A DNA stretch of 64,000 bases, taken from assembly GCA_029862975.1 (NCBI GenBank), contig JAOTWP010000006.1, forward strand, positions 1-64,000, in the 5' to 3' direction. Both the position numbers and the translations under genes were made by a program. Below, in pieces: positions 1-64,000 of the stretch. Position 1 is the first letter of the stretch, and the number at the start of each line of letters is the position of its first letter. A model generated the notes under the pieces. It did no database searches. It was not told where the DNA came from and saw only the letters and a list, made by a program, of their open reading frames with translations. Source of the stretch: Acidobacteriota bacterium (GTDB lineage: Bacteria; Acidobacteriota; Thermoanaerobaculia; Multivoradales; JAHEKO01).

Positions 1-217
1 CTACGGCACGAGCGGCAACAGCTTCGTCGCGGTCGTCGAGCTGGGCGACCGCGTGCGGGCCCTCGCGGTGACCGCCGGCGGCGAGAGCGGCGATCCGAGC
101 TCCCCGCACTTCGACGACCAGGTGCAGCGCTACGCGGAGGGCAACCTGCGGCCCGTCTACTTCTACCCCGAGGACATCTCGGCCCACGCCGAACGGGTCT
201 ACCGGCCGGGCGGCTGA
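1..217 (+). CDS. Penicillin acylase family protein, C-terminal fragment
   Basis: Only the last 71 codons (frame beginning at base 2) are in the window, ending at TGA 215-217. The visible segment reads YGTSGNSFVAVVEL, then VTAGGESGDPSSPHFDDQ, then VYFYPEDI. This is the usual end of the beta chain of Ntn-hydrolase penicillin/acyl-homoserine-lactone acylases, where a G-N-S-F strand is followed by a gGeSGdpaSPHf.DQ segment. Such enzymes are exported, self-cleaving amide hydrolases. The catalytic serine and the substrate pocket lie outside the window, so the substrate cannot be judged. The gene converges on the cox operon (coxG ends at 504). Confidence 0.75.
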   Translation, partial: YGTSGNSFVAVVELGDRVRALAVTAGGESGDPSSPHFDDQVQRYAEGNLRPVYFYPEDISAHAERVYRPGG

Positions 218-503
218 CGCCCTGGAGCGGATGTCGGGCCGCGCGCCGCCGACGGTTCGAGGATCCGGAACGGGGCAGCGCCCGCTCGCAGGTCCGGAGC
301 CGCTTCTCTGTGACGACCTGTCGCTCGCGGAGTTCCTCGGGGTGATCTCGTAGGGCGGCGCCCTGAAGCGCGGCGCCGGCCGCCGGGAGCATCAGGCGCA
401 CGAAGCCGTCGACGATCTCCCAGGTCTCGTGCCGCGGTGGCGGGTCGAGCGCGGTTCAGGATTTGCACCGCATCACGCTCGCGCCACGTGCGTTGCAGCT
501 CTG

Positions 504-1139
504 CTAGCAACCTCGCAGCCACCAGCCGAGTACCACGCCCAGGAGCACCCAGCCGGCGATCGCCAGGCCCCGCCGGGCCGGCGCCGGCACCATCTCCTTC
601 CACAGCCCGCCCGCGAAGCGCGCCGCCAGCCGGGCCTGCGACGGGGGGGCGGGCGGCGCCGGCCGGGCCTCCTCGCCCTCGGCGGCCGGCGCGGCCGGGG
701 CGGCTTCTACCTGCGCCGCCAGGCCCTCGAGCCCCTGCTGGGCGATGACCTTGGCGGAGCTGTCCATCAGGCGCTGGCCGACGGCCGCCATGCGGCCGCC
801 GACCTGGGCGTCGAGGGCGTAGCGCAGGGTCGTGCCGCCGTCCGCGGCGGCCGTGAGGACGATCTCGCCCTCGCCCTTCATGAAGCCGGACGGGCCCTGG
901 CCGTTGAGGAGCATGTGGTAGCCATCCGGCGGCCTGACGTCGGTGAGCTCGAGGGTGCCCTGGAACTTGCCCTTCACCGGGCCGATGGCCACGTTGAGGA
1001 CGCCCTTGAACCTGTTGTCGTCCGTGCGCTCCAGCTTCTCGCAGCCGGGCATCGTGCGGGCCAGGATCGCGGGGTCGAGCAACGCCTCGAAGAGGCGCTC
1101 GCGGTCGACGTCGAAGTGGTGCTCGCCTTCGAGCTTCAT
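504..1139 (-). CDS. coxG: CoxG-like SRPBCC protein (carbon monoxide dehydrogenase subunit G family)
   Basis: This 211-residue protein starts at ATG 1139-1137, which overlaps the coxL stop (ATGA). The N-terminal 150 residues are a START/SRPBCC fold typical of CoxG: a MKLEG start, an early region with ARTMPGCEKL, the GPVKGKFQG segment and a GxGEI-type strand. An Ala/Pro/Glu-rich linker follows, then a C-terminal membrane anchor (AGWVLLGVVLGWWLRGC). CoxG proteins are membrane-anchored accessory factors thought to recruit or mature the CoxMSL molybdenum hydroxylase; they are not catalytic. As the last gene of the operon it is probably translationally coupled to coxL. Confidence 0.9.
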   Translation of the reverse strand: MKLEGEHHFDVDRERLFEALLDPAILARTMPGCEKLERTDDNRFKGVLNVAIGPVKGKFQGTLELTDVRPPDGYHMLLNGQGPSGFMKGEGEIVLTAAADGGTTLRYALDAQVGGRMAAVGQRLMDSSAKVIAQQGLEGLAAQVEAAPAAPAAEGEEARPAPPAPPSQARLAARFAGGLWKEMVPAPARRGLAIAGWVLLGVVLGWWLRGC

Positions 1140-3514
1140 GAATGCGTGCTCCTTGCGTCGCCCGCGGCGCCCTCCGCGGCCCGCGCCCGGCGGACGATCT
1201 CCCACAGGCGGCTCGGGTGGAGCGGGATCTGGAGGATCTCGAGGCCGGGGACCTGGAGGGCGTCCTCGAGCGCCTGGGCAAAGAGCGCGGCGACGGGGAT
1301 CGCCCCGGCCTCCCCCGCCCCCTTGGATCCGAGCTCGTTGAGCGGCGAGGGGGTCTCGAGGTGCCCGACCTTGATTCGCGGCACGTCGAGCGCGGTCGGC
1401 ACGAGGAAGTCCATGAACGAGGCGTTGAGCAGCTGCCCCGCGCCGTCGTAGACGAGCTCCTCGTAGAACGCGTTGCCGAGCCCCTGGGCGACGCCGCCGT
1501 GGACCTGGCCGTCGACGATCGTCGGGCTCAGGACCGTGCCGCAGTCGTGGACGACGACGTAGTCGAGCACCTCGACGAGCATCGTCTCCGGGTCGACGTC
1601 GAGGATCATCGCGTGGACGCCGCTGGCCGTGGCGCCGCGGTAGGGGCCGAAGTACTTCGTCGCCTCGAGGCCGGGCTCGGTGCCCGGCTCGACGGCGCCG
1701 CGCAGCGGGTTGGCGAGCCGCGCCAGCTCGGCGCGGCCGATGGCCCGCGCGGGGTCGGCCGCCACCCGCACCCCGTCGCCCGCCAGCTCGAGCTCCCCGA
1801 CCTCGGCCTCGAGGTGCCTGGCCGCCAGCGCCAGCATGCGGCCGCGCACCTCCTTGGCGGCCGCGTGCACCGCGTTGCCGGCCACGACCGCGCCGCGGCT
1901 GGCGAAGGTGCCGCTGCCCCAGTGGAACTGGTCCGTGTCGCCCGTCGTCACCTCGACGTCGGCGACCGCGACCCCGAGCTGATCCGCCGCGATCTGCGCG
2001 AGCACCGTGTAGTGCCCCTGGCCCTGAGTGCCGATCCCGGTGGCGACCGACACCTTGCCCGTCGGCTCGACCTGCACCCGCGCCCCCTCGTAGGGGCCGA
2101 TCCCCGTGCCCTCGACGTAGGCCACGATCCCGATGCCCGGGTGCCGCCCCGCGGCCCGCAGGCGGGGCTGGTCCTGCGCCAGGAACTCGTCCCAGCCGAT
2201 CATCGCGCGGGCCTTCTCGAGGATCGGCTCGTAGTTGCCGCTGTCGTAGACCAGCGGCGCGGCGTCCTGGTAGATCACCTCGTTCTCGTAGGGGAAGGCG
2301 TCCGGGGCGATGAAGTTGCGGCGCCGGATCTCGATCACGTCGATCCCCAGCTCGCGGGCCGCGGCGTCGAGCAGGCGCTCGATGACGAAGACCCCGTGCT
2401 GGCGGCCGGCCCCCCGGTAGGGCGTGACGATCGTCTTGTTCGTGAAGACGGCCTGGAACTCGCTCTCGTAGGCCGGGATGTCGTACGGCCCGAGCAGGGT
2501 GCACTGGCTGTTGAGGGGCACCGTCAGCCCGTAGGGGTCGTAGGCCCCGGTGTCGTGGAGAAAGGTGTCCTTGACGCCGAGGACGCGGCCGTCCCGCGTC
2601 AAAGCGATCTCGGCGTGGTGGATCTGGCCGCGCTCCTGGGTCGTCGCCACGAAGTTCTCGGCCCGGTCCTCGATCCACTTGAGCGGCTTTCCCAACCGCA
2701 TGGCGGCCCAGGGGATCAACACCTCCTCCGGGTAGAACATCATGATCTTCGGGCCGAAGCCGCCGCCGATGAAGGGCGCGACGACCCGCACCTGCGACTC
2801 CGAGAGGCCCAGCATCCCCGCCAGCCCGTTGCGGATGGGGATGGGCGCCTGGGTCGTGTCCCACACGGTCAGGCGCTCGCTCAAGCGGTCCCACTCGGCG
2901 ACGACGCCGCGGTTCTCGATCGCCGCCGAGGCGCCGCGGTCGTAGTCGAAGCGGCGCGCGAGCACGACGTCGGCCCGCGCCCGGGCGGCGGCGTAGTCGC
3001 CCTTGCGCTGCGGCACGTGGGCGGCGACGTTCGACTCGAGGTCGTCGTGGACGAGGGGCGCGCCCGGCGCCAGCGCCTCCTCGAGGTCGACCACCGCCGG
3101 CAGCGGCTCGCAATCGAGGAGGACGAGGTCGGCGGCGTCTTCGGCCAGGGCGCGGCTGTCGGCCACGATCATCGCCACGGGCTCGCCGAGGTGCCGGATC
3201 TTGTCCTTGACGAGCGGCACCTGCGTGCGCTGGTGGAAGGTCGCGCCCGCGACCGGCGGCGGCGGCACGAGCAGCGGGCCGGGCTGCCAGTAGTCGCCGA
3301 GGTCGGCGGCGGTGTAGACGGCGTGGACGCCCGGCGCCTCGCGCGCCGCGGCGACGTCGACGGCCTTCACCCGCGCGTGCGCGAAGGGGCTGCGCAGGAA
3401 GGCGACGTGCAGCATGCCGGGCCGCCGCACGTCGTCCACGAAGAGCGCCCGCCCGGTCAGGAGGCGCGGATCCTCGTTGCGCCGGACGCGGGCTCCCACG
3501 AGCTTGTCGGTCAT
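1136..3514 (-). CDS. coxL: Molybdenum hydroxylase large subunit, CO-dehydrogenase form II/xanthine dehydrogenase family
   Basis: This 792-residue catalytic subunit binds molybdopterin cytosine dinucleotide. The N-terminal third is the a/b-hammerhead domain (GARVRRNEDPRLLTG start) and the rest is the Mo-binding domain, with GGGFGPK near residue 250. The active-site loop near residues 365-371 reads YRGAGR. This is the form II signature, not the AYxCSFR loop of true CO-oxidising form I enzymes, so CO is an unlikely substrate; a nitrogen heterocycle or aldehyde is more typical of the group. The start ATG 3514-3512 overlaps the stop of the DUF1116 gene (ATGA), and the stop overlaps coxG. Unusually, L is separated from M and S by an amidase, fdrA and a DUF1116 gene. 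The name coxL reflects family only. Confidence 0.93.
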   Translation of the reverse strand: MTDKLVGARVRRNEDPRLLTGRALFVDDVRRPGMLHVAFLRSPFAHARVKAVDVAAAREAPGVHAVYTAADLGDYWQPGPLLVPPPPVAGATFHQRTQVPLVKDKIRHLGEPVAMIVADSRALAEDAADLVLLDCEPLPAVVDLEEALAPGAPLVHDDLESNVAAHVPQRKGDYAAARARADVVLARRFDYDRGASAAIENRGVVAEWDRLSERLTVWDTTQAPIPIRNGLAGMLGLSESQVRVVAPFIGGGFGPKIMMFYPEEVLIPWAAMRLGKPLKWIEDRAENFVATTQERGQIHHAEIALTRDGRVLGVKDTFLHDTGAYDPYGLTVPLNSQCTLLGPYDIPAYESEFQAVFTNKTIVTPYRGAGRQHGVFVIERLLDAAARELGIDVIEIRRRNFIAPDAFPYENEVIYQDAAPLVYDSGNYEPILEKARAMIGWDEFLAQDQPRLRAAGRHPGIGIVAYVEGTGIGPYEGARVQVEPTGKVSVATGIGTQGQGHYTVLAQIAADQLGVAVADVEVTTGDTDQFHWGSGTFASRGAVVAGNAVHAAAKEVRGRMLALAARHLEAEVGELELAGDGVRVAADPARAIGRAELARLANPLRGAVEPGTEPGLEATKYFGPYRGATASGVHAMILDVDPETMLVEVLDYVVVHDCGTVLSPTIVDGQVHGGVAQGLGNAFYEELVYDGAGQLLNASFMDFLVPTALDVPRIKVGHLETPSPLNELGSKGAGEAGAIPVAALFAQALEDALQVPGLEILQIPLHPSRLWEIVRRARAAEGAAGDARSTHS

Positions 3515-4761
3515 GCCTCTTTCTCCAGGTACCGGTCGGCGAAGGCGACGAGGGCCTCCTCGAAGATCGCCATCGGCGGGCGCACGAGCCCGGCGCCGAC
3601 CTGCCCGACCCCCGCCTTGCGGTGCGCGATGCCGGTGTTGACCCGCGGCGTCATCCCGAGCTCGACGACCTTGCGAATGTCGATGCCGAGCGGCGAGCCG
3701 CGGAAGCCGAGGGCGGGGATGGTGAGCTGCCGGTGCTCGGCGACGGTGATCTCGTACATCTCGAGCGTCGCGGCGAGCGCGTCCTCCGGCGCCCCGCCCA
3801 CGAAGTTGACGATGGCCGGGGCGGCGGCCATCGCGAAGGCGCCGATGCCGGCAGTCTCGGTGATCGTGCTGTCGCCGATGTCCGGATTGGCGTCGGCGCT
3901 CGTGAAGCCTGGGAAGTAGAGCCCGTCCGGCACCTCCGCGGGAGCGGTGAACCAGCGCTCGCCCAGGCCGCTGACCCGGATGCCGAAGTCGGTGCCGTTG
4001 CGGGCCATGGTGGTCACCACCGTGCTGCCCTCGACGCCGGAGCCGGCCTCGGCCATCAGCTTGCAGGCGGCCATCACCGGGTTCAGCACCGACAGCGCGT
4101 TGTCGCCCAGGAACGCGAGCACGTTGGCGGCCGCGGCCGCGTCGGTCGCCGTCTTCTGGACGGCGGGCGCCAGCTGGCGCAGGTAGAGCAGGGAGCCGGC
4201 CTTGTTGCGGTTGTGCCCCTCGTCGCCCATGTGCAACGCCTCGGCGATGAGCGCCCGCAGGTCGATGCCGCCGGACTCGGCGAGCGCGATCTCGAGCATC
4301 GGGGCCATCACCTCGTTCATCCAGCGCAGCTTGTCCAGCACCTCGGGCGCGAAGGCGCCGTAGCGCAGGACCTTGCCGTAGCCCTCGTTCAAGGTCGAGA
4401 AGGCGCGGCGCTCGTGGACGGCGTCCTCCACGACGTAGACCTGCATCGAGGCCGACGTCACGCCGGCCATGGGTCCCACCGCCCCGTGGTGGTGGCAGGG
4501 CGAAAAGGCGATCTCGCCGCACTCGACGAGATGGATCGCGTCCTCCCGCGACTCGGCGAGGCCCTCGAAGAGCAGCGCTCCGATGACGGCGCCGCGCAGC
4601 GGCCCGGACATGCGCCCCCAGGCGATCGGCGGGCCGGCGTGGAGGATGCGCTTGGCGTCGAGCCCCGGCACGACGTCGCCGGCGCGCGCCACCGTCTTGA
4701 GCACCGGGTGCGCCGCCATCATCCGCTCGACCGCCGTCTGATTCGCCTGCTCCACGTTCAT
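3511..4761 (-). CDS. allG: DUF1116 protein, YlbE/AllG-like (oxamate carbamoyltransferase subunit family)
   Basis: This 416-residue protein shows the DUF1116 pattern: an N-terminal AHPVL region, LHAGPPI, CHHHGAVGPMAGVTSASM near residues 85-105, GDEGHNRN near 180, VTTMARNGTDFGIRVSG near 245-265, and DSTITETAGIGAFAMAAAP. In E. coli the homologue YlbE (AllG) acts with FdrA (AllF) and YlbF (AllH) as oxamate carbamoyltransferase, the step that splits oxalurate in anaerobic allantoin use. No DUF2877 (AllH) gene and no carbamate kinase are visible here. Start ATG 4761 overlaps the fdrA stop and its own stop overlaps coxL, so it is deeply embedded in the operon. Family assignment is firm; the reaction is an inference. 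Confidence 0.88.
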   Translation of the reverse strand: MNVEQANQTAVERMMAAHPVLKTVARAGDVVPGLDAKRILHAGPPIAWGRMSGPLRGAVIGALLFEGLAESREDAIHLVECGEIAFSPCHHHGAVGPMAGVTSASMQVYVVEDAVHERRAFSTLNEGYGKVLRYGAFAPEVLDKLRWMNEVMAPMLEIALAESGGIDLRALIAEALHMGDEGHNRNKAGSLLYLRQLAPAVQKTATDAAAAANVLAFLGDNALSVLNPVMAACKLMAEAGSGVEGSTVVTTMARNGTDFGIRVSGLGERWFTAPAEVPDGLYFPGFTSADANPDIGDSTITETAGIGAFAMAAAPAIVNFVGGAPEDALAATLEMYEITVAEHRQLTIPALGFRGSPLGIDIRKVVELGMTPRVNTGIAHRKAGVGQVGAGLVRPPMAIFEEALVAFADRYLEKEA

Positions 4762-6479
4762 CCGCCGCCCTCCACCGCCGCCGCCCGCGCCGCGCCGTCG
4801 AGCCGGGCGAGAATCGCGGCCAGCCTCTCGTTGCCCCCCGCGGGCGGCCGCCAGTCGACGTGCACCGACTCTACTCCCTGGTCGACCAGGCTCTTGTGGA
4901 AGAGCTCGAGGCCGACGTTGACCGCCACGAGCGGCGCCTCGAGGGCGGCGGCGGCGGGATCGGCGGCGGCGGCGGCGGGATCGGCGGCGGCGCCGACGCG
5001 CTCGAGGATCCGGTCGACCGCCGCGCCGAGCTCGGTGTAGACCCGGGCGCCGGCGGCTTCGAGCCGCGCCTTCTGCTCCGCGAGGTCCTGCGGATCCTCG
5101 TCGGTCCCCACGAGGGCAACCGCGATCTCGAGGTCGCGGGCGGCGCCCGCCAGGGCCCGCTCCACGGCCGGCGCCAGGACGGCGGCGGGGTCGGGGTGGG
5201 CGCCGTCGCCCAGCACGACGTCGAGCAGGATCGAGCCGACCCCGGGATCGCGCGCCGCGCGGGCGAGATGCTCGACGACGAGCTCGGGGTCGAGCATCGG
5301 GTGCGGCCGGCCGACGGTGAGCTCGTCGGCGCCGAGGTCGAGCACCGCGTGCGCTCCCGTGCTCTGCGCCGCGGCGAGCTTCTGCGCCCGATGGCCCGCC
5401 AGGTTGGAGGCCATCGCCGGCACCACGGCCTCGAGGCGCGAGAGCGCCTCGCTGGCGAGCGTGCCGCCCGAGAAGAGACCGCGCAGCAGGCCCCGGGCCG
5501 GCGGCCGGCGTGGCGCCGCACCCGCCGCTTCCGGCGCGGCCGCCAGGCCGGCGGCCAGGCGGGCGGCGTCCTCGAGGTCGGCGGCGAAGTGCAGGTTCGC
5601 CACCCGCCGGCCGGGCGGCGCCCAGCCCTGGAACTGCACGACGACGGGCTTGCCGAGCGCGTGCGTCCGCGCCAGGAGATCCGCGGCCACCCTCGGGTGC
5701 GGCGGCTTCGAGACGACGACGACGACCCGGGTGCCGGCGTCGACGCCCAGCAGTCCGAGCGCGCGGAGGGCCGTCGCCCCGCCGACCTCGGCCGAGAGGT
5801 CGCGGCCGCCCGTCCCGATCGCCTGCGAGATGCCGGAGCCGAGCGCGTGCAGGCGCGAGGCGATCGCCTGCAGCCCGGTGCCCGACGCCCCGACGAGGCC
5901 GACCGGACCGCTCCGCACCCGGTTGGCGAACCCCAGCCCGGCGCCCGCGACGATCGAGGTGCCGCAGTCCGGCCCGAGCACGAGCAGGCCGCGCGCGGCC
6001 GCCGTCCGCTTGAGCTCCACCTCGTCCTCGAGGGAGACGTTGTCGCTGTAGAGGAAGACGTTGCGGCCGGCCCCCAGGACCTGGCGCGCCACCTCGGCGG
6101 CGTAGCGCCCGGGCACGGAGACGAGGACCCAGCGGGCGGCGGGCAGCCGCGCCAGCCCGGCGCGCAAGCTGCGCGGGCGGTACGCGGCGCCGGCGCCGGT
6201 CGGGCGCGCGGCGACCAGCGCCTCGAAGCGCGCGAGAGCCGTCTCCGCGATCCGGGTGTTCGACGCGCTCACCGCGATCAGCAGGTCGTCGCCGCGGGCC
6301 CCCGCCAGCGGGCTCGCCAGCAGGCCGCCCGCGACGAGCAGCTCCTGGTTGGCGGGGGTCGCCATCACCACGCCCGCCTCGTGCACGCCGTCGATCGCCG
6401 CCAGCCCGCGCTGCAGCTGCATGAGCACGACCGAGTCGAAGTAGCGGCCGCGCTCGAGGCGGTGGCGCAGGACGCTCAC
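4758..6479 (-). CDS. fdrA: FdrA/AllF family acyl-CoA-synthetase-like protein
   Basis: This 573-residue protein starts at GTG 6479, which overlaps the amidase stop (GTGA). FdrA of E. coli is about 555 residues and has two succinyl-CoA-synthetase-like halves. Here the N-terminal half shows LGPDCGTS, GLVGASGTGLQAIAS and SQAIGTGGRDLS, which match the CoA-binding and phospho-histidine-type folds of the family. The C-terminal half carries LDLGADELTVGRPHPMLDP and LLDVVLGDGAHPDPA. FdrA is now viewed as a subunit of oxamate carbamoyltransferase in the allantoin pathway. Bases 4945-4992 encode a low-complexity Ala/Asp/Pro repeat that lengthens a loop near the C-terminus. The gene sits directly before the DUF1116 gene, the same order as in enterobacteria. 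Confidence 0.88.
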   Translation of the reverse strand: MSVLRHRLERGRYFDSVVLMQLQRGLAAIDGVHEAGVVMATPANQELLVAGGLLASPLAGARGDDLLIAVSASNTRIAETALARFEALVAARPTGAGAAYRPRSLRAGLARLPAARWVLVSVPGRYAAEVARQVLGAGRNVFLYSDNVSLEDEVELKRTAAARGLLVLGPDCGTSIVAGAGLGFANRVRSGPVGLVGASGTGLQAIASRLHALGSGISQAIGTGGRDLSAEVGGATALRALGLLGVDAGTRVVVVVSKPPHPRVAADLLARTHALGKPVVVQFQGWAPPGRRVANLHFAADLEDAARLAAGLAAAPEAAGAAPRRPPARGLLRGLFSGGTLASEALSRLEAVVPAMASNLAGHRAQKLAAAQSTGAHAVLDLGADELTVGRPHPMLDPELVVEHLARAARDPGVGSILLDVVLGDGAHPDPAAVLAPAVERALAGAARDLEIAVALVGTDEDPQDLAEQKARLEAAGARVYTELGAAVDRILERVGAAADPAAAAADPAAAALEAPLVAVNVGLELFHKSLVDQGVESVHVDWRPPAGGNERLAAILARLDGAARAAAVEGGG

Positions 6480-7774
6480 GCCGCCAGCACCCTCTCCAGG
6501 GTCCGCGCCCAGGCCAGGACCTCCTCGTCGGCGCCCCAGCGCCCGGCCAGCTGCAGGCCGAGCGGCAGCTCGCCCGGGCCGCACGGCAGGGGCAGGCTCG
6601 CGGCGGGCAGCCCGGCGTAGGTCCACGGGAGGTTCATCACCGGATCGCCGGTGGAGTCGAGCCCGAGCGGCGCCTCCCCGGGCGCGGCCGGCGAGAGCCA
6701 GAGGTCCACGCCGTGGGCGTCCATGGCCGCCGTCAGCTCCTGCCGCAGCCGCTCGCGGCCGGCCCGGGCGGCGGCGAGATCGGGCGCCGAGACGGCGCGC
6801 CCGGTCGCGATCAGCTGGCGGGTCGTCGCGTGATAGGTGTCGCCCCAGGCGGCGTACCAGCGCTCGTGGACGGCCGCCGCCTCGGCCGCCACGAGCAGCC
6901 GATGGCGCGCTTCGATGGCGTCGAAGTCCGCCATCACCGGGACGCCGAGCACCGCGATGCCGCGGCCGACGAGGTGCTCGCAGGCGCGGCGCAAGCGCTC
7001 GCGGGCGGGGCGCTCGGCGCGGCCGAGGTAGGGGCTCTCGGGTACCGCGAGGCGCGGCGCGGCGGCCGGCGAGACGGTCTTCCAGCCGGCGCAGAACGCG
7101 GCCGCCGCGAGCTCGGCGCTCGCCGCGTCGGCCGTGAAGCAGCCCACGTGGTCCACGGACGGCGCCAGCGGGACGACGCCGCGGCGCGAGCTGCGTCCGT
7201 AGGTCGGCTTGAAGCCGAAGACGCCGCAGTACGACGCCGGGCGGCAGATCGAGCCGATCGTCTGGGTGCCCAGGGCGAGCGGCGCGAGCCCCGCGGCCAC
7301 CGCCGCCGCCGAGCCGCTCGACGAGCCGCCGGGGGTGCGCTCGCGGTCGCGGGGATTGCGGGTGGCGCCGGGGGCGAAGTAGGCGAACTCGGTGGTGACC
7401 GTCTTGCCCAGCACCAGCGCGCCGGCCTGCCTGAGCGCCGTCACGACGGCCGCCTCGGGGCCGGCGAGCTCGGCCGGCGGCACGGCGCTGCCCGCGGTCG
7501 TCGCGAAGCCGTCGACGTGGAAGATGTCCTTCACGCCGACGGGCACGCCGAAGAGAGGCGGCCGCGCGGCCGGCTCCGGGAAGCGGGCGACGAGCGCCGC
7601 GGCCTCGCGCTCGAGGCGGCGGAAGCGGTCGGGCTCCGGGTAGAACGCCGCGAGCGCGGGCTCGGTGGCCGCGAAGCGTTCTTCGAGCCGGGCGAGGAGC
7701 TCGCCCGGTGCCAGCGCCCCGCCGCGCAGCGCCTCGGCGAGCTCGGTCAGCGATCGCGGCGCGGGCTCGATCGC
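6476..7774 (-). CDS. Amidase signature family protein (start codon unclear)
   Basis: This is an amidase of the GatA/AS family. Ser-cis-Ser-Lys elements are visible: the Lys of PVGVKDIFHVDG, the Gly/Ser-rich stretch TPGGSSSGSAAAVAAG, and GTQTIGSICRPASYCGVFGFKPT carrying the nucleophile region. Family N-terminal homology (SLTELAEALRGG) begins only about eight codons after the coxS stop, and there is no ATG, GTG or TTG between that stop (7777-7775, same frame) and GTG 7546. GTG 7546 lies inside the conserved Lys motif and would remove the first helix region. Initiation at ATC 7771 or CTG 7750, or read-through of the coxS TAG, are the options. The stop overlaps the fdrA GTG. The likely role is hydrolysis of an amide or ureide made by the hydroxylase. 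Confidence 0.85.
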   Translation of the reverse strand, partial: AIEPAPRSLTELAEALRGGALAPGELLARLEERFAATEPALAAFYPEPDRFRRLEREAAALVARFPEPAARPPLFGVPVGVKDIFHVDGFATTAGSAVPPAELAGPEAAVVTALRQAGALVLGKTVTTEFAYFAPGATRNPRDRERTPGGSSSGSAAAVAAGLAPLALGTQTIGSICRPASYCGVFGFKPTYGRSSRRGVVPLAPSVDHVGCFTADAASAELAAAAFCAGWKTVSPAAAPRLAVPESPYLGRAERPARERLRRACEHLVGRGIAVLGVPVMADFDAIEARHRLLVAAEAAAVHERWYAAWGDTYHATTRQLIATGRAVSAPDLAAARAGRERLRQELTAAMDAHGVDLWLSPAAPGEAPLGLDSTGDPVMNLPWTYAGLPAASLPLPCGPGELPLGLQLAGRWGADEEVLAWARTLERVLAA

Positions 7775-8260
7775 CTAGCCCTCGCGCGACAGCTTCGCCG
7801 CGGCCAGCCGCACGGCGTCGACGATGTGCTGATACCCCGTGCAGCGGCACAGGTTGCCGGAGATCGCCGCCCGGATCTCGTGCTCGGAGGGATCGGGATG
7901 GCGCTCCAGGAACGGCACGAGGGTCATGAGGAAGCCCGGCGTGCAGAAGCCGCACTGCAGGCCGTGCGCCTCCCAGAAGGCCTCCTGCAGGGGATGGAGC
8001 GCGCCGTCCTCGGCGGCCAATCCCTCGACCGTCTCGATCTCGTGGCCGTCGGCCTGCACCGCGAGCAGCAGGCAGGAGCGCACGGCCTCGCCGTCGAGCA
8101 GGATGGTGCAGGCGCCGCAGACCCCGTGCTCGCAGCCCACGTGCGTCCCCGTCAGCTCGAGGTCGTGGCGCAGGAAGTCGGAGAGCAGCGTGCGAGCCTC
8201 GGTCGCCGCCCGGCGCTCGCTGCCGTTGACCTTGACCCGCACCTCGTGCAGGACGCTCAT
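7775..8260 (-). CDS. coxS: Molybdenum hydroxylase small subunit, 2Fe-2S protein
   Basis: This 161-residue iron-sulfur subunit has the two expected cluster domains. The plant-ferredoxin-type cluster is CEHGVCGAC with a further Cys in AVRSC (residues about 41-62). The second, four-helix cluster is QCGFCTPG and NLCRCTGYQ (about 100-145). It passes electrons from the Mo site of the L subunit to the FAD of the M subunit. Start ATG 8260 overlaps the coxM stop (ATGA). It ends at TAG 7777-7775, immediately before the amidase homology and in the same frame. Length is normal for the family. Confidence 0.95.
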   Translation of the reverse strand: MSVLHEVRVKVNGSERRAATEARTLLSDFLRHDLELTGTHVGCEHGVCGACTILLDGEAVRSCLLLAVQADGHEIETVEGLAAEDGALHPLQEAFWEAHGLQCGFCTPGFLMTLVPFLERHPDPSEHEIRAAISGNLCRCTGYQHIVDAVRLAAAKLSREG

Positions 8261-9144
8261 CGGGATCCCTCCGCCGCCGCCCGCTCGACCGCCTTCGCCA
8301 GCGCCCGCCGCGTCAGCACGCGCACGAGGTGGCGGGTGAACTCGGGGGTGGCATGAATGGTCCCGGCGGGCTCGATCTCGTGCGCGGCGACGTGCTCGGC
8401 CACCGCCGCGAAGAGCGCCGCGGAGGGGCGCTCGCCGGCCAGCATGGCCGCCGCCGCCGCCGCGTCCACCGGCTTGTCGCCCACGCTCAGGTAGACGAGC
8501 CGGCCGCTCGCGATGGCGCCGCCCGCGGCGAGCCGCACCGAGGCCGCCACCCCGGCCAGGGCGTAATCGCCGTGCCGGCGGGCGATCTCCTGGAACGAGG
8601 TCCCCCTCCCCGCGCCGACCGCCGGCAGCTCGACCTCGACGAGGATCTCGTCGGGCTCGAGCGCCGTCTCGAAGAGGCCGCGGAAGAACTCCCCGGCCGC
8701 CACCCAGCGCTCGCCGCCGCGCTTGGCCAGCTTGAAGCGCGCCCCGTCCGCCAGGCAGACGGCGGGCGCCTCGGCCGCCGGATCGGCGTGCGCAAGCGTC
8801 CCCCCGAAGGTGCTGCGGTTGCGGATCTGGGGATGCGCCACCCACGGGATCGCCTCGGCCAGGAGCGGCGAGTAGTCGGGGAGCTCGGCGTAGCGCTCGA
8901 GCCGGCTCATCCGCGTGAGCGCTCCGACCCGCAGGGTCCCGTCCTCGCCCGGGCGCACGAAGTCGAGCTCGGCGACGCCGTTCAGGTCGATCAGCATCGC
9001 CGGCTGCGCCAGCCGGAAGTTCATCACCGGGATGAGGCTCTGGCCGCCGGCCAGGAGCTTGGCGTCGTCGCCGTGCTCGCCCGCCAGCTCGAGGGCCGCC
9101 GCGAGCGAGTCCGGAGCTCGGTATTCGAACGGTGCCGGCTTCAA
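8257..9144 (-). CDS. coxM: Molybdenum hydroxylase medium subunit, FAD-binding
   Basis: This 295-residue flavoprotein starts at ATG 9144 and is the first gene of the operon. The FAD-binding domain carries LLAGGQSLIPVMNFRLAQP (about residues 31-50) and the RNRSTFGGTLAHADPAAE segment (about 108-125), which are the two flavin-contact motifs of the CoxM/xanthine dehydrogenase family. A CO_deh_flav_C domain follows. It should complete a soluble (LMS)2 hydroxylase with coxS and coxL. The operon promoter should lie in 9145-9300, shared back-to-back with brnT; I see no convincing promoter box there for the minus direction. Confidence 0.95.
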   Translation of the reverse strand: MKPAPFEYRAPDSLAAALELAGEHGDDAKLLAGGQSLIPVMNFRLAQPAMLIDLNGVAELDFVRPGEDGTLRVGALTRMSRLERYAELPDYSPLLAEAIPWVAHPQIRNRSTFGGTLAHADPAAEAPAVCLADGARFKLAKRGGERWVAAGEFFRGLFETALEPDEILVEVELPAVGAGRGTSFQEIARRHGDYALAGVAASVRLAAGGAIASGRLVYLSVGDKPVDAAAAAAMLAGERPSAALFAAVAEHVAAHEIEPAGTIHATPEFTRHLVRVLTRRALAKAVERAAAEGSR

Positions 9145-9276
9145 GGCGGAAATACTACTACGGCTCTCCCGGGCTCGTCAGCGGCGCGGCCGGCGCCCAC
9201 CGCGGCGGCCGGCGCGTCCATTCCGAGCCCGACCGGAGCCGCCGTCGCCAGCCTCGCTCTCGGCTGAATCCATAAG

Positions 9277-9295
9277 GCACACATTGTGCTAGAAT
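9277..9295 (+). promoter_or_regulatory. brnT promoter region with inverted repeat operator candidate
   Basis: GCACA-CAT-TGTGC (9277-9289) is a perfect 5-bp inverted repeat. It runs straight into TAGAAT (9290-9295), a good -10 hexamer. The expected transcription start, 6-7 bases downstream, coincides with the brnT GTG at 9302, so the transcript may be leaderless. BrnA antitoxins bind palindromes over their own promoter, which fits this position. No clear -35 box is seen. Confidence 0.5.
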
Positions 9296-9301
9296 CGGTC
9301 C

Positions 9302-9574
9302 GTGAAGCACTTCTCCTGGAGCCCGGAAAAGAACGAACAGCTCCTCCGGGAGCGCGGCATCACGTTCGAGGAGATCGTGTTTCACATCGAGCGGGGCGAC
9401 GTTCTCGACCTTCTCGAACACCCGGACCGGAAACGGTATCCGGGGCAGCGCGTCTTCATCGTCGAGGTAGAAGCGTACGCGTACGTCGTTCCGTTCGTCG
9501 AAGCGGAGTCCGAAGTGTTCTTGAAGACCATCATCCCGAGCCGCAAGATGACGAGGAAGTACCTGGGGGACTAG
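9302..9574 (+). CDS. brnT: BrnT family toxin (RelE-like mRNA interferase)
   Basis: This 90-residue protein has the BrnT (DUF497) pattern: FSWSPEKNEQLLRERGITFEEI at the N-terminus, D-V-L-D-L-L-EHPDR, GQRVFIVEVE and a C-terminal KTIIPSRKMTRKY. BrnT is a RelE-fold ribonuclease that blocks translation and is neutralised by BrnA. Start GTG 9302 gives the family length, and there is no Shine-Dalgarno site, consistent with a leaderless start. It precedes its antitoxin by two bases, the usual toxin-first order of brnTA. Local base composition is less GC-rich than the neighbouring operons. Confidence 0.88.
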   Translation: MKHFSWSPEKNEQLLRERGITFEEIVFHIERGDVLDLLEHPDRKRYPGQRVFIVEVEAYAYVVPFVEAESEVFLKTIIPSRKMTRKYLGD

Positions 9575-9576
9575 TC

Positions 9577-9852
9577 ATGGCCGAGCTGGACAAGGAAGAG
9601 CGCGAAGTGCTGGCAGCGGTCGAGGCCGCAGAGTGGAGGTCCGTTCGCGACAAGGAGAGGGAGATGGCTCGCTACGGCGAGTATGCGAAGGCCACGTTTC
9701 GCAAAGACCGGCGCATCAACATCCGGATCTCGACCAAGGATCTCGAGGCGTTGCAGAAGAGGGCCCTGCAGGAGGGCATTCCGTACCAGACTCTCGTTGC
9801 CAGCGTGCTGCACAAGTACGTGTCGGGACGTCTCGCAGAGCGCGAAGCCTGA
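9577..9852 (+). CDS. brnA: BrnA-like antitoxin (ribbon-helix-helix/CopG type)
   Basis: This 91-residue protein starts at ATG 9577, two bases after the toxin stop. An acidic, charged N-terminal half (toxin-wrapping region) is followed by KDRRINIRISTKDLEALQ and QEGIPYQTLVASVLHKYVSG. This is the DNA-binding ribbon-helix-helix typical of antitoxins paired with BrnT. It should bind the toxin and repress the operon from the palindrome at 9277-9289. A larger open frame starting at 9286 is the same frame read from an earlier start within brnT and is not preferred. Confidence 0.82.
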   Translation: MAELDKEEREVLAAVEAAEWRSVRDKEREMARYGEYAKATFRKDRRINIRISTKDLEALQKRALQEGIPYQTLVASVLHKYVSGRLAEREA

Positions 9853-9878
9853 TCGATCCGTCCCCCTCGATCTCCTCG

Positions 9879-10109
9879 CTATCTCGCCGCGCAGCAGGCC
9901 TCCGCCATCCTGCGCATTGCCGCGGCGCGGGAAGTGGCGGTCTTCGATTCGCCGGTCTCGGAGACAGAACCGGATGACGAGTCCTGCCCGGTGTCGCAGA
10001 AGGCCTCTTTCATCCGTTCGAAGATGGGGCCGCAGCATTCGGGCATGATCTTGCCGACGCGATCGCTGCGGGCCTCGTCCGGCGCCGCATTTCGGTTCTT
10101 GTCACCCAT
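9879..10109 (-). CDS. Small CC-motif protein divergent from ECF sigma factor
   Basis: This 76-residue soluble protein of unknown family starts at ATG 10109 with a strong Shine-Dalgarno site (AAAGGAGA, spacing about 7). It carries MPECCGPIFERMKEAFC near residues 22-38 and a C-terminal ACCAAR, giving two CC pairs and one further Cys, with a low-complexity Ser/Gly/Thr linker between. This suggests metal binding or thiol-redox sensing, but no known domain is recognised. It is divergent from the sigma factor gene and has upstream a copy of the CGACC-N12-GTGTATCCC element found again upstream of the small gene at 11010. It converges on brnA with a 26-base gap. Confidence 0.7.
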   Translation of the reverse strand: MGDKNRNAAPDEARSDRVGKIMPECCGPIFERMKEAFCDTGQDSSSGSVSETGESKTATSRAAAMRRMAEACCAAR

Positions 10110-10179
10110 GGTTCGTCTCCTTTCGCTTCCCGTCGTTTCAGCCGATGGGTCTGCTGCTGAGACGAAACGGACAGGCGAA

Positions 10180-10205
10180 GGGATACACAGCTCGAGCTCG
10201 GGTCG
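10180..10205 (-). promoter_or_regulatory. Candidate ECF-sigma promoter, copy 1
   Basis: On the minus strand this reads CGACC, twelve bases, then GTGTATCCC. The identical pattern with identical spacing occurs at 10939-10964 on the plus strand. It ends 70 bases before the ATG of the small CC-motif gene. Taking CGACC as the -35 and GTATCC as the -10 gives spacing within the range of ECF promoters. Confidence 0.5.
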
Positions 10206-10352
10206 GTGGCGGGTTCGAGTCGCGCTACTCGAATGGGCGGGGCGTTGCCCTCCGAGGAGGCGTTGCGGAACGAGCCGCCGGGGAGTAGAGGTGAGATCTG
10301 TTGCCGCGCACCACCCGCCGGCCTGCGGCGTCAATGCGACCCGAAGGATGAA

Positions 10353-10946
10353 TTGACGATCACTGCCCCGGAGTTGGCGAACCAGCTCGCGCCCCAGCGG
10401 GCGAGGATCTACCGCTACATTCTCGGCATCGTTCGCGATGTGGCGGAAGCCGAGGATCTGACGCAGGAGACCTTGCTCCGGGCCTACGCCAAACGGTCGA
10501 CGTTGGACGATCCGGCAAGAGTGGCGTCATGGCTCTACCGCATCGCCACGAACGTTGCCTATGACCGGTTTCGGCAGGCCGCCTACCGCCACCGGCCGCG
10601 ATCGCTCGCGCAAGAGGGCGGCGCAAGCGGCCCGGACAATGCCGAGATTGCCGTCGATCCCGGACCGCGGCTCGACAAGATGATGGAGCAAAGGGAGATG
10701 AGCGCCTGCGTTCAGGACTACATCGCGGCTCTCCCGGAGTCTCATCGAGCCGTGATCCTGCTGCACGACGTGCAGGGCCTGACGAATCCGGAGATCGCCG
10801 AGATGCTGGATCTTTCGCTGGCAACGGTGAAGATCCGCTTGCATCGGGCGCGCAACAAGCTGCGAGCCGCCCTCGAATCGGGTTGTTCGTTCGAGAGCGA
10901 CGAGCGTGGGGTGAGGACCTGCGAGCCCAGGGGTACAGCGACCTAG
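10353..10946 (+). CDS. ECF RNA polymerase sigma factor with Cys-containing C-terminal tail
   Basis: This is a sigma-70 family extracytoplasmic-function factor of about 197 residues. Region 2 (ARIYRYILGIVRDVAEAEDLTQETLLRAY, then WLYRIATNVAYDRFRQ) and region 4 (LPESHRAVILLHDVQGLTNPEIAEML followed by ATVKIRLHRARNKLR) are complete. The tail after region 4 has two Cys (GCSFESDERG then RTCEP), as in an ECF subgroup thought to sense redox or metal. The start is uncertain: TTG 10353 after GAAGGA is preferred; earlier in-frame starts would add an unrelated leader. No classical anti-sigma gene adjoins it. The neighbours are three very small proteins, and the second copy of the candidate promoter overlaps its 3-prime end. 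Confidence 0.88.
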   Translation: MTITAPELANQLAPQRARIYRYILGIVRDVAEAEDLTQETLLRAYAKRSTLDDPARVASWLYRIATNVAYDRFRQAAYRHRPRSLAQEGGASGPDNAEIAVDPGPRLDKMMEQREMSACVQDYIAALPESHRAVILLHDVQGLTNPEIAEMLDLSLATVKIRLHRARNKLRAALESGCSFESDERGVRTCEPRGTAT

Positions 10947-10964
10947 CGCATCGAGGTGTATCCC
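10939..10964 (+). promoter_or_regulatory. Candidate ECF-sigma promoter, copy 2
   Basis: CGACC-N12-GTGTATCCC overlaps the stop codon of the ECF sigma gene and precedes the small membrane-protein gene at 11010 by 45 bases. It is the only other occurrence of this bipartite pattern that I noticed in the window, and its twin (10180-10205, minus) precedes the divergent small gene. Two matching 14-base patterns around one sigma gene suggest that they are its targets. Confidence 0.5.
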
Positions 10965-11009
10965 CGAGGCCGGCGATTTCGTCTCCACTTGCGGGAGGAA
11001 ACGAGCGGT

Positions 11010-11213
11010 GTGATTCAAGAGAGCCTGACGAACGCGACACTACACTACTGGTCTGGAGGAGCCGACGATGGGCTGATCTTCCTCCTGGGGGGCGCTTGGG
11101 AACTGTACGAGATCACGGTGCCGCTGCTGCCCTTGCTGCTGATTGGTGCCGGGCTGGTCCTGCTGATCGGCGTGCTTGGCGGCAGACATCTGGCAAGGCG
11201 ATCACACGGATGA
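11010..11213 (+). CDS. Small membrane protein downstream of ECF sigma factor
   Basis: This 67-residue protein starts at GTG 11010 with GGGAGGAAA upstream (spacing about 9). Residues 38-56 are a single strongly hydrophobic segment (VPLLPLLLIGAGLVLLIGVLGG), preceded by a shorter hydrophobic patch and followed by the basic end RHLARRSHG. No family is recognised. Its position after the candidate promoter at 10939-10964, with a good ribosome site, supports it as a real gene. It could be a small membrane regulator or stress peptide; function is unknown. Confidence 0.55.
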   Translation: MIQESLTNATLHYWSGGADDGLIFLLGGAWELYEITVPLLPLLLIGAGLVLLIGVLGGRHLARRSHG

Positions 11214-11243
11214 CCTTCAAGGGAGACAAAGGAGACTTGAAAG

Positions 11244-11402
11244 ATGGCGGCATTCGCAAACTCGATCGAACGACATCACAGACTCATCATCGCGGTGCTT
11301 TCATTGATCATCGTGGTGTTCGTGGTCTCGTGCACGTTTCACGAGGTCATCCCGATCTGCCACTGGCTCTTCAAGTGCGATCACTCGATGCACGCTGGCT
11401 GA
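11244..11402 (+). CDS. 52-residue His/Cys-rich membrane or lipoprotein candidate
   Basis: This short gene starts at ATG 11244, nine bases after AAGGAGAC. The product has a basic N-terminus (ERHHR), a hydrophobic segment (LIIAVLSLIIVVFVV), then S-C at a position resembling a lipobox. A short mature part follows: CTFHEVIPICHWLFKCDHSMHAG, written here only to show spacing as C-x2-H, C-H, C-D-H and a terminal H. Three Cys and four His in about 22 residues suggest metal or haem binding outside the membrane. It is 30 bases after the preceding small gene, so they probably share a transcript. No homologue is recognised; confidence rests on the ribosome site and composition. Confidence 0.5.
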   Translation: MAAFANSIERHHRLIIAVLSLIIVVFVVSCTFHEVIPICHWLFKCDHSMHAG

Positions 11403-11545
11403 GCCCCTGGCCGCTGCGTGACATCCAGCAGCGAAGAGGCCAGTTGCCGCCGTAGCTGGTCGAGGTCCGGCAGCCAGGCCTGAATCCGGCTCCAGCCGGG
11501 GACGGCTCGAGCTGCCCGAGGCCCGCGCTCGACGCCGGGGCTGGC

Positions 11546-12526
11546 TCACACGGTGACGACGACCTTTCCGCGGGCGTGTCCCTGTTCGAGGTAGCGGATC
11601 GCCGCGGGCGTCTCGGAGAGCGGGTAGGTCCGGTCGATGACCGGCGTGACCCTGCCTTCTTCGATGAGCTCCTTCAGGAAGTCCAGGTCGCGGACGTTCA
11701 TCCTGGCGACGTAGAAGGCGATCCGCTGGCTCACGAAAGGCGACGACACGAGCGCCCGGGCGAGCCGTGCCATGGGCCCGAGCCAGCGGCCGCCTCCCGC
11801 TCCGCTGCTCGGCACGAGCGTTCCCTTGCGGGTCAGGGCGCGCCTGCAGTCCGACGCGGACTGTGTCCCCGCCAGCTGGAAGACGAGGTCGTAGCGCCGA
11901 CCCCCACGGGCGAAGTCCTCGCGGGTGTAGTCGATGACCCGGTCGGCGCCGAGCGAGCGGACCAGCTCCACGTTCGGCGTGCTGCACACGCCCGTCACGT
12001 GGGCTCCGAACGACTTGGCGATCTGCACCGCGAACGTCCCCACCCCGCCCGAGGCGCCGATGATCAGGACCCGCTGGCCGTCCTGGATCCGCCCGTGGTC
12101 GCGCAGACCCTGGAGGGCCGTGAGGCCGGCGACGGGCACCGACGCCGCCTGCTCGAACGTCAGGTTGGCCGGCATCGGACACAGCCGGTCCTCGGGCGCG
12201 CATACGGAGTCGGCAAGGCTGCCCCCCCGGCATCCGGCGACGTCTCCGAACACCGCGTCGCCGGGGCGAAACCGGGTCACGCTCGCGCCGACCCTCGCGA
12301 CCCGCCCCGCGAGGTCGGCGCCCAGGCCGTGGGTCTTGGGCCGGCGCAGGCCGCTTTGCAGGCGCATCAGGTACGGCTCGCCCCGCAGGAAATGCCAGTC
12401 GAGGGGATTGACGCTCGCGGCGCGGACCCGGACCAGCACCCCGTCATCGCCCACCTCCGGCTCGTCGATCTCCGCGAGCTCGAGAGCCTCGGGCGGGCCG
12501 TACTCGCCGCAGACGATCGCCTTCAC
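11546..12526 (-). CDS. NAD(P)-dependent MDR oxidoreductase (zinc-independent alcohol dehydrogenase-like)
   Basis: This 326-residue medium-chain dehydrogenase/reductase starts at GTG 12526. The GroES-like N-terminal domain shows VRVRAASVNPLDWHFLRG and HGLGADLAGRVARVG. The Rossmann domain shows VLIIGASGGVGTFAVQIAKSFGAHVTGVCS at about residues 147-176, with AxxGVG for the cofactor. The Cys/His zinc ligands of classical alcohol dehydrogenases are absent from the expected sites, and the end (YLEQGHARGKVVVTV) is typical of the quinone-oxidoreductase/AST1-like branch. It likely reduces a quinone or enone substrate in the cytosol. It is divergent from the cotransporter gene that starts at 12799; the bases 11403-11545 before its stop hold nothing recognisable. 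Confidence 0.9.
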   Translation of the reverse strand: MKAIVCGEYGPPEALELAEIDEPEVGDDGVLVRVRAASVNPLDWHFLRGEPYLMRLQSGLRRPKTHGLGADLAGRVARVGASVTRFRPGDAVFGDVAGCRGGSLADSVCAPEDRLCPMPANLTFEQAASVPVAGLTALQGLRDHGRIQDGQRVLIIGASGGVGTFAVQIAKSFGAHVTGVCSTPNVELVRSLGADRVIDYTREDFARGGRRYDLVFQLAGTQSASDCRRALTRKGTLVPSSGAGGGRWLGPMARLARALVSSPFVSQRIAFYVARMNVRDLDFLKELIEEGRVTPVIDRTYPLSETPAAIRYLEQGHARGKVVVTV

Positions 12527-12798
12527 CGCTTTCTCCCCGGCGCTGGCCTCGGGGCGGTGCGCACTCGGCCGTTCGACGCGAGAGTGACCGTCTCTACCCG
12601 GCCAGCGATCCTCGGACACCCTAGCACCTCCGGGTGGCGGGCGAGCCGCGCGAGGGGATGGCGCCAGCCGTTCCCGCTTGACGGCGAGAGTGCTACTGTG
12701 CTGCCCGTTGCGGGGCTCTCGCCGACCGGAGCGCCGCTCTGCCCGGGCCGACCGACCGTGAAACGCGCCATCCCCTCTCCAGGTCTCTCCCCCGCGCC

Positions 12799-15042
12799 GT
12801 GAGCTCCCCGGCAAACGAGACCGCGGCCGGCTCGGCGCGGCGCTTCGGGGCCTTCGGCGGCGTCTTCACGCCGAGCATCCTGACGATCCTCGGGGTCGTC
12901 ATGTACCTGCGGCTCGGCTGGGTGGTGGGCCAGGCCGGGCTCGCCGGGGCGCTCGCCATCGTGCTGCTCTCGCACGTCATCTCGATCGCCACCGGGCTTT
13001 CGGTGTCGAGCATCGCGACCAACCGCACCGTGGGGGCGGGCGGCGCCTACTTCATGATCAGCCGCTCGCTCGGCGGACCCGCCGGAGCGGCGGTCGGCAT
13101 CCCTCTCTTCTTCGCCCAGGCCCTGAGCATCGCCTTCTACGTCGTCGGCTTCGCCGAGAGCCTGTCCATGCTGCCGATCCCGGCGGACCCGCGGCTCGTC
13201 GGCACCGTCGTCTGCGTGGCGCTGACCCTCATCTCCCTCAAGGGGACGGACCTGGCGATCAAGACCCAGTACGTCGTCATGGGCGCGATCGGCCTCTCGC
13301 TCGTCTCCTTCTTCCTCGGCCGCGCCGATTCGCCGCCCGCGGCGGTCGCCTGGCACAACCCCGCGGGCCTGCCGTTCGCCACCGTCTTCGCCGTGTTCTT
13401 CCCGGCGGTCACCGGGATCATGGCCGGGGTCAGCATGTCGGGCGACCTGCGCGACTCGCGGCGCGACCTGCCGCGCGGCACGCTGTCCGCCATCGGCGCC
13501 GGGCTCGTGATCTACCTCGCGGTTCCCATCTGGCTGGCCGTCAATGCCGACAGCGCCACGCTGGCCGGCGACTTCCGGGTCATGTGGAGCATCGCCTACG
13601 TGCCGGCGCTGATCTTCGTCGGCGTCTGGGCCGCCACGCTCTCGAGCGCGCTGGGCAGCATCCTCGCCGCGCCGCGCACGCTGCAGGCCCTGGCGCTCGA
13701 CGGCTTCATGCCGAAGCTCTTCGCCCGCGGCTCCGGCCCCGCCAACGAGCCGCGCTACGGTCTCGTCTTCAGCTTCGTCCTGGCGGAGATCGCCGTCCTC
13801 CTGGGCGGTCTCGACGTGATCGCCCAGGTGCTGACGATGTTCTTCCTCGCCACCTACGGGGTCACGAACCTGGCCTGCGGGCTCGAGAAGTGGGCCGCCA
13901 GCCCCAGCTTCCGGCCCACCTTCTCGGTGCCCTGGTGGATCAGCCTCTTCGGCGCCGGGGCCTGCTTCTACGTCATGAGCATCATCGACCTGCCGGCGAT
14001 GCTCGCCGCCCTCGTGATCTGCGGGCTCATCTACTCGCTGGCCCAGCGCAAGTCGCTGGGCAACACCTTCGGCGACGCCCGGCACGGGATCTGGGCCGCC
14101 CTGGTGCGCTCCTCGCTGCACCGCTATCGCCGCGCCCAGTTCCATCCGGTCAACTGGCGGCCGAATCTCATCATCTTCGGCGGCAGCCTGGCGCGGCGGA
14201 CCTATCTCGCCGACCTCGGCTGCGCCCTGGTGCAGGACCGGGGCATCGTCTCGTTCTCCCAGCTGATCGAGGGCAACGTCCGGGACAAGGCGGCGGAGCG
14301 GCAGTCCGCGCTCGCGCTGCTCGAGGAGCAGGTCAAGCAGGAGTATCCGCTGCTCTTCTGCCGCGTCGACGTCGTCGAGGACGTGCACCGCGGCATCGTC
14401 TCCGTCGCGCAGTCCTACGGCGCCGGCAACTTCGAGGCCAACGCCGTGATGTTCGGGTGGTCGGACAAGCCCGAGCGCCAGGAGGCGCTGCTGCTCAGCA
14501 TGATCGACCTGATGGCGCTCGACCGCTCGGTGCTCGCCGTGCGCTTCGACAACCAGCGCGGCTTCGGGGTCGGCCGCCGCATCGACATCTGGTGGGGCGG
14601 GCTCGAGCGCAACGGCGCCCTCATGCTGCTCCTGGCCTACCTGCTCAACTCGGACGACCACTGGCGCGAGGCCGAGGTGCGGATCCTCACCGTCGTCGGC
14701 TCGGAGAGCCAGCAGGAGACCGCCGAGCGCGAGCTCGAGCGGGTGATGGCCCAGACCCGGCTGTCGGCGAACCGCCGCGTCCTCTGCGAGCCCGACACGG
14801 TGATCACCGAGATCATGCGCCGCGAGAGCAGGGACAGCGACCTCGTGCTGCTGGGTCTGCGCCAGCCCCGGCCGCGGGAGACGGCGACCGAGTTCTTCGG
14901 GCACTACGACCGGCTCCTCGACGTGCTGCCGACCACCATGCTGGTGGCCAGCGCCCCGAGCTTCGAAGGCGCGCCGGTGCTCTTCGACTTCCCGAGCCCG
15001 CCGGAGCCCGGCGCCGAGGATCCCGCGCGCGAAGAGGAGTGA
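12799..15042 (+). CDS. SLC12-like cation-chloride cotransporter (APC superfamily)
   Basis: This 747-residue transporter starts at GTG 12799. The N-terminal 420 residues form a 12-helix APC core beginning FGGVFTPSILTILGVVMYLRLGWVVGQAG, whose TILGVxxxLR-GW pattern is the hallmark of SLC12 carriers, followed by GAGGAYFMISRSLGG. The C-terminal 300 residues are a soluble domain (RPNLIIFGGS, then IDIWWGG and LLAYLL, with DLVLLGLRQP) that matches the SLC12 C-terminal regulatory domain. Such proteins carry chloride together with Na+ and/or K+, but bacterial members may move amino acids, so the substrate is not certain. It converges on the cyanophycin operon with seven bases between stops. Confidence 0.87.
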   Translation: MSSPANETAAGSARRFGAFGGVFTPSILTILGVVMYLRLGWVVGQAGLAGALAIVLLSHVISIATGLSVSSIATNRTVGAGGAYFMISRSLGGPAGAAVGIPLFFAQALSIAFYVVGFAESLSMLPIPADPRLVGTVVCVALTLISLKGTDLAIKTQYVVMGAIGLSLVSFFLGRADSPPAAVAWHNPAGLPFATVFAVFFPAVTGIMAGVSMSGDLRDSRRDLPRGTLSAIGAGLVIYLAVPIWLAVNADSATLAGDFRVMWSIAYVPALIFVGVWAATLSSALGSILAAPRTLQALALDGFMPKLFARGSGPANEPRYGLVFSFVLAEIAVLLGGLDVIAQVLTMFFLATYGVTNLACGLEKWAASPSFRPTFSVPWWISLFGAGACFYVMSIIDLPAMLAALVICGLIYSLAQRKSLGNTFGDARHGIWAALVRSSLHRYRRAQFHPVNWRPNLIIFGGSLARRTYLADLGCALVQDRGIVSFSQLIEGNVRDKAAERQSALALLEEQVKQEYPLLFCRVDVVEDVHRGIVSVAQSYGAGNFEANAVMFGWSDKPERQEALLLSMIDLMALDRSVLAVRFDNQRGFGVGRRIDIWWGGLERNGALMLLLAYLLNSDDHWREAEVRILTVVGSESQQETAERELERVMAQTRLSANRRVLCEPDTVITEIMRRESRDSDLVLLGLRQPRPRETATEFFGHYDRLLDVLPTTMLVASAPSFEGAPVLFDFPSPPEPGAEDPAREEE

Positions 15043-15049
15043 GCTCCCG

Positions 15050-16726
15050 CTAGGCGCGGCTCTCGAGGAGGGCCACGACCTCGTCGCGGTGGGAGTGGAC
15101 GATGAGCAGCACCAGGTCCCCCGGTTCCGCCCAGGCGAGGGCGGCGCGGGTGGTGTCGAGCTCGTCGCCGGTATGGGCGAGGTGCTCGTCGCCGGCGCCG
15201 AGGCGGCGCAGCTCGGCTTCGAGAATGGCCGCGACCTCGCCTTCTTCGCGGCCCCGCAGGTAGTCGCTCATCGACTTGATCAGGATGCGGTCGGGGCGGG
15301 CGCGCCAGGTCGCGGCCGCGAGGTCGCGAATGGCATCGTCGTCGCGGTCGCCGGCCTGGCCGATCGTCACGAGGCGCCTTCTCGCCGGCAGCGCCGCGGC
15401 CATCTCGAGCAACGCTTCCACCCCGTGCGGGTTGTGGGCGAAGTCGAGGAAGATCCGCGCCCCGCCGACGTCGAACTCGTTGAGGCGGCCCGGGTTGCTC
15501 TCCGTGCTGCTCTCGAACCGGCGCAGCCCCTCGCCGATGGCCCGGGCGCCCAGCCCGAGCCGGCTCGCGACGCCGACGGCGGCCAGCGCGTTGGCGACGT
15601 TGTGCCGCGCCGCGCCGCCGAGCGCGACGGGAACGTCGGCGACCTCCGCCAGCGCCACCTTGCGGCCCTCCTCCACGAGCACGAGGCGGCCGCGCTCGAA
15701 GAGGCACCCGGAGCCGCCGGCCGCGACGTGGGCGGCCACGAAGGGATTCGCGCCCTCGAGCGTGAACCAGGTGATCGGGAGCGCCTGCCGCTCGCCGTGG
15801 CGCCGTACGACGGGATCGTCGGCGTTGAGGACGAGGTGGCGCGCCGCCCGGGCGACGACGAACTTGCACTCCGCGAGAGCGTCCAGATCGTGCACCCCGA
15901 ACTCGCCGAGGTGGTCGGCAGCGACGTTCGTCACCGCCGCGACGTCCGTGCGCGCCAGGGCCAGGCCGCGGCGCAGCATGCCGCCGCGAGCGGTCTCCAG
16001 GACCGCGCACTCCACGCGGCGATCGCGCAGCACCCGGCGGGCGCCCCCCGGTCCCGAGTAGTCGCCGCGATCGAGGACGGCGTCGCCCGCCGCGATCCAG
16101 TCGGTCGAGGTGACGCCGGGGACGAGGCCGGCGGAGCGGATCATCGCCGCCACCAGCCGCACCGTCGTCGTCTTGCCGTTGGTGCCCGTCACCTGGGCCA
16201 CCGGGACGTCGCGGACCGCCTCCCAGGCGACGTCGTCCGGGTCCGGCAGCTGCCCCGCCGGCCAGGCGCGCGAGCCGGCGCCGAGGCCGATCGAGACCCG
16301 ATCGTCGTCCCACAGAAAGGCCACCCCGCGCCGCGCCGCCGCGGCCTCGAGTGCCGGCAGCGCCGGATCGGCCTCGGCGGCGATGGCGGCCCGCAGGCGC
16401 GCCGCCGCCGGGGCGAGGTCGGGCGGCGCCCCGCCCGCGAGCTCGAGCGCGGCGGCCTCCCACGCCCACTCGTTGACCTCCGTGGCGGCATAGAGCGCGT
16501 CGATGGGCGCCAGGAAGGCGAGGCTCAGGCCGCCGGGAAAGACCCGGTGGGAGAGCGCCGCGCCGCCCCAGCCCACGGCCTCCAGGATCCGCCCGGCCTG
16601 GCGCTCCCAGGCCGCCACGGCCGCCGCGGCGTCCTCGCCGGCGCCGACGACGAGATCGAGCAGCGCCGCCGGCCCCGCGGTGACGAGGTTGGGGCCGGTG
16701 AGGCGCCGCGAGTCTCGGACCTCCAT
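15050..16726 (-). CDS. Stand-alone Mur-ligase-like protein in cyanophycin operon
   Basis: This 558-residue protein starts at ATG 16726, twelve bases after the cphA stop. Residues 1-170 have no recognised fold. The rest is a Mur ligase: P-loop VTGTNGKTTTVRL at about 177-189, VLETARGGMLRRG, TNVAADHLGEFG, NADDP, and FDFAHNPHG-type region IFLDFAHNPHG near 425. These motifs match the C-terminal Mur half of cyanophycin synthetase more closely than MurE (same ARGG and AADHLG signatures), but the ATP-grasp half is missing. It probably adds an amino acid or modifies an end of the polymer or its precursor using ATP; the substrate is unknown. Clustering behind cphB-cphA is the main functional clue. Confidence 0.85.
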   Translation of the reverse strand: MEVRDSRRLTGPNLVTAGPAALLDLVVGAGEDAAAAVAAWERQAGRILEAVGWGGAALSHRVFPGGLSLAFLAPIDALYAATEVNEWAWEAAALELAGGAPPDLAPAAARLRAAIAAEADPALPALEAAAARRGVAFLWDDDRVSIGLGAGSRAWPAGQLPDPDDVAWEAVRDVPVAQVTGTNGKTTTVRLVAAMIRSAGLVPGVTSTDWIAAGDAVLDRGDYSGPGGARRVLRDRRVECAVLETARGGMLRRGLALARTDVAAVTNVAADHLGEFGVHDLDALAECKFVVARAARHLVLNADDPVVRRHGERQALPITWFTLEGANPFVAAHVAAGGSGCLFERGRLVLVEEGRKVALAEVADVPVALGGAARHNVANALAAVGVASRLGLGARAIGEGLRRFESSTESNPGRLNEFDVGGARIFLDFAHNPHGVEALLEMAAALPARRRLVTIGQAGDRDDDAIRDLAAATWRARPDRILIKSMSDYLRGREEGEVAAILEAELRRLGAGDEHLAHTGDELDTTRAALAWAEPGDLVLLIVHSHRDEVVALLESRA

Positions 16727-16737
16727 CCCCGGGCGGC

Positions 16738-19530
16738 CTAGTCGCCCTCTTCGTCGCGAGCCAGCCGCACGCCGCGCTCGTCGCGCACCAGCCGCTCCGG
16801 CGGCAGGCTCTCGAGCTCCGGCAGCTCGACCGCCGGAAGGACGGCGCGAGCCTCGCGGACCGGCTCGACGGCCGGGCTCTCGAGCTCCGGGGAGAACGTC
16901 GTGATCTGCCTCCACGAGCGGTTGATGTCGTCGCCCATGACGAGCAGCAGATCGCCGGCCCGGGCGGCCGAGAGCGCGGTGAAGATCGCCTCCTGCTCGT
17001 CGGGGACGACGGCGATCGCATCGGCGGCGACCCCGGCGCCCAGGAGCCCGTCGCGCAGCAGCGCCGGCACCTCGCCGGGCGCGCGGCCGCGCAGGTTGTC
17101 GTCGCGCCGGCAGACGTAGCGGTCGAAGTGGCCGGCGCAGAGCTCGGCGATCGCCCGGATGTCCTCGTCCCGCCGATCGCCCGGCGCGGCCAGCACGCAG
17201 ATCCGGCGGCCGGCGGCGTCGAGGCTGTCGATGAGCCGCACGATCGCCGCGACGGCGTGCGGGTTGTGGGCGTAGTCGAGCACCACCTTGAAGGGGTGCT
17301 CGTCGTAGACGTTGAGCCGGCCCGGCGCCTGGAAGAAGGTGTTGTCGAAGGTCCTGAGCCCCTGGCGGATGTCGTCGAGGCCGACGCCCATGCTGTAGGC
17401 GATCGCCGCCGCGGCCATGGCGTTCTGTACGTTGTGCAGCGCCTTGCCCTCGAGCGTCGCCGGGATGAGGTGCGTCCAGAGCAGGGGGATGTGCTTGCCC
17501 TGGTCGTAGATCGTGATCATGTGGCCGTTGATGCCCTCTTCGAGCACCACGGCGCGGCCGTCGGCCGCGATGTGCTCGCGCACCAGCGGGTGGCGGGTGT
17601 TCATCGTCAGATAGCAGACGCGCTCGGCCTCGGAGTAGTCCGCCATCTTCAGGCAGTGCGGGTCGTCCGCGTTGAGGACGGCCGTGTCCCTGGCCACCTC
17701 GACCACGACCCGCTTGACCCGCGCCAGATCCTCGACGGTGTCGATCCCGCGCAGGCCCAGGTGATCGGCCGCCACGTTGAGCACCGCCCCGACGTTGCAG
17801 CGCCGGTAGCCCATGCCGGCCCGCAGCAGCCCGCCGCGCGCCGTCTCGAGCACCGCCACCTCCACCGCCCGGTCGCGCAGGACCATCCGCGCCGCCGTCG
17901 GGCCCGTCATGTCTCCCGGCACGGTGAGATGGCCGTCGATGTAGACGCCGTCCGAGGTCGTCAGCCCCACCGTGCGGCCGGCCAGCTTCTGGATGTGCGC
18001 CACCATCCGGCTGGTCGTGGTCTTGCCGTTGGTGCCGGTGATCGCGGCGATGGGGATCCGGCTCGGCGCCCCCGGGGGGAACAGCATGTCCATGACCGGC
18101 CCGGCCACGTCTCGCGGCCGGCCCTCGCTCGGCGCGACGTGCATGCGGAACCCCGGGGCCGCGTTGACCTCGCAGATCGCCCCGCCCGTGGCGTGGAACG
18201 AGCGCGCGATGTCCGTCGTCAGGAAGTCGATGCCGGCTACGTCCAGCCCGATGGCCCGGGCGGCGCGGGTCGCCATCTCCCGGTTGTCGGGGTGCACCTC
18301 GTCCGTGACGTCGACCGCCGTGCCCCCCGTCGAGAGGTTCGCCGTCGACCGCAGGTAGACCACCTCGCCGGCCGGGGGCACGCTCTCTCGGGTGTAGCCC
18401 CGCAGCGAGAGCAGGCGCTCCGCCTGGCGGTCGAACTCGAGGCGGGTCAGCACCTTCGCGTGTCCGATGCCGCGCCGCGGATCGGAGTTGACGATCTCCA
18501 CCAGCTGCTCGACGGTGCGCTCGCCGTCACCGACGACGTGGCCCGGCACCCGCTTGGACGCCGCGACGAGCTGGCCGTCGATCACCAGCAGGCGATGGTC
18601 GAAGCCCTCGATGTAGCTCTCGACGAGCACCGTCTCGGAGTGCTGGCGGGCGCTCCCGTAGGCGGTGGCGATCGCCTCGGGGTCCGACAGGTCGATCGAC
18701 ACGCCGCGGCCGTGGTTGGCGTCGAGCGGCTTGACGACCACCGGGTAGCCGATCCGCTCGGCCTCGGCGACGGCCTCCGCGGCACTGTAGACGAGGTGCT
18801 GGCGGGGCACCGGCAGGCCGAGGTCGCCGAGAATCTTGTTCGTCTCTTCCTTGTCGGAGGCCAGCTCCACGGCGATGTGCCGGGTCTCGTCGGTCACGGT
18901 CGCCTGGATCCGCTTGCCGTACCTGCCGTGGCCGAACTGCACGAGGCTGTAGCGGTTGAGCCGCAGCCACGGGATGTCGCGCTCCTCGGCGGCGGCCACG
19001 AGCGACGCGGTGCTGGGACCGAGCGCCCGGCGCTGGGCGGCGCGGATGAAGGCGTCGCGCTCCTCCTCCCACTCGAAGCGGCGCTCGCGCACGGCGCGCG
19101 GCTGGAGCTCCTCAGGCAGCAGCCGCTCGAGGAGCTCGATCGCCAGGTCGCCGGCCTCCAGCCCCACGCGCTCCTGGACGTACTGATAGACGACGTCGTA
19201 CTGCCGCGGCTCGCCGTTGCTGCGCGTCTTGCCGAACGTGACCCGCGAGCCGGCCAGGTTCTGGACCTCGATCGCCGCGTGCTCCAGGATGTGGCCCATC
19301 CAGGTCCCGTCGTCCTCCGTGAGCCGGCGCACGAAGCCGCCGGGCTCGCGATAGGAGCAGCCGTGCTCGCGCAGCCCCGGCAGGGCCGCCAGCAGGCCGT
19401 CGAGGAACGCCGGGCCGAGCCGGGTGCTGGGCCAGTCCTCGAGCTCTTCGAGATCGAGGGTCAGGCGGATGACCGGGAAATGCGCGTACAGGCTGGGGCC
19501 GAGGTAGACCGCTCGCTCGAGCACCTTCAC
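16738..19530 (-). CDS. cphA: Cyanophycin synthetase
   Basis: This 930-residue CphA polymerises arginine onto a poly-aspartate backbone with ATP, making the storage granule cyanophycin. The N-terminal domain (residues 1-160) carries HILEHAAIEVQNLAG. The ATP-grasp domain (about 210-480) has VVVKPLDANHGRGVSIDL and ICEVNAAPGFRMHVAPSEG. The Mur-ligase domain follows from ITGTNGKTTTSRM near residue 497, with VLETARGGLLRAG and LDYAHNPHAV. Start GTG 19530 overlaps the cyanophycinase stop (GTGA). The C-terminus extends about 50 residues beyond the usual end in an acidic, Pro/Glu-rich tail. Synthesis and degradation genes sharing one operon suggest nitrogen-storage turnover. Confidence 0.96.
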   Translation of the reverse strand: MKVLERAVYLGPSLYAHFPVIRLTLDLEELEDWPSTRLGPAFLDGLLAALPGLREHGCSYREPGGFVRRLTEDDGTWMGHILEHAAIEVQNLAGSRVTFGKTRSNGEPRQYDVVYQYVQERVGLEAGDLAIELLERLLPEELQPRAVRERRFEWEEERDAFIRAAQRRALGPSTASLVAAAEERDIPWLRLNRYSLVQFGHGRYGKRIQATVTDETRHIAVELASDKEETNKILGDLGLPVPRQHLVYSAAEAVAEAERIGYPVVVKPLDANHGRGVSIDLSDPEAIATAYGSARQHSETVLVESYIEGFDHRLLVIDGQLVAASKRVPGHVVGDGERTVEQLVEIVNSDPRRGIGHAKVLTRLEFDRQAERLLSLRGYTRESVPPAGEVVYLRSTANLSTGGTAVDVTDEVHPDNREMATRAARAIGLDVAGIDFLTTDIARSFHATGGAICEVNAAPGFRMHVAPSEGRPRDVAGPVMDMLFPPGAPSRIPIAAITGTNGKTTTSRMVAHIQKLAGRTVGLTTSDGVYIDGHLTVPGDMTGPTAARMVLRDRAVEVAVLETARGGLLRAGMGYRRCNVGAVLNVAADHLGLRGIDTVEDLARVKRVVVEVARDTAVLNADDPHCLKMADYSEAERVCYLTMNTRHPLVREHIAADGRAVVLEEGINGHMITIYDQGKHIPLLWTHLIPATLEGKALHNVQNAMAAAAIAYSMGVGLDDIRQGLRTFDNTFFQAPGRLNVYDEHPFKVVLDYAHNPHAVAAIVRLIDSLDAAGRRICVLAAPGDRRDEDIRAIAELCAGHFDRYVCRRDDNLRGRAPGEVPALLRDGLLGAGVAADAIAVVPDEQEAIFTALSAARAGDLLLVMGDDINRSWRQITTFSPELESPAVEPVREARAVLPAVELPELESLPPERLVRDERGVRLARDEEGD

Positions 19531-20351
19531 GACGCGGCCGTCTCCCGGGCCTGCGCCGGCGGCGTCGCCCGGCGGGCGCCGATGTCGTAGGCCGCGCCCT
19601 CGGTCAGGATGTGCAGCCGGACGTCGAGCACGCAGACCGCGTCGTCCTGCCGGGCCGAGTCCATGGACGAGAACGCGAGCTCCGAGGGGTCGACGATCGT
19701 GATCGCGCCGCTGCCGTGGACGACCAGCCGGTCGTGCGGGTCGATGAAGGCCGCCGTGTCCTCGTCGAGCCCGATCCCGATGGGCCGCGGGTTGTAGGCC
19801 AGCGCCGTCAGCAGCCGTCCCAGGCGGTCGCGCTGCCGGAAGTGCTGGTCGATGATCGCCGTGTGGGTCAGGCCGAGCCCCGGCGCCAGCGTCACCATGT
19901 GGGCGCGGGGGGTCGAGCCCTCCTCGCCGAAGGCGATCATGTGCTCGGAGAGAAACGCCGCGCCGGCCGAGGTGCCGGCGACGTGCAGGCCGTCCTCGGC
20001 GTTGCGCCGCCGGAGCATGTCGGCCACCTGCGTGCCGCCGATCGTCGTCGACAGCTTGAGCTGGTTGCCGCCCGTCAGGAACACGCCGTCGGCGCGCTCG
20101 AGCCGGCGCAGGAACCGCCGATCGCCGCAGTCACGGCGATCGTAGATGGGCAGCGAGCGCGCCGCCCCGGCCCCGAGGCCGCGAAAGACGCGCTCGTAGC
20201 CGTTCCCCGTCCGGCGCTCGCTCGACGCCGTGGGGATGATCGCGATCCGCGCCTCGGGCCCGCCGCACACCGCGACGAACCGCTCGAGGATCGCCGGATC
20301 GCGCAGCCGCTCCTCGGCGCCGCCGATCGGAATGATGTAGCCACGACCCAT
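19527..20351 (-). CDS. cphB: Cyanophycinase
   Basis: This 274-residue S51-family serine peptidase degrades cyanophycin to beta-Asp-Arg dipeptides in the cytosol. Visible motifs are IIPIGGAEERL at the start, IPTASSE, FLTGGNQLKL, and the nucleophile elbow GTSAGAAFLSE near residue 126, followed by GLGLTHTAIIDQHFRQRDRLGRL and GIGLDEDTA. Start ATG 20351 is preceded by GGAGAGGGG. It is the first gene of cphB-cphA-Mur ligase, all overlapping or within 12 bases. An upstream TAGAAT (20413-20408, minus) may be the -10 box. Confidence 0.94.
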   Translation of the reverse strand: MGRGYIIPIGGAEERLRDPAILERFVAVCGGPEARIAIIPTASSERRTGNGYERVFRGLGAGAARSLPIYDRRDCGDRRFLRRLERADGVFLTGGNQLKLSTTIGGTQVADMLRRRNAEDGLHVAGTSAGAAFLSEHMIAFGEEGSTPRAHMVTLAPGLGLTHTAIIDQHFRQRDRLGRLLTALAYNPRPIGIGLDEDTAAFIDPHDRLVVHGSGAITIVDPSELAFSSMDSARQDDAVCVLDVRLHILTEGAAYDIGARRATPPAQARETAAS

Positions 20352-20407
20352 CCTCGAGCCCCTCTCCTTGCCCCCAACCACCGCGCCGCACCGCCCGCCA
20401 GATTTCC

Positions 20408-20413
20408 ATTCTA
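20408..20413 (-). promoter_or_regulatory. Possible -10 box of the cphB-cphA operon
   Basis: TAGAAT on the minus strand, in the context GGCTAGAATGG, lies 57 bases before the cyanophycinase start. The same hexamer appears before brnT. No good -35 element is seen at 16-18 bases upstream, so this is a weak call. The rest of the divergent interval 20352-20628 shows no other recognisable element. Confidence 0.3.
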
Positions 20414-20628
20414 GCCTGCACGAATCGTGACGCCGCGAGCCGCTGGTCAAGAGTCTTCCGGCCGCCGTCTCAACGGCCCCCTGCGCCTGGGCGCGGATCG
20501 GCGAAGCGGGGGTCGGCAACGAAGCCGGCGTGCAGCGCGTCGCTGCTCTTCGCCCCCGCCGCGCCGAGCGCCAGTTCCCGGCGGCGCTCTCCGGTAGACT
20601 CGGCCACAGTCCCTTCGTCGAGAGCCCG

Positions 20629-23133
20629 ATGCGCGCGCCCCACCTCGTAGCTCCGTGTCTCGTCGCCTGCTGTCTGGCGGCGTGCGGGCCGCGGGCCGGC
20701 TCGGGACCGGAGGCGCTCGCCGCGCCGGTCGTGCACCTGACCGAGCATCTGGCGCGGGCGACCGCCGTGAGCGGCGGCGCGCCGATGGCGGCGCGCCAGC
20801 AGCGCCGCTGGAGCTTCCACGAGCCGCAGCCCGCCTGGCGGCCGCTGTCGGCCGACCGGGTCCCGTGGCTGGCCGAGGTCCGCGCCGAGCCGGTGGACCG
20901 CGGCCTCCGGCTGGACCTCTCCCCGCCGCCGGCGCAGCGCACGATGCTGCTGATCGGCGGGCTCGAGATCGCCTTCGAGGAAGGGCTGCGGCTCGCCGAC
21001 TGGGACGCGCTGCTCGTGCGCGCCCGGTCGCGCCACGAGTTCGCCGGGATCACGGCCGCGCACAACCTCGAGGCCGAGGGCGCCCTGCCGACGGATCTCT
21101 TCTTCTTCTTCTCGACCGACGAAGCGCCGCCGGTGTTCAGCGACGGCTCCGAGCAGACTTACGCCATCCCGCTGCGGCCCAGCGAGAGCGAGGACCCGGA
21201 GGCCGTGCTCTCGAGCCTCGGCGTGGTGCTCGCCACCGTGAATCCAGGCGCGATCGAGATCCTGTCGATCGAGCTCGTGCCGCGGGGCGCGGCGTTTCTC
21301 GACGACCTCGGAAGCCGCCACGTCGCCCGCGGGGGCGAGTCGCGCGAGACGCTCTTCGTCCACGCGCCGGCGTCCGTCTCCTACCCGCTGCGGGTGCCGG
21401 CCGCGGGCCGGCTCGACGTCGGGCTGGCCGTCGAGCCCGGGCAGGCCGTTACCTACCAGGTGACGGTCGCGACCGCCGGCGGCGCGCCCGAGACGGTCTT
21501 CGAGGAGCGGCTCGACGAAGCGGCCTCCTGGAACCAGCGCTCGATCGACCTGGCGGCGTTCGCCGGCCGCGACGTGGAGCTGACGCTCGGCGCCGTGAGC
21601 CGCGAGCCCGGGGCCGTCGGGCTGTGGGGTGCCCCGGTCGTCTCCGGCGGCGGCGCCGGCGAGCGCCCCAACGTCGTCTTCTACGTCATCGACGGCGGCG
21701 GCGCCGACCAGATGAGCCTCTACGGCTACGACCGCCCGACGACGCCGCTGCTCGAGGAGCTGGGCCGGCGGGGCGCGAATTTCGAGCGCGCCTTCTCCAA
21801 CGCCACGTGGACGCAGCCCTCGACCGTCTCCTTCATGACCTCGCTCCACCACAGCGTCCTCGGCGGGCTGCGCCGCGGCATCCACTCGACCCCCATCCCC
21901 GTGGCAGCCACGCCGATGGCCGAGCACATGCGCCGCGGCGGCTACCAGACGGCCTCCTTCTCGGCGAACCCGAACTCGGGCCGGATCATCGGCCTGGAGC
22001 GCGGCGTCGACGTCCTGCGCGACAGCGTCGCCGCGGACCACTCCTCCTCGTCGGTCGAGCTGCACGACCGCTTCCGAGACTGGCGGCGGAGCTATCCCGG
22101 AGCGCCGTTCTGGGTCCACTTCCAGACGACGGACGTCCACGAGCCCAACCATCCGCCGCCGCCGTTCGCGGGCCGCTTCGCGACGGCCGCCGCGGGCGAG
22201 CAGCTGGTGGCATGGGACCGGCAGGTGTTCAACGCCGCCGGAACGCTCTTCGGCCGCACGAGCATCATGAACTTCTACGACGTCGCCCTGGAGCGCACCG
22301 GGATCCCCCGGCAGGAGTACTTCGGCGCCCGCCGCGACCTCTACGACGAGACGATGACCCACCAGGACCATCAGCTGGCGCGGCTCGTCGAGCAGCTCGA
22401 GGCGGCCGGCGAATGGGAGAACACGCTGCTCGTCATCGGGTCCGACCACGGCCACCCGGCGGGGTCCTTCGCCCGCTGGGGGCGCGGCCTCTTCGACCCC
22501 CAGCCCGAGCCCTGGCAGGGGGCGCTCTTCGACGCCTATTCCTCGCGGGTGCCGCTCGTCTTCATCTGGCCGGGGCACATCGCCCCCGGCCAGCGCTTCG
22601 ACCAGGCCGTGTCGATGATCGACGTGCTGCCCACGATCCTCGACCTCGTGGGGCTGCCCCCGCCCGAGACGCTGCAGGGGCGGTCGCTCGCGCCGCTGCT
22701 CACCACCGGTACCCAGGAGGAGAGGCCGGTGATCTTCGACGAGTTCCGGATCGACGAGGCGACCGGCGAGCGGATCGGCAACCTCGAGATCGTCGACGGC
22801 CGCTGGGGCGCGTCGCTCGAGATCGGCCCCCAGCCCGCGGGGTCGGAGCCCGATCGCGGCCGCCACGCCGTGCCGGCGGGCGGTCGCTGGGGCTCCGTCC
22901 ACCCCTATTTCGAGGGCGCTCCGCGGCTGCTTCTCTACGATCTCGCGGCCGACCCCTTCGCGCGGCGCGCCGTCAACGACGAGCACCCCGACCTCGTCGC
23001 GAAGTACCGCGCGGCCCTTCTCGAGCAGTGGGCGGCGCACCAGGCTCTGGCCTCGCGGTTCACCGAAGCGAACGAGGTGGCGCTCACCCCCGAGCAGCTC
23101 CGGCAGCTCCGCGCGCTGGGCTACATCCAATAG
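20629..23133 (+). CDS. Exported sulfatase/alkaline-phosphatase-superfamily lipoprotein
   Basis: This 834-residue protein has a lipoprotein signal (MRAPHLVAPCLVACCLAAC, lipobox LAAC, Cys at residue 19). Residues 30-345 form a beta-rich N-terminal region. The sulfatase-fold domain runs from about 345 to 700: NVVFYVIDGGGADQMSLYGY (metal Asp), WTQPSTVSFMTSLHH near 394, VIGSDHGHPAGSF with the DHG metal ligands, and SMIDVLPTILDLVG. At the formylglycine position there is Thr (T-Q-P) instead of Cys or Ser of CxPxR sulfatases, as in LtaS-type phosphotransferases, so a phosphatase or phosphotransferase activity is more likely. The end LTPEQLRQLRALGYI is common in exported sulfatase-like proteins of this type. 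Confidence 0.87.
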   Translation: MRAPHLVAPCLVACCLAACGPRAGSGPEALAAPVVHLTEHLARATAVSGGAPMAARQQRRWSFHEPQPAWRPLSADRVPWLAEVRAEPVDRGLRLDLSPPPAQRTMLLIGGLEIAFEEGLRLADWDALLVRARSRHEFAGITAAHNLEAEGALPTDLFFFFSTDEAPPVFSDGSEQTYAIPLRPSESEDPEAVLSSLGVVLATVNPGAIEILSIELVPRGAAFLDDLGSRHVARGGESRETLFVHAPASVSYPLRVPAAGRLDVGLAVEPGQAVTYQVTVATAGGAPETVFEERLDEAASWNQRSIDLAAFAGRDVELTLGAVSREPGAVGLWGAPVVSGGGAGERPNVVFYVIDGGGADQMSLYGYDRPTTPLLEELGRRGANFERAFSNATWTQPSTVSFMTSLHHSVLGGLRRGIHSTPIPVAATPMAEHMRRGGYQTASFSANPNSGRIIGLERGVDVLRDSVAADHSSSSVELHDRFRDWRRSYPGAPFWVHFQTTDVHEPNHPPPPFAGRFATAAAGEQLVAWDRQVFNAAGTLFGRTSIMNFYDVALERTGIPRQEYFGARRDLYDETMTHQDHQLARLVEQLEAAGEWENTLLVIGSDHGHPAGSFARWGRGLFDPQPEPWQGALFDAYSSRVPLVFIWPGHIAPGQRFDQAVSMIDVLPTILDLVGLPPPETLQGRSLAPLLTTGTQEERPVIFDEFRIDEATGERIGNLEIVDGRWGASLEIGPQPAGSEPDRGRHAVPAGGRWGSVHPYFEGAPRLLLYDLAADPFARRAVNDEHPDLVAKYRAALLEQWAAHQALASRFTEANEVALTPEQLRQLRALGYIQ

Positions 23134-23300
23134 CGGCGGCCGTCCCGCGTCGCGCCCGGGAGAGCGCCGGAGCCCGCCGGTCGATCCTCGAGAGCCCGCC
23201 GAAGCCGGACGGCGAGGTCCTTTCTGCTACTCTGTGCGGCCCGATCGAACTGCGAAACGAGACGCCGCCCGCCGGGGCGGCCCGGCCGGAGGAGCCCCCC

Positions 23301-26300
23301 ATGAAGACCCCGAGAACGCTGGCGCTGTGTCTGCTGGCCGCCGCGATGACGCCGCTGGCGGCCACCGCGAAGAAGGCGACCGAGCCCGAGGCGAAGGACG
23401 AGGACCTGCGGCTCGCAGCCGCCACCTTCGCCGGGCTCGAGCTGCGCAACATCGGGCCGGCCATGATGTCGGGCCGCATCGCCGACCTCGCCGTCCATCC
23501 CGAGGACGCGTCCACGTGGTACGTGGCCGTCGGCAGCGGCAACGTCTGGAAGACGACCAACGCGGGCACCACCTGGACCCCGATCTTCGACGACCAGGGG
23601 TCGTACTCGATCGGCTGCATCACCCTCGACCCGGGGGACCCCGACGTCGTCTGGGTGGGCACCGGCGAGAACGTCGGCGGCCGCCACGTCGGCTTCGGCG
23701 ACGGCGTCTACAAGTCGACCGACGGCGGCGGCAGCTGGACGAACATGGGCCTTGCCGCCTCCGAGCACATCGGCACGATCGTCGTCGACCCCAGGGACTC
23801 GGACACGGTCTTCGTCGCGGCGCAGGGCCCGCTGTGGGCGGCCGGCGGCGAGCGCGGGCTCTACAAGACGACCGACGGCGGCGCCACCTGGGAGCGCGTC
23901 CTCGGCGGCGGCGAGTACACCGGCGTCAACGAGGTGATCCAGCACCCCGGGGATCCGGACACCCTGATCGCGGCGACCCACCAGCGCCACCGCACGGTCG
24001 CGGCCCTCATCGACGGCGGCCCCGAGTCGGGAATCCACAAGTCGACCGACGGCGGCGCGACCTGGCGCGAGCTCGAGCGGGGCCTGCCGGAGGAGGACAT
24101 GGGCAAGATCGGGCTCGCCTACTCGCCGCAGAACCCGGACGTCGTCTACGCGACGATCGAGCTCGCCCACGGCGCGGGGGGCTTCTACCGCTCCACCGAC
24201 GGCGGCGAGAGCTGGGAGAAGCGCAGCGACTTCGTCTCCGGCGGCACGGGCCCGCACTACTACCAGGAGCTCATCGCGAGCCCGCACGCCTTCGACCGCG
24301 TCTACCAGATGAACAACCGGCAGAGCGTCACCGAGGACGGCGGCAAGACCTTTTTCGACCTGCCCCAGGAGCACAAGCACGGCGACAACCACGCGCTGGC
24401 CTTCAGCGCCGCGGATCCGGAGTACCTCCTCGCCGGCACCGACGGCGGGATCTACGAGAGCTGGGATCTCGGCCAGACCTGGAAGTTCGTCGCCAACCTG
24501 CCCCTGACCCAGTTCTACAAGGTGGCCGTCGACTACGACGAGCCCTTCTACCACGTCGTCGGCGGCACCCAGGACAACAGCACCCAGTACGGCCCCTCGC
24601 GCACCGACAACGACACGGGAATCCGCAATTCGGACTGGGAGATCACCGTCTTCGCCGACGGCCACCAGCCGGCGATCGATCCCACCGACCCCGACATCGT
24701 CTACTCCGAGTGGCAGGAGGGCAACCTCGTCCGCTGGGACCGCCGGACCGGCGAGATCGTCTACATCCAGCCGCAGCCGGAGAAGGGCGAGGAGCAGGAG
24801 CGCTTCAACTGGGACTCGCCGATCCTCGTGAGCCCGCACGATCCGCGGACGATCTTCTTCGCCAGCCAGCGGGTCTGGAAGAGCGACGACCGGGGCGACA
24901 GCTGGACGCCGATCTCGGGCGACCTGACCCACGGCCGCGACCGGCTCGAGCTGCCGCTCATGGACCGGGTCTGGAGCTTCGACGCGATCTGGGACCTCTC
25001 CGCGATGTCCAAGTACGGCACCATCACCTCGCTGGCCCAGTCGCCGCTCGACGCCGCCCTGATCTATGCCGGCACCGACGACGGCCTCATCCGGGCGACG
25101 GACGACGGCGGCGCCACCTGGCGCACGGTGGCGGACCTGCCCGGCGTCCAGGAGGGGTTCTTCGTCAACGATCTCAAGGCCGACCTCCACGACGCGGACA
25201 CGGTCTACGCCGCCGTCGACAACCACAAGGTCGGCGACTTCGAGCCGTACCTGCTCAAGAGCACCGACCGCGGCGCCACCTGGAGCTCGATCCGCGGCGA
25301 CCTGCCCGACCGCCACCTCGTGTGGCGGGTGGTCCAGGATCACGAGAAGCCGGAGCTGCTCTTCGCCGGCACGGAGTTCGGGGTCTTCTTCACGGTCGAC
25401 GGCGGCGCCCGGTGGATCGAGCTGACGGGCGGCGTCCCCACCATCCCGTTCCGCGACCTCGCGATCCAGCGCCGCGAGAACGATCTCGTCGGCGCCACCT
25501 TCGGGCGCAGCTTCTTCGTGCTCGACGACTACACGCCGCTGCGAACCGTCAGCGAGGAGCTCCTGGAGCGCGAGGCGGCGCTCTTCCCGGTCCGCACCGC
25601 CAAGTGGTACGTCCCCCGGCGCCCCTTCGGCCGCGGCGAGAAGGGCAGCCAGGGCGACGCGTTCTTCAACGCCCCCAATCCGCCCTTCGGCGCCGTCTTC
25701 ACCTACTATCTCCGCGACTCCGCCAAGACCGAAAAGCAGCAGCGCCAGGAGCGCGAGAAGGAGATCGCGGCCGAGGGCGGCGACACCCCCTACCCCGGCT
25801 GGGAGGCCCTGCGCGAGGAGGAGCTCGAGGAGGAGCCCGCCGTCGTGCTGACGGTCCGCGACGCCGCCGGCGAGGTGGTGCGGCGGGTCACCGGGCCGGC
25901 CGCGGCGGGCTTCCACCGCGTGGCGTGGGACCTGCGCTATCCGAGCCCGGCGCCCGAAGGCGAGGAGGGGGGCTTCTTCCGCCGCGAGGGCGGCTACCTG
26001 GCCCCTCCCGGCAGCTACTCCGTCGCTCTCGCCCTGCGCAGCGGCGGCGCCGAGACGCCGCTTTCCGCGAGCGAGACGTTCGAGGTCGTGCCGCTGCGCA
26101 GCCGCGGGCTGGCCGGCGCCGCGCCGGCCGAGATGGCGGCGTTCCTGCGCGAGCTGGAGGCGGCGGAGCGCCGCGCCGGCGGCACCCGCGGCGTCATGGA
26201 GGAGCTCGCCGCGCGCCTCGAGTCGATGCGCGCCGCCCTCACGCGCTCGCGGGCCGCCGACGCGAGCCTCGACGAGCGGGCCGCCGCCCTGCTGGGCCGG

Positions 26301-26591
26301 GTGCGGGAGCTGCACGAGACCTTCGACGGCAACGAGCGCCGCGCCGATTTCGGCGACCCGGGACCGGCCACCATCGCCGGCCGCCTCGGCTCGGTCGGCC
26401 TCGGCAACATGTTCTCGACCTACGGGCCGACGCCCATGCAGCGGCGCCAGCTGGCGATCGCCAGCGAGGAGCTCGCGGAGCTCGCGGCCGCGGTCGACGA
26501 GATCGCCGCCGTGGAGCTGCCGGCCCTCGAGGCCGACCTCGACGCCGCCGGCGTGCCCTGGAGCCCGGGGCGGGGGGTGCCGAAGCCCTGA
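23301..26591 (+). CDS. Exported BNR/Asp-box repeat protein (VPS10/sialidase-like propeller)
   Basis: This 1096-residue protein has a signal peptide (MKTPRTLALCLLAAAMTPLAATA) and GGAGGAG upstream of ATG 23301. It carries about nine Asp-box repeats of the form S-T-D-G-G-x-x-W between residues 70 and 720 (for example VWKTTNAGTTW, VYKSTDGGGSW, LYKTTDGGATW, IHKSTDGGATW, FYRSTDGGESW, VWKSDDRGDSW, LLKSTDRGATW). These indicate one or two beta-propellers. A FlgD-like beta domain (residues about 830-930) and a helical C-terminal domain follow. Proteins of this design are often labelled glycosyl hydrolase, but no catalytic residues can be assigned. It is probably periplasmic or on the cell surface and may be co-transcribed with the upstream sulfatase-like gene. 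Confidence 0.85.
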   Translation: MKTPRTLALCLLAAAMTPLAATAKKATEPEAKDEDLRLAAATFAGLELRNIGPAMMSGRIADLAVHPEDASTWYVAVGSGNVWKTTNAGTTWTPIFDDQGSYSIGCITLDPGDPDVVWVGTGENVGGRHVGFGDGVYKSTDGGGSWTNMGLAASEHIGTIVVDPRDSDTVFVAAQGPLWAAGGERGLYKTTDGGATWERVLGGGEYTGVNEVIQHPGDPDTLIAATHQRHRTVAALIDGGPESGIHKSTDGGATWRELERGLPEEDMGKIGLAYSPQNPDVVYATIELAHGAGGFYRSTDGGESWEKRSDFVSGGTGPHYYQELIASPHAFDRVYQMNNRQSVTEDGGKTFFDLPQEHKHGDNHALAFSAADPEYLLAGTDGGIYESWDLGQTWKFVANLPLTQFYKVAVDYDEPFYHVVGGTQDNSTQYGPSRTDNDTGIRNSDWEITVFADGHQPAIDPTDPDIVYSEWQEGNLVRWDRRTGEIVYIQPQPEKGEEQERFNWDSPILVSPHDPRTIFFASQRVWKSDDRGDSWTPISGDLTHGRDRLELPLMDRVWSFDAIWDLSAMSKYGTITSLAQSPLDAALIYAGTDDGLIRATDDGGATWRTVADLPGVQEGFFVNDLKADLHDADTVYAAVDNHKVGDFEPYLLKSTDRGATWSSIRGDLPDRHLVWRVVQDHEKPELLFAGTEFGVFFTVDGGARWIELTGGVPTIPFRDLAIQRRENDLVGATFGRSFFVLDDYTPLRTVSEELLEREAALFPVRTAKWYVPRRPFGRGEKGSQGDAFFNAPNPPFGAVFTYYLRDSAKTEKQQRQEREKEIAAEGGDTPYPGWEALREEELEEEPAVVLTVRDAAGEVVRRVTGPAAAGFHRVAWDLRYPSPAPEGEEGGFFRREGGYLAPPGSYSVALALRSGGAETPLSASETFEVVPLRSRGLAGAAPAEMAAFLRELEAAERRAGGTRGVMEELAARLESMRAALTRSRAADASLDERAAALLGRVRELHETFDGNERRADFGDPGPATIAGRLGSVGLGNMFSTYGPTPMQRRQLAIASEELAELAAAVDEIAAVELPALEADLDAAGVPWSPGRGVPKP

Positions 26592-26601
26592 CCGGCAGCG
26601 C

Positions 26602-27912
26602 TCAGAAGGGCTCGGTCGTGGCGAGCAGATAGGCGAGAAGAGCGAGCGGCGAGACGGCCGGCACTCCCGCCCCGAAGAGCTGGAGCACCAGGTGCTGGTC
26701 GCCGATGCTCCCGGCGCCGGCCGAGAGCTGGATGGCGGCGACCGCCAGGACCACGAGGACGGGCTCGAGCCAGGGGGGAAGGAGCGCGGACTCCGGCGGG
26801 CGGCGCCTGAGCCCGGCCCAGCGGTCGGCGGCCACCGCCAGGGCCAGCACCTCGAGGGGCAGCAGCACGACGAGGGTGTGGCTCCACACGAGCGGGGTCA
26901 CGACGATGCTCGCCGTGATCGCGAAGCAGGCGAGCCGGGCGCGGCCGAAACGGCGGCCCGCGACGAGCGCCAGGGCGGCGAGCGCCAGCGGCGCCGAGAT
27001 CCACAGCGCGTCGATCTCGAAGCCGAAGAGCTTCGGGAAGCGGTGCAGCGAGATCGAGGCGGCGACGCGCTCGGTCGCGGTGAGCGCCAGGAGCGCGTCG
27101 AGGTGGGGAAACGGCAGGACGAGCCCGGCGGCGACCAGCGCGGCCGCGGCGGCGGCCACCACCCGCTGCCGCGCGTGTCCCTCGCGGCGCGCGCACGGCA
27201 GGCAGGCGACCGCCATCGGCGCCACCGGTTTGAGCGCGACGCTCGCCCCCAGCAGGAGCCCGGCGGCGAGCGGGCGCCGCGGCACGAGGAGCAGCCCGGC
27301 GATCACCATCCCGGCCACGGCCAGCGAGAAGTTGTTGAACTCGACGGAGTAGCGCACCTGGGGAGCGAGCAGGATGAAGGCCACCCCGGCCGCCAGCCGC
27401 CGCCCGGCGCCCCACGGCAGCCAGGCCGAGGAGCACCAGATGGCGACCGCCAGGCCGAGCAGGTTGGCCCCCGCGAGCAGCCCGTCCGTGGCCTGCCGGC
27501 CCAGGTGCGCCACCGACCAGGCGCCGGCGTAGGCGAAGACGGACGGATAGAGGTAGTCGGGCTCCAGGAAGGGCGACTCGCCGGCGGCCACGAGGTCGAA
27601 GGCGTTGAAGTACGCAACCTCGTCGCCCAGCGGCACCTCGTTCTCCGTCACCATCGGCCACCAGCGCACGAGCGGCACGAGCATCAGCACGAGGAGGCAG
27701 CCCGCGTGCACCCGCAACGGCAGGCCGGCCCAGCCGGCGAATGCCGCGGCGAAGGCCCGCGCCCGCGCGGCGGCCGGCGTGGCGGGCGCGGGATCGGGGA
27801 CGGCTGGCGCTGGAGCTTCCACGGTGGCGGCCGGCCCCGGCCGCCGCAGCCCGCCGGCGACCCGGCCCCGAATCAAGAGCTCGACTGCTCGCCGGAAGCC
27901 GGCGTGGCGCAC
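26602..27912 (-). CDS. Polytopic membrane glycosyltransferase-like protein (GT87/DUF2029 type), copy 1
   Basis: This integral membrane protein of about 436 residues starts at GTG 27912, though a later start is possible because the first 50 residues are Pro/Ala-rich. About ten hydrophobic segments are visible. Polar loop motifs include TENEVPLGDEVAYFNAF after the first helix, YLYPSVFAYAGAW, LLLGASVALKPVAP and SHTLVVLLPLEV. The acidic loop after the first helix and the KP-containing loop are typical of lipid-phosphate-sugar-dependent GT-C/GT87 mannosyltransferases. It is a clear paralogue of the protein at 28566-29804 (shared LATT-x-x-F end, PLALLAYLL, RPLAAGLLLG). It is the third gene of a three-gene set. 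Confidence 0.75.
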   Translation of the reverse strand: MRHAGFRRAVELLIRGRVAGGLRRPGPAATVEAPAPAVPDPAPATPAAARARAFAAAFAGWAGLPLRVHAGCLLVLMLVPLVRWWPMVTENEVPLGDEVAYFNAFDLVAAGESPFLEPDYLYPSVFAYAGAWSVAHLGRQATDGLLAGANLLGLAVAIWCSSAWLPWGAGRRLAAGVAFILLAPQVRYSVEFNNFSLAVAGMVIAGLLLVPRRPLAAGLLLGASVALKPVAPMAVACLPCARREGHARQRVVAAAAAALVAAGLVLPFPHLDALLALTATERVAASISLHRFPKLFGFEIDALWISAPLALAALALVAGRRFGRARLACFAITASIVVTPLVWSHTLVVLLPLEVLALAVAADRWAGLRRRPPESALLPPWLEPVLVVLAVAAIQLSAGAGSIGDQHLVLQLFGAGVPAVSPLALLAYLLATTEPF

Positions 27913-27965
27913 ATTACCGCAACCGCGGCCCGCGGCCGCGCGCCGGTGCCGCCTCCGCGCCGCCC

Positions 27966-28508
27966 CTAGATCGCGCCGTCCGCCTGGCGCTCCAGGCTCT
28001 CGAAGCTACGCTCGAGGGTCTCGTCGAGCGCCTCGAAGCTGCGCTCCATCTCGCGGCTCATCGCTTCGAGGGAGCGCTCGATCTCGGCGCTTAGCCGCTC
28101 CCAGTCGATCTCCTCGAGGGCGCGCGCCGACTCCTCCATGGCGACGTCCATCTCGTCCCAGTCGACGTCGGAGAACGCCTCGGCCATCCGGGCGCCGAGC
28201 TCGGCGCCGAAGCGGGCCCAGTGCTCGCCCCACTCCTCGCCGAAGGCGCCCCACCGCTCGCCCATCTCCTCGCCGAAGGCGCCCCACTGCTCCCCCATCT
28301 CCTCGCCGAACGAGCCCCAGTGCTCCCCGAGCTCCTCGCCCCAGGCGCCCCAGCACTCGCCCCACTCGTCCCAGCTCTCGGACTGCGAACAGTCGGGCGC
28401 CGGCGGCGCCTGGCGCTCTCTTTCGACCTCCCGCCCGCCGACCCGGCCGGCGACGGCGGCGAGCGCGACGGCCGCCAGCACGAGCGCCGGAATCTTCCTT
28501 CTCTGCAT
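27966..28508 (-). CDS. Exported protein made of 11-residue repeats
   Basis: This 180-residue protein starts at ATG 28508, eight bases after GGAGG; an ATG five codons upstream overlaps that site and is not preferred. A signal peptide (residues 1-21, IPALVLAAVALAAVAG) is followed by a single Cys, then five tandem 11-mers of the form E-x-W-G-x-F-G-E-E-M-G (residues 51-105). A linker follows, then three more 11-mers of the form E-R-S-F-E-A-L-x-x-x-L (144-176). The 11-residue period favours long amphipathic right-handed or surface-lying helices, as in apolipoprotein-like proteins. The mature part is very acidic. It is sandwiched between two paralogous glycosyltransferase-like genes with gaps of 53 and 57 bases. 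No family is recognised. Confidence 0.75.
   Translation of the reverse strand: MQRRKIPALVLAAVALAAVAGRVGGREVERERQAPPAPDCSQSESWDEWGECWGAWGEELGEHWGSFGEEMGEQWGAFGEEMGERWGAFGEEWGEHWARFGAELGARMAEAFSDVDWDEMDVAMEESARALEEIDWERLSAEIERSLEAMSREMERSFEALDETLERSFESLERQADGAI
28194..28358 (-). repeat. Five tandem 33-bp coding repeats
   Basis: These bases encode five consecutive 11-residue units. The DNA units are also similar to one another (repeated ccccactgctc / ctcgccgaa segments on the plus strand), so the array probably grew by tandem duplication. Repeat number could vary between strains without breaking the frame because the unit is 33 bp. Confidence 0.7.
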
Positions 28509-28565
28509 TCGCGGATCCTCCATGCCTTATCTTCTCTACGCTCGCGGGCCGCGTAAGTTCCAGCC

Positions 28566-29804
28566 CTAGAACCGATCGGTCGTGGCGAGCAGGTAGGCGA
28601 GAAGCGCCAGCGGCGCGAGGGCGGGCACGCCGCCGCCCACGAGCTCGAGAAGGAAGCCCTGGCCGTGGATCGTGCCGGCGCCGACCGAGAACTGGAGGCT
28701 GGCGACCGCCAGGAGCACGAGGACGGGCTCGACCCAGGACCCGACCCGCCGGCCCGCCGGCAGCGCGGCGCTCGCCGCCGTCCAGCGCCTGGCCGCCACG
28801 GTCACGGCGAGCACCTCGAGCGGCAGCAGGAGCACCAGGGTGTGGCTGCGAACGAGCGGGGTGGCGGCGACCGTCGCGGCGGTGGCGAGGCAGAGGAAGC
28901 GCCCGCGGCCCAGCGGCCCGCGCAGCACGAGGACGGCGACGGCGGCGACGGCCACCAGCACGGAGACCCAGATGAGATTGACGCCGAGGCCGAAGAGACC
29001 GGGGAGCCGGTGCAGCGAGACCGTGTCGAGAACGGCCCGGCCGCCGACGCGGCCCAGCAGCTCCGCGGAGTGCGGCAGCAGCAGGACGAGCGCCGCCGCG
29101 ACGGCGATGCCGACCCCGGCGGCCACCACGTTGCGGCGCCCGCCGAGCTCCCCGCGGGCGAACAGGAGGCAGCCCAGCGCGGCCGGCGCCACCGGCTTGA
29201 GCGCCACGCTGCCGCCCAGGAGCAGGCCCGCCGCCAGCGGTCGCCGCGGCACCAGCAGGAGGCCCGCGACGATCATCCCCGCGACCGCCAGGGAGACGTT
29301 GTTCGACCCCACCGAGTAGCGCGCCTGCGGCGCCAGCAGGATGAACGCCGTCCCGCCGAGCAGGCGCTGCGCGGCGCTCCACGGCAGCCAGGCCGCCGCG
29401 CACCACAGCGTGAGCGCGAGGCCCAGGAGATTCGCGGCCTGCAGCAGGTTGTCCGTCCGGGCGCGGCCGAGGTGCTCCACGGACCAGGCCCCGGCGTAGG
29501 CGAACGCCGCGGGATAGAGATAGCCCGGCTCGTCGAAGGGCGACCGGCCGGCGGCGACCCGCTCGAACGCCGCGAAGTACTGCATCTCGTCGGCGATCGC
29601 CACCTCCGTCTCCGACACGGTGGGCCACCACCGCACCGCCGGCACGAGCGCCAGCAGAATCACGCAGCCCGCGTGCACGGCCGCCGGCCAGCCGGCCCAG
29701 CGCCCAAAGCCCGCGGCCAGCGCCGCCGCCTGCGACGAGCCCGCCTGCGACGAGACAGACGAGGGCGAGGGGCCGCGGAGCTTCGAGCCTTCCACCGTCG
29801 ACAA
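28566..29804 (-). CDS. Polytopic membrane glycosyltransferase-like protein (GT87/DUF2029 type), copy 2
   Basis: This protein of about 412 residues starts at TTG 29804 (GTG 29795 is an alternative). The layout is the same as in the 26602-27912 protein: a first helix, then SETEVAIADEMQYFAAFERVAAG, GYLYPAAFAYAGAWSVEHLG, LLLGGSVALKPVAPA, RSHTLVLLLPLEV and the end LLAYLLATTDRF. About ten membrane segments are predicted by eye. The two copies are diverged but align over their whole length, so this is an old duplication. It is the first gene of the set GT-repeat protein-GT. The probable role is sugar transfer from a lipid-linked donor at the outer face of the inner membrane; donor and acceptor are unknown. 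Confidence 0.75.
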   Translation of the reverse strand: MSTVEGSKLRGPSPSSVSSQAGSSQAAALAAGFGRWAGWPAAVHAGCVILLALVPAVRWWPTVSETEVAIADEMQYFAAFERVAAGRSPFDEPGYLYPAAFAYAGAWSVEHLGRARTDNLLQAANLLGLALTLWCAAAWLPWSAAQRLLGGTAFILLAPQARYSVGSNNVSLAVAGMIVAGLLLVPRRPLAAGLLLGGSVALKPVAPAALGCLLFARGELGGRRNVVAAGVGIAVAAALVLLLPHSAELLGRVGGRAVLDTVSLHRLPGLFGLGVNLIWVSVLVAVAAVAVLVLRGPLGRGRFLCLATAATVAATPLVRSHTLVLLLPLEVLAVTVAARRWTAASAALPAGRRVGSWVEPVLVLLAVASLQFSVGAGTIHGQGFLLELVGGGVPALAPLALLAYLLATTDRF

Positions 29805-30037
29805 CGCGCGCGCTCTCCTTTCGATCCCCGAAGCCTAGCCGATCCGCGGCCGCCGGCGCGCGGCCCCGGCGGTAGCTCCGCCCGCAATGCTCGGTCCGGC
29901 ACCGAGAGCCGCCTTTCCTGGCAGATGCTTCGCGACGGCGATACTCTGCGCTTGGGCTCGCGGCAGCCCACCCCATCGCTTCGCGGAGCGCGCCGGGCCG
30001 CCGGTTCTCGTCGGCGGCCGCCGGCCTTGCCACCGCC

Positions 30038-30931
30038 GTGCCGACTCGTGATCAGGACTGCGTCCGCTTCCTCCGGTGGGCGCTGCCGCGCCTGGGCTAT
30101 CGCTGGCCCGGGTACCGCAAGGTCCGGCGGCAGGTCTGCCGCCGCGTTCGCCGGCGCCTCGAGGCACTCGGCCTGGCGGATCTCGACGCCTACGCGCGAC
30201 TCCTCGCGAAGGACCCGGACGAGTGGCCGCGTCTCGACGAATGCTGCCGCGTCACCATCTCTCGCTTCTACCGCGACCGCCGGCTCTGGGAGGTGCTGGG
30301 ACGCGACGTCCTGCCCGCGCTCTACGCGCAGGCGGCCGCGAGCGATCCGCCCCGGATTCGCGTGTGGAGCGCCGGCTGCGGCGCCGGCGAAGAGCCCTAC
30401 ACGATGGCGCTGCTGCTCCGCCTCGGCCCGAAGCCGTTGCCGGCCGGCGTCGACTCGGAGATCGTCGGCACCGATCTCGACCGCCATCAGCTCGAGCGCG
30501 CGCGCCGCGCCGCGTACCCGGAGTCGAGCCTCCGGGATCTCCCCGCCGCCTGGCGACGGCGGGCCTTCGCCGCGGACGCCGGCGGGGCCCAGCGCCTGCT
30601 CGAGCCGCACGCCGAAGCCACCCGCTTCCTGCTCCAGGACCTGCGCGGCGAGGCCCCCGCCGGACCCTTCGACCTCGTCCTCTGCCGCAACCTGGCCTTC
30701 ACCTACTTCGACTCCGATACCCAGGCGCGCTGCCTTGCGAGGCTCCTCGCCAACCTCGGCCCCTCCGGCTGGCTGGCCATCGGATGCCACGAGACCCTTC
30801 CCGCGGGTGGCCCCACCCTCCTCCGCCACCCGAGCGGGCTCCCCCTGTTTGCCCGACCCCTCGAAGGCCCGTTCTTGGCCCGGATCCAGGGGGAGGCGAA
30901 GGTCTCGGGGGTGAGGATCGGCAGGAAGTAG
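30038..30931 (+). CDS. cheR: CheR-like protein-glutamate methyltransferase, orphan
   Basis: This 297-residue protein starts at GTG 30038. The N-terminal helical CheR domain ends in VTISRFYRDRRLWEVL, where RFYRD replaces the usual FFRD. The SAM-binding domain follows: VWSAGCGAGEEPYTMALLL (about 107-125), IVGTDLDRHQLERARRAAYP and FDLVLCRNLAFTYFDSDTQ. These are the standard CheR signatures. No chemoreceptor, CheB, CheA or CheW gene is in the window, so it may methylate a receptor encoded elsewhere or have another target. The divergent gap before it (29805-30037) holds no clear promoter. Confidence 0.85.
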   Translation: MPTRDQDCVRFLRWALPRLGYRWPGYRKVRRQVCRRVRRRLEALGLADLDAYARLLAKDPDEWPRLDECCRVTISRFYRDRRLWEVLGRDVLPALYAQAAASDPPRIRVWSAGCGAGEEPYTMALLLRLGPKPLPAGVDSEIVGTDLDRHQLERARRAAYPESSLRDLPAAWRRRAFAADAGGAQRLLEPHAEATRFLLQDLRGEAPAGPFDLVLCRNLAFTYFDSDTQARCLARLLANLGPSGWLAIGCHETLPAGGPTLLRHPSGLPLFARPLEGPFLARIQGEAKVSGVRIGRK

Positions 30932-30991
30932 CTCGCGCCGGCGATTGCAGGCGCGTCATGGCCAGCTGGAACTGCGGGAGCGGCAGCCGGT

Positions 30992-33172
30992 CTACTCCCC
31001 CGGCACCGGGAACCCTCGATCGCGCATCAGCGCCTCCATCCTGGCGTCGCGGCCGCGGAAGGCGCGGTAGGCGTCGGCGGGGTCGACGGAGTTGCGGGGG
31101 GCGAAGAGGTGGTCGACGAGCTTGCCTGCCAGCGCCTCGTCGTAGTAGCCGCCCGGCGCCTCCTCGAAGGCTTCCGCGGCGTCGGCGGTGAGGACGTCGG
31201 CCCACATGTAGCCGTAGTAGCCGGCCGAGTAGCCCTCGCCCGAGAAGATGTGCCCGAAGTGCGGGCTGCGGTGGCGCATGGGGATCTCGTCGGGCATGCC
31301 GAGCTCGGCGAGCGTCGCGCGCTCGAAGGCCGCGACGTCGAGGCCCGCCGGGTCGATCGTGTGGTAGCGCATGTCCATGAGGGCGGAGGCCAGGTACTCG
31401 GTCGTCGCGAAGCCCTGGTTGAACTTCGAGGCCTTCTTGATCTTGGCGACGAGCTCCGCCGGGATCGGCTCGCCCGTCTCGTGGTGGACGAGGTAGCCGT
31501 TGATGACCTCGTCCGTCAGGAGCCAGCGCTCGAGCAGCTGGGACTGGAACTCCGTGTAGTCCCGGACGCCGCCGTTCAAGGTCGGATAGGCGACGTTCGA
31601 GGACAGGGAGTGCAGCGCGTGGCCGAACTCGTGGAAGAGGGTCGTCGCGTCGTCCCAGGAGATCAGCACCGGCTCGCCGGGGGCGCCCTCGATGAAGTTC
31701 GAGTTGTTGGCGGACAGCACGGTCTTCTCGCCGTCGAAGGTCTCGTGGGTGCGGTAGCTCGTGGCCCAGGCGCCCGAGCCCTTGCCGGGGCGGGCGTAGG
31801 GATCGAGATACCACAGGCCCACGTGCTCGCCGGTCGAGCCGCGGGTGACCTCCCAGACCTTGACGTCCTCGTGGAAGACCGGCACCGTCCCCGCCGCGAG
31901 CGGCGTGAACTCGAAGTCGAAGAGCCGGCCGGCGACGAAGAACATCGCCTCGCGCAGCTTGTCGAGCTGGAGGTACTGCTTGACCTCGTTGGAGTCGAGG
32001 TCGTAGCGGGCCTGCCGGACCTTTTCGGCGTAGTAGCGGTAGTCCCAGGGCGCGATCGCGATGCCCGCCCCCTCGGCGTCGGCGATGGCCTGCATGTCGG
32101 CCACCTCCTCCGCCACGCGGGCGAGCGCCGCCGGCCACACGGTCTCCATCAGCTCGAGCGCCCGCTCGGGGGTCTTGGCCATGCGGTTCTCGAGCCGCCA
32201 CCGGGCGTAGTTGTCGTAGCCCAGCAGGGCGACCCGCTCGTCCCGCAGCGCGAGGATCTCGGCGATGAGCGCCTTGTTGTCGTGCTCGTCGCCGTTGTCG
32301 CCGCGCGAGTAGTAGGTGCGCCAGACCTTCTCGCGCAGGTCGCGCTCGGTGGAGAACGTGAGGAACGGGTCCATCGACGAGCGGGTGTTGGTGATCGCGT
32401 ACTCCCCGTCGCGCCCGCGCTCCGCGGCGGCCGCGGCGGCGGCCTGCACGAAGGAGTCCGGCAGGCCGCCCAGCTGGTCGCCCGAGAGGTAGGTGACGTA
32501 GCCCTCCTCGTCGGCGAGGACGTTGTTGCCGAACCGGGTGTAGAGCTCGGCAAGGCGCTGATCGATGGCCGCGTAGCGCTCCTTGGCCTCGCCCTCGAGG
32601 GTGGCGCCGTCGCGCGCGAAGCCGTCGTAGACGAGCCACACGAGGCGCTGCTCGGCGGCGCCGAGCGACTTCGCCTCGTCGCCCTCGTAGACGGCCTTGA
32701 TGCGCGCGAAGAGGGCCGCGTTCTGGACGATCTCCGACTGGAACTCGGCGAGCTTCGGCGCCATCCTCTGCTGGATCTCGCGAAACTCCGGCGTCGACAG
32801 GTTGCCGCTCCAGATCCCCCAGTAGGTGAACGCCCGCCCCAGCGGGCGCCCGCTGCGCTCCAGCGCCAGGATGGTGTTCTCGAAGGTCGGGGGCTCGGGG
32901 CTCGCGGCGATGGCGTCGATCTCCGCGAGATTCGCCGCCATCCCGGCCTCGAGCGCCGGCTCGAGGGTGGCGAGGTCCATCCGGTCGAAGGCCGGAACGC
33001 CGCCGTAGGGGCCTTCCCACTCGGCGAGCAGGACGTTGCCCTCGGCCGCGGCGGCGGCCGGAGTCTGCATCGGGGTTTGCATCGGGCTGCGCATCGACTG
33101 TGGCGCGCACGCGGCGCAGATGAAGATCAAGGCCATGACGGCTGACTCCTCGAGCTCGGTTCGCATGTTCAT
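30992..33172 (-). CDS. M3 family metallopeptidase (Dcp-like dipeptidyl carboxypeptidase), lipoprotein
   Basis: This 726-residue peptidase has the thimet-oligopeptidase zinc motif HEFGHALH near residue 515 and the downstream MRYHTID and GHIFSGEGYSAGYYGYMWADVL segments of the Dcp branch. Start ATG 33172 follows GAGGGAGC. The N-terminus has a hydrophobic segment ending ICAAC (Cys about residue 22), consistent with a lipoprotein facing the periplasm, where it would trim oligopeptides. Length and motif order are normal for M3. It converges on cheR. Confidence 0.92.
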   Translation of the reverse strand: MNMRTELEESAVMALIFICAACAPQSMRSPMQTPMQTPAAAAAEGNVLLAEWEGPYGGVPAFDRMDLATLEPALEAGMAANLAEIDAIAASPEPPTFENTILALERSGRPLGRAFTYWGIWSGNLSTPEFREIQQRMAPKLAEFQSEIVQNAALFARIKAVYEGDEAKSLGAAEQRLVWLVYDGFARDGATLEGEAKERYAAIDQRLAELYTRFGNNVLADEEGYVTYLSGDQLGGLPDSFVQAAAAAAAERGRDGEYAITNTRSSMDPFLTFSTERDLREKVWRTYYSRGDNGDEHDNKALIAEILALRDERVALLGYDNYARWRLENRMAKTPERALELMETVWPAALARVAEEVADMQAIADAEGAGIAIAPWDYRYYAEKVRQARYDLDSNEVKQYLQLDKLREAMFFVAGRLFDFEFTPLAAGTVPVFHEDVKVWEVTRGSTGEHVGLWYLDPYARPGKGSGAWATSYRTHETFDGEKTVLSANNSNFIEGAPGEPVLISWDDATTLFHEFGHALHSLSSNVAYPTLNGGVRDYTEFQSQLLERWLLTDEVINGYLVHHETGEPIPAELVAKIKKASKFNQGFATTEYLASALMDMRYHTIDPAGLDVAAFERATLAELGMPDEIPMRHRSPHFGHIFSGEGYSAGYYGYMWADVLTADAAEAFEEAPGGYYDEALAGKLVDHLFAPRNSVDPADAYRAFRGRDARMEALMRDRGFPVPGE

Positions 33173-33190
33173 CGCTCCCTCTTTCGTCCT

Positions 33191-33279
33191 GAGCAGGGTC
33201 GTCCTGAGACTGGGGGTCACCCCGAGACTGGGGCCGTCCCGAGATTGGGGCCGTCCCGAGATCGGGGCCGTCCCGAGGC
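33191..33279. repeat. Tandem repeat of about 17 bp, five units, between M3 peptidase and cytochrome genes
   Basis: Units start at 33191, 33206, 33224, 33241 and 33258, with lengths 15, 18, 17, 17 and 17. The last three are almost identical (gagat/ctggggccgtccc). The array lies in the 33173-33514 interval, just upstream of the M3 peptidase start and before the cytochrome module, where no gene is seen. Unit drift from left to right suggests slippage growth. It is not a CRISPR array: units are contiguous, without spacers. Confidence 0.75.
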
Positions 33280-33514
33280 GACAGGCTACCAGCCTGCGAG
33301 CCGTCGCGGCCATCGGGTCGTGGGCTGACGGCGTGCCGGCCCCCGACCGGCGATCGGTTGCGGCACCCGTGCCGCGCCGCGGCGGCCCGCCCCTTGCCGG
33401 AGGCGGCGCTTCCACCCCTCCGGGTAGCGCGCCCGGCGCTCGTTCTCTCTAACATCCCGCTTGGAGCCGCTCTCCCGGCTCCGAGACGCGCAACCCGAGA
33501 AAGGACGGCGAGTG

Positions 33515-33877
33515 ATGAAGAGACACGCGTTGTGGCTCGGCGCGGCCGTCGTCGCCGGTCTGGTGCTGATCCTCGCATCGACCGGCTCGACCCGCGCCAC
33601 CGAGGGGCTGGACGGCAAGGAGCTGTTCCTGGCGGAAGGGTGCGACACCTGCCACTCCGTGGCCGCCGCCGAGATCGAGGCGAAGACGACGTCGGAGAAG
33701 ATGCTCGGACCCGACGTCAGCGGCTACGAGACCGACGACCTGAAAGCGCTCGCGGCGTACCTGCGCAAGGAGGCCGAGCTCGACGGCGAGACCCACAACA
33801 AGGGATTCAAGGGTAGCGACGAGGAGCTCCAGGCGCTCATCGACTGGCTGGGAAGCCTCGAGCCGCCCGCCAAGTGA
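33515..33877 (+). CDS. Monohaem c-type cytochrome
   Basis: This 120-residue exported cytochrome starts at ATG 33515 after AAAGGA. It has an uncleaved or cleaved N-terminal signal segment (LWLGAAVVAGLVLILAS), one haem site (CDTCH) near residue 44 and a downstream Met (SEKMLGPDVSGYE) as candidate sixth ligand. The order haem, Met and the final helix (ELQALIDWLGSL) is class I cytochrome c. It is the first gene of a three-gene redox module with the multihaem cytochrome and cytochrome b that follow, and could be the small soluble or tethered electron carrier of that set. Confidence 0.88.
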   Translation: MKRHALWLGAAVVAGLVLILASTGSTRATEGLDGKELFLAEGCDTCHSVAAAEIEAKTTSEKMLGPDVSGYETDDLKALAAYLRKEAELDGETHNKGFKGSDEELQALIDWLGSLEPPAK

Positions 33878-33923
33878 AGTGTCGTCGTTGCCGGATGAGC
33901 CCGAGCGAGCGCGCGAGCCAGGA

Positions 33924-35108
33924 ATGCCGACCCTCCGCCTGACGATTCGGGTGGCGGGCCTGGCCGCGCTCGCGGCCCTGGCGCTGCTGCCGCTCCCGGC
34001 CGGAGCCGTCGAGGACGAGGACTGCCTGGCCTGCCACGCGGATCTCGAGGACGCCGCCGGCGAGCGGATCGCGGCGGACCTCGACCAGCTCTCCGAGTCC
34101 ATGCACGGCGAGATGGGGCTGGCCTGCGTCGACTGCCACGCCGACGTCGCCGATTTCGACGGCGAGCACCCGGAGAAGCTGGCGCCCGCGGCCTGCGGCG
34201 ACTGCCACGACGACGTCCTGGGCGCGGTCTCCGAGAGCGCTCACATGGGGCAGTCCTGCGGCGACTGCCACGGCGGCCACGAGATTCGCGCGGCCGCGGA
34301 CGAGGCGGCGCCCACCAGCCTCTTCCGGACGCCGGCGCTGTGCGCGTCGTGCCACGAGGCGCTGGGCGAGCAGGCGAGCCAGTACCTCGACGGCATCCAC
34401 GGCCGCGCCCTCGTCAAGAGCGGCCTCAAGTTCGCGCCGAGCTGCGTGACCTGCCACGGCGCCCACGAGATCCTCCCGGCCGGCGATCCCCGCGGCCGCG
34501 TCTACCGCACCAAGGTTGCCGCCATGTGCGGCTCGTGCCACGAGGGGCTGATCTCGACCTACTCCGGCAGCGTCCACGCCCAGCTCGATGCCGCGACGGG
34601 GGAAGCGCGCGCGGTGTGCTCGGACTGCCACCCGACCCACGCCGTCGGCTCGCGCAACCTGCCGGCCTGGCGCCAGGCCGTCGTCGCCGAGTGCGGCGAG
34701 TGCCATGGCGCCATGCTCGAGAGCTTCAGCGACGGCTTCCACGGCCAGGCGACGCTGCTGGGCTTTGCGCGCGTCGCCAAGTGCAGCGACTGCCACGGCT
34801 CGCACGACGTCCTCGCCGTCGACGACCCCGCCTCGCGGGTCGCCGCGGCCAACGTCGTCGCGACCTGCAGCGGCTGCCACGAGGGGGCGACGGCGAATTG
34901 GGCCGACTACGATCCCCACGCCGATCTGTCGTCGCCGGCGCGCAATCCCCAGGCGTACTGGGCGCAAGGGGCGATGAAGGTCCTGCTGGCGTCGGTCTTC
35001 GGCTTCTTCTTCCTCCACACGGCGCTGTGGCTGCCGCGGTCGCTGGTGGCCATCCGCCGCGGCCGGGACGCCGGTGCGGCGCCCCCGGCCCGGGAGCTCG
35101 ACGCATGA
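33924..35108 (+). CDS. Undecahaem c-type cytochrome with C-terminal membrane anchor
   Basis: Eleven CxxCH sites can be counted (CLACH, CVDCH, CGDCH twice, CASCH, CVTCH, CGSCH, CSDCH, CGECH, CSDCH, CSGCH) in a mature protein of about 370 residues. Many distal His residues are present (for example ESMHGEMG, SAHMGQ, GIHGRAL, GFHGQA), indicating bis-His low-spin haems. A signal peptide (MPTLRLTIRVAGLAALAALALLPLPAGA) and one C-terminal transmembrane helix (VLLASVFGFFFLHTALWLP) frame the haem domain. ATG 33924 is preferred because it starts the signal peptide; GTG 33879 would add 15 polar residues. The stop overlaps the next gene (ATGA), so this cytochrome and the cytochrome b are probably one complex. 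Confidence 0.92.
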   Translation: MPTLRLTIRVAGLAALAALALLPLPAGAVEDEDCLACHADLEDAAGERIAADLDQLSESMHGEMGLACVDCHADVADFDGEHPEKLAPAACGDCHDDVLGAVSESAHMGQSCGDCHGGHEIRAAADEAAPTSLFRTPALCASCHEALGEQASQYLDGIHGRALVKSGLKFAPSCVTCHGAHEILPAGDPRGRVYRTKVAAMCGSCHEGLISTYSGSVHAQLDAATGEARAVCSDCHPTHAVGSRNLPAWRQAVVAECGECHGAMLESFSDGFHGQATLLGFARVAKCSDCHGSHDVLAVDDPASRVAAANVVATCSGCHEGATANWADYDPHADLSSPARNPQAYWAQGAMKVLLASVFGFFFLHTALWLPRSLVAIRRGRDAGAAPPARELDA

Positions 35109-35932
35109 GCGCCCCCGACGGCTCGCTCAGGATCCAGCGGTTCGACGCCTTCGACCGCACCCTCCACATCGCGCTCATGATCAGCTTCCTGGGGCTCGCC
35201 GCGAGCGGCCTGCCGCTGCTCTTCGCCGACCGCTCGTGGGCCCAGCTCATCGCCAGGGCCTTCGGCGGCTACGGCGTGACCGGCACCGTGCACCGGTTCT
35301 CGGCCGTCGTGCTGTTCGCGACCTTCTTCCTCCACGTCGGCAGGCTGATGCTGGGAACCAGGCGCAACGGCACCCGCTTCATGCTCTGGGGTCCCGACTC
35401 GCTCGTCCCGCAGCCCCGGGATCTCGCCCAGCTCGGGCAGCACGTGCGCTGGTTCCTGGGCCGCGGTCCCTACCCGCGCTTCGACCGCTACGCCTACTGG
35501 GAGAAGTTCGACTATTGGGCGGTGTTCTGGGGCATGGCCATCATCGGCTGCTCGGGCCTCGTGATGTGGTTCCCGGGGGTGTTCCTGAGGATCCTGCCCG
35601 GCTGGGCGCTCAACGTCGCCCTCGTCGTCCACAGCGAGGAGGCCCTGCTGGCGATGGTCTTCATCTTCACCGTCCACTTCTTCAACAGCCACCTGCGTCC
35701 CGGCAAGTTCCCTATGGACCCGGTGATCTTCACCGGCGAGGTGACGGTGGACGAGCTGCGCCACGAGCGGGCGGCGCAGTACGAGCGGCTCGAGCGCACC
35801 GGCCGCCTCGCCCCTGCCGACGGCCCGAGCCCCCGCTGGCTCGTGAAGGGCGGGCCGATCATCGGCACCGTGGCCGTCACCGTCGGCTGGATCATCGTCT
35901 TCCTGACCCTCTGGGGCTTCCTCCAGGACTGA
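35105..35932 (+). CDS. Cytochrome b subunit (formate dehydrogenase gamma/thiosulfate reductase type)
   Basis: This 275-residue integral membrane protein has about five hydrophobic segments. His residues suited to haem b ligation occur in FDRTLHIALMISFLGLAASG, TGTVHRFSAVVLFATFFLHVGRLML, VVHSEEALLAM and FTVHFFNSHLRPG. This four-helix pattern matches FdnI-like cytochromes b that exchange electrons between the quinone pool and periplasmic haem proteins. ATG 35105 overlaps the stop of the 11-haem cytochrome. With that partner it forms a candidate quinol:cytochrome oxidoreductase, or a periplasmic oxidoreductase of unknown terminal acceptor; no catalytic molybdenum or copper subunit is adjacent. 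Confidence 0.9.
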   Translation: MSAPDGSLRIQRFDAFDRTLHIALMISFLGLAASGLPLLFADRSWAQLIARAFGGYGVTGTVHRFSAVVLFATFFLHVGRLMLGTRRNGTRFMLWGPDSLVPQPRDLAQLGQHVRWFLGRGPYPRFDRYAYWEKFDYWAVFWGMAIIGCSGLVMWFPGVFLRILPGWALNVALVVHSEEALLAMVFIFTVHFFNSHLRPGKFPMDPVIFTGEVTVDELRHERAAQYERLERTGRLAPADGPSPRWLVKGGPIIGTVAVTVGWIIVFLTLWGFLQD

Positions 35933-36086
35933 GCCGGCGGCCGGCGCCGGGTCGCCGGGAGGCCTGCGGAGGGCAGGCCCGGCGAAGGATTCTCCGCGGG
36001 CACGCGTCTACTCCCATGCACGTGCAACGGAGAAGCCCCGGCCGCATCCATCGAACCCGCTCAGACGAGGAACAGGAGTAGCGCGA

Positions 36087-36866
36087 ATGAAGACACCCCA
36101 CAACCCGACCGTTTCAACCCTGGCGATGACCGCCTTGATCCTGGGACTCGCCGGTCCCGCCGCCCAGGCCCGGGACGACGGCGAGATCCCCTTCAGCGTC
36201 TCGGAGATCTACTTCGAGCTCAACGACACGGACGGCGACCTCGGCATCCACTCGCTCATCGACGGCGAGCCCTGGAAGTTCCTGTCGATCGAGGGCCCGG
36301 ACGAGCGACAGAATCTCAACATCCGGGTCAAGTCCAACCTGCGCCGGCAAGGTCTGACCGAGCTCTTCTTCGAGAGCGCCGAGCCACCCTTCGACGAGCT
36401 GCCGCCCGAGGAGTTCTTCGGCCGTTTCCCCGAGGGCGTCTACGAGGTCGAGGGCCTGACGCTCGAGGGCGACGAGCTCGAGAGCGAGACGGTCGTCACC
36501 CACCTGATGCCGGCGCCGGTCGAGAACTTCACGGTCAACGGCGAGGAGCTGCCGGAGGACTGCGACGAGGACCCCGTGCCCGCCGTCAGCGAGCCCTTCG
36601 TGATCGACTGGGATCCCGTCACCCTCTCGCACCCGGAGATCGGCCGCACGGACGAGCCGATCGAGGTCGTGCGTTACGAAGTGATCGCCGAGCGGGAAGA
36701 GCCGACGCTCGTGAAGTTCACCATCCTGCTGCCGCCCGACGTCACCGAGGTCGAGCTGCCTGCCGGCCTGGCCAAAGAGGGCGAGGAGTGGAAGGTCGAG
36801 GTCCTCACCCGCGAGGAGAGTGGCAACCAGACGGCGACCGAGAGCTGCTTCGAGGTCGGGGACTGA
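36087..36866 (+). CDS. Exported hypothetical protein with fibronectin-like C-terminal region
   Basis: This 259-residue protein starts at ATG 36087, with CAGGAGTAG upstream. A signal peptide ending AAQA is followed by an acidic beta-rich domain (SVSEIYFELNDTDGDLGIHSLIDGEPWKFLSI). That N-terminal block is seen in exported proteins of unknown function and has a calcium-binding-like DTDGDLG stretch. The last 90 residues (FVIDWDPVTLSHPEIG, then IEVVRYEVIAERE, ending FEVGD) resemble a fibronectin type III fold. It likely acts outside the cytoplasm; no enzyme motif is present. It is followed by a strong hairpin at 36895-36946. Confidence 0.8.
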   Translation: MKTPHNPTVSTLAMTALILGLAGPAAQARDDGEIPFSVSEIYFELNDTDGDLGIHSLIDGEPWKFLSIEGPDERQNLNIRVKSNLRRQGLTELFFESAEPPFDELPPEEFFGRFPEGVYEVEGLTLEGDELESETVVTHLMPAPVENFTVNGEELPEDCDEDPVPAVSEPFVIDWDPVTLSHPEIGRTDEPIEVVRYEVIAEREEPTLVKFTILLPPDVTEVELPAGLAKEGEEWKVEVLTREESGNQTATESCFEVGD

Positions 36867-36894
36867 CCGGCGCGGCTCCTCCCTGCACTCGCCG

Positions 36895-36946
36895 GCCCAC
36901 CCACCCCCGCGCTCCGGCGCGGCGGGTGGGTGGGTCCCGGTCTTTT
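36895..36946. terminator. Bidirectional intrinsic terminator
   Basis: A long GC-rich inverted repeat has the left arm GGCCCACCCACCC then GCGC, a 4-base loop TCCG, and the right arm GCGC then GGGTGGGTGGGTC. It is followed by TCTTTT on the plus strand. It lies between the convergent exported-protein gene and the TonB-receptor gene, so it may end transcripts from both sides, although the U-tract favours the plus direction. Confidence 0.8.
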
Positions 36947-37001
36947 CTCGCGCCGCCGCCGGAGGGCTCGGCGCGAGATCCCCGATGACGGCGGGCCGGC
37001 T

Positions 37002-39419
37002 TCAGAACTTCACGCGGGTCGTCACGCCGAACGTCCGGGGCTGGTTGGTCAGGAAGCCCACCCGGGCGCGGGTGCCGCGCTCCTGGTCGAGGGCGAGCAG
37101 CGCCCGCTCGTCGGTCACGTTGTTGACGAAGAAGGCCACGTCCCACTTCTCGTTGAGCATCCCGATCCGCAGGTTGGCCAGATCGTAGGCCGGCAGCTCG
37201 GGGTTGAACGTGAACGTGTCCGCCGTCAGCGGACCGCCGATCGTGTTGGGCTCGAACGACAGGAGGTCGACCGTGCCGAAGCCCGCCGCCTGGTCGCCGA
37301 TCTGGGTGAACCGCGAGCCGACGTGCTGGTACGTGCCCGAAGCGTAGCCGGCCCAACCGTTGCTCATCTCCCAGCGCCGGGTGGCCGCGGCCGCCATCTG
37401 GAGCTCGGGCACCGTGGGCAGGCGCTTGCCGTCCTCGATCCCCGCGACGATGTTCTCGTTGCCCTCTGCGTCGGGCGCCGTGAAGGTCGACTGCAGCTTG
37501 GCATCGTTGAGACTCGCCGAGATCGCAAAATCGAAGAGCGGCGTGGGCTGAGCCGCGAGCTCGAGCTCGAGGCCCGTGCTCTGGGCGTCGGGCACGTTGA
37601 TGATGAGGCGAGACGAGCACGAGCCGGCCGTCACGGTCGCCTGGAGATCGGTGATGTCGGCCCGGTAGGCGGCCACGTTGAACGTGCCGCGACCGCCGAG
37701 GATCGTCGACTTGGCGCCCACTTCGTAGTTCCACAGCTCCTCGTCCTGCCAGGCTGGCCGGCCGCTGAAGGTGGCAAGGTCCTCGTCGGTGCACAGCGGC
37801 ACGTTCAGCGGATCGTTGATGCCGCCGAGCCGGAAGCCCTTGGCGACCTGGGCGTTGAGCCGGGTGTTCTCGGTCGCCTTGTAGCTGGCGATGAGGCGCG
37901 GCGCGATGCCGTCGGCCGCGGTGTCGCCCACGGTCGTCCCCGGATCGGCGAAGATGCCGTCGAAGGTCTGCGTGCGGTCCTCGGTGAAGTCGTACCAGCG
38001 CAATCCCCCGGTCAGGTCCAACCGATCGTTGACGGAATAGGTCAGCTCTCCGAACACGGCCAGCTGATCGAAGGTGTAGCTCAAGTCGGAGAAGAACAGG
38101 ATGTCGGTGCCGGCGCCGAAGTTGCCCGCCGTGGGGATGCCGGTGCCCGCCTCGAAGCCGTCGACGAACAGGCTCTGGCCGTAGTCGCGGTCGATCGTGC
38201 TGTAGAAGACGCCCGCCACCCACTGCGTGTCGCTGCCGGCGCCCGAGAGGCGCAGCTCCTGGGTCAGCACCTGGGCCGTCGTCGCGTCGTCGAGCGGCCC
38301 GTCGATCGTGTAGATGTCCTCCGGCAGGCCGATCGAGCCGCCCGTGATGCTGGCCGTCAAAGCCGTGGCGTCGCGCACGACGAGCACGTCGCGGTCCGTG
38401 TAGGAGCTCACCGAGGTCAGGGTGACGTCCCCGAAGTCGTATTCGACGTTGAAGTCGAAGAGCAGGAACTCGTCGGTGAACGGCTCGCCAATCTGGGTAA
38501 ACAGCTGGCGCTCGCCGAGGTCGACCGGCGGCCGGGTGGTCGTGAACGGGTTGGCCAGGATGTTGTAGGCGTCGATGCGGTTCCAGCCGTCCGCGTTCAC
38601 CTCCTGGTAGAGCAGCCGCGGGGTCACCGTCAGCCGCTCGTTGGGCTCGAACCGGAAGGCCCAGCGCACCCCGCTGCGGTCGCCGCTGTTGACGTCCTCG
38701 CGGACGCTCAGGTCGGGCTGCACGGCGTCCATGAAGCCGCCCATCTCGGAGTGATAGGCCGCGATGCGCATCGCCGCGCGCTCGCCGAGCGGCGTGTTGA
38801 CCGCCACCTTGGCGCTGCCGCCCATGCCGCCCTCGTCGACGGCGCTCACGGTGAGCTCGCCGAACGACTCCGCGAGCCCGAGCTCGGGCTGGTTGGAGAT
38901 GTAGCGCACGGTGCCCGACAGCGAGCCCGAGCCGAAGAGCGTCCCCTGGGGGCCGCGCAGCACCTCGACCCGGGACATGTCGAAGAGGTCGAGGTCCGGG
39001 GTGAAGAGCGACAGCGAGATGACCGACTCGTCGAGATAGACGCCCACCTGCTCCTTGACCCCCGGCTGGTCGCGCACGATCTGGCCGGCCGAGACGCCGC
39101 GGATGGCGACCTGGCTCTGGCCCGGACCGAGGTTCTGCACGCTGAAGCCGCCGACGTTGGCCGAGATGTCCTCCAGCGTCTCGGCGCCGCGGTCGCGCAG
39201 CACCTCTTCGGTGGGCGCGACGACGGAGAACGGCACCTCCTGCAGCGACTCCTCGCGCTTGCGGGCGGTGACCGTCACCTCCTCGGAGAAGGGCTCGCGC
39301 TCTTCGGCGGCGGCCTCCGCCGCAGCTTCCTCGGCCTCCTGCGCGCCGGCCGGCGGGCTCAGGACGACCATGAGCGGGACGAAGCCGAACAGGATCAGGC
39401 TGGTCGGGGTCTTTCTCAT
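37002..39419 (-). CDS. TonB-dependent outer membrane receptor
   Basis: This 805-residue protein starts at ATG 39419, five bases after GGAGGT. A signal peptide (to about residue 26, SPPAGA) is followed by an acidic stretch, a TonB-box-like EEVTVTARKREESLQEVPFSV, and a plug domain with the conserved VRGPQGTLFGSGSLSGTVRYIS near residues 150-170. A beta-barrel fills the remainder and ends with a terminal Phe (GVTTRVKF), the outer-membrane insertion signal. The sequence type (iron-complex receptors of the sphingomonad/acidobacterial kind) imports siderophores, sugars or oligomers; the ligand is not predictable. No TonB-ExbBD gene is in the window. Confidence 0.94.
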   Translation of the reverse strand: MRKTPTSLILFGFVPLMVVLSPPAGAQEAEEAAAEAAAEEREPFSEEVTVTARKREESLQEVPFSVVAPTEEVLRDRGAETLEDISANVGGFSVQNLGPGQSQVAIRGVSAGQIVRDQPGVKEQVGVYLDESVISLSLFTPDLDLFDMSRVEVLRGPQGTLFGSGSLSGTVRYISNQPELGLAESFGELTVSAVDEGGMGGSAKVAVNTPLGERAAMRIAAYHSEMGGFMDAVQPDLSVREDVNSGDRSGVRWAFRFEPNERLTVTPRLLYQEVNADGWNRIDAYNILANPFTTTRPPVDLGERQLFTQIGEPFTDEFLLFDFNVEYDFGDVTLTSVSSYTDRDVLVVRDATALTASITGGSIGLPEDIYTIDGPLDDATTAQVLTQELRLSGAGSDTQWVAGVFYSTIDRDYGQSLFVDGFEAGTGIPTAGNFGAGTDILFFSDLSYTFDQLAVFGELTYSVNDRLDLTGGLRWYDFTEDRTQTFDGIFADPGTTVGDTAADGIAPRLIASYKATENTRLNAQVAKGFRLGGINDPLNVPLCTDEDLATFSGRPAWQDEELWNYEVGAKSTILGGRGTFNVAAYRADITDLQATVTAGSCSSRLIINVPDAQSTGLELELAAQPTPLFDFAISASLNDAKLQSTFTAPDAEGNENIVAGIEDGKRLPTVPELQMAAAATRRWEMSNGWAGYASGTYQHVGSRFTQIGDQAAGFGTVDLLSFEPNTIGGPLTADTFTFNPELPAYDLANLRIGMLNEKWDVAFFVNNVTDERALLALDQERGTRARVGFLTNQPRTFGVTTRVKF

Positions 39420-39509
39420 CGGGACCTCCGCAAGTTGTGGTTTGCGACATTGTCCCCGACCTCGACGCCGGCGTCAACGCGGCGTTCCCCAGCGCCCCCG
39501 GCCGCGGGC

Positions 39510-40289
39510 TCAGGACGGGCCGCGCACCACCTGGCGGATGTCGTCCATCCGCTCGCGGGCGGCGTCGTAGCCGACCTTCTGGATGGCCGCGAAATGCTTC
39601 GTGTCGAAGGTGCCGTAGCGGCTGAGCTCGGCCGGGCACAGCAGCAGGTCGCAGTAGTGGAACTTGCGCTTGGAGGCGTGGTACATGCCGATCTCGAAGG
39701 CGCGCTGCGAGACGGCCAGCGAGGAGCTCAGATCGCTCTGGCTCACGGGGCGCAGGGGACTCACGTAGACGCCGAGGATGGTCTGGCAGTGCCCCAGGAG
39801 CGGCTCGACGGGAAAGTTGTTGATGATCCCGCCGTCCGAGTACCAATGCCCGTCGATCTCGGTGGGCGCGAACACCAGGGGCGTCGAGGCCGACGCCAGG
39901 ATCGCGGGGATCAGAGGGCCCGAGGTGAAGATCTCCGGTCGCGCCTCGACGAGATCGGTGGCGGTCAGGAAGACGGGCTTGGCGAGCGACTCGAAGGAGT
40001 CCTCGGGGAAGTACTCGCGGAAGTCGGCGGCGGCTTTTTCCGTGTCGAAGATCCCCGGCTTGGCGAGCGCCAGCTTCGAGAGCCGGAACGGACTCTTGTG
40101 GACGAAGAACCCGAGCATCTCCGCGGGGGAGTAGCCGGCGGCGTAGAGCGCGGCGACGATGGCGCCGGCGCTCGACCCGGCGAGGACCTGCGGCTCGATG
40201 CCCTCCTCGCCCAGCGCCTGGAGAACCCCGACGTGGGCGAGCCCGCGGGCTCCGCCGCCGGAGAGCACCATCCCCAACTCGTAGTGCAC
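39510..40289 (-). CDS. Patatin-like phospholipase
   Basis: This 259-residue protein starts at GTG 40289 after AAGGGGGC. The Ser-Asp dyad of patatins is visible. The oxyanion glycine stretch LSGGGARGLAHVGVLQAL (residues 9-26) is followed by the nucleophile elbow GSSAG near residue 38 and the catalytic Asp in YSDGGIINNFP near 152. These proteins hydrolyse acyl esters of membrane lipids. There is no signal peptide, so it acts in the cytosol or is exported by another route. The family includes the RssA-type enzymes of similar length. It is divergent from the PilZ protein (interval 40290-40454, no clear element). Confidence 0.92.
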   Translation of the reverse strand: MHYELGMVLSGGGARGLAHVGVLQALGEEGIEPQVLAGSSAGAIVAALYAAGYSPAEMLGFFVHKSPFRLSKLALAKPGIFDTEKAAADFREYFPEDSFESLAKPVFLTATDLVEARPEIFTSGPLIPAILASASTPLVFAPTEIDGHWYSDGGIINNFPVEPLLGHCQTILGVYVSPLRPVSQSDLSSSLAVSQRAFEIGMYHASKRKFHYCDLLLCPAELSRYGTFDTKHFAAIQKVGYDAARERMDDIRQVVRGPS

Positions 40290-40454
40290 GATTCGCCCCC
40301 TTTTCCGCCGGCAGGACCTTCGCCAGGACCCCCGGCAGGATCTACAGAGTCCCTCCGCGACCGGTGCCGCGTCAAGCCGCGAGCGCGATCGGTTATGCTC
40401 CGGCGACGACGGCCAGCAGCAGTGCATCGAGGTCCTTTCGATTCGAGGTGCGGA

Positions 40455-41003
40455 TTGTCCGACCGGAGCAGGCAGGGACGAGGACTCCTCGGGCGCCTGA
40501 AAGGCGCGCTGGGAGAGAGCCCGCCGGCGAGCGCCCCCGAGCGCCGTGCGAGCAAGCGGGTCAAGCTGCCCATTCCCGTGCAGCTCGAGATCGAGGGCGG
40601 CGAGCCAATGGAGCGGCGCCTCCGCGACATCAGCCAGCAGGGGCTGTGCATCGAGGCGATCGACGGCGGGCGGCCGGGGCAGACCGTCACCGTGCGCTTC
40701 CAGGGCTACCCGGACGTCTGCGACCCGTTCGTCCTCTCGGGAGCGATCGTCCGGATCGGCGACGAGCAGCCGCCGGCGCTCGTGATCAACATCGATCGCC
40801 AGCGCACGCCTCCCGAGGCGCTGAACCAGTACCGCGCCCTCGTCCTGCACTACATCCGCCACAAGCCGCTCCTCGACGAGCTCGGACGCGGCTACTTCGA
40901 AGGCCACTGCGTGTCGTGCGACTGGATCGGCCGGGTCGGAGCCAGGAAGCCCACCTGCGCGCGCTGCGGCGACACGGTCGTGCCGGTCGGCCTCGAGCGC
41001 TAG
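40455..41003 (+). CDS. PilZ domain protein with C-terminal zinc ribbon
   Basis: This protein has about 182 residues if translation starts at TTG 40455 (AGGTG upstream); ATG 40395 would add 20 residues. The PilZ c-di-GMP signature is present: ERRASKRVKLPIPVQLEI supplies the R-x3-R motif and RDISQQGLCIEA supplies the D-x-S-x2-G motif about 30 residues on. The last 45 residues have CVSCDWIG and CARCGDTVV, two CxxC knuckles forming a zinc ribbon. A PilZ domain joined to a zinc ribbon is an uncommon pairing and suggests a c-di-GMP-responsive adaptor that binds nucleic acid or protein. Followed directly by a PIN-domain remnant. Confidence 0.82.
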   Translation: MSDRSRQGRGLLGRLKGALGESPPASAPERRASKRVKLPIPVQLEIEGGEPMERRLRDISQQGLCIEAIDGGRPGQTVTVRFQGYPDVCDPFVLSGAIVRIGDEQPPALVINIDRQRTPPEALNQYRALVLHYIRHKPLLDELGRGYFEGHCVSCDWIGRVGARKPTCARCGDTVVPVGLER

Positions 41004-41004
41004 C

Positions 41005-41163
41005 AGCGCCGTCGAGCGCGCGCTGCGTTTCGAGATCTCCTACTGGGACGGCGCCGTCGTGGCGGCGGCCGAATCGCTGGGCGCGACCGTGCTCACCACG
41101 GCAGACCTGAGTCACGGCCGGCGCTACGGCGCCGTCACGATCGAGAATCCGTTCCCCGGCTGA
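41005..41163 (+). pseudogene. VapC (PIN-domain) toxin remnant 1, C-terminal end only
   Basis: The frame ending at TGA 41161 reads LRFEISYWDGAVVAAA, then GATVLTTADLSHGRRYG, then VTIENPF. This is the typical last 50 residues of a VapC/PIN RNase: the S-Y-W-D-A helix with a catalytic Asp, then L-x-T-x-D-L-x-H-G and a terminal NPF. No start codon or N-terminal PIN segment precedes it; upstream sequence in that frame is the PilZ gene read out of frame. It is therefore a decayed fragment, not an active toxin. Confidence 0.7.
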
Positions 41164-41184
41164 CTCCGCGCCCGCCTTGGCGCG

Positions 41185-42348
41185 CTACGGGAACGGGACG
41201 AAGTCCTCCACGATGTCCACCCAGAACGGCCGCGGCACCAGGAAGTCTCCCGTCCACACGTCGAGCGGCACGCCGTCGGCGTCGCCGAGATAGAAGGTCG
41301 GCCGCTGGAGCGCCGTGTGCTCGTCGTCGCCGCTCCGGATGAACGTCTTGTAGCGGTCCGGGTAGAGGTCGTTGAGCGCTCCGTGTTCCGTCAGGAGGAG
41401 GTCCCGGTACTCGGCCTGGGTCGCGACGTTGAGAAAGAAACGGTTCGTCTCGTCGGCGTCGGTGCTGTAGAAGGACTCGAGGATCGTCGAGTCGTTGGCG
41501 AGGCGCCAGTGGATGATCTCCGTGGACTGGCCCAGGTCGCTGCAATCCGTGCAGCTGGCCGGAAAGAACTGCCCGAACTGCCAGTCGTCGGCGCGCGCCT
41601 GGATGGCGCCGACCTCGTCGAGGTTGATCGCCACCGGGCCGGCGTCGTTGAAGACCCTCAGCTTGGTGTTGTTGCCGTACAGGAACCGGGCCAGGAACGG
41701 CGCGAACGCGGCGGCGCCGACGCCGCCGGCGCTGGAGCCGGCGAGCAGGATCCGGCTCGGATGCGAGAACTTGGCTTGCGCCAGATCCATGGCGGCCGAG
41801 AGGTTGCGCAGACCGCGGTGGAAGCGGAAACCGCCCGGGAAGTCCGGATCGAAGACGACGTTGTCGCCCGTGAAGACCGAGCCGTCGCAGTAGGGCACGT
41901 ACACGATGGAATAGTCCCCTACCGGATTGGGAAGGACCTCGGTCCCGGTGTCGAAGGAGTCCACCCAGATTCCGGAGTGCGGCCCCGCCAGCGGCGGCGG
42001 CAGGACGTCGGCGAAGACGTTGCAGAAATAGAAGCCCTGCCAGCAGGCGCCGCCGCCCTGGAGGAGGATCATCAGCTTGGCGGGATTCTGGCTCTTGGTG
42101 AACACCCTGAACGGGGTGCCGGCGATGCACAGCGGGCCGTTGCCGCCGTCGGGGTCGTAGGTGTGCCGGACCCAGCCGTCACCGACGTCCTCCGACAGAG
42201 CCGGAGTGAACTGGCCGAGGTACTTGTCGACTCCGGCGTCGGCGAGCTCCTCGCGAGCCTGATTGTTGAGACCCTGCTTCGGACCCGCGCCGACGAACAG
42301 AACCGCCGCGACCAGCAGACTGAAGCACCGCAACCTACTCGACCTCAT
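41185..42348 (-). CDS. Pectin acetylesterase/Notum family hydrolase, exported
   Basis: This 387-residue protein has a signal peptide (CFSLLVAAVLFVGAG). Alpha/beta-hydrolase elements match the PAE/Notum family: LMILLQGGGACWQGFYFCN (oxyanion region), VYVPYCDGSVFTGDN, the nucleophile motif GSSAGG near residue 200 (G-x-S-x-G), a C-T-D-C pair, and a DDEHTALQRP region late in the protein that supplies an Asp and a His. It should deacylate an ester substrate outside the cytoplasm; plant pectin is only one possibility, since bacterial members act on varied acyl esters. Start ATG 42348 follows a GGGGGG run. Confidence 0.85.
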   Translation of the reverse strand: MRSSRLRCFSLLVAAVLFVGAGPKQGLNNQAREELADAGVDKYLGQFTPALSEDVGDGWVRHTYDPDGGNGPLCIAGTPFRVFTKSQNPAKLMILLQGGGACWQGFYFCNVFADVLPPPLAGPHSGIWVDSFDTGTEVLPNPVGDYSIVYVPYCDGSVFTGDNVVFDPDFPGGFRFHRGLRNLSAAMDLAQAKFSHPSRILLAGSSAGGVGAAAFAPFLARFLYGNNTKLRVFNDAGPVAINLDEVGAIQARADDWQFGQFFPASCTDCSDLGQSTEIIHWRLANDSTILESFYSTDADETNRFFLNVATQAEYRDLLLTEHGALNDLYPDRYKTFIRSGDDEHTALQRPTFYLGDADGVPLDVWTGDFLVPRPFWVDIVEDFVPFP

Positions 42349-42548
42349 GGCTTCCCCCCCTCTTGGATCGACCGGACGACCGGCGCCCCGTCCACGCCAT
42401 CGGAGTGCAGGGACGGCGACGCGTCGTGGTCTTCTTGTGCGCGCAGTCTAGCAGGCCGGCTCCCGTTGCCGGCGACACCTCGCTCCGGAGTCCGGAATCG
42501 TGCCGCTGGCGATCCGCTGACGCCGCGCCGGCCCCGGCGGCCGGCGGC

Positions 42549-43025
42549 TCAGGCGGTCTGCGGCGGCTCCGCGAAGGCGATCACCTTGGGCTGCGCCAGG
42601 CGCTCGAAGTCGCGGTAGGCCATGCGGATGAGCTCCGCGTGGGTGCCGGCGTTGAAGGCGATCTCCTCGTCTTCCGCCAGGGTGCGGTCGACGAACACCT
42701 CCATCCCGTAGAGGTTGCCGAACGGCGGCATGGCCCCCGTCTGGCACTCGGGGAAGAGCCGCTCGAAGTCCTCCTCCCCGGCGAGCGCGGCCTTGGCCGC
42801 GCCCGTTGCCTCGCGCAGGCGGTCGAACTCGACCATGAGGGTGGCCGGCAGGACCGCCATGGCCATCCGGCCGTCGAGCTTGACCATCACCGTCTTGGCG
42901 ATCTCCTTGCCCGTGATGTGGGCCGAGGCCGCGATCTCCTGCGCCGTATACGCCGTCGAGTGCGAGATCGACACGTACTTGACCTTCTCACGCTCCAGGA
43001 GCTCCTTGAGCTTGGCTACCGCCAT
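42549..43025 (-). CDS. YbaK/ProX-type aminoacyl-tRNA deacylase
   Basis: This 158-residue protein starts at ATG 43025, four bases after GGAGGT; GTG 43031 overlaps that site. The YbaK fold is recognised from the Lys of GKEIAKTVMVKLDG, the AVLPATLMVEFDRLREATG strand-helix, the GAMPPFGNLYGMEVFVD loop and the FNAGTHAELIRM ending. Such enzymes hydrolyse misacylated tRNAs in trans, for example Cys- or Ala-tRNAPro. The N-terminal extension with AYTAQEIAAS is usual for stand-alone members. It may be co-transcribed with the ligase fusion upstream on the same strand, about 98 bases away. Confidence 0.87.
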   Translation of the reverse strand: MAVAKLKELLEREKVKYVSISHSTAYTAQEIAASAHITGKEIAKTVMVKLDGRMAMAVLPATLMVEFDRLREATGAAKAALAGEEDFERLFPECQTGAMPPFGNLYGMEVFVDRTLAEDEEIAFNAGTHAELIRMAYRDFERLAQPKVIAFAEPPQTA

Positions 43026-43123
43026 GGGCACCTCCGTTTCGGCCTCACCCTAATCCGCTCGCCGCGCGGGCGCACCGCCCGACCGGGTGGCCCGGCGTCC
43101 CGGACCTCCCCCCGCGCGGACCT

Positions 43124-45955
43124 TCAGGCCAGGTCGGGCTCGCCGCAGTGGCGCAGGATCTCGGCGCGCACGGCGTCGCGCAGCCGGGCCGCGGCCGCCA
43201 GGTCGGCGCCGTCGGGGGCGATCGGCGGCCGGATGACGACGTTCACCGCGCCGCGGCGCGGGAACCACTTGTTCCCGCGCAGCAGCGAGCGGGTGCCGCG
43301 AATGGCGATCGGCGCCACGGGCGTGCCGGTGCGGGCCGCCAGCAGGAAGCCGCCGAGGCGGAAGGGGCGCAGCCCCGGCGCCCGGTCGAACGTCCCTTCG
43401 GGAAACAGCAGGACGGACTGCCCGGCGGCCAGGGTCTCCTGGGCGCGCCGGATGTCCGCGAGGCTCTTGCCGGGATCGAAGCGCTCCACGAAGACGGTGC
43501 CGAGCCGCGCGAGGAGGAGCCGCGCGACGAAGCTGCCCCGCAGCTCGCTCTTCGCCATGAAGGCGGCCTCGGGCGGCAGCGTGGCGGTGAGCGCGAACCC
43601 GTCGAGGTAGCTCGCGTGGTTGGCGGCGACGACGAACGGTCCGCCGGCGGCCAGGTGCTTCTCGCCGGTGACCCGGATGGGCACCGAGGCCAGGCGCGCG
43701 ACGCCGCGGGCGGCGCTGCGCGCCGCCCGGCGACGCCGCGCCAGCCTGGGCAGGAGAGCCACGCCGGCGACGACGGGCACCGCCGCCAGCCCGACGACGA
43801 CCCAGAACCGCCCCGCGTACGCCAGCTCGCGGGCCGCCCCCTTGGCCCGCACCCACTGCGGGCGGGCGCCGGCCCAGGCCAGCCGCGCCACCTGCAGCCA
43901 GACCGGGCCGTGGCGGCGCAGGCGCCCCCCCTCGTAGAGGTCGCGGCCCGCGGCCCGCCGGATCTTGCCGCTCGAGGTCTTCGGCACGGTGTGCGGCGGC
44001 ACCAGCACCACGTCGTCGGCCGGCGTGCCGACGAGATCGACGGCCCGCTCCTGGATCCGCTGGCGCAGCCGCGAGCGGGCCTCCTCGCCGGTCTCGCGGG
44101 TCTCCGCCAGGACGATCAGCCGCTCGGTGCCGGTGGCCTCGTCGGCGCTGCCGAACACCGCCACGCAGCCCTTGCGGACCCCCGCGAGGTCGCCCACCGC
44201 CTCTTCGAGCTCCTCGGGGTAGATGTTGCGGCCGGCGCGGATGATCAGGTCCTTGGCGCGGCCGGTGACGAACAGCTCGCCGCCCGCCAGGTAGCCGAGG
44301 TCCCCCGAGTCGAGCCACTCGCCGTGAAAGAGCCTGGCCGTGGCCGCGGCGTCGCGGTAGTAGCCGCTCGTCGCCGACGGGCCGCGGAACTCGATGCGCC
44401 CCTGCTGGCGCTCGCCGGCCTCGGCACCGGTGGCGTCGACGATGCGGATCTCGTGACCGGGCAGGGCGAAGCCGGCGCCGACGAAGCGCAGGGCGTCGGG
44501 ATCGCCCGCCGCGGCGGGCTCGGCGCGCCCGGCGCGGGCGAGCGCGTCACGCCGCACGGCGTCGACGACGGGGCCGCGGCCGACCGGCGGGAAGGCCAGC
44601 GCCAGCGAGCACTCGGCCAGGCCGTAGACCGGCATCATCGAGCCGGGGCGGTAGCCGTAGCGGGCGAAGCGCTCCGTGAAGCGGCGGACGGTCGCCGCGC
44701 TCACCGGCTCGGCGCCGTTGAGCGAGCCGCGCCAGGAGGACAGGTCGAGGCCCTCGATCTCCGCGTCCTCGACCTTCTCGAGGCACAGCTCGTAGGCGAA
44801 GTTGGGGGCCGCCGACAGCGTCGCGCGGTGGCGATCGACCGCCCACAGCCAGCGCGCCGGGCGGGTCAGGAAGGCGAGCGGCGACATCAGGGCCAGGGGC
44901 ATGGCGTAGTAGAGGCTCCCCATCCAGGCGCCGATGAGCCCCATGTCGTGGTAGAGCGGCAGCCAGCTCGCCACGACGTCCGCCGACGAGAGCTGTGCCG
45001 CCCGGCCGATCGCGCGCAGGTTGGCCAGCAGGTTGGCGTGGGTCAGCACGACCCCCTTCGGAGCCGCCGTGCTGCCGGAGGTGAACTGCAGGAAGGCGAC
45101 GTCGTGCTCGCCCACCGCGGGCACGGCGGGGCGGGCGCCGGCCACCGCGAGCTCGGTCACGGTCACCGTCCGGCGGAGGGTCGGCACGTGGGCCTTCAGC
45201 AGGCGGGCCAGCGGCTGCACCTCGGGGACCGCGATCAGGAAGCGGGCGAGCGCCGTCGACAGGATCCCCGCCTGGCGCCGCAGGTGGTCCTCGATCTGGC
45301 TCGACCGCGCCGGCGGGTAGAGGGGCACCGGCACTCCGCCCGCCAGCAGGACGCCGCAGAACGCCGTGAAGTAGTCGCGGCCGGTCGGCAGCATGAGGCC
45401 GACCGTCTGCGCCGGCTCGAGACCGAGCTCCTGCAGGCCGGCGGCGACCTCGAGGGCGCTGGACCGCAGGGCCCCGTAGGTGACCTCCTGGCTGCCGCCG
45501 TCGCTCCCCAGGAGCGTGATGTGACGCCGCCCGGCGTGGTGGGCGACGTGCCACTCCAGCACCTCGAGGAGGGTGCGCGAGCGCTCGGGAGCGGGCTCGG
45601 CGGCGCCGGGGGCCTCCTCCTCGGCGGCCCTCGAGGGGGCCGCCGGGGCCGCGGGACCCGCGGCCCCGAGCACCGCCCGCAGCAGATCGCGCGGCGTCTC
45701 CGCGGCCGCCACCACCCCCTCCGGCAGCCCGACGTCGAACGCCTTTTCGAGCCGGCCGACGAGCTCGATCCGCCCCAGGCTGTCGAGCGCCAGATCGCGA
45801 TCGAGCGAGCTGTCGAGCGTCGGCCGCTGGCCGGCGGCGCCGGGATGAAGCTCCGCGACGACCTCGCCAACGATCGCGAGGAGCTCCTCGCCGCCCACGA
45901 GGCGCTTTCCGGGATCCCCGCTCTCCCCCGGCGACACGGTCGGCCGCTCGGTCAT
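43124..45955 (-). CDS. ACP-acyl:AMP ligase-PlsC acyltransferase three-domain fusion
   Basis: This 943-residue protein starts at ATG 45955. Domain order: an acyl carrier domain (residues about 25-95) with the phosphopantetheine site DLALDSLGR (Ser about 57); an adenylating domain (about 125-690) with FTSGSTAAPKGVVLTH near 290, LPLYHDMGLIG, YGLAECSLAL and the late Lys region VPKTSSGKIRR; a hydrophobic membrane segment near 720; and a PlsC/1-acylglycerol-phosphate acyltransferase domain with NHASYLDG (H-x4-D) near 778 and FPEGTFDR. It resembles FadD/FAAL enzymes that load fatty acids on ACP. Carrying loader, carrier and transferase together, it could activate a free fatty acid and pass it to a lipid acceptor without CoA. 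Confidence 0.9.
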   Translation of the reverse strand: MTERPTVSPGESGDPGKRLVGGEELLAIVGEVVAELHPGAAGQRPTLDSSLDRDLALDSLGRIELVGRLEKAFDVGLPEGVVAAAETPRDLLRAVLGAAGPAAPAAPSRAAEEEAPGAAEPAPERSRTLLEVLEWHVAHHAGRRHITLLGSDGGSQEVTYGALRSSALEVAAGLQELGLEPAQTVGLMLPTGRDYFTAFCGVLLAGGVPVPLYPPARSSQIEDHLRRQAGILSTALARFLIAVPEVQPLARLLKAHVPTLRRTVTVTELAVAGARPAVPAVGEHDVAFLQFTSGSTAAPKGVVLTHANLLANLRAIGRAAQLSSADVVASWLPLYHDMGLIGAWMGSLYYAMPLALMSPLAFLTRPARWLWAVDRHRATLSAAPNFAYELCLEKVEDAEIEGLDLSSWRGSLNGAEPVSAATVRRFTERFARYGYRPGSMMPVYGLAECSLALAFPPVGRGPVVDAVRRDALARAGRAEPAAAGDPDALRFVGAGFALPGHEIRIVDATGAEAGERQQGRIEFRGPSATSGYYRDAAATARLFHGEWLDSGDLGYLAGGELFVTGRAKDLIIRAGRNIYPEELEEAVGDLAGVRKGCVAVFGSADEATGTERLIVLAETRETGEEARSRLRQRIQERAVDLVGTPADDVVLVPPHTVPKTSSGKIRRAAGRDLYEGGRLRRHGPVWLQVARLAWAGARPQWVRAKGAARELAYAGRFWVVVGLAAVPVVAGVALLPRLARRRRAARSAARGVARLASVPIRVTGEKHLAAGGPFVVAANHASYLDGFALTATLPPEAAFMAKSELRGSFVARLLLARLGTVFVERFDPGKSLADIRRAQETLAAGQSVLLFPEGTFDRAPGLRPFRLGGFLLAARTGTPVAPIAIRGTRSLLRGNKWFPRRGAVNVVIRPPIAPDGADLAAAARLRDAVRAEILRHCGEPDLA

Positions 45956-46046
45956 CGCACCACCACCATAGCGCGCGCGGCGGCCCGCGGCGAGCGGTCC
46001 GCCCGCCCTCTCCTCTCCCGATCTGGATCGGCCCTGACGGGGTGAC

Positions 46047-46073
46047 GCCTCTTGCCAAGCGCGGGCAAGAGGC
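46047..46073. promoter_or_regulatory. Perfect 10-bp inverted repeat in divergent promoter region
   Basis: GCCTCTTGCC, a 7-base loop, then GGCAAGAGGC. It lies in the 45956-46160 interval between the ligase fusion (minus) and the dihaem protein (plus), where both promoters must lie, so an operator is more likely than a terminator. No U-tract follows on either side. Confidence 0.5.
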
Positions 46074-46160
46074 TCAAGATCAAGGGTTGAGAGACTGCTC
46101 CCGTTCCCGTCCGCGGACGGGGCCTCTGGGAGAGCGCGCCGGCGGCGCCGAGGAGGAGAG

Positions 46161-48104
46161 ATGAAGTCTTCCGTGCTCATGGTCTTCGCAGCTTTCCTAG
46201 CGGGTGCGACGCTGCTCGCGGCGCCCGGTCTTGCCCAGCTCGGCGAGCGCCCCGGAACGTCCGTCGACACGTCCCTCGGGTTCAAGGACCTCACCGGACT
46301 GTCGATCAAGACGCCGCGCACGCGCATCGTCCACACCACCCAGCCGCTGCCGCCGGGCGGCTCGATGTACTTCCAGGTCTACGATCCGTTCCTCGCCTTC
46401 AAGATGGGCAAGGACCTGACGCAGCGCGAGTTCCGGCCGCGGGACGGCGTCTTCGCCGCCGGCATCTCCAACTTCAAGGGCCTGCTCAGCGACGGCGAGA
46501 CGCCCGCGATCATCGGTAACGACCAGGTCTCGTGCGGCGGCTGCCACGCGCTGCCGTATCGCGACGCGGGCGCCGGGACCAATTTCGCCAAGAAGTCCGG
46601 TCTGGGCCGCAACGCGACGCACTTCTTCGGCTCCGGCATCCAGGAGATGCTGGCCTGGCAGATCCGCCAGAAGATGATGCAGCAGATCGACACCAATCGG
46701 AACAACTTCGTCGACCTCTCCGAGCTCAGCTCCGAGCACGTCTACGTCTCGCCGGCGCCGAGACCGGCCGCCAAGGCGATCGACTTCGGCTCCTCGGGCG
46801 ACGCCGACGGCGACGGCCAGCCCGATCTCAACAACATCTTCCGGGTCTGGTACGTGGATGCCGGCGGCAGCGTGCTGCCCGGGGCGACGAGCCTCGACGA
46901 CCCCGGCGTCGGAGGCTACAACTTCATCCTCGAGGTCTTCGGCTGGGGCGAGCAGCGGTTCAATCTCAACACCACGAACCGGGTGTTCGCCTGGGATCCC
47001 CTCGTGGCCCACGGCGGGCTCGAGGCCCACGATCCGACGACGGCTTACGATCCCGACAACGACGGCTGGAGCCAGGTGTCCAACGCCGGCTGTCAGCAAT
47101 CCTGGATCGGCCACGTTCCGCCGGACCCGGGCACCGAGCTCAACTCCGTCGGGCTCTCGCTCGACGATCCCGACGGCGACGGCTCGATCCACGAGATCAG
47201 CGAGGGCGACCTCGACCTGATGGAGTGGTACATGATCAACAGCCCGCGCCCGGCCATGGGAGAGCAGACCGCGGCCACCGCCGAAGGCGCCCGCGTCTTC
47301 AACGCTCTCGGCTGCGCCGAATGCCACGTCCACACCTGGCTGATCGAAGCGGCCGACCCGGGCAACCCCGACATCCACAAGCGCTACAACGGCGACCTGC
47401 GCTTCTTCGACCTCGACGTGCGGTACAACGACGCGACGGCGCGTCTCGAAGGCTCCCTGACGCCTCTCTACACGGTCGACGGCGACGGCCGGCACTTCCC
47501 GAACCGGTCCTCGTTCCTCGTCCGGGGCATCGGCACCGACTTCCGGCACCACGAGATGGGGCCGGGCTTCACGGATCAGCAGTACGACGGCGGCCTGGTC
47601 ACGGCCTTCCGCACCGGCCTCCTATGGGGCAACGGCGCCACCGGCTTCCCCTGGGGCCACGACGGCAAGTCGATGACCCTCGACGACGTCATCCGGCGCC
47701 ATGGCGGCGAGGCGCAAGCGGCCCGCGACGCCTACGTAGCAGCTCCGGAGGGCCGGCGCGCGGCCCTGATCGCCTACCTGATGTCGCATCTGCTCTATCC
47801 GACAGACCAGGTGCCGACCGACGTCGACGGCGACGGCGCGATCTCGGACCACTTCGTGGTCGCCGGCGAGGACACGGGCGTCGAGCGCTTCAACCCGGAG
47901 TGGCTCTTCAAGGTGCCCGGCGAGATCGAAGGCCTGGTGGCCAATCCGCAGGGGGTCCTCGTGCGCTCCGACGCCCTGGTCAACGTCGGCGAGGCCTACG
48001 GGCTCGACCTGGAGTACCTGCTCGACTCCGACCTCGACGGCTTCGCCGACGTGCAGGACGAGTGCCCGCTCACGACGGGCTACAAGGACGGCTGCTCGAG
48101 CTGA
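46161..48104 (+). CDS. Exported dihaem cytochrome, di-haem oxidoreductase-like, with Ca-binding loops
   Basis: This 647-residue protein has a signal peptide (to LLAAPGLAQ) and GGAGGAGAG before ATG 46161. Two haem sites are present, CGGCH near residue 127 and CAECH near 390. The second lies in a cytochrome-c-like block (GARVFNALGCAECHVHTW) typical of DUF1111/di-haem oxidoreductases related to dihaem peroxidases. Several Asp-rich loops (DTNRNNFVDL, DADGDGQPDL, DPDGDGS, DVDGDGA, DSDLDGFADVQDECP) resemble EF-hand or thrombospondin type 3 calcium sites; the last, followed by CP and GC, is a common secreted-protein ending. It is periplasmic or surface-exposed; the substrate is unknown. Confidence 0.85.
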   Translation: MKSSVLMVFAAFLAGATLLAAPGLAQLGERPGTSVDTSLGFKDLTGLSIKTPRTRIVHTTQPLPPGGSMYFQVYDPFLAFKMGKDLTQREFRPRDGVFAAGISNFKGLLSDGETPAIIGNDQVSCGGCHALPYRDAGAGTNFAKKSGLGRNATHFFGSGIQEMLAWQIRQKMMQQIDTNRNNFVDLSELSSEHVYVSPAPRPAAKAIDFGSSGDADGDGQPDLNNIFRVWYVDAGGSVLPGATSLDDPGVGGYNFILEVFGWGEQRFNLNTTNRVFAWDPLVAHGGLEAHDPTTAYDPDNDGWSQVSNAGCQQSWIGHVPPDPGTELNSVGLSLDDPDGDGSIHEISEGDLDLMEWYMINSPRPAMGEQTAATAEGARVFNALGCAECHVHTWLIEAADPGNPDIHKRYNGDLRFFDLDVRYNDATARLEGSLTPLYTVDGDGRHFPNRSSFLVRGIGTDFRHHEMGPGFTDQQYDGGLVTAFRTGLLWGNGATGFPWGHDGKSMTLDDVIRRHGGEAQAARDAYVAAPEGRRAALIAYLMSHLLYPTDQVPTDVDGDGAISDHFVVAGEDTGVERFNPEWLFKVPGEIEGLVANPQGVLVRSDALVNVGEAYGLDLEYLLDSDLDGFADVQDECPLTTGYKDGCSS

Positions 48105-48149
48105 GGAACCGCCCTCCGGGAGGGTGACGGAAAGCGTCTCCCGACGCGG

Positions 48150-48284
48150 TTCTCGTCGTCGCCGGTCCTCCACCCCGATCCCGCGGATCGCATCCTCGTC
48201 GCCACCGCGCTCTCCCTCGGAGCCCGGCTGGTCACCCGGGATCGCGGGCTGCGGGCCTATCCCGGAATCGAGACCGTCTGGTAG
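48150..48284 (+). pseudogene. VapC (PIN-domain) toxin remnant 2, C-terminal end only
   Basis: The frame ending at TAG 48282 reads VLHPDPADRILVATAL, then GARLVTRDRGLRAYPGIETVW. This is the characteristic end of a VapC of the Phd-VapC subgroup (H-x-D-P-x-D-R-x-L-V-A-T-A, L-V-T-R-D, A-Y-P-G-V-x-T-V-W). No N-terminal half, start codon or antitoxin precedes it. It has a different subtype from the remnant at 41005, so the two losses are independent. Confidence 0.72.
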
Positions 48285-48294
48285 GAGCTCGGGC

Positions 48295-48708
48295 TCAGAT
48301 TCCGAGCGCCTCGGCGGCGGTCGCCACGTCCTGCTCCCGCAGGTAGATCACGTAGCCGTAGCCTCCGCGACCGTCCGCCACGCCGCCCGACGCCGAGACG
48401 TTGACGCCGGCCTCGAAGAGCAGCCGGTGGATCTCGGCCAGGGCGCCGAGCTCGTCGTCGCCCTGGATGAGGAGAGCGTGATGGGGCCCGTTGAGCACCA
48501 GGCCCTTCTCCGCCGTCACCTGAGCCAGGAGATCGGCGCTCTCCGGGAACAGGACGAGCTGGGTCTGCTCGACCCCCGCGGGGACCGCGTTGAAGGCCAG
48601 CAGGTTGACGCCCGCCGCTCCCAGGCGGGAGAGCATCCCGTACGCCTCTCCCGGCTGATCCCGCACCATCGTGTAGAAGTACTCGATCTGACGAATCGTC
48701 CGTCTCAC
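48295..48708 (-). CDS. ACT domain protein
   Basis: This 137-residue protein starts at GTG 48708, with AGGAGGAG upstream. Two ACT-like halves can be traced: residues 5-65 (YFYTMVRDQPGEAYGMLSRLGAAGVNLLAFNAVP) and 75-137 (HHALLIQGDDELGALAEIHRLLFEAGVNVSASGG). Each has the glycine turn and the D-x-x-G-A pattern of small-molecule-binding ACT domains. Stand-alone ACT proteins sense amino acids or related ligands; the ligand is unknown. The stop is ten bases from the PIN remnant on the opposite strand. Confidence 0.8.
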   Translation of the reverse strand: MRRTIRQIEYFYTMVRDQPGEAYGMLSRLGAAGVNLLAFNAVPAGVEQTQLVLFPESADLLAQVTAEKGLVLNGPHHALLIQGDDELGALAEIHRLLFEAGVNVSASGGVADGRGGYGYVIYLREQDVATAAEALGI

Positions 48709-49014
48709 GCCGCTCCTCCTCGATCGCGCTGGCGAGCCGCCGGATCACGGCGCAGCCTGCCCGCGTCACCGCCAGCGACCCCCGGCAACCCGATTCTCGC
48801 CTCGGAGAGAGTATACGCGTCCTCGCGCGGCGGTCCGAGCGGGCGAGGATGGGGCTGTTAGCATGGGCTCGCGCTTCTTCCTCCTCCTGCGCCGGCCCTC
48901 GCCGCAGCCCGCAAGATCGGGGCCGCCCGTGCTCGCCCGGGCGTCGCTCACCCGACGGGCCGACCGACCGCGGCGTCTCGATCCGCCGGCTCGACCTGGA
49001 CCGGGAGCCCCGTC
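48709..49014. other. Divergent intergenic region
   Basis: This is a 306-base interval between the ACT protein (minus) and the methyltransferase (plus). It contains a short palindrome GTATAC (near 48812) and a TTAGCAT sequence near 48857, but no convincing pair of promoter boxes. A 62-codon open frame beginning at 48863 is proline/arginine-rich like out-of-frame GC-rich DNA and is not called. Confidence 0.4.
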
Positions 49015-50196
49015 ATGGACCAGCGCCAAGAGAGCATTCTCCGAGAGCTGAGGGAGCACTCGGCTACGCTGCCGGCGGAGGCGCGGCAGTACTGGCGAGA
49101 GCACGAGGGACGTTACGCCCGCCTGCTCGAGACCCTGGACGGCCTGTACTCCCACCCTTCGAGCCGGCGCCCGAAGCCCCGCCGGATCCTGGACGTAGGC
49201 CCGTCGTACCAGACTCTCCTCCTGGCCCGCCTCTTCCCCGACGCAGATCTCGTCACCATGGGATTCGAGGACGCGAGGTACAAGCCGAGCGCCGGCGCGC
49301 GGCACATCGACTACGACCTCAACGACGCCTACTTCAGGGACTCGTGGCCCTGCGACGAGGGGTACGACCTGATCCTCATGCTGGAGGTGATCGAGCACCT
49401 CTACACCGCGCCTCGGAGAGTGCTCGGGGTGCTCCGCAACCTCGCCGCGCAGAACGGGCTCATCGTCGTGTCGACCCCGAACGCGACCTTTCTCGGGAAT
49501 CGCGTCGCCCTGCTGTGCGGTCGCAACCCGTTCGAGATGCTCGAGGATCGCCGCCACCGGCTGGGGCTCGGGCACTACCGGGAGTACACGTTGGCGGAGC
49601 TGGCGGAGGCCGGCAGCAGCGCGTCCCTGCGGATGCTCCGCGTGGATTTCAGCAATGCGCTCCTGGATCGAACCCGCAGACGCCAGAGGTTCTACGATCG
49701 GATCACTCGATTCCTGCCGGGAGAGTTCCGGCAGATGACGACGATCGTGTTCGAGAAGAGCGGGGACGATGCGGAGCTGCCGGATCCCGATCGCGTCGCG
49801 CTCACCCTGGGCGACGGCTGGTTTCCGATGGAGTGCGAGCCGCACGATCCGTCGCGCCGCTGGCGATGGACGGGCGCAGAGGCGGTCGTTTCCTTCTCCA
49901 ACCCACGGCGCAACGTGCTCTTCTATCTCAAGGTCGCCGGCTGCGAGCATCCGTCCCACGTCCCACGGGAGATCGCGGTCGTCGCCGCAAAGGAGACCGT
50001 GCATCGGCTTCTGACGCCTCCCGACGGAGATACCACCCAGAGGATCCCGATCCGCTCGGCGTCTCTGGGCGCCGCGGAGCACGCCGTGCTGAGGATCAGG
50101 GTGTCTCCCACGTTCGTGCCCGCCGCGGTCGAGAAGAGCGCCGACGTCCGCGAGCTCGGCGTCCGGGTCCTGACCGTCGCGATGGTGGCCCAATAG
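49015..50196 (+). CDS. Class I SAM-dependent methyltransferase with C-terminal beta domain
   Basis: This 393-residue protein starts at ATG 49015. The N-terminal 220 residues are a methyltransferase: motif I is ILDVGPSYQT (residues 58-67), with P-S in place of the usual G-x-G, then YDLILMLEVIEHLYTAPRRVLGVLRNL and GLIVVSTPNATFLGNR. These match type 11 methyltransferases found in polysaccharide and antigen clusters. Residues 260-393 form an unrecognised beta-rich domain (WFPMECEPHD, RRWRWTGAEAVVSF, LRIRVSPTFVPAAV), resembling the carbohydrate-associated domains attached to such enzymes. It converges on the GT39-like gene; both may act in surface glycan assembly. Confidence 0.82.
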   Translation: MDQRQESILRELREHSATLPAEARQYWREHEGRYARLLETLDGLYSHPSSRRPKPRRILDVGPSYQTLLLARLFPDADLVTMGFEDARYKPSAGARHIDYDLNDAYFRDSWPCDEGYDLILMLEVIEHLYTAPRRVLGVLRNLAAQNGLIVVSTPNATFLGNRVALLCGRNPFEMLEDRRHRLGLGHYREYTLAELAEAGSSASLRMLRVDFSNALLDRTRRRQRFYDRITRFLPGEFRQMTTIVFEKSGDDAELPDPDRVALTLGDGWFPMECEPHDPSRRWRWTGAEAVVSFSNPRRNVLFYLKVAGCEHPSHVPREIAVVAAKETVHRLLTPPDGDTTQRIPIRSASLGAAEHAVLRIRVSPTFVPAAVEKSADVRELGVRVLTVAMVAQ

Positions 50197-50287
50197 CCTC
50201 GGCCAGGGCGGTGGCTCGCCGAGCCGCGAGCCGGGCGCCGGTCCCGCCGATCCCGGAGACGTCCTCCCGCCGCCCCCCGGCCGGCGG

Positions 50288-51586
50288 CTAGAAGTACTCC
50301 GCCCGCAGGCGAGACACCGTTTCGAGGCAGTACCGGGATGCCTTCGTGTGGCGTGCGTAGAGAGAGATGCCGGAGGTGAGACAGATCTCGAGAAGAACCA
50401 GAACCACGACCGCCCGCCGGCGGATCCGCCCGGAAGGGTCCTCGCCTGCCCAGGCGAGCAGCCGCCGGAGCAGCAGGGCAAGGGCCAGCGCGACCCCCGG
50501 CAGCAGAGGGAATTGCCAGTAGTGATGCTGCCAGGCCCCCCAGTTGAAGACCAGCATGTACGAGAGGCCCGTCAGGGCCGAGATCAAGACGACGTCCGCG
50601 GGCTGAGCAGACCTCTCCCGCCGTCCCCGTGCCATCGAGCGCCCTAGCCGCCAGATCACCCAGCCGAGGGCGACCGTGCCGGTGGCGGTGAAGAGACGGC
50701 GGGCAAACGACAACATCTTGCCGAGCCATGCGACGGCTCCGTAATCCTTCCCGACGCCGATCCTCTCGAGGAAGATCCTCTGGAGCTCACCCCAGCCCCC
50801 ACCGCTCGCCCACAGCAGATGGCAGAGGACGAGAACGAACGCGAGCGACGCGCTGGCCCCGATCCACAGCGCCGCGGCACGCCACCGGTCGGGCGCGACC
50901 GACCGGCCGCGCAGGACCAGCCAGAGAAAGACCGCGAAGGCACCGAAGAAGCTCACCCAGCCCACCAGGGCGCCCCAGACGATCGAGACGACGAGGCCGG
51001 CGAGATTCCTGCCCCGTGCCGTGTCGAGGTATCGCAGCGTTTGATCGACGAGCAGAATCCACGCGGGCAGCGCGAGCGTTTCGTGGTTCACCATCCGGCC
51101 GTAGAACGCACCCATCGGCAGGACCGCGACGAGCAGCCCGGCCGCGAGGCTCACCCGGTCGCCGGACACCCGCCGAACCAGTCTCAGGAACAGCCCGATC
51201 GACACCAGCTGAAAGAAGATGGCCGTCGACCTGACGACCCGAGGCTCGTCGCTGCCGGCGAGAGACAGCGCGGCCGCCGTCGCCAGCCCGGGACCGGGCG
51301 GGTGATGCGCGTAGAACGTCACTGCTCCCGTCGACCGCAGCACGAAGGCGTCCTGTCCGCGCGTGGCGCCCAGCCCCAGCCGGAGATGACTGTGCGCGAA
51401 GAGCGTCCAGAGGGCGTTGTTGTCTTCGTGCTGCAGGCGATAGTCGTCGCCGATGCCTACGCTCAAGAGCAGCAGGGCCACGATCAACACCGCGCCGGCG
51501 CCCAGTAGAAACAAGCCGTTCGGCGGCAACCTCCCCCCGAGGCCACTGGTCGCCGGACCGGGGCGCCCGGGGCCGGCGATCGTCAC
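50288..51586 (-). CDS. GT39-like polytopic glycosyltransferase (ArnT/PMT type)
   Basis: This integral membrane protein has about 432 residues if it starts at GTG 51586; TTG 51643 is an alternative with 19 more residues. About eleven hydrophobic segments are visible. The first periplasmic loop has YRLQHEDNNALW with acidic residues, and a later loop has FYAHHPPGPGL, which fits the GT-C/GT39 layout (acidic catalytic residue in loop 1, HP-containing loop). MGAFYGRMVNHETLALPAWILL matches the second conserved block. It likely transfers a sugar from a polyprenyl-phosphate donor on the outer face of the membrane. The neighbouring methyltransferase suggests glycan work. Confidence 0.78.
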   Translation of the reverse strand: MTIAGPGRPGPATSGLGGRLPPNGLFLLGAGAVLIVALLLLSVGIGDDYRLQHEDNNALWTLFAHSHLRLGLGATRGQDAFVLRSTGAVTFYAHHPPGPGLATAAALSLAGSDEPRVVRSTAIFFQLVSIGLFLRLVRRVSGDRVSLAAGLLVAVLPMGAFYGRMVNHETLALPAWILLVDQTLRYLDTARGRNLAGLVVSIVWGALVGWVSFFGAFAVFLWLVLRGRSVAPDRWRAAALWIGASASLAFVLVLCHLLWASGGGWGELQRIFLERIGVGKDYGAVAWLGKMLSFARRLFTATGTVALGWVIWRLGRSMARGRRERSAQPADVVLISALTGLSYMLVFNWGAWQHHYWQFPLLPGVALALALLLRRLLAWAGEDPSGRIRRRAVVVLVLLEICLTSGISLYARHTKASRYCLETVSRLRAEYF

Positions 51587-51778
51587 GGCGGTCCGCTCTG
51601 GTCCATGGTCGCAAGGAGAGTATCGTGCCTTCCTCGTTCGCAACCGCTCGTCCCGACGCCGCGCCGGCCGAGCCTCGGCGAGGTCGTCGCGCGGCTCGCG
51701 TACCGCCCGTGGACCTCGGCCTCGATCCCCGGAGGGCGACCGTCGCCGACGGCCGGTCGTCCGTCGACGGGAGCGCCC

Positions 51779-53476
51779 CTAGCGGGCCATCAGGACCGTC
51801 AGGCGGTGGGGCTCGGTCGCGGACGGGTGATGCATGAGGAGGTCTTGCTTGCCGTCCCGGTCGAGGTCCACCAGCCAGCTGTTTCGCTCGTCGCCCGGCA
51901 CGGTGACCGCCAACGCTCGCGGCGCGGAGGCCAGCAGCTCCGGCCCGGGCACGCCGAGATAGACGTGCAGCTCCTCGCGGCTCTTCCCCACCAGCAGGTC
52001 CGACCGTCCGTCGCCGCTCACGTCGCCCACCAGCACCGCCGGGAAGAACCCGGCGTCCCGGCCGCCGCGCGGGTCGAAATCGGTCGTGATCCGGCGGCGG
52101 ACGGTGGCCCGGTCGGGGTAGAGGCCGTCTGCGCCGCGGTACAGCTCGAGATCCATCCCGAGGGAGCCGCCGAGCAGCGCGCGGATCATCCCGCCGATTC
52201 CCGTCCTGACCCTGCCGAACGCGAAGTCGACCTGGCCGTCGCCATCGAAGTCCTCGAACCACGCGGCCGAGTATCCCCATGGCTGCCCGCCCGGCGGCCG
52301 GATCGCCGTGCCGGCCTCCCGCGCGAACGAGGTCCCGCCGGGCGCCGGTGCGCCGAAGTGCACCTCGTACAGGCTGCGCTGTCGCAGCAGGCTCCGGCCC
52401 TCGAGCGAGAGCGTCACCAGGTCGGCTACGCGGTCGCCGTTCAGGTCGCGGAAGGAGTGCAGCACCGTCCGCCTGGAGCTCGCTCGGAGTCCGAGAATGA
52501 GCCGCATCGTGCCGGCGTCGCCGAGACCGAACAGGAGCGAGTAGGCCCCGTCGGAGTCGAACGCCACGCCGGTCGTGAAGGTCTCGGCCACCGGATCAAA
52601 CAGCCCGTCCGCGTCCTGGTAGTGAACGTCGAATTGATCCTCGTGCCAGAACACCAGGTCGCCACGGCCATCTCGGTCGTAGTCCACCTCGTGCATCCGG
52701 CCCAGGTACCAGGGGGCGGTCAGGGCGCTGATCCCCACCTCGCCGTAGCTGCGCCTGGCTCCGCGGGCGATCGCGTCGCGAAACGGCTCCGGAGGGCCGA
52801 GTCTCACCGGAGCGGCGAACCCGCCGTCGCGCTTCTGGACGAGCACGCGGAAGCCCTCGAGGTCCGGGAGGATCAGGTCGTCGCGGCCGTCGCCGTTCAC
52901 GTCCCGGGCCACGTCGAGGTGGGGGATCTCGCCCTCGTCGACCGGCCCCGCCGGCTCGCCGTCCCCGTAACGCAGCCCGGCGGGCGTCGGGTTGTAGCTC
53001 GTGGCGACTTCCACCAGCACGCGCTCCGTCGCCGAGTCCGGATCGAACCAGCTCAGCCGGCCAGGCTCGTGGGTGATCAGCCGCTCGCGTCCACCGATGC
53101 CGGCCACGTCCACGAAGGAGACGCCGGGGCGCAGCGCGGCGTCGACCTTCTCGGCCCACCCACCCTCGCCGAACGCGTAGATGCGCACCAGGCGCCCCTC
53201 ATCCTCGTCGACGCTCACCACGGCGACGTCCGCGACCGCGCCACCCAGAAAGAACCCGGTCAAGACGGTCTGGTACCGCTCGGCGCCGATGACGACCTCG
53301 AACCGCTCGAAGAGGTCGTCCGCGGGCGCCGCGACGTCAGCCGTGGCGGCTGCCGGCAGGAGGGCCCCCAGGGCAAGCGCGGCGCCAAGGCTGCGTCGCG
53401 CCCCGCCCCGGCCGCCGGGGCTCGAGCGGGGTTCGGCGGCAGGAGACGTCACTGCTCTCTTCTCGGGTGCGCTCAC
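51779..53476 (-). CDS. Exported FG-GAP/VCBS repeat protein
   Basis: This 565-residue protein starts at GTG 53476 after GGAGGAAC. A twin-arginine-free signal segment (RRSLGAALALGALLPAAATA) is followed by a beta-propeller of FG-GAP repeats. Calcium-binding Asp-rich turns recur: DVNGDGRDDLI, DYDRDGRGDLVF, DLNGDRVADLV, DFDGDGQVDFAF, DVSGDGRSDLLV and DLDRDGKQDLLM. Such integrin-like propellers bind ligands or matrix outside the cell. It is divergent from the sigma54 activator gene, with 182-197 bases between the starts, so it is a candidate target of that activator. Confidence 0.85.
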   Translation of the reverse strand: MSAPEKRAVTSPAAEPRSSPGGRGGARRSLGAALALGALLPAAATADVAAPADDLFERFEVVIGAERYQTVLTGFFLGGAVADVAVVSVDEDEGRLVRIYAFGEGGWAEKVDAALRPGVSFVDVAGIGGRERLITHEPGRLSWFDPDSATERVLVEVATSYNPTPAGLRYGDGEPAGPVDEGEIPHLDVARDVNGDGRDDLILPDLEGFRVLVQKRDGGFAAPVRLGPPEPFRDAIARGARRSYGEVGISALTAPWYLGRMHEVDYDRDGRGDLVFWHEDQFDVHYQDADGLFDPVAETFTTGVAFDSDGAYSLLFGLGDAGTMRLILGLRASSRRTVLHSFRDLNGDRVADLVTLSLEGRSLLRQRSLYEVHFGAPAPGGTSFAREAGTAIRPPGGQPWGYSAAWFEDFDGDGQVDFAFGRVRTGIGGMIRALLGGSLGMDLELYRGADGLYPDRATVRRRITTDFDPRGGRDAGFFPAVLVGDVSGDGRSDLLVGKSREELHVYLGVPGPELLASAPRALAVTVPGDERNSWLVDLDRDGKQDLLMHHPSATEPHRLTVLMAR

Positions 53477-53626
53477 ATGTTCCTCCTCGGGGTCGGGACG
53501 GGAGCCGGTCGCGGCGACGGCTCCGACGACTCTGGAGCGATGGGCATGAGCAACGGACGTGCCAGCCGCCGGGACGGCGGATCCGGCCGGGTCTGGCTTC
53601 GCTCGACGGCCCGAATGGGAACCTGC

Positions 53627-53665
53627 TGTACATCTCATGCACACCATACGTGCTCGCGATGTACA
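53627..53665 (+). promoter_or_regulatory. Inverted repeat upstream of the sigma54 activator
   Basis: TGTACATC (53627-53634) and GATGTACA (53658-53665) are perfect inverted 8-mers with centres 31 bp apart, about three helical turns. Each arm contains the palindrome TGTACA. The right arm overlaps ATG 53659 and ends eight bases before ATG 53674, supporting 53674 as the start and this site as an operator, perhaps for autoregulation. Confidence 0.5.
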
Positions 53666-53673
53666 CTCGGCGA

Positions 53674-55305
53674 ATGTCGTTGCCGGGTCACCGCGACCTC
53701 CTCGAAGCGACCGCCGAGCTGACCTACTGCAACCCGTTCCTTCGCGAGCGCGTCGCTCTCGAGCGCCGCGCCCTGGGGCGGGCGTTCGAGCACCACGGCG
53801 AGGTCTGGCACCCCGACGAGCTGACCGCGCCCAACCCCAACGTCGTCCGCATCCAGGAGCGCCTCGAGACGGCGGTGCCGGCGTGGAGGAGCGAGCTGCT
53901 GGAGCACGGCGCGCCTTCGCGAGAGGAGCTGCGGCTCTATCGCGACGTCGTCTACTACACGATCTACAACCGCTGGCAGGCGGATCTCCTCGCGCTGGTG
54001 CTGCGCCCGGAAGGCCCGCGGAGGGTCGCGCTGTGGACGGATTTCGAGGCCGGGCACGCGTTCCTCCTGCCCCCGGAGCTCCAGCTCGAGGGCCAGGCGC
54101 CGGCCGATCTCGTCTTCGCCTGGTTCTTCCAGCTCCGGCGCGCCTTCCACCACGTCTTCCACAGCCTCCACGGCTCGTCGCGCCCCGTCGCGGAGCTCCG
54201 GGCCCAGGTCTGGCAGTCGATCTTCTCTCACGACATGCGGCGCTTCCGCCGTGGTCTCTATTCGCGCATCGGCGATTTCACGACCCTGATCACCGGCCCT
54301 TCGGGGACCGGCAAGGAGCTCGTGGCGCGCGCCATCGGCATGTCCCGCTTCATTCCCTTCGACCCTCGCCGGGCGGCGTTCGTCGAGGACTTCCGCTCCT
54401 CCTTCATCGCCCTCAACCTCGCCGCGCTGTCGCCGACGCTCGTGGAGTCGGAGCTCTTCGGGCATCGCAAGGGCTCGTTCACCGGAGCCATCGAGGACCG
54501 CAAGGGGTGGCTGGAGACCTGCTCGCCGCTGGGATCGGTGTTCCTCGACGAGATCGGCGAGATCTCGCTGGACCTTCAGGTCAAGCTCCTGCGGGTCCTG
54601 CAGACCCGCGCGTTCCAGCGGATCGGAGACACCACCGACCGCCGCTTCGAGGGCAAGCTGATCGCGTCGACCCATCGCGACCCCGAGGAGGAGATGCGGG
54701 CGGGACGAATGCGACCCGACTTCTACTACCGGATCTGCTCCGATCTGGTCGCCACACCTTCGCTGCGCCGACAGCTCGCCGCTGCGCCCGAAGACCTCGC
54801 GAGCCTCGTCCAGCTCATCGTCACCGGCCTCGTCGGCGACCGGGACGTGGCCAGCGTGACCGCCGAGATCCTGGACTGGATCGAGTCCCGGCTCGGCGTC
54901 GACTACGCCTGGCCCGGGAACTTCCGCGAGCTCGAGCAGTGCGTGCGCAACCTGCTGATTCGCGGCAGCTACGAGCCGGCGGCGAGCCCGGCGCCCGCCG
55001 CGTCCACGATGAGGGCGGATCTGGCCTCCGAGGTCGCCGCCATGAAGCTCGATGCCGAAGCCCTTCTCCGGCGCTACACCACCCTGGTGTACTTCCACGC
55101 CGGCAGCTTCGTCGGCGCGGCACGGCGGCTCGGTTTCGATCGCCGCACCGTCAAGGCGAGGATCGACCCGGAGTATCTCGCCCGGCTGCGCGCCGCCTCG
55201 GAAGCCCCATCCGCGCCGCCAGACGGAACCGCCAGACGGAACCGCCAGACGGAACCGCCCGGGCCCCGGCCGGCGGAAGAGGGTGGCGGCGGGCTTGCTG
55301 GTTGA
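53674..55305 (+). CDS. Sigma54-dependent transcriptional activator with uncharacterised N-terminal domain
   Basis: This 543-residue AAA+ activator has Walker A GPSGTGKELVARA at about residue 208, the sigma54-contact loop GSFTGA near 267 (GAFTGA with A to S), Walker B GSVFLDEIGEI, and PDFYYRICSDLV. A helix-turn-helix of Fis type ends the protein (GSFVGAARRLGFDRRTVKARI). The first 190 residues (ATAELTYCNPFLRERVALERRALG, then YRDVVYYTIYNRWQADLLALVL) do not match a receiver, PAS or GAF domain, and presumably sense an unknown signal. ATG 53659 is an alternative start inside the inverted repeat. The tail after the HTH is altered by a 13-bp tandem repeat. It is divergent from the FG-GAP gene. Confidence 0.9.
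   Translation: MSLPGHRDLLEATAELTYCNPFLRERVALERRALGRAFEHHGEVWHPDELTAPNPNVVRIQERLETAVPAWRSELLEHGAPSREELRLYRDVVYYTIYNRWQADLLALVLRPEGPRRVALWTDFEAGHAFLLPPELQLEGQAPADLVFAWFFQLRRAFHHVFHSLHGSSRPVAELRAQVWQSIFSHDMRRFRRGLYSRIGDFTTLITGPSGTGKELVARAIGMSRFIPFDPRRAAFVEDFRSSFIALNLAALSPTLVESELFGHRKGSFTGAIEDRKGWLETCSPLGSVFLDEIGEISLDLQVKLLRVLQTRAFQRIGDTTDRRFEGKLIASTHRDPEEEMRAGRMRPDFYYRICSDLVATPSLRRQLAAAPEDLASLVQLIVTGLVGDRDVASVTAEILDWIESRLGVDYAWPGNFRELEQCVRNLLIRGSYEPAASPAPAASTMRADLASEVAAMKLDAEALLRRYTTLVYFHAGSFVGAARRLGFDRRTVKARIDPEYLARLRAASEAPSAPPDGTARRNRQTEPPGPRPAEEGGGGLAG
55218..55256 (+). repeat. Three perfect 13-bp tandem repeats in the 3-prime end of the sigma54 activator gene
   Basis: GCCAGACGGAACC occurs three times head to tail at 55218, 55231 and 55244. 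Because 13 is not a multiple of three, each copy is read in a different frame (PDGT, ARRN, RQTE), and gain or loss of one copy would change the last 16 or so codons of the activator and its stop. Confidence 0.85.
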
Positions 55306-55330
55306 AGCGGGTCGGACTAGACTTGGCTCA

Positions 55331-55579
55331 ATGTCGACTCCATCTCAAGTCAACGTGCACGACGCCAAGACCCATCTGTCGCGACTGCTCGACCGGGCAG
55401 CCGCCGGTGAGGAGATCGTGATCGCGCGATACGGCCGGCCGGTCGCCCGCCTGGTGCCCCTGGCGCCGGCGGCGGAGCCGCGCCGCCTGGGACTGTACGC
55501 GGGGCAGATCCGGCTCCGAAAGGACTTCGAGCGACTCCCCGCAGAGCTGCTCGCCGCCTTCGAAGGTGGTGACGTCTGA
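55331..55579 (+). CDS. Phd/YefM family antitoxin
   Basis: This 82-residue protein starts at ATG 55331. VNVHDAKTHLSRLLDRAAAGEEIVIARYGRPVARLVPL is the standard Phd/YefM fold that binds DNA as a dimer. The C-terminal tail (YAGQIRLRKDFERLPAELLAAFEG) is the toxin-binding segment typical of antitoxins paired with VapC. Its TGA stop overlaps the toxin start. It should neutralise the PIN toxin and repress the pair. Confidence 0.9.
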   Translation: MSTPSQVNVHDAKTHLSRLLDRAAAGEEIVIARYGRPVARLVPLAPAAEPRRLGLYAGQIRLRKDFERLPAELLAAFEGGDV

Positions 55580-55962
55580 GACTCCTGCTGGACACCCACG
55601 TCCTCCTCTGGGCCCTCGGGGATCCGGATCGACTGCGGCCGGAGGTCGCCGCGGCCCTGGTCGACCCGCGCAACGAAGTGATGGCGAGCGCGGTCAGCGC
55701 GATGGAGATCGCCATCAAGCAGTCCCTCGGCAAGATCGAGCTTCCCGGGCCCGCGGAGACCTGGCTCGAGCCCGCCGTTCGCGAAGCCGGCTTCGATCTT
55801 CGTCCCCTCGAGTTCGCAGATGCTCTGCGGCTCCGAGCTCTGCCCTGGCATCACCGAGATCCCTTCGATCGCCTGCTCGTGGCCCAGGCGATGGACGGAC
55901 TGACCCTGTGCACGCAGGACGAGCAGCTAGCGGCCTACGACTGCGCCGTCCTGGGAATCTGA
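55576..55962 (+). CDS. vapC: VapC-type PIN-domain toxin with apparent CTG start
   Basis: This 128-residue PIN RNase has catalytic acidic residues visible: LLLDTHVLLWAL at the N-terminus (Asp 5), SAMEIAIKQSLGKIEL (Glu), HRDPFDRLLVAQAM and LCTQDEQLAAY. The family start should be M-R-L-L-L-D-T-H, but the only codon there is CTG 55576, overlapping the antitoxin TGA (CTGA); an in-frame TGA lies two codons before it, and the next ATG/GTG/TTG is at 55678, after the catalytic Asp. Initiation at CTG by translational coupling is the simplest reading. The toxin should cleave RNA and is held by the Phd-type antitoxin. Confidence 0.88.
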   Translation: MRLLLDTHVLLWALGDPDRLRPEVAAALVDPRNEVMASAVSAMEIAIKQSLGKIELPGPAETWLEPAVREAGFDLRPLEFADALRLRALPWHHRDPFDRLLVAQAMDGLTLCTQDEQLAAYDCAVLGI

Positions 55963-56091
55963 GCTCGGCACCCCGCCGCCGCGAGACGCGGCTGAGGGCG
56001 CGGCTGGGGCGGCGGCCAGGTCGGGAGCTCCCTTGACGGATGTACCAGCGTAGCGTTTCGGCGCCGCCGGCAACCTATCCTATGAGCGCAG

Positions 56092-56613
56092 ATGAGTCCC
56101 TCGAGACGCCAGGAGAGCTTTCTCGATGAGGTCCGGCCCCATCAGGGGATGCTGCGCCGCATCGCCGCGGCCTACGCCGACAGCTTCGAGGACCGACGAG
56201 ATCTCCTGCAGGAGATGCTTCTCCAACTGTGGCGGTCCTACCCCGGCTATCGCGGCGACGCGAAGTTCTCCACCTGGATGTACCGCGTCGCCCTCAACAC
56301 CGCTCTGCTGGGGTGGCGTCGCCGCTCACGGCGGCCGGAAGGCCGGCTGAGCGCCGACGATCGCGTCCTCGACAATCTGCCCGGAATCGACCCGGACGAC
56401 GAGGCGGTCCGCGCGCTGTACACGGCGATTCGGGCCCTGCCCGGCGTCGATCGGGCGATCGTCGCGCTGTGGCTCGAAGGTCACTCCTACCGGGAGATTG
56501 CCGCCATCACCGGACTACGCCGCTCGAACGTCAGCGTGCGGCTGGTCCGCCTCAAGGAGAAGCTGCGCGCTTCGGTCGAAGGCGAACCGGAGCCGCGAGC
56601 GGCGCAACAATGA
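56092..56613 (+). CDS. ECF RNA polymerase sigma factor
   Basis: This 173-residue sigma-70 family factor starts at ATG 56092. Region 2 is AYADSFEDRRDLLQEMLLQLWRSYPGYRGDAKFSTWMYRVALNTALLGWRR. Region 4 is ALPGVDRAIVALWLEGHSYREIAAITGLRRSNVSVRLVRLKEKLR. The D-R-R-D-L-L-Q-E version of region 2 is common in ECFs paired with small membrane partners. Its stop overlaps the start of the next gene (ATGA), which encodes a membrane protein and probable anti-sigma partner. A GCGTAGCGT sequence 35 bases upstream is shared with the promoter region of the M36 protease gene. Confidence 0.92.
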   Translation: MSPSRRQESFLDEVRPHQGMLRRIAAAYADSFEDRRDLLQEMLLQLWRSYPGYRGDAKFSTWMYRVALNTALLGWRRRSRRPEGRLSADDRVLDNLPGIDPDDEAVRALYTAIRALPGVDRAIVALWLEGHSYREIAAITGLRRSNVSVRLVRLKEKLRASVEGEPEPRAAQQ

Positions 56614-57311
56614 AAAACGACAGCCTTCAATCACTGTGGAAGAAGCACGGGGAGGGTACACCCATGAGTCATGCGGAGCTCGATCGAATCGTCCGTCGGG
56701 GCATGAAAGGGAGCGTTTCGGGCTGGAGGTTCTACGTCGCCACGAATCTGCTGGCCCTGCTCGCCGCCATCGTCCTCGGCCTCGTCAACGTCGCCATGTA
56801 CCGTGGCAACCCTCCGATGCTCGCCGCGGAGCTGGGCGCCACCCTGGCGGCCGGCGTTCTGCTCGTCTTCGGAGTCCACGTCTTCCGGGAGCTCCAGCGC
56901 ATCGCGAGGGTCGACGAGCCCCTCATGGACGCCCTCCGCCGGCGCCTGGCGTTCGTGCGCAGCAAGTACGAGCTCTGGCTGTGGGCCGCAGCGCTCACCT
57001 GCCTGCTCCTGGTCTTCACCCTCACGACGTTCATCGACAATCAGAACGGCGTCTACCGGATCAACCAGCCGTTGGTCTTCTGGGGAACGCTGGCCGCGAT
57101 GCTCCTCTTCATCTACGGTACGGGCAAGCTCGCCTCCTACGCGCCGGTGAGGGAGATGCGCGACGCGCTCGAAGATCTCCAGGAGGGCACCACGGAGCGG
57201 ATTCGAGCGACGCCCGCGAGACGCCGGGTGGTGTTCTGGCTGACGGTCGCCGCCGTCCTGCTCCTGACGGCGACGGCGATCCTCGGGATGCTGACGGCCC
57301 TGGGGCTGTAG
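56610..57311 (+). CDS. Four-helix membrane protein, probable anti-sigma partner
   Basis: This 233-residue protein starts at ATG 56610, overlapping the sigma gene stop. A soluble N-terminal helix (LWKKHGEGTPMSHAELDRIVRR) could bind the sigma factor. Four hydrophobic segments follow (near residues 45-62, 70-90, 128-147 and 155-175), with a fifth at the C-terminus (VVFWLTVAAVLLLTATAILGML). There is no zinc-binding anti-sigma motif. Overlap with an ECF gene and membrane location suggest an anti-sigma or sensor role; this is an inference. A possible product fold is the DUF3379-like helical set, but no name is claimed. Confidence 0.75.
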   Translation: MKNDSLQSLWKKHGEGTPMSHAELDRIVRRGMKGSVSGWRFYVATNLLALLAAIVLGLVNVAMYRGNPPMLAAELGATLAAGVLLVFGVHVFRELQRIARVDEPLMDALRRRLAFVRSKYELWLWAAALTCLLLVFTLTTFIDNQNGVYRINQPLVFWGTLAAMLLFIYGTGKLASYAPVREMRDALEDLQEGTTERIRATPARRRVVFWLTVAAVLLLTATAILGMLTALGL

Positions 57312-57479
57312 AGCCTCCGCTCTCTCGCCCCGGCTCTCGGCCGCCGAATCCCGCCGCGGACGAAGGCCGCCGGACAGGCTATGCAAGGACCGAAAAAGGG
57401 CGTAGCGTCCCTCCCTGTTTTCTCCGCGGCCGGCGGATGGTCTGCCGGCACGCCTCCGGTGAAGACCGGAAAAGAGGAG

Positions 57480-60164
57480 ATGCACTTGTATCGACCGAGG
57501 TTTTCGAGTGGGGTTGTTTTCCTGGCTTCGTGCTGCGTCGCTGCGGCCGCGTCCGGTGCTCCCAGCCCGGGCCTGGGGGCCGCCGACGTCGCCTACCGAT
57601 ACGTGGCGGCGAACCAGCAGAGGCTGGGTCTCGATGGCTCCGACGTCGGCGAGATGGTCGTGTCCAGCCAGGTCGCCAGCGAGCACAACGGCGTGACCCA
57701 CGTCTACCTGCAGCAGCGCTATCGCGGGATCGACGTGTACAACGGAATCCTCAACGTCAACGTCCTCGCGGGCGAGGAGGTCCTCGGCGCGGGCAACCGC
57801 TTCGTCAGCCGCATCGCGGCAGCGGCCGGCCGGCAGAATGCTCGCCGGACGGCCCTCGAAGCGACGCTCGTGGCGGCCGGCCACCTCGAGCTCGCCGCCC
57901 GGCAGCCGTTCACGGTCCTCGACACCCTGGGCGGGGCGTCGCGCCGGACGACGATCTCCGACGGCGGCGTCGCCGCTCGGCCGATCGACGCGCGGCTGGT
58001 GTGGTACCCGGTCGACGGCGCCGTGCGCCTCGCGTGGAGCCTCGAGATCGAGGAGGCGGCGAGCCCGCACTGGTGGATCGCCTTCGTCGACGCGACGACC
58101 GGCGCGTTTCTGGGCGCGGAGGACCTGACGATCCAGGAGTCCGCCGCCGCCATCGCCGGCGCGATCGAGCGGGCTCCGGCGCGGCGGGTGGCGACTCCCG
58201 CGGCTCCGCCCGCCCCGCTGGCGGACGGCGCCAGCTACAACGTGTTTCCGCTGCCGCTGGAAAACCCCAACGACGGCGGCCGCCAGCTGGTGACCGACCC
58301 GGCGGAGCTCACGGCCTCGCCCTTCGGCTGGCATGACACCGACGGCGTCGATGGCGCCGAGTTCACGAGGACCCGCGGCAACAACGTGCACGCCTACGTC
58401 GACGCCGAGCTCCCCAACAACGTACCGGATCCGGACAGCGATCCCGACGGCGGGCCCGGGCTGGTCTTCGATTTCCCGCTCGACCTGACCCAGGATCCCG
58501 CGACCTACCGTCCGGCGGCGGTGACGAACCTCTTCTACTGGAACAACGTCATGCACGACGTGTCCTACGCCTACGGCTTCACCGAGGCGGCGGGCAACTT
58601 CCAGGAGAACAACTACGGCAACGGCGGCCTCGGCGGCGACTACGTGCGCGCCGAGGCGCAGGATCGCAGCGGCACGGACAACGCCAACTTCGCCACCCCC
58701 CCGGACGGGAACCGGCCGCGGATGCAGATGTACCGCTGGCTCAGCCCCTTCGCCCAGCTGGTGACCGTCAACTCGCCGCCGGCGATCGCCGGCGTCTACG
58801 TCGCCAACCCCTCCAACAACGGAGGCACGGCCAACGGTCTGACCGCCGATCTCGCCCTCGTGGACGACGGCGTCGCCCCCACGGACGACGCCTGCGAGCC
58901 CGTCGCGAACGATCTGACGGGCAAGATCGCGCTGATCCGGTGGAGCGGGGGGCTGTGCAACTCGAGCGCCTTCGTCGCCAACGCCGCCAACGCCGGGGCC
59001 GTCGCGGCGATCATCATCGACGTCACCGACATCCCGTACACGAACTTCGGGGGTAGCGGCCTGATTCCGTCGGTCGCGGTGGGGCAGACCCACGGCAACC
59101 TCTTCGCGAGCACGCTCGCCGGCGACACGGTCAACGCCACGATCGACGACAACCCCGATTCCGTCGACCGCGACAGCGACCTCGACGCCGGCGTCATCGC
59201 CCACGAGTACGGGCACGGCATCTCCATCCGGCTCACGGGCGGCCCCCTGGTCGTGAACTGCCTCAACAACGCCGAGCAGATGGGCGAGGGGTGGAGCGAC
59301 TGGTTCGCCCTGACCTTGACCGCCGATCCGTCGGACACCGGCTCGATGCCGCGCGGGATCGGGACCTACGTGATCTTCCAGGACCCCGACGGCAAAGGCA
59401 TTCGCAACACGCCGTACAGCACGGACACGAGCATCAATCCGTCGACCTACGCGTGGGTGGCCGATTCCCTGAACGTCAGCCAACCGCACGGCATCGGCTA
59501 CGTCTGGAACACGATGCTCTGGGAGGTCTACTGGAACCTGATCGACCGCCACGGCTTCAACCCCGACGTCTACGCCGACTGGTCGACGGGCGGCAACAAC
59601 CTGGCGATGCAGCTGGTGATGGACGGCTTCAAGCTGCAGGTGTGCCGGCCGGGCTTCGTCGACGGGCGCGACGCCATCCTCCTCGCCGACCTCGTCCTGA
59701 CGGGTGGGGTCAACGAGTGCGAGATCTGGCGAGGCTTCGCCAAGCGCGGCCTCGGCGCGAGCGCCGACCAGGGGCTGTCGACCAGCCGGTTCGACGGCGT
59801 GGAGGCCTTCGACCTGCCGGCCGCTTGCATGGCGGCCGACTTCGGCGGCTTCCAGGCGCCGGTCAGCGATCCGCCGGCGGTCAACCACGTCAACGCGGGC
59901 TCGACCATCCCGGTCAAGTTCCTGTTGAGCGGCGTCGAGGGGCTGCCGCCGGTCGACAACCAGCAGGTCGACTGCGAGACGCTCGAGCCGACCGGTGAGG
60001 TGCCCCAGGCTCCGGCGACGCCCGGCAACACGGGCTTGAAGCGCAAGGGAGACTCCTTCCACCTCAACTGGCAGACCGATCCCAGCTGGTTCGGCACCTG
60101 TCGCAAGCTCACGGTGCGGATTCCCGCGCCGAGCGACGGCGTCGCGTACTTCAGCTTCTTCTAG
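57480..60164 (+). CDS. Secreted M36 (fungalysin) metalloprotease with PA and PxKF domains
   Basis: This protein of about 894 residues starts at ATG 57480 or TTG 57486; the GAGGAG site favours the latter by spacing. A signal segment (SGVVFLASCCVAAAASGAP) is followed by an FTP-type propeptide (residues about 35-210) and the M36 catalytic domain, with YWNNVMHDVSYAYGFTEAAGNFQ and HEYGHGIS near residue 573, then the third ligand in EQMGEGWSDW. A PA (protease-associated) insertion sits between (LIRWSGGLCNSSAFVANAANAGAVAAII). The last 90 residues form a PxKF domain (AGSTIPVKFLLSG), a frequent ending of secreted proteins. It probably digests extracellular protein. It lies downstream of the ECF sigma/membrane pair. 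Confidence 0.93.
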   Translation: MHLYRPRFSSGVVFLASCCVAAAASGAPSPGLGAADVAYRYVAANQQRLGLDGSDVGEMVVSSQVASEHNGVTHVYLQQRYRGIDVYNGILNVNVLAGEEVLGAGNRFVSRIAAAAGRQNARRTALEATLVAAGHLELAARQPFTVLDTLGGASRRTTISDGGVAARPIDARLVWYPVDGAVRLAWSLEIEEAASPHWWIAFVDATTGAFLGAEDLTIQESAAAIAGAIERAPARRVATPAAPPAPLADGASYNVFPLPLENPNDGGRQLVTDPAELTASPFGWHDTDGVDGAEFTRTRGNNVHAYVDAELPNNVPDPDSDPDGGPGLVFDFPLDLTQDPATYRPAAVTNLFYWNNVMHDVSYAYGFTEAAGNFQENNYGNGGLGGDYVRAEAQDRSGTDNANFATPPDGNRPRMQMYRWLSPFAQLVTVNSPPAIAGVYVANPSNNGGTANGLTADLALVDDGVAPTDDACEPVANDLTGKIALIRWSGGLCNSSAFVANAANAGAVAAIIIDVTDIPYTNFGGSGLIPSVAVGQTHGNLFASTLAGDTVNATIDDNPDSVDRDSDLDAGVIAHEYGHGISIRLTGGPLVVNCLNNAEQMGEGWSDWFALTLTADPSDTGSMPRGIGTYVIFQDPDGKGIRNTPYSTDTSINPSTYAWVADSLNVSQPHGIGYVWNTMLWEVYWNLIDRHGFNPDVYADWSTGGNNLAMQLVMDGFKLQVCRPGFVDGRDAILLADLVLTGGVNECEIWRGFAKRGLGASADQGLSTSRFDGVEAFDLPAACMAADFGGFQAPVSDPPAVNHVNAGSTIPVKFLLSGVEGLPPVDNQQVDCETLEPTGEVPQAPATPGNTGLKRKGDSFHLNWQTDPSWFGTCRKLTVRIPAPSDGVAYFSFF

Positions 60165-60176
60165 GCAGCTCATCTC

Positions 60177-60212
60177 CCCCCGGGGGCGCCGTGACCGCGG
60201 CGCCCCCGGGGG
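60177..60212. terminator. Perfect 14-bp GC hairpin after the M36 gene
   Basis: CCCCCGGGGGCGCC, an 8-base loop, then the exact complement GGCGCCCCCGGGGG. It starts 13 bases after the M36 stop. No U-tract follows, so it may act as a Rho-independent terminator with weak release, or as an mRNA 3-prime stabiliser. Confidence 0.6.
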
Positions 60213-60305
60213 ATTGCGGCCTGCGCCGCCGGCCGCGGTCTCGCCCCGGGGACGAGGCCGCGGCTGTTACCATGGGCTCCTACCGATCGCAGGAGGAATC
60301 GACTC

Positions 60306-61013
60306 ATGGTCAGGAGACGACTGGCAAGCTGCACTGCGTTCCTGGTGGTGGCCCTGTGCGCCGCGGCGCCGGGCTCGTCACAGCCCGGGCAAGGGGGAGA
60401 ACGAACCATCTTCTCGTCGGAGGGCGTGCCGCTCTCGACCACCCTCCCGACACCGCCGTCGCTGTACCCGGCGCCGCCGCTCGGACCGGTGGTGACGATC
60501 GACCTGTGGTGCTGCGGCGCCGACCCGCTGTTCTGGAGCGTGAACACGGACTTCTTCTGGGCGACCGCCTTCGACACCAACGACATCGTCGCGACCCACG
60601 TCGTGACCGAGGTGCTGTGGTTCGCCGACGGCGGCGAGGACGAGCAGTACTGGATCGCCCAGGACAACGGCGCCGGCCTTCCCGATCCCACGACCGCCGT
60701 CTTCCTGGGCTCCCAGAGCGTGCCGCCCTCGGGCGGGATGTGGCAGTCGTTCGACGCCAGCGCCGCCGGGGCGACCGTCGATCCGGGGCTGGTCTACTGG
60801 TTCATCCGCGCCGCGCCCGGCCAGGGATTCGACATGACCTGGCAGAGCACGGTCAATCCGGCCCCGCCGGTGGTGGACCCGGTGGCCATCACCATGGACT
60901 TCAACGGCGTGTGGTTCAAGTGGGTCACGGGACAGGGCTGGCACATGGAGTACGAGATCCGCGGCGTGCCCGAGATCATCCCGGTCGAGGTGATCGAGTT
61001 CGAGGTCGAGTAG
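60306..61013 (+). CDS. Exported hypothetical protein
   Basis: This 235-residue protein starts at ATG 60306, with AGGAGGAAT upstream. A signal peptide (ASCTAFLVVALCAAAPGSSQ) is followed by a mature domain rich in Trp, Phe and Asp (VVTIDLWCCGADPLFWSV, DEQYWIAQDN, FDMTWQS, FNGVWFKWVTGQGWHMEYEI). It has a beta-sandwich look and a WCC pair. It resembles secreted proteins with a PEP-CTERM-like body but has no sorting signal at the C-terminus. Function unknown; it belongs to a run of secreted proteins from 57.5 to 63.5 kb. Confidence 0.75.
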   Translation: MVRRRLASCTAFLVVALCAAAPGSSQPGQGGERTIFSSEGVPLSTTLPTPPSLYPAPPLGPVVTIDLWCCGADPLFWSVNTDFFWATAFDTNDIVATHVVTEVLWFADGGEDEQYWIAQDNGAGLPDPTTAVFLGSQSVPPSGGMWQSFDASAAGATVDPGLVYWFIRAAPGQGFDMTWQSTVNPAPPVVDPVAITMDFNGVWFKWVTGQGWHMEYEIRGVPEIIPVEVIEFEVE

Positions 61014-61038
61014 CGGCCGCGGACCTCTCCGGGGGGCT

Positions 61039-62058
61039 CTACGGGATCACCTCCTTGACGGAGGGCACGCAGAGCCGCTTGATCTTCCACTTGACCCGCA
61101 GCTCCTGCTCGCCGAACTGGTTGCCGACCAGAACGTCGAGGTTGACCTTGCGGGTGGAGAACACGTCGTAGCAGACGAGGTGATCCGTGGGGTTGGCGAC
61201 GCCTTCGCCGTTTTTGTCGGCCGGCGTGCAGATCTCGCGGGCCTTGCCCACCACGACGCCGTCCTCGGCGGTGAACTGGTCGACCAGCGAGACGACCGTC
61301 GGGGGCATGGCCGTGTTCTCGTTGACCATGTAGCAGTCGAAGTGCTCGAGCCCCCCCGCGACCGGACACGGGAAGACCAGGATGTCGTGCCAGTAGTTCC
61401 ACTGGCCGACGAAGCCGGGGAGGTTGTTGGGCAGCGGGATGCCGCCCTGGGCGACGCCGCTCTCGTCGAACTCGAAGGAGACGACCTGGGTGAGGTCGAT
61501 GCCTCCGTCCCAGTAGCCCGTCGCTCCCGCCTGGCCGGGGCCTCCGGAGGCGGCGACGGTCAGCGTCGTGGCGACGTCGGGCGGCAGCCCGCCCGCTCCG
61601 ACCGGCGAGCGCCAGCCTTTCATCACGCCGTTCACGTCCCTGAGCGAGAACGAGATGCTCGTCATCCCCGATCGCGGCCAGGCGGTGAGGGTGATGCACA
61701 TGCCGGTGAAGTCGGGATCCTCGGGCAGCACCAGGTCCCAGGCGGCGATGATCTCGCCGGTGTCCCCCGGATCCCCCCAGCTCATCAGCAGGCCGGGGTG
61801 AGGATCGACGTCCCCCTCCGGCGTCACGAGCTCGTCCAGAAGGAAGAGCTGCGACGGCCGGAAGGCGTCCTCCTGCCCGGGATGGAGCCCCTCGAGCCCT
61901 TCGTTCCACTCGACGACCGGCAGGAACTGCGCCTGCTCCCAGTCGGCAAGCGAGGTCAGATGGATGTCGACCGGCTCGGCCAGAGCCGGGCCCGCCAGCG
62001 CCAGCACCAGCGCGGCCAGGAGCCCTGTCGGAAGCAGCCTGCGGTGGGTCTTGCTCAT
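61039..62058 (-). CDS. Exported protein with C-terminal DUF7450-like domain
   Basis: This 339-residue protein starts at ATG 62058, with GAGGAGAC upstream. The signal peptide ends ALAEP. Residues 25-230 are a beta-rich domain (SLADWEQAQFLPVVEWNEG, then GDPGDTGEIIAAWDLVLPEDPDFTG). The last 110 residues (FDCYMVNENTA, VSLVDQFTAEDGVVVGKAREICTPADKNGEG, HLVCYDV, VGNQFGEQELRV, RLCVPSVK) match a Cys-paired domain repeated in many acidobacterial exported proteins and commonly labelled DUF7450; the label is from memory. It is probably extracellular. It converges on the exported protein at 60306-61013, with stops 25 bases apart. Confidence 0.75.
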   Translation of the reverse strand: MSKTHRRLLPTGLLAALVLALAGPALAEPVDIHLTSLADWEQAQFLPVVEWNEGLEGLHPGQEDAFRPSQLFLLDELVTPEGDVDPHPGLLMSWGDPGDTGEIIAAWDLVLPEDPDFTGMCITLTAWPRSGMTSISFSLRDVNGVMKGWRSPVGAGGLPPDVATTLTVAASGGPGQAGATGYWDGGIDLTQVVSFEFDESGVAQGGIPLPNNLPGFVGQWNYWHDILVFPCPVAGGLEHFDCYMVNENTAMPPTVVSLVDQFTAEDGVVVGKAREICTPADKNGEGVANPTDHLVCYDVFSTRKVNLDVLVGNQFGEQELRVKWKIKRLCVPSVKEVIP

Positions 62059-62670
62059 CGTCTCGTCTCCTCGGTGGCGCCACCCCGGGATTGGGATGCG
62101 CTCGGCGGCCGGCAGCTCGGCGCTCCGGCCTTCACCCTTCGGCAGCTCGGCGATCTTGGATCTTCGTGGCGGGTCATCCGTCGCGCAGAAGCGAGGACCC
62201 GTGGCTTTGCGACACTGGCTTTGACCAGCTGTGCCGTTGTCGGAGCGTCTTGTAGCTATACACAATGCAGAGTCTGCCACCAGACCCGAAGGGGCAGGCG
62301 GACCCACCCACCCCTAGAGCTAGCCAGCGCCCGGGACCGACGCGCCCGGGGAGGCCTTGCCGCTCGAGGGCCGTCGAGGGCCAGGACCAGCACCTCGGCC
62401 CGGCCTCGGTCCTCGCTCGAATAGCTGAGGAAGATGTCGCTCACCGCGCTCCTGTCGCTCCGAGGCTTGATGGACGCTCGGGGAGGGGCCGCCGGCGCCC
62501 CCGCTCATGACTCCCAGGCCGATGGGCGCAGTCTACCGCGGTCTACTGCCGCATCTCCGGGGACCACGCCGGCACACGCAGCGCTCTCGGACCCTCCGGT
62601 GACTCCGGCGATGCCCGTCTCGCTCGACGTCTTCTACAGGGGGCCGCGTGACGCGTTCGAGCGTCGCATC
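62059..62670. other. Gene-poor interval with a TIR remnant
   Basis: There are 612 bases between the DUF7450-like gene and the lipoprotein gene. Apart from the TIR-domain remnant at 62256-62444 no coding signal is convincing. A short AT-richer patch (TAGCTATACACAATG, about 62251-62265) stands out in the GC-rich background, and TCTACCGCGGTCTAC near 62533 is a short near-palindrome. Plus-strand open frames here read as Pro/Arg/Ala-rich noise. Confidence 0.45.
62256..62444 (-). pseudogene. TIR domain N-terminal fragment
   Basis: From GTG 62444 (GGAGCG upstream) the frame reads MSDIFLSYSSEDRGRAEVLVLAL. This is the standard first strand and helix of a bacterial TIR domain (D-I-F-L-S-Y-S-x-x-D-R). 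It then turns into GPRAARPPRARRSR noise. In the next frame the sequence continues as TALERQGLPG, matching the A-L-E-R-Q-G that normally follows, so a frameshift has occurred. No further TIR blocks or effector domain are found. This is a broken NADase or signalling gene. Confidence 0.6.
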
Positions 62671-63453
62671 CTAGCCCCCGCAGACATCCTCGTACCGGCT
62701 TCCGGGGTCGTGCAGAGCCGCCCCGAGACTCTTCAGGGCAGGCTCAGGGGCCAGCTCGGCGGGCAGGTCGGGCAGCGCCATCAGGCCGGTGACCTCAGCC
62801 TCTACGGTGGCCCGGTCGTCGCAGAAGCAGCGGGCCGCCCCCAGCTGCTCGATGGCTTTGCGGAGCGGCTCTCGCAGGGCCTCCTGGAGACAGGGTTCGG
62901 CGCTCGACCAGGCGGACCCGAGCGCTGCAAGGGACGCATGCGCGGCGCCGGGGCTGGCGCAGCCGCCCAGGTCCCAGGTCTGCACGATCCAGACGCGGTG
63001 AGGGTCTCCCAGGAGCTTGCCCGCCGCCTCGATTACACTGCGGGAGGCCGCCCCCGGCGGCATTCGCCCGGCCAGATCACCGAAGTCCGGCCAGGCGTAG
63101 AAGGTGGCGGCCCCACTCGCCAGCCCGATCGTGGGAAGGGCCTGGTCGAGTTGGTCCACGTCCTCTAGGAAGCGCGCGAACGCGGGGTCGCCGAAGTGCG
63201 CGTCCCGGACGTCCAGCAGGTGCAACCCCAGGTCGGCGGACAGGGGCAGCGCCTCGGCGAGGAGGGCGCACACCAGCTCCAGGTCGCCGCCCGCCGACAG
63301 GGACGAGGCTCGATGAACGGCGACCCGTTCCGCGAGAGTCGGGGGTAGCTCGAGCCCAGGGGGGGCTACCCAGGGCTCGACGTCCGGCGAGTCGAGAGCC
63401 TGGGCCCCGGGGTTCGCACAGCCCCAGGCCAGCACCAGGAGGGTCAGGAACAT
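62671..63453 (-). CDS. Hypothetical lipoprotein
   Basis: This 260-residue protein starts at ATG 63453. It has a short lipoprotein signal (MFLTLLVLAWGCANPGAQA, lipobox L-A-W-G-C, Cys 12). The mature part is mostly helical and acidic, with scattered Cys in the second half (GGCASPG, EPCLQEAL, ARCFCDD, EDVCGG) that may form disulfides. No family is recognised. Its start lies three bases after the stop of the M15 peptidase gene, so the two form an operon and may act together at the cell envelope. Confidence 0.7.
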   Translation of the reverse strand: MFLTLLVLAWGCANPGAQALDSPDVEPWVAPPGLELPPTLAERVAVHRASSLSAGGDLELVCALLAEALPLSADLGLHLLDVRDAHFGDPAFARFLEDVDQLDQALPTIGLASGAATFYAWPDFGDLAGRMPPGAASRSVIEAAGKLLGDPHRVWIVQTWDLGGCASPGAAHASLAALGSAWSSAEPCLQEALREPLRKAIEQLGAARCFCDDRATVEAEVTGLMALPDLPAELAPEPALKSLGAALHDPGSRYEDVCGG

Positions 63454-63456
63454 GTC

Positions 63457-64000
63457 TTACGGCAGCACGAAGTGGGGGCGATCCGCGGCGTGCAAGTTAT
63501 GCACCATCCCCGCGCCGGTGGCGAGGCTGTCGATGCACGGCTCCTCGCCCGCGGCAGGTCCCGGCGCCTGCACGCCCTCCGGGAGCGGGAGCCCGCATTG
63601 CTGGAGGGTCACGCCGGCAGGGAGGGTCCAGGCGATGTCGACCGCATTGCCCAAGCGATGCCGGGAGACCTGGGCCACGGGCCGGTCGACCGCCAGTTGG
63701 TGATTCGTCATCTCCGCGGTTACAGCGGCTCGTATGACGTCACACTCAGGCCCCGGGTGGTTCTGAAGCTCGCGGGCCCGGTCCCAGACCTCCCGGAGGT
63801 GGTCCTGGTAGGCCTGTGGTCGGTATGCCGACGTCAGGGTGGCCGTCCCGCCGGCGCCCTGGATGGCCCCGATGAGAGCGTTGGATGCGTTCTGGAGCGT
63901 GCCGCCGTCGTTGGGCCAGACAATCCGCTGCCCGCCCTCCATGAGGAGTGCCTCGGCGTCCGTGATAGCGGTCAGTGGCTGCACGGGGCATACGGCGGGC
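63457..64000 (-). CDS. M15 family metallopeptidase (D-Ala-D-Ala carboxypeptidase-like), 5-prime end possibly outside window
   Basis: This is a zinc peptidase of the VanY/peptidase M15 fold. TLTSAYRPQAYQDHLREVW is the first block, SRHRLGNAVDIAW carries the His and Asp zinc ligands (S-x-H-x2-G-x-A-x-D-I), and HNLHAADRPHFVLP supplies the final His. A GTG at 63984 gives 175 residues, but the frame stays open to the window edge, so an N-terminal signal or extra domain may lie beyond 64000. It likely trims peptidoglycan peptides in the periplasm. The lipoprotein gene follows after three bases. Confidence 0.82.
   Translation of the reverse strand, partial: PAVCPVQPLTAITDAEALLMEGGQRIVWPNDGGTLQNASNALIGAIQGAGGTATLTSAYRPQAYQDHLREVWDRARELQNHPGPECDVIRAAVTAEMTNHQLAVDRPVAQVSRHRLGNAVDIAWTLPAGVTLQQCGLPLPEGVQAPGPAAGEEPCIDSLATGAGMVHNLHAADRPHFVLP

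Follow-up and report, generated by a model that had tools for sequence, protein, structure and literature searches.

A compact ECF sigma regulon of small cysteine-rich proteins in an Acidobacteriota genome, with a putative self-sensing sigma factor

Several described ECF sigma factors offer a background against which the locus reported here can be viewed. Those of group ECF41 (Ecf41Bli, R. sphaeroides ECF41 and S. meliloti RpoE9) use the promoter TGTCACA-N16-CGTC and have a CxxC carboxymuconolactone decarboxylase (CMD) as target (PMC3426412, PMC6180224). An adjacent CMD, oxidoreductase or epimerase gene is the sole target in this group. CorE and CorE2 of M. xanthus (old ECF44, new ECF238) work without an anti-sigma factor and show metal-dependent activity (PMC3107203, PMC8999054), and OrbS of B. 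cenocepacia (ECF243) carries a short C-terminal cysteine cluster just after region 4.2 that serves as an on-board Fe(II) sensor (PMC9023288). With ECF41 our locus shares the lack of an obvious anti-sigma factor, a C-terminal extension of the sigma factor, a local set of targets, the N16 spacing and the CGTC −10 box; a CMD gene of the ECF41 target family also lies beside several of the related, tailed sigma factors described below, although there is none at our locus. Like CorE, our sigma factor has cysteines between sigma2 and sigma4 as well as in its C-terminal extension, and, as in OrbS, the C-terminal cysteines come soon after region 4.2.

The locus lies in the window, by which we mean the whole 64 kb stretch of DNA analysed, from an Acidobacteriota bacterium (GCA_029862975.1, contig JAOTWP010000006.1, positions 1–64,000 of the forward strand). 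An initial annotation of this DNA had proposed a compact sigma regulon, and all four frames of the locus are present at the positions it had given. The features are as follows.

9879–10109, minus strand: CC76, a soluble CCGP-type protein of 76 residues, divergent from the sigma gene (frame and homologues)
10161–10187, minus strand: P1, TGTATCC-N16-CGTC, presumed CC76 promoter (motif; the same site stands 5' of the CC gene in L009, at 4820 on the minus strand, and in L011)
10353–10946, plus strand: ECF sigma factor, sigma2 and sigma4 with a C-terminal extension (Pfam, alignment, tree)
10707–10709, plus strand: codon of Cys119 in the first helix of sigma4, within EMSxC (invariant, 14/14)
10884–10922, plus strand: tail residues 178–190, with C178 and C190 invariant and a predicted beta-hairpin, 178–182/188–192 (alignment, AlphaFold2)
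10957–10983, plus strand: P2, TGTATCC-N16-CGTC, just 3' of the sigma stop codon, presumed promoter of the downstream small genes (motif)
11010–11213, plus strand: 67-codon membrane frame, C-terminal half of a ~120-aa family, with homology from 11070 (alignment)
11244–11402, plus strand: 52-aa membrane or lipoprotein-like protein, associated with the regulon but not sigma-specific (conserved core)

Neither sigma-70 promoters nor terminators were found in the window between 9800 and 11600. The zinc-type dehydrogenase at 11549–12520 is a neighbour in convergent orientation and therefore does not stand behind P2. On the other side, a pair consisting of a BrnT-like toxin (under the Pfam cut-off) and a CopG antitoxin adjoins the regulon at 9302–9852 (plus strand), and farther away the window holds a second, untailed ECF sigma factor at 56092–56613 (plus strand) and a c-di-GMP-I riboswitch of 49 bits at 62138–62245 (minus strand).

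The sigma factor, whose gene has TTG as its likely start codon, consists of sigma2 and sigma4 only, both above the Pfam cut-offs (Sigma70_r2, 54 bits; Sigma70_r4_2, 63 bits), which makes it an ECF (group 4) sigma factor. Region 4.2 is followed by a tail of ~20 residues, GCSFESDERGVRTCEPR, which is covered by no solved sigma structure among the best matches, and a fold search with the whole protein returned ECF and other sigma-factor domains and nothing that accounts for the tail. C119, C178 and C190 are invariant in 14 of 14 aligned tailed sigma factors. In the AlphaFold2 model, which is of moderate confidence (tail pLDDT only ~62–73), C119 belongs to the first helix of sigma4, and the tail hairpin has C178 on one strand and C190 on the other. 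Other sensor extensions are longer than this tail, which could have a structural role instead. In a tree of 93 sequences, the 17 tailed sigma factors form one clade (support 96/88) that spans five phyla, Acidobacteriota, Gemmatimonadota, Myxococcota, Pseudomonadota and Eiseniibacteriota, and sigma factors with long extensions are placed apart from it. A scan of GTDB genomes and 59 relatives gave homologues of 55–85% identity in Acidobacteriota and of 42–57% identity outside the phylum, in Gemmatimonadota, Myxococcota and Muproteobacteria. The family is sporadic: it occurs in 6 of the 59 relatives and, among 297 genomes drawn from the phylum, in a single further genome besides the source. A dN/dS of ~0.2 indicates purifying selection on the sigma gene; the 52-aa protein and the conserved portion of the 67-codon frame likewise come out at ~0.2, and CC76 at ~0.6.

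The locus also carries a promoter signature, which the initial annotation had missed. In a DNA comparison, the spacer between CC76 and the sigma gene is an inverted match to the stretch just 3' of the sigma gene, and the element so found, TGTATCC-N16-CGTC, has the layout of ECF promoters. The 64 kb hold two perfect copies, at 10187–10161 (minus strand) and 10957–10983 (plus strand), and no further copy within one mismatch, where a second-order Markov model predicts no perfect and 0.5 near matches by chance; genome-wide, GTGTATCY-N16-CGTC occurs at P1 and P2 only. Two matched promoters, both at the locus, thus bear out the proposed compact regulon. Because the copies in the window helped to define the motif, only the other loci constitute independent tests. 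Within 700 bp, TGTAWC-N16/18-CGTC was present at 14 of the 17 tailed sigma loci and at none of the 76 untailed ones (Fisher p = 5e-14, uncorrected for relatedness), and nearly all tailed loci have an equivalent site directly 3' of the sigma gene or 5' of the divergent unit. The post-sigma site equivalent to P2 is seen in L009–L015, L090/L099 and L103, with one mismatch in L013 and L090/L099, and in L017 the spacer is one base shorter. A purine-rich, TGGAGGAGACGG-like stretch follows directly upon the −10 box of this post-sigma site in L090 (2016 onward), L010 (3367), L011 (1545) and the window (10957).

The link between motif and genes also extends to copies unlinked to the sigma gene. Going from motif to gene, unlinked matches stand before a Cys-membrane gene and the 120–126-aa membrane family (G001, G011), a CC76 homologue (G010) and a DGC zinc-binding protein (G345); the two remaining unlinked matches in sigma-bearing relatives (G011, G342) have no recognised family behind them, and six sigma-less genomes gave two matches, both in G015 and neither 5' of the regulon families. 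Going from gene to motif, a protein search with CC76 led to an unlinked copy (G011:C221) whose start is preceded by a perfect motif. We regard the regulon and its putative promoter code as well supported by sequence, and infer that TGTATCC-N16-CGTC promoters are used by this sigma factor.

The divergent protein, CC76, has five cysteines (C25, C26, C38, C72 and C73), shows the pattern CCGPxxExMxxAF ... MRRMxxxCC and, like the 67-aa and 52-aa frames, matches nothing in Pfam or NCBIfam above cut-off. Its homologue in L009 is 53% identical, and CC homologues stand divergent from the sigma gene in L009, L010 and L011. Homologues occur in 5 of the 6 sigma-bearing relatives, and the 53 relatives without the sigma factor gave one marginal match (E 0.003). 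For the sigma and CC genes, then, both the conservation of the frames and the association with this sigma subgroup speak for the regulon. The initial annotation had further claimed that no recognisable anti-sigma gene is present, which agrees with our searches: no anti-sigma family was found among the window proteins (Pfam/NCBIfam) or the neighbours tested at other loci (Pfam). Its suggestion that the small proteins might themselves be anti-sigma peptides fared less well. They look like sigma outputs instead, because CC homologues occur unlinked behind the motif and none was recognised at L012–L015, L090 or L103. CC76 is likely a sigma-dependent output, and an obligate anti-sigma role for it is unlikely, given its unlinked position in G010 and G011.

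That the small Cys-rich proteins are conserved was likewise confirmed by homologues in relatives, whereas the downstream frames called for revision. Residues 21–67 of the 67-codon frame align with the C-terminal half of a membrane protein of ~120 aa, of which L011, L014 and L103 have intact copies. Judging from this alignment, the frame, earlier taken for a small gene in its own right, is a truncated copy: of a gene of ~120 residues only the 3' half survives. In comparison with L011, ~800 bp have been lost from the window, so that a whole 100-aa Cys-membrane gene and the 5' half of the gene behind the 67-codon frame are gone; the downstream operon of the window is partly decayed. The 52-aa protein has C30, C39 and C45 and four His after an S-C pair, is 60–77% identical in relatives, keeps the core FHxVIPICHxxFxCDHxMH in all six copies and, to judge by its dN/dS, is under purifying selection. 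It is conserved, but its link to the sigma factor is loose: the gene is solitary and lacks the promoter motif in G009, G010 and G014, and in G009 the sigma factor was not found (assembly 86% complete). It is therefore better described as regulon-associated than as a defining member.

In relatives the regulon is wider, with Cys-plus-membrane, LiaF-like membrane, DGC zinc-binding, CxxC AhpD-like and CxxC orphan families. The muproteobacterial locus L018 combines a CCGP-like protein, a 165-aa CxxC orphan, a small YgaP-like membrane protein (a likeness judged by eye, not a family match), a DGC protein and a CPMAMC membrane protein, with TGTAAC-N17-CGTCTA sites 5' of the CCGP-like, orphan, YgaP-like and DGC units. 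For the 165-aa orphan, the predicted structure (pLDDT 67) gave generic Rossmann-like matches, none below E 0.001, and the search for it in the source genome, which had no positive control, came back empty; a plasmid collection held no homologue of it or of DGC, and no close tailed sigma factor. CxxC proteins of the CMD/AhpD-like kind lie near the sigma gene in L010, L012, L013, L017, L156 and L157, the last two assigned by eye from a CxPC motif. In the AhpD-like (CMD) genes at L010 3845–4246 and L012 5624–6024, the codon for the second Cys of CxxC is replaced by an in-frame TGA, and a hairpin follows shortly downstream (in L010, CTTCCGC-GGT-GCGGAAG); by itself, its folding energy does not differ significantly from that of shuffled sequences. 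CxxU selenoproteins with this arrangement are known (PMC9312934), and the gene is likely to encode a selenoprotein within the regulon. At L104 (1684–3889) the motif is followed by a CCQMMHH membrane protein similar to LiaF-TM, slightly under the Pfam cut-off, and by a Ser/Thr protein kinase whose N-terminus is Cys-rich; at L020 of Eisenbacteria (5570 onward), a tailed sigma factor and the motif are followed by a frame that contains a CxxCH haem-type motif, possibly a c-type cytochrome.

The reading that we favour, at a probability of roughly 0.6, is that the ECF sigma factor is a one-component system that senses by itself and has a small regulon of its own, the trigger being either a thiol-binding metal(loid) or a redox change. 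C119 in the first sigma4 helix and C178/C190 in the tail hairpin would form a putative metal/metalloid site or redox switch, which would take the place of an anti-sigma factor. The triggered sigma factor would then bring RNA polymerase to TGTATCC-N16-CGTC promoters, in the source genome beside the sigma gene only, and the products would be the soluble CCGP protein and Cys-plus-membrane or Cys/His membrane proteins, to which DGC, CxxC AhpD-like/CMD and CxxC orphan proteins would be added in relatives; these thiol-rich products may bind, buffer or reduce the triggering agent. We propose self-sensing because the cysteines are invariant, no anti-sigma gene was recognised, and CorE (PMC3107203; PMC8999054) and OrbS (PMC9023288) provide precedents, and we propose a thiol-binding metal, metalloid or oxidant as signal because the outputs are Cys-rich. 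The sigma factor's own cysteine triad is a better sensor candidate than the small proteins. Of the metal, haem or redox module first suggested, the metal, thiol and redox flavour is retained, and haem sensing was dropped, as no haem motif or haem gene was recognised.

It is unlikely that the downstream CPxxxC-transmembrane protein acts instead as a mini anti-sigma factor and redox or metal sensor, with a merely structural sigma tail. This protein is the most regular neighbour 3' of the sigma gene (L010–L015, L018, L103), and its Cys cluster ahead of a membrane segment recalls membrane anti-sigma factors in outline; its N-terminal part, however, measures only ~25–45 aa and it matches no Pfam anti-sigma family. 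In the window the copy has been lost and the sigma factor is still under purifying selection, and in G001 and G011 homologues are found behind copies of the motif that are unlinked to the sigma gene. Anti-sigma factors are often autoregulated, so this last position, taken for the motif alone, does not decide against such a role. Conserved cysteines mark most of the regulon families, and in the sigma factor they are kept on the first sigma4 helix and on both tail strands across five phyla, which makes it improbable, too, that the sigma factor is controlled at its own transcription by another regulator, with cysteines that hold structural zinc and a non-metal signal such as envelope stress. No conserved regulator gene was recognised beside the sigma gene, although control of this kind governs several ECF groups without an anti-sigma factor (PMC8999054), and the LiaF-TM similarity in L104 and the m120-type and YgaP-like membrane proteins would be in keeping with it. 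An ordinary drifting locus, in which an ECF sigma factor of an already defined group happens to lie beside unrelated small frames, would explain the ~800 bp lost from the window and the 52-aa gene found elsewhere without the sigma factor, but is highly improbable in view of a dN/dS of ~0.2 in three of the four frames and of a promoter signature and gene families that recur jointly across phyla, unlinked copies included.

Under the self-sensing reading, a number of uncharacterised tiny cysteine proteins would share one regulator and one promoter code and would gain partners that can be tested; the few known sigma factors that seem to bear their own sensor, CorE and OrbS, would be joined by one whose tail is a minimal pair of strands, and the compact promoter pair is a candidate orthogonal switch. 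A bolder reading, somewhat less probable than not, is an ECF group not yet described and scattered widely, whose sigma factor would itself sense a metal(loid) or electrophile at a three-Cys site of sigma4 and tail. It would turn on orphan mini-proteins (CCGP, CPxxxC-membrane and Cys/His membrane peptide) along with DGC, CxxC and AhpD-like selenocysteine proteins, a detoxification system of new composition.

Compared with the known systems, the tail of ~20 residues with two Cys differs from the large SnoaL-like extension of ECF41, and SnoaL gave no Pfam match in our sigma factor; the −35 box is TGTATCC/TGTAACA and not TGTCACA, and the targets are mainly tiny Cys proteins. With no SnoaL domain and a different −35 box, the sigma factor is therefore not a member of ECF41. 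SigZ (TIGR02959/PRK09637) is among the best NCBIfam matches and reaches residue 186, into the tail; membership of TIGR02959 was rejected, at 111 bits against a cut-off of 168.65. Unlike CorE, the sigma factor has a single cysteine, C119, and not a CXC near the linker, a hairpin with only two invariant tail Cys and not a Cys-rich domain, and no recognised copper exporter genes beside it. OrbS, an iron-starvation sigma factor with four clustered Cys and siderophore targets, differs in both Cys pattern and regulon. Our sigma factor is most likely a CorE/OrbS-like self-sensor with an ECF41-like local regulon: the regulon is real and compact, its composition is new as far as searched, and its regulator is of a known kind.
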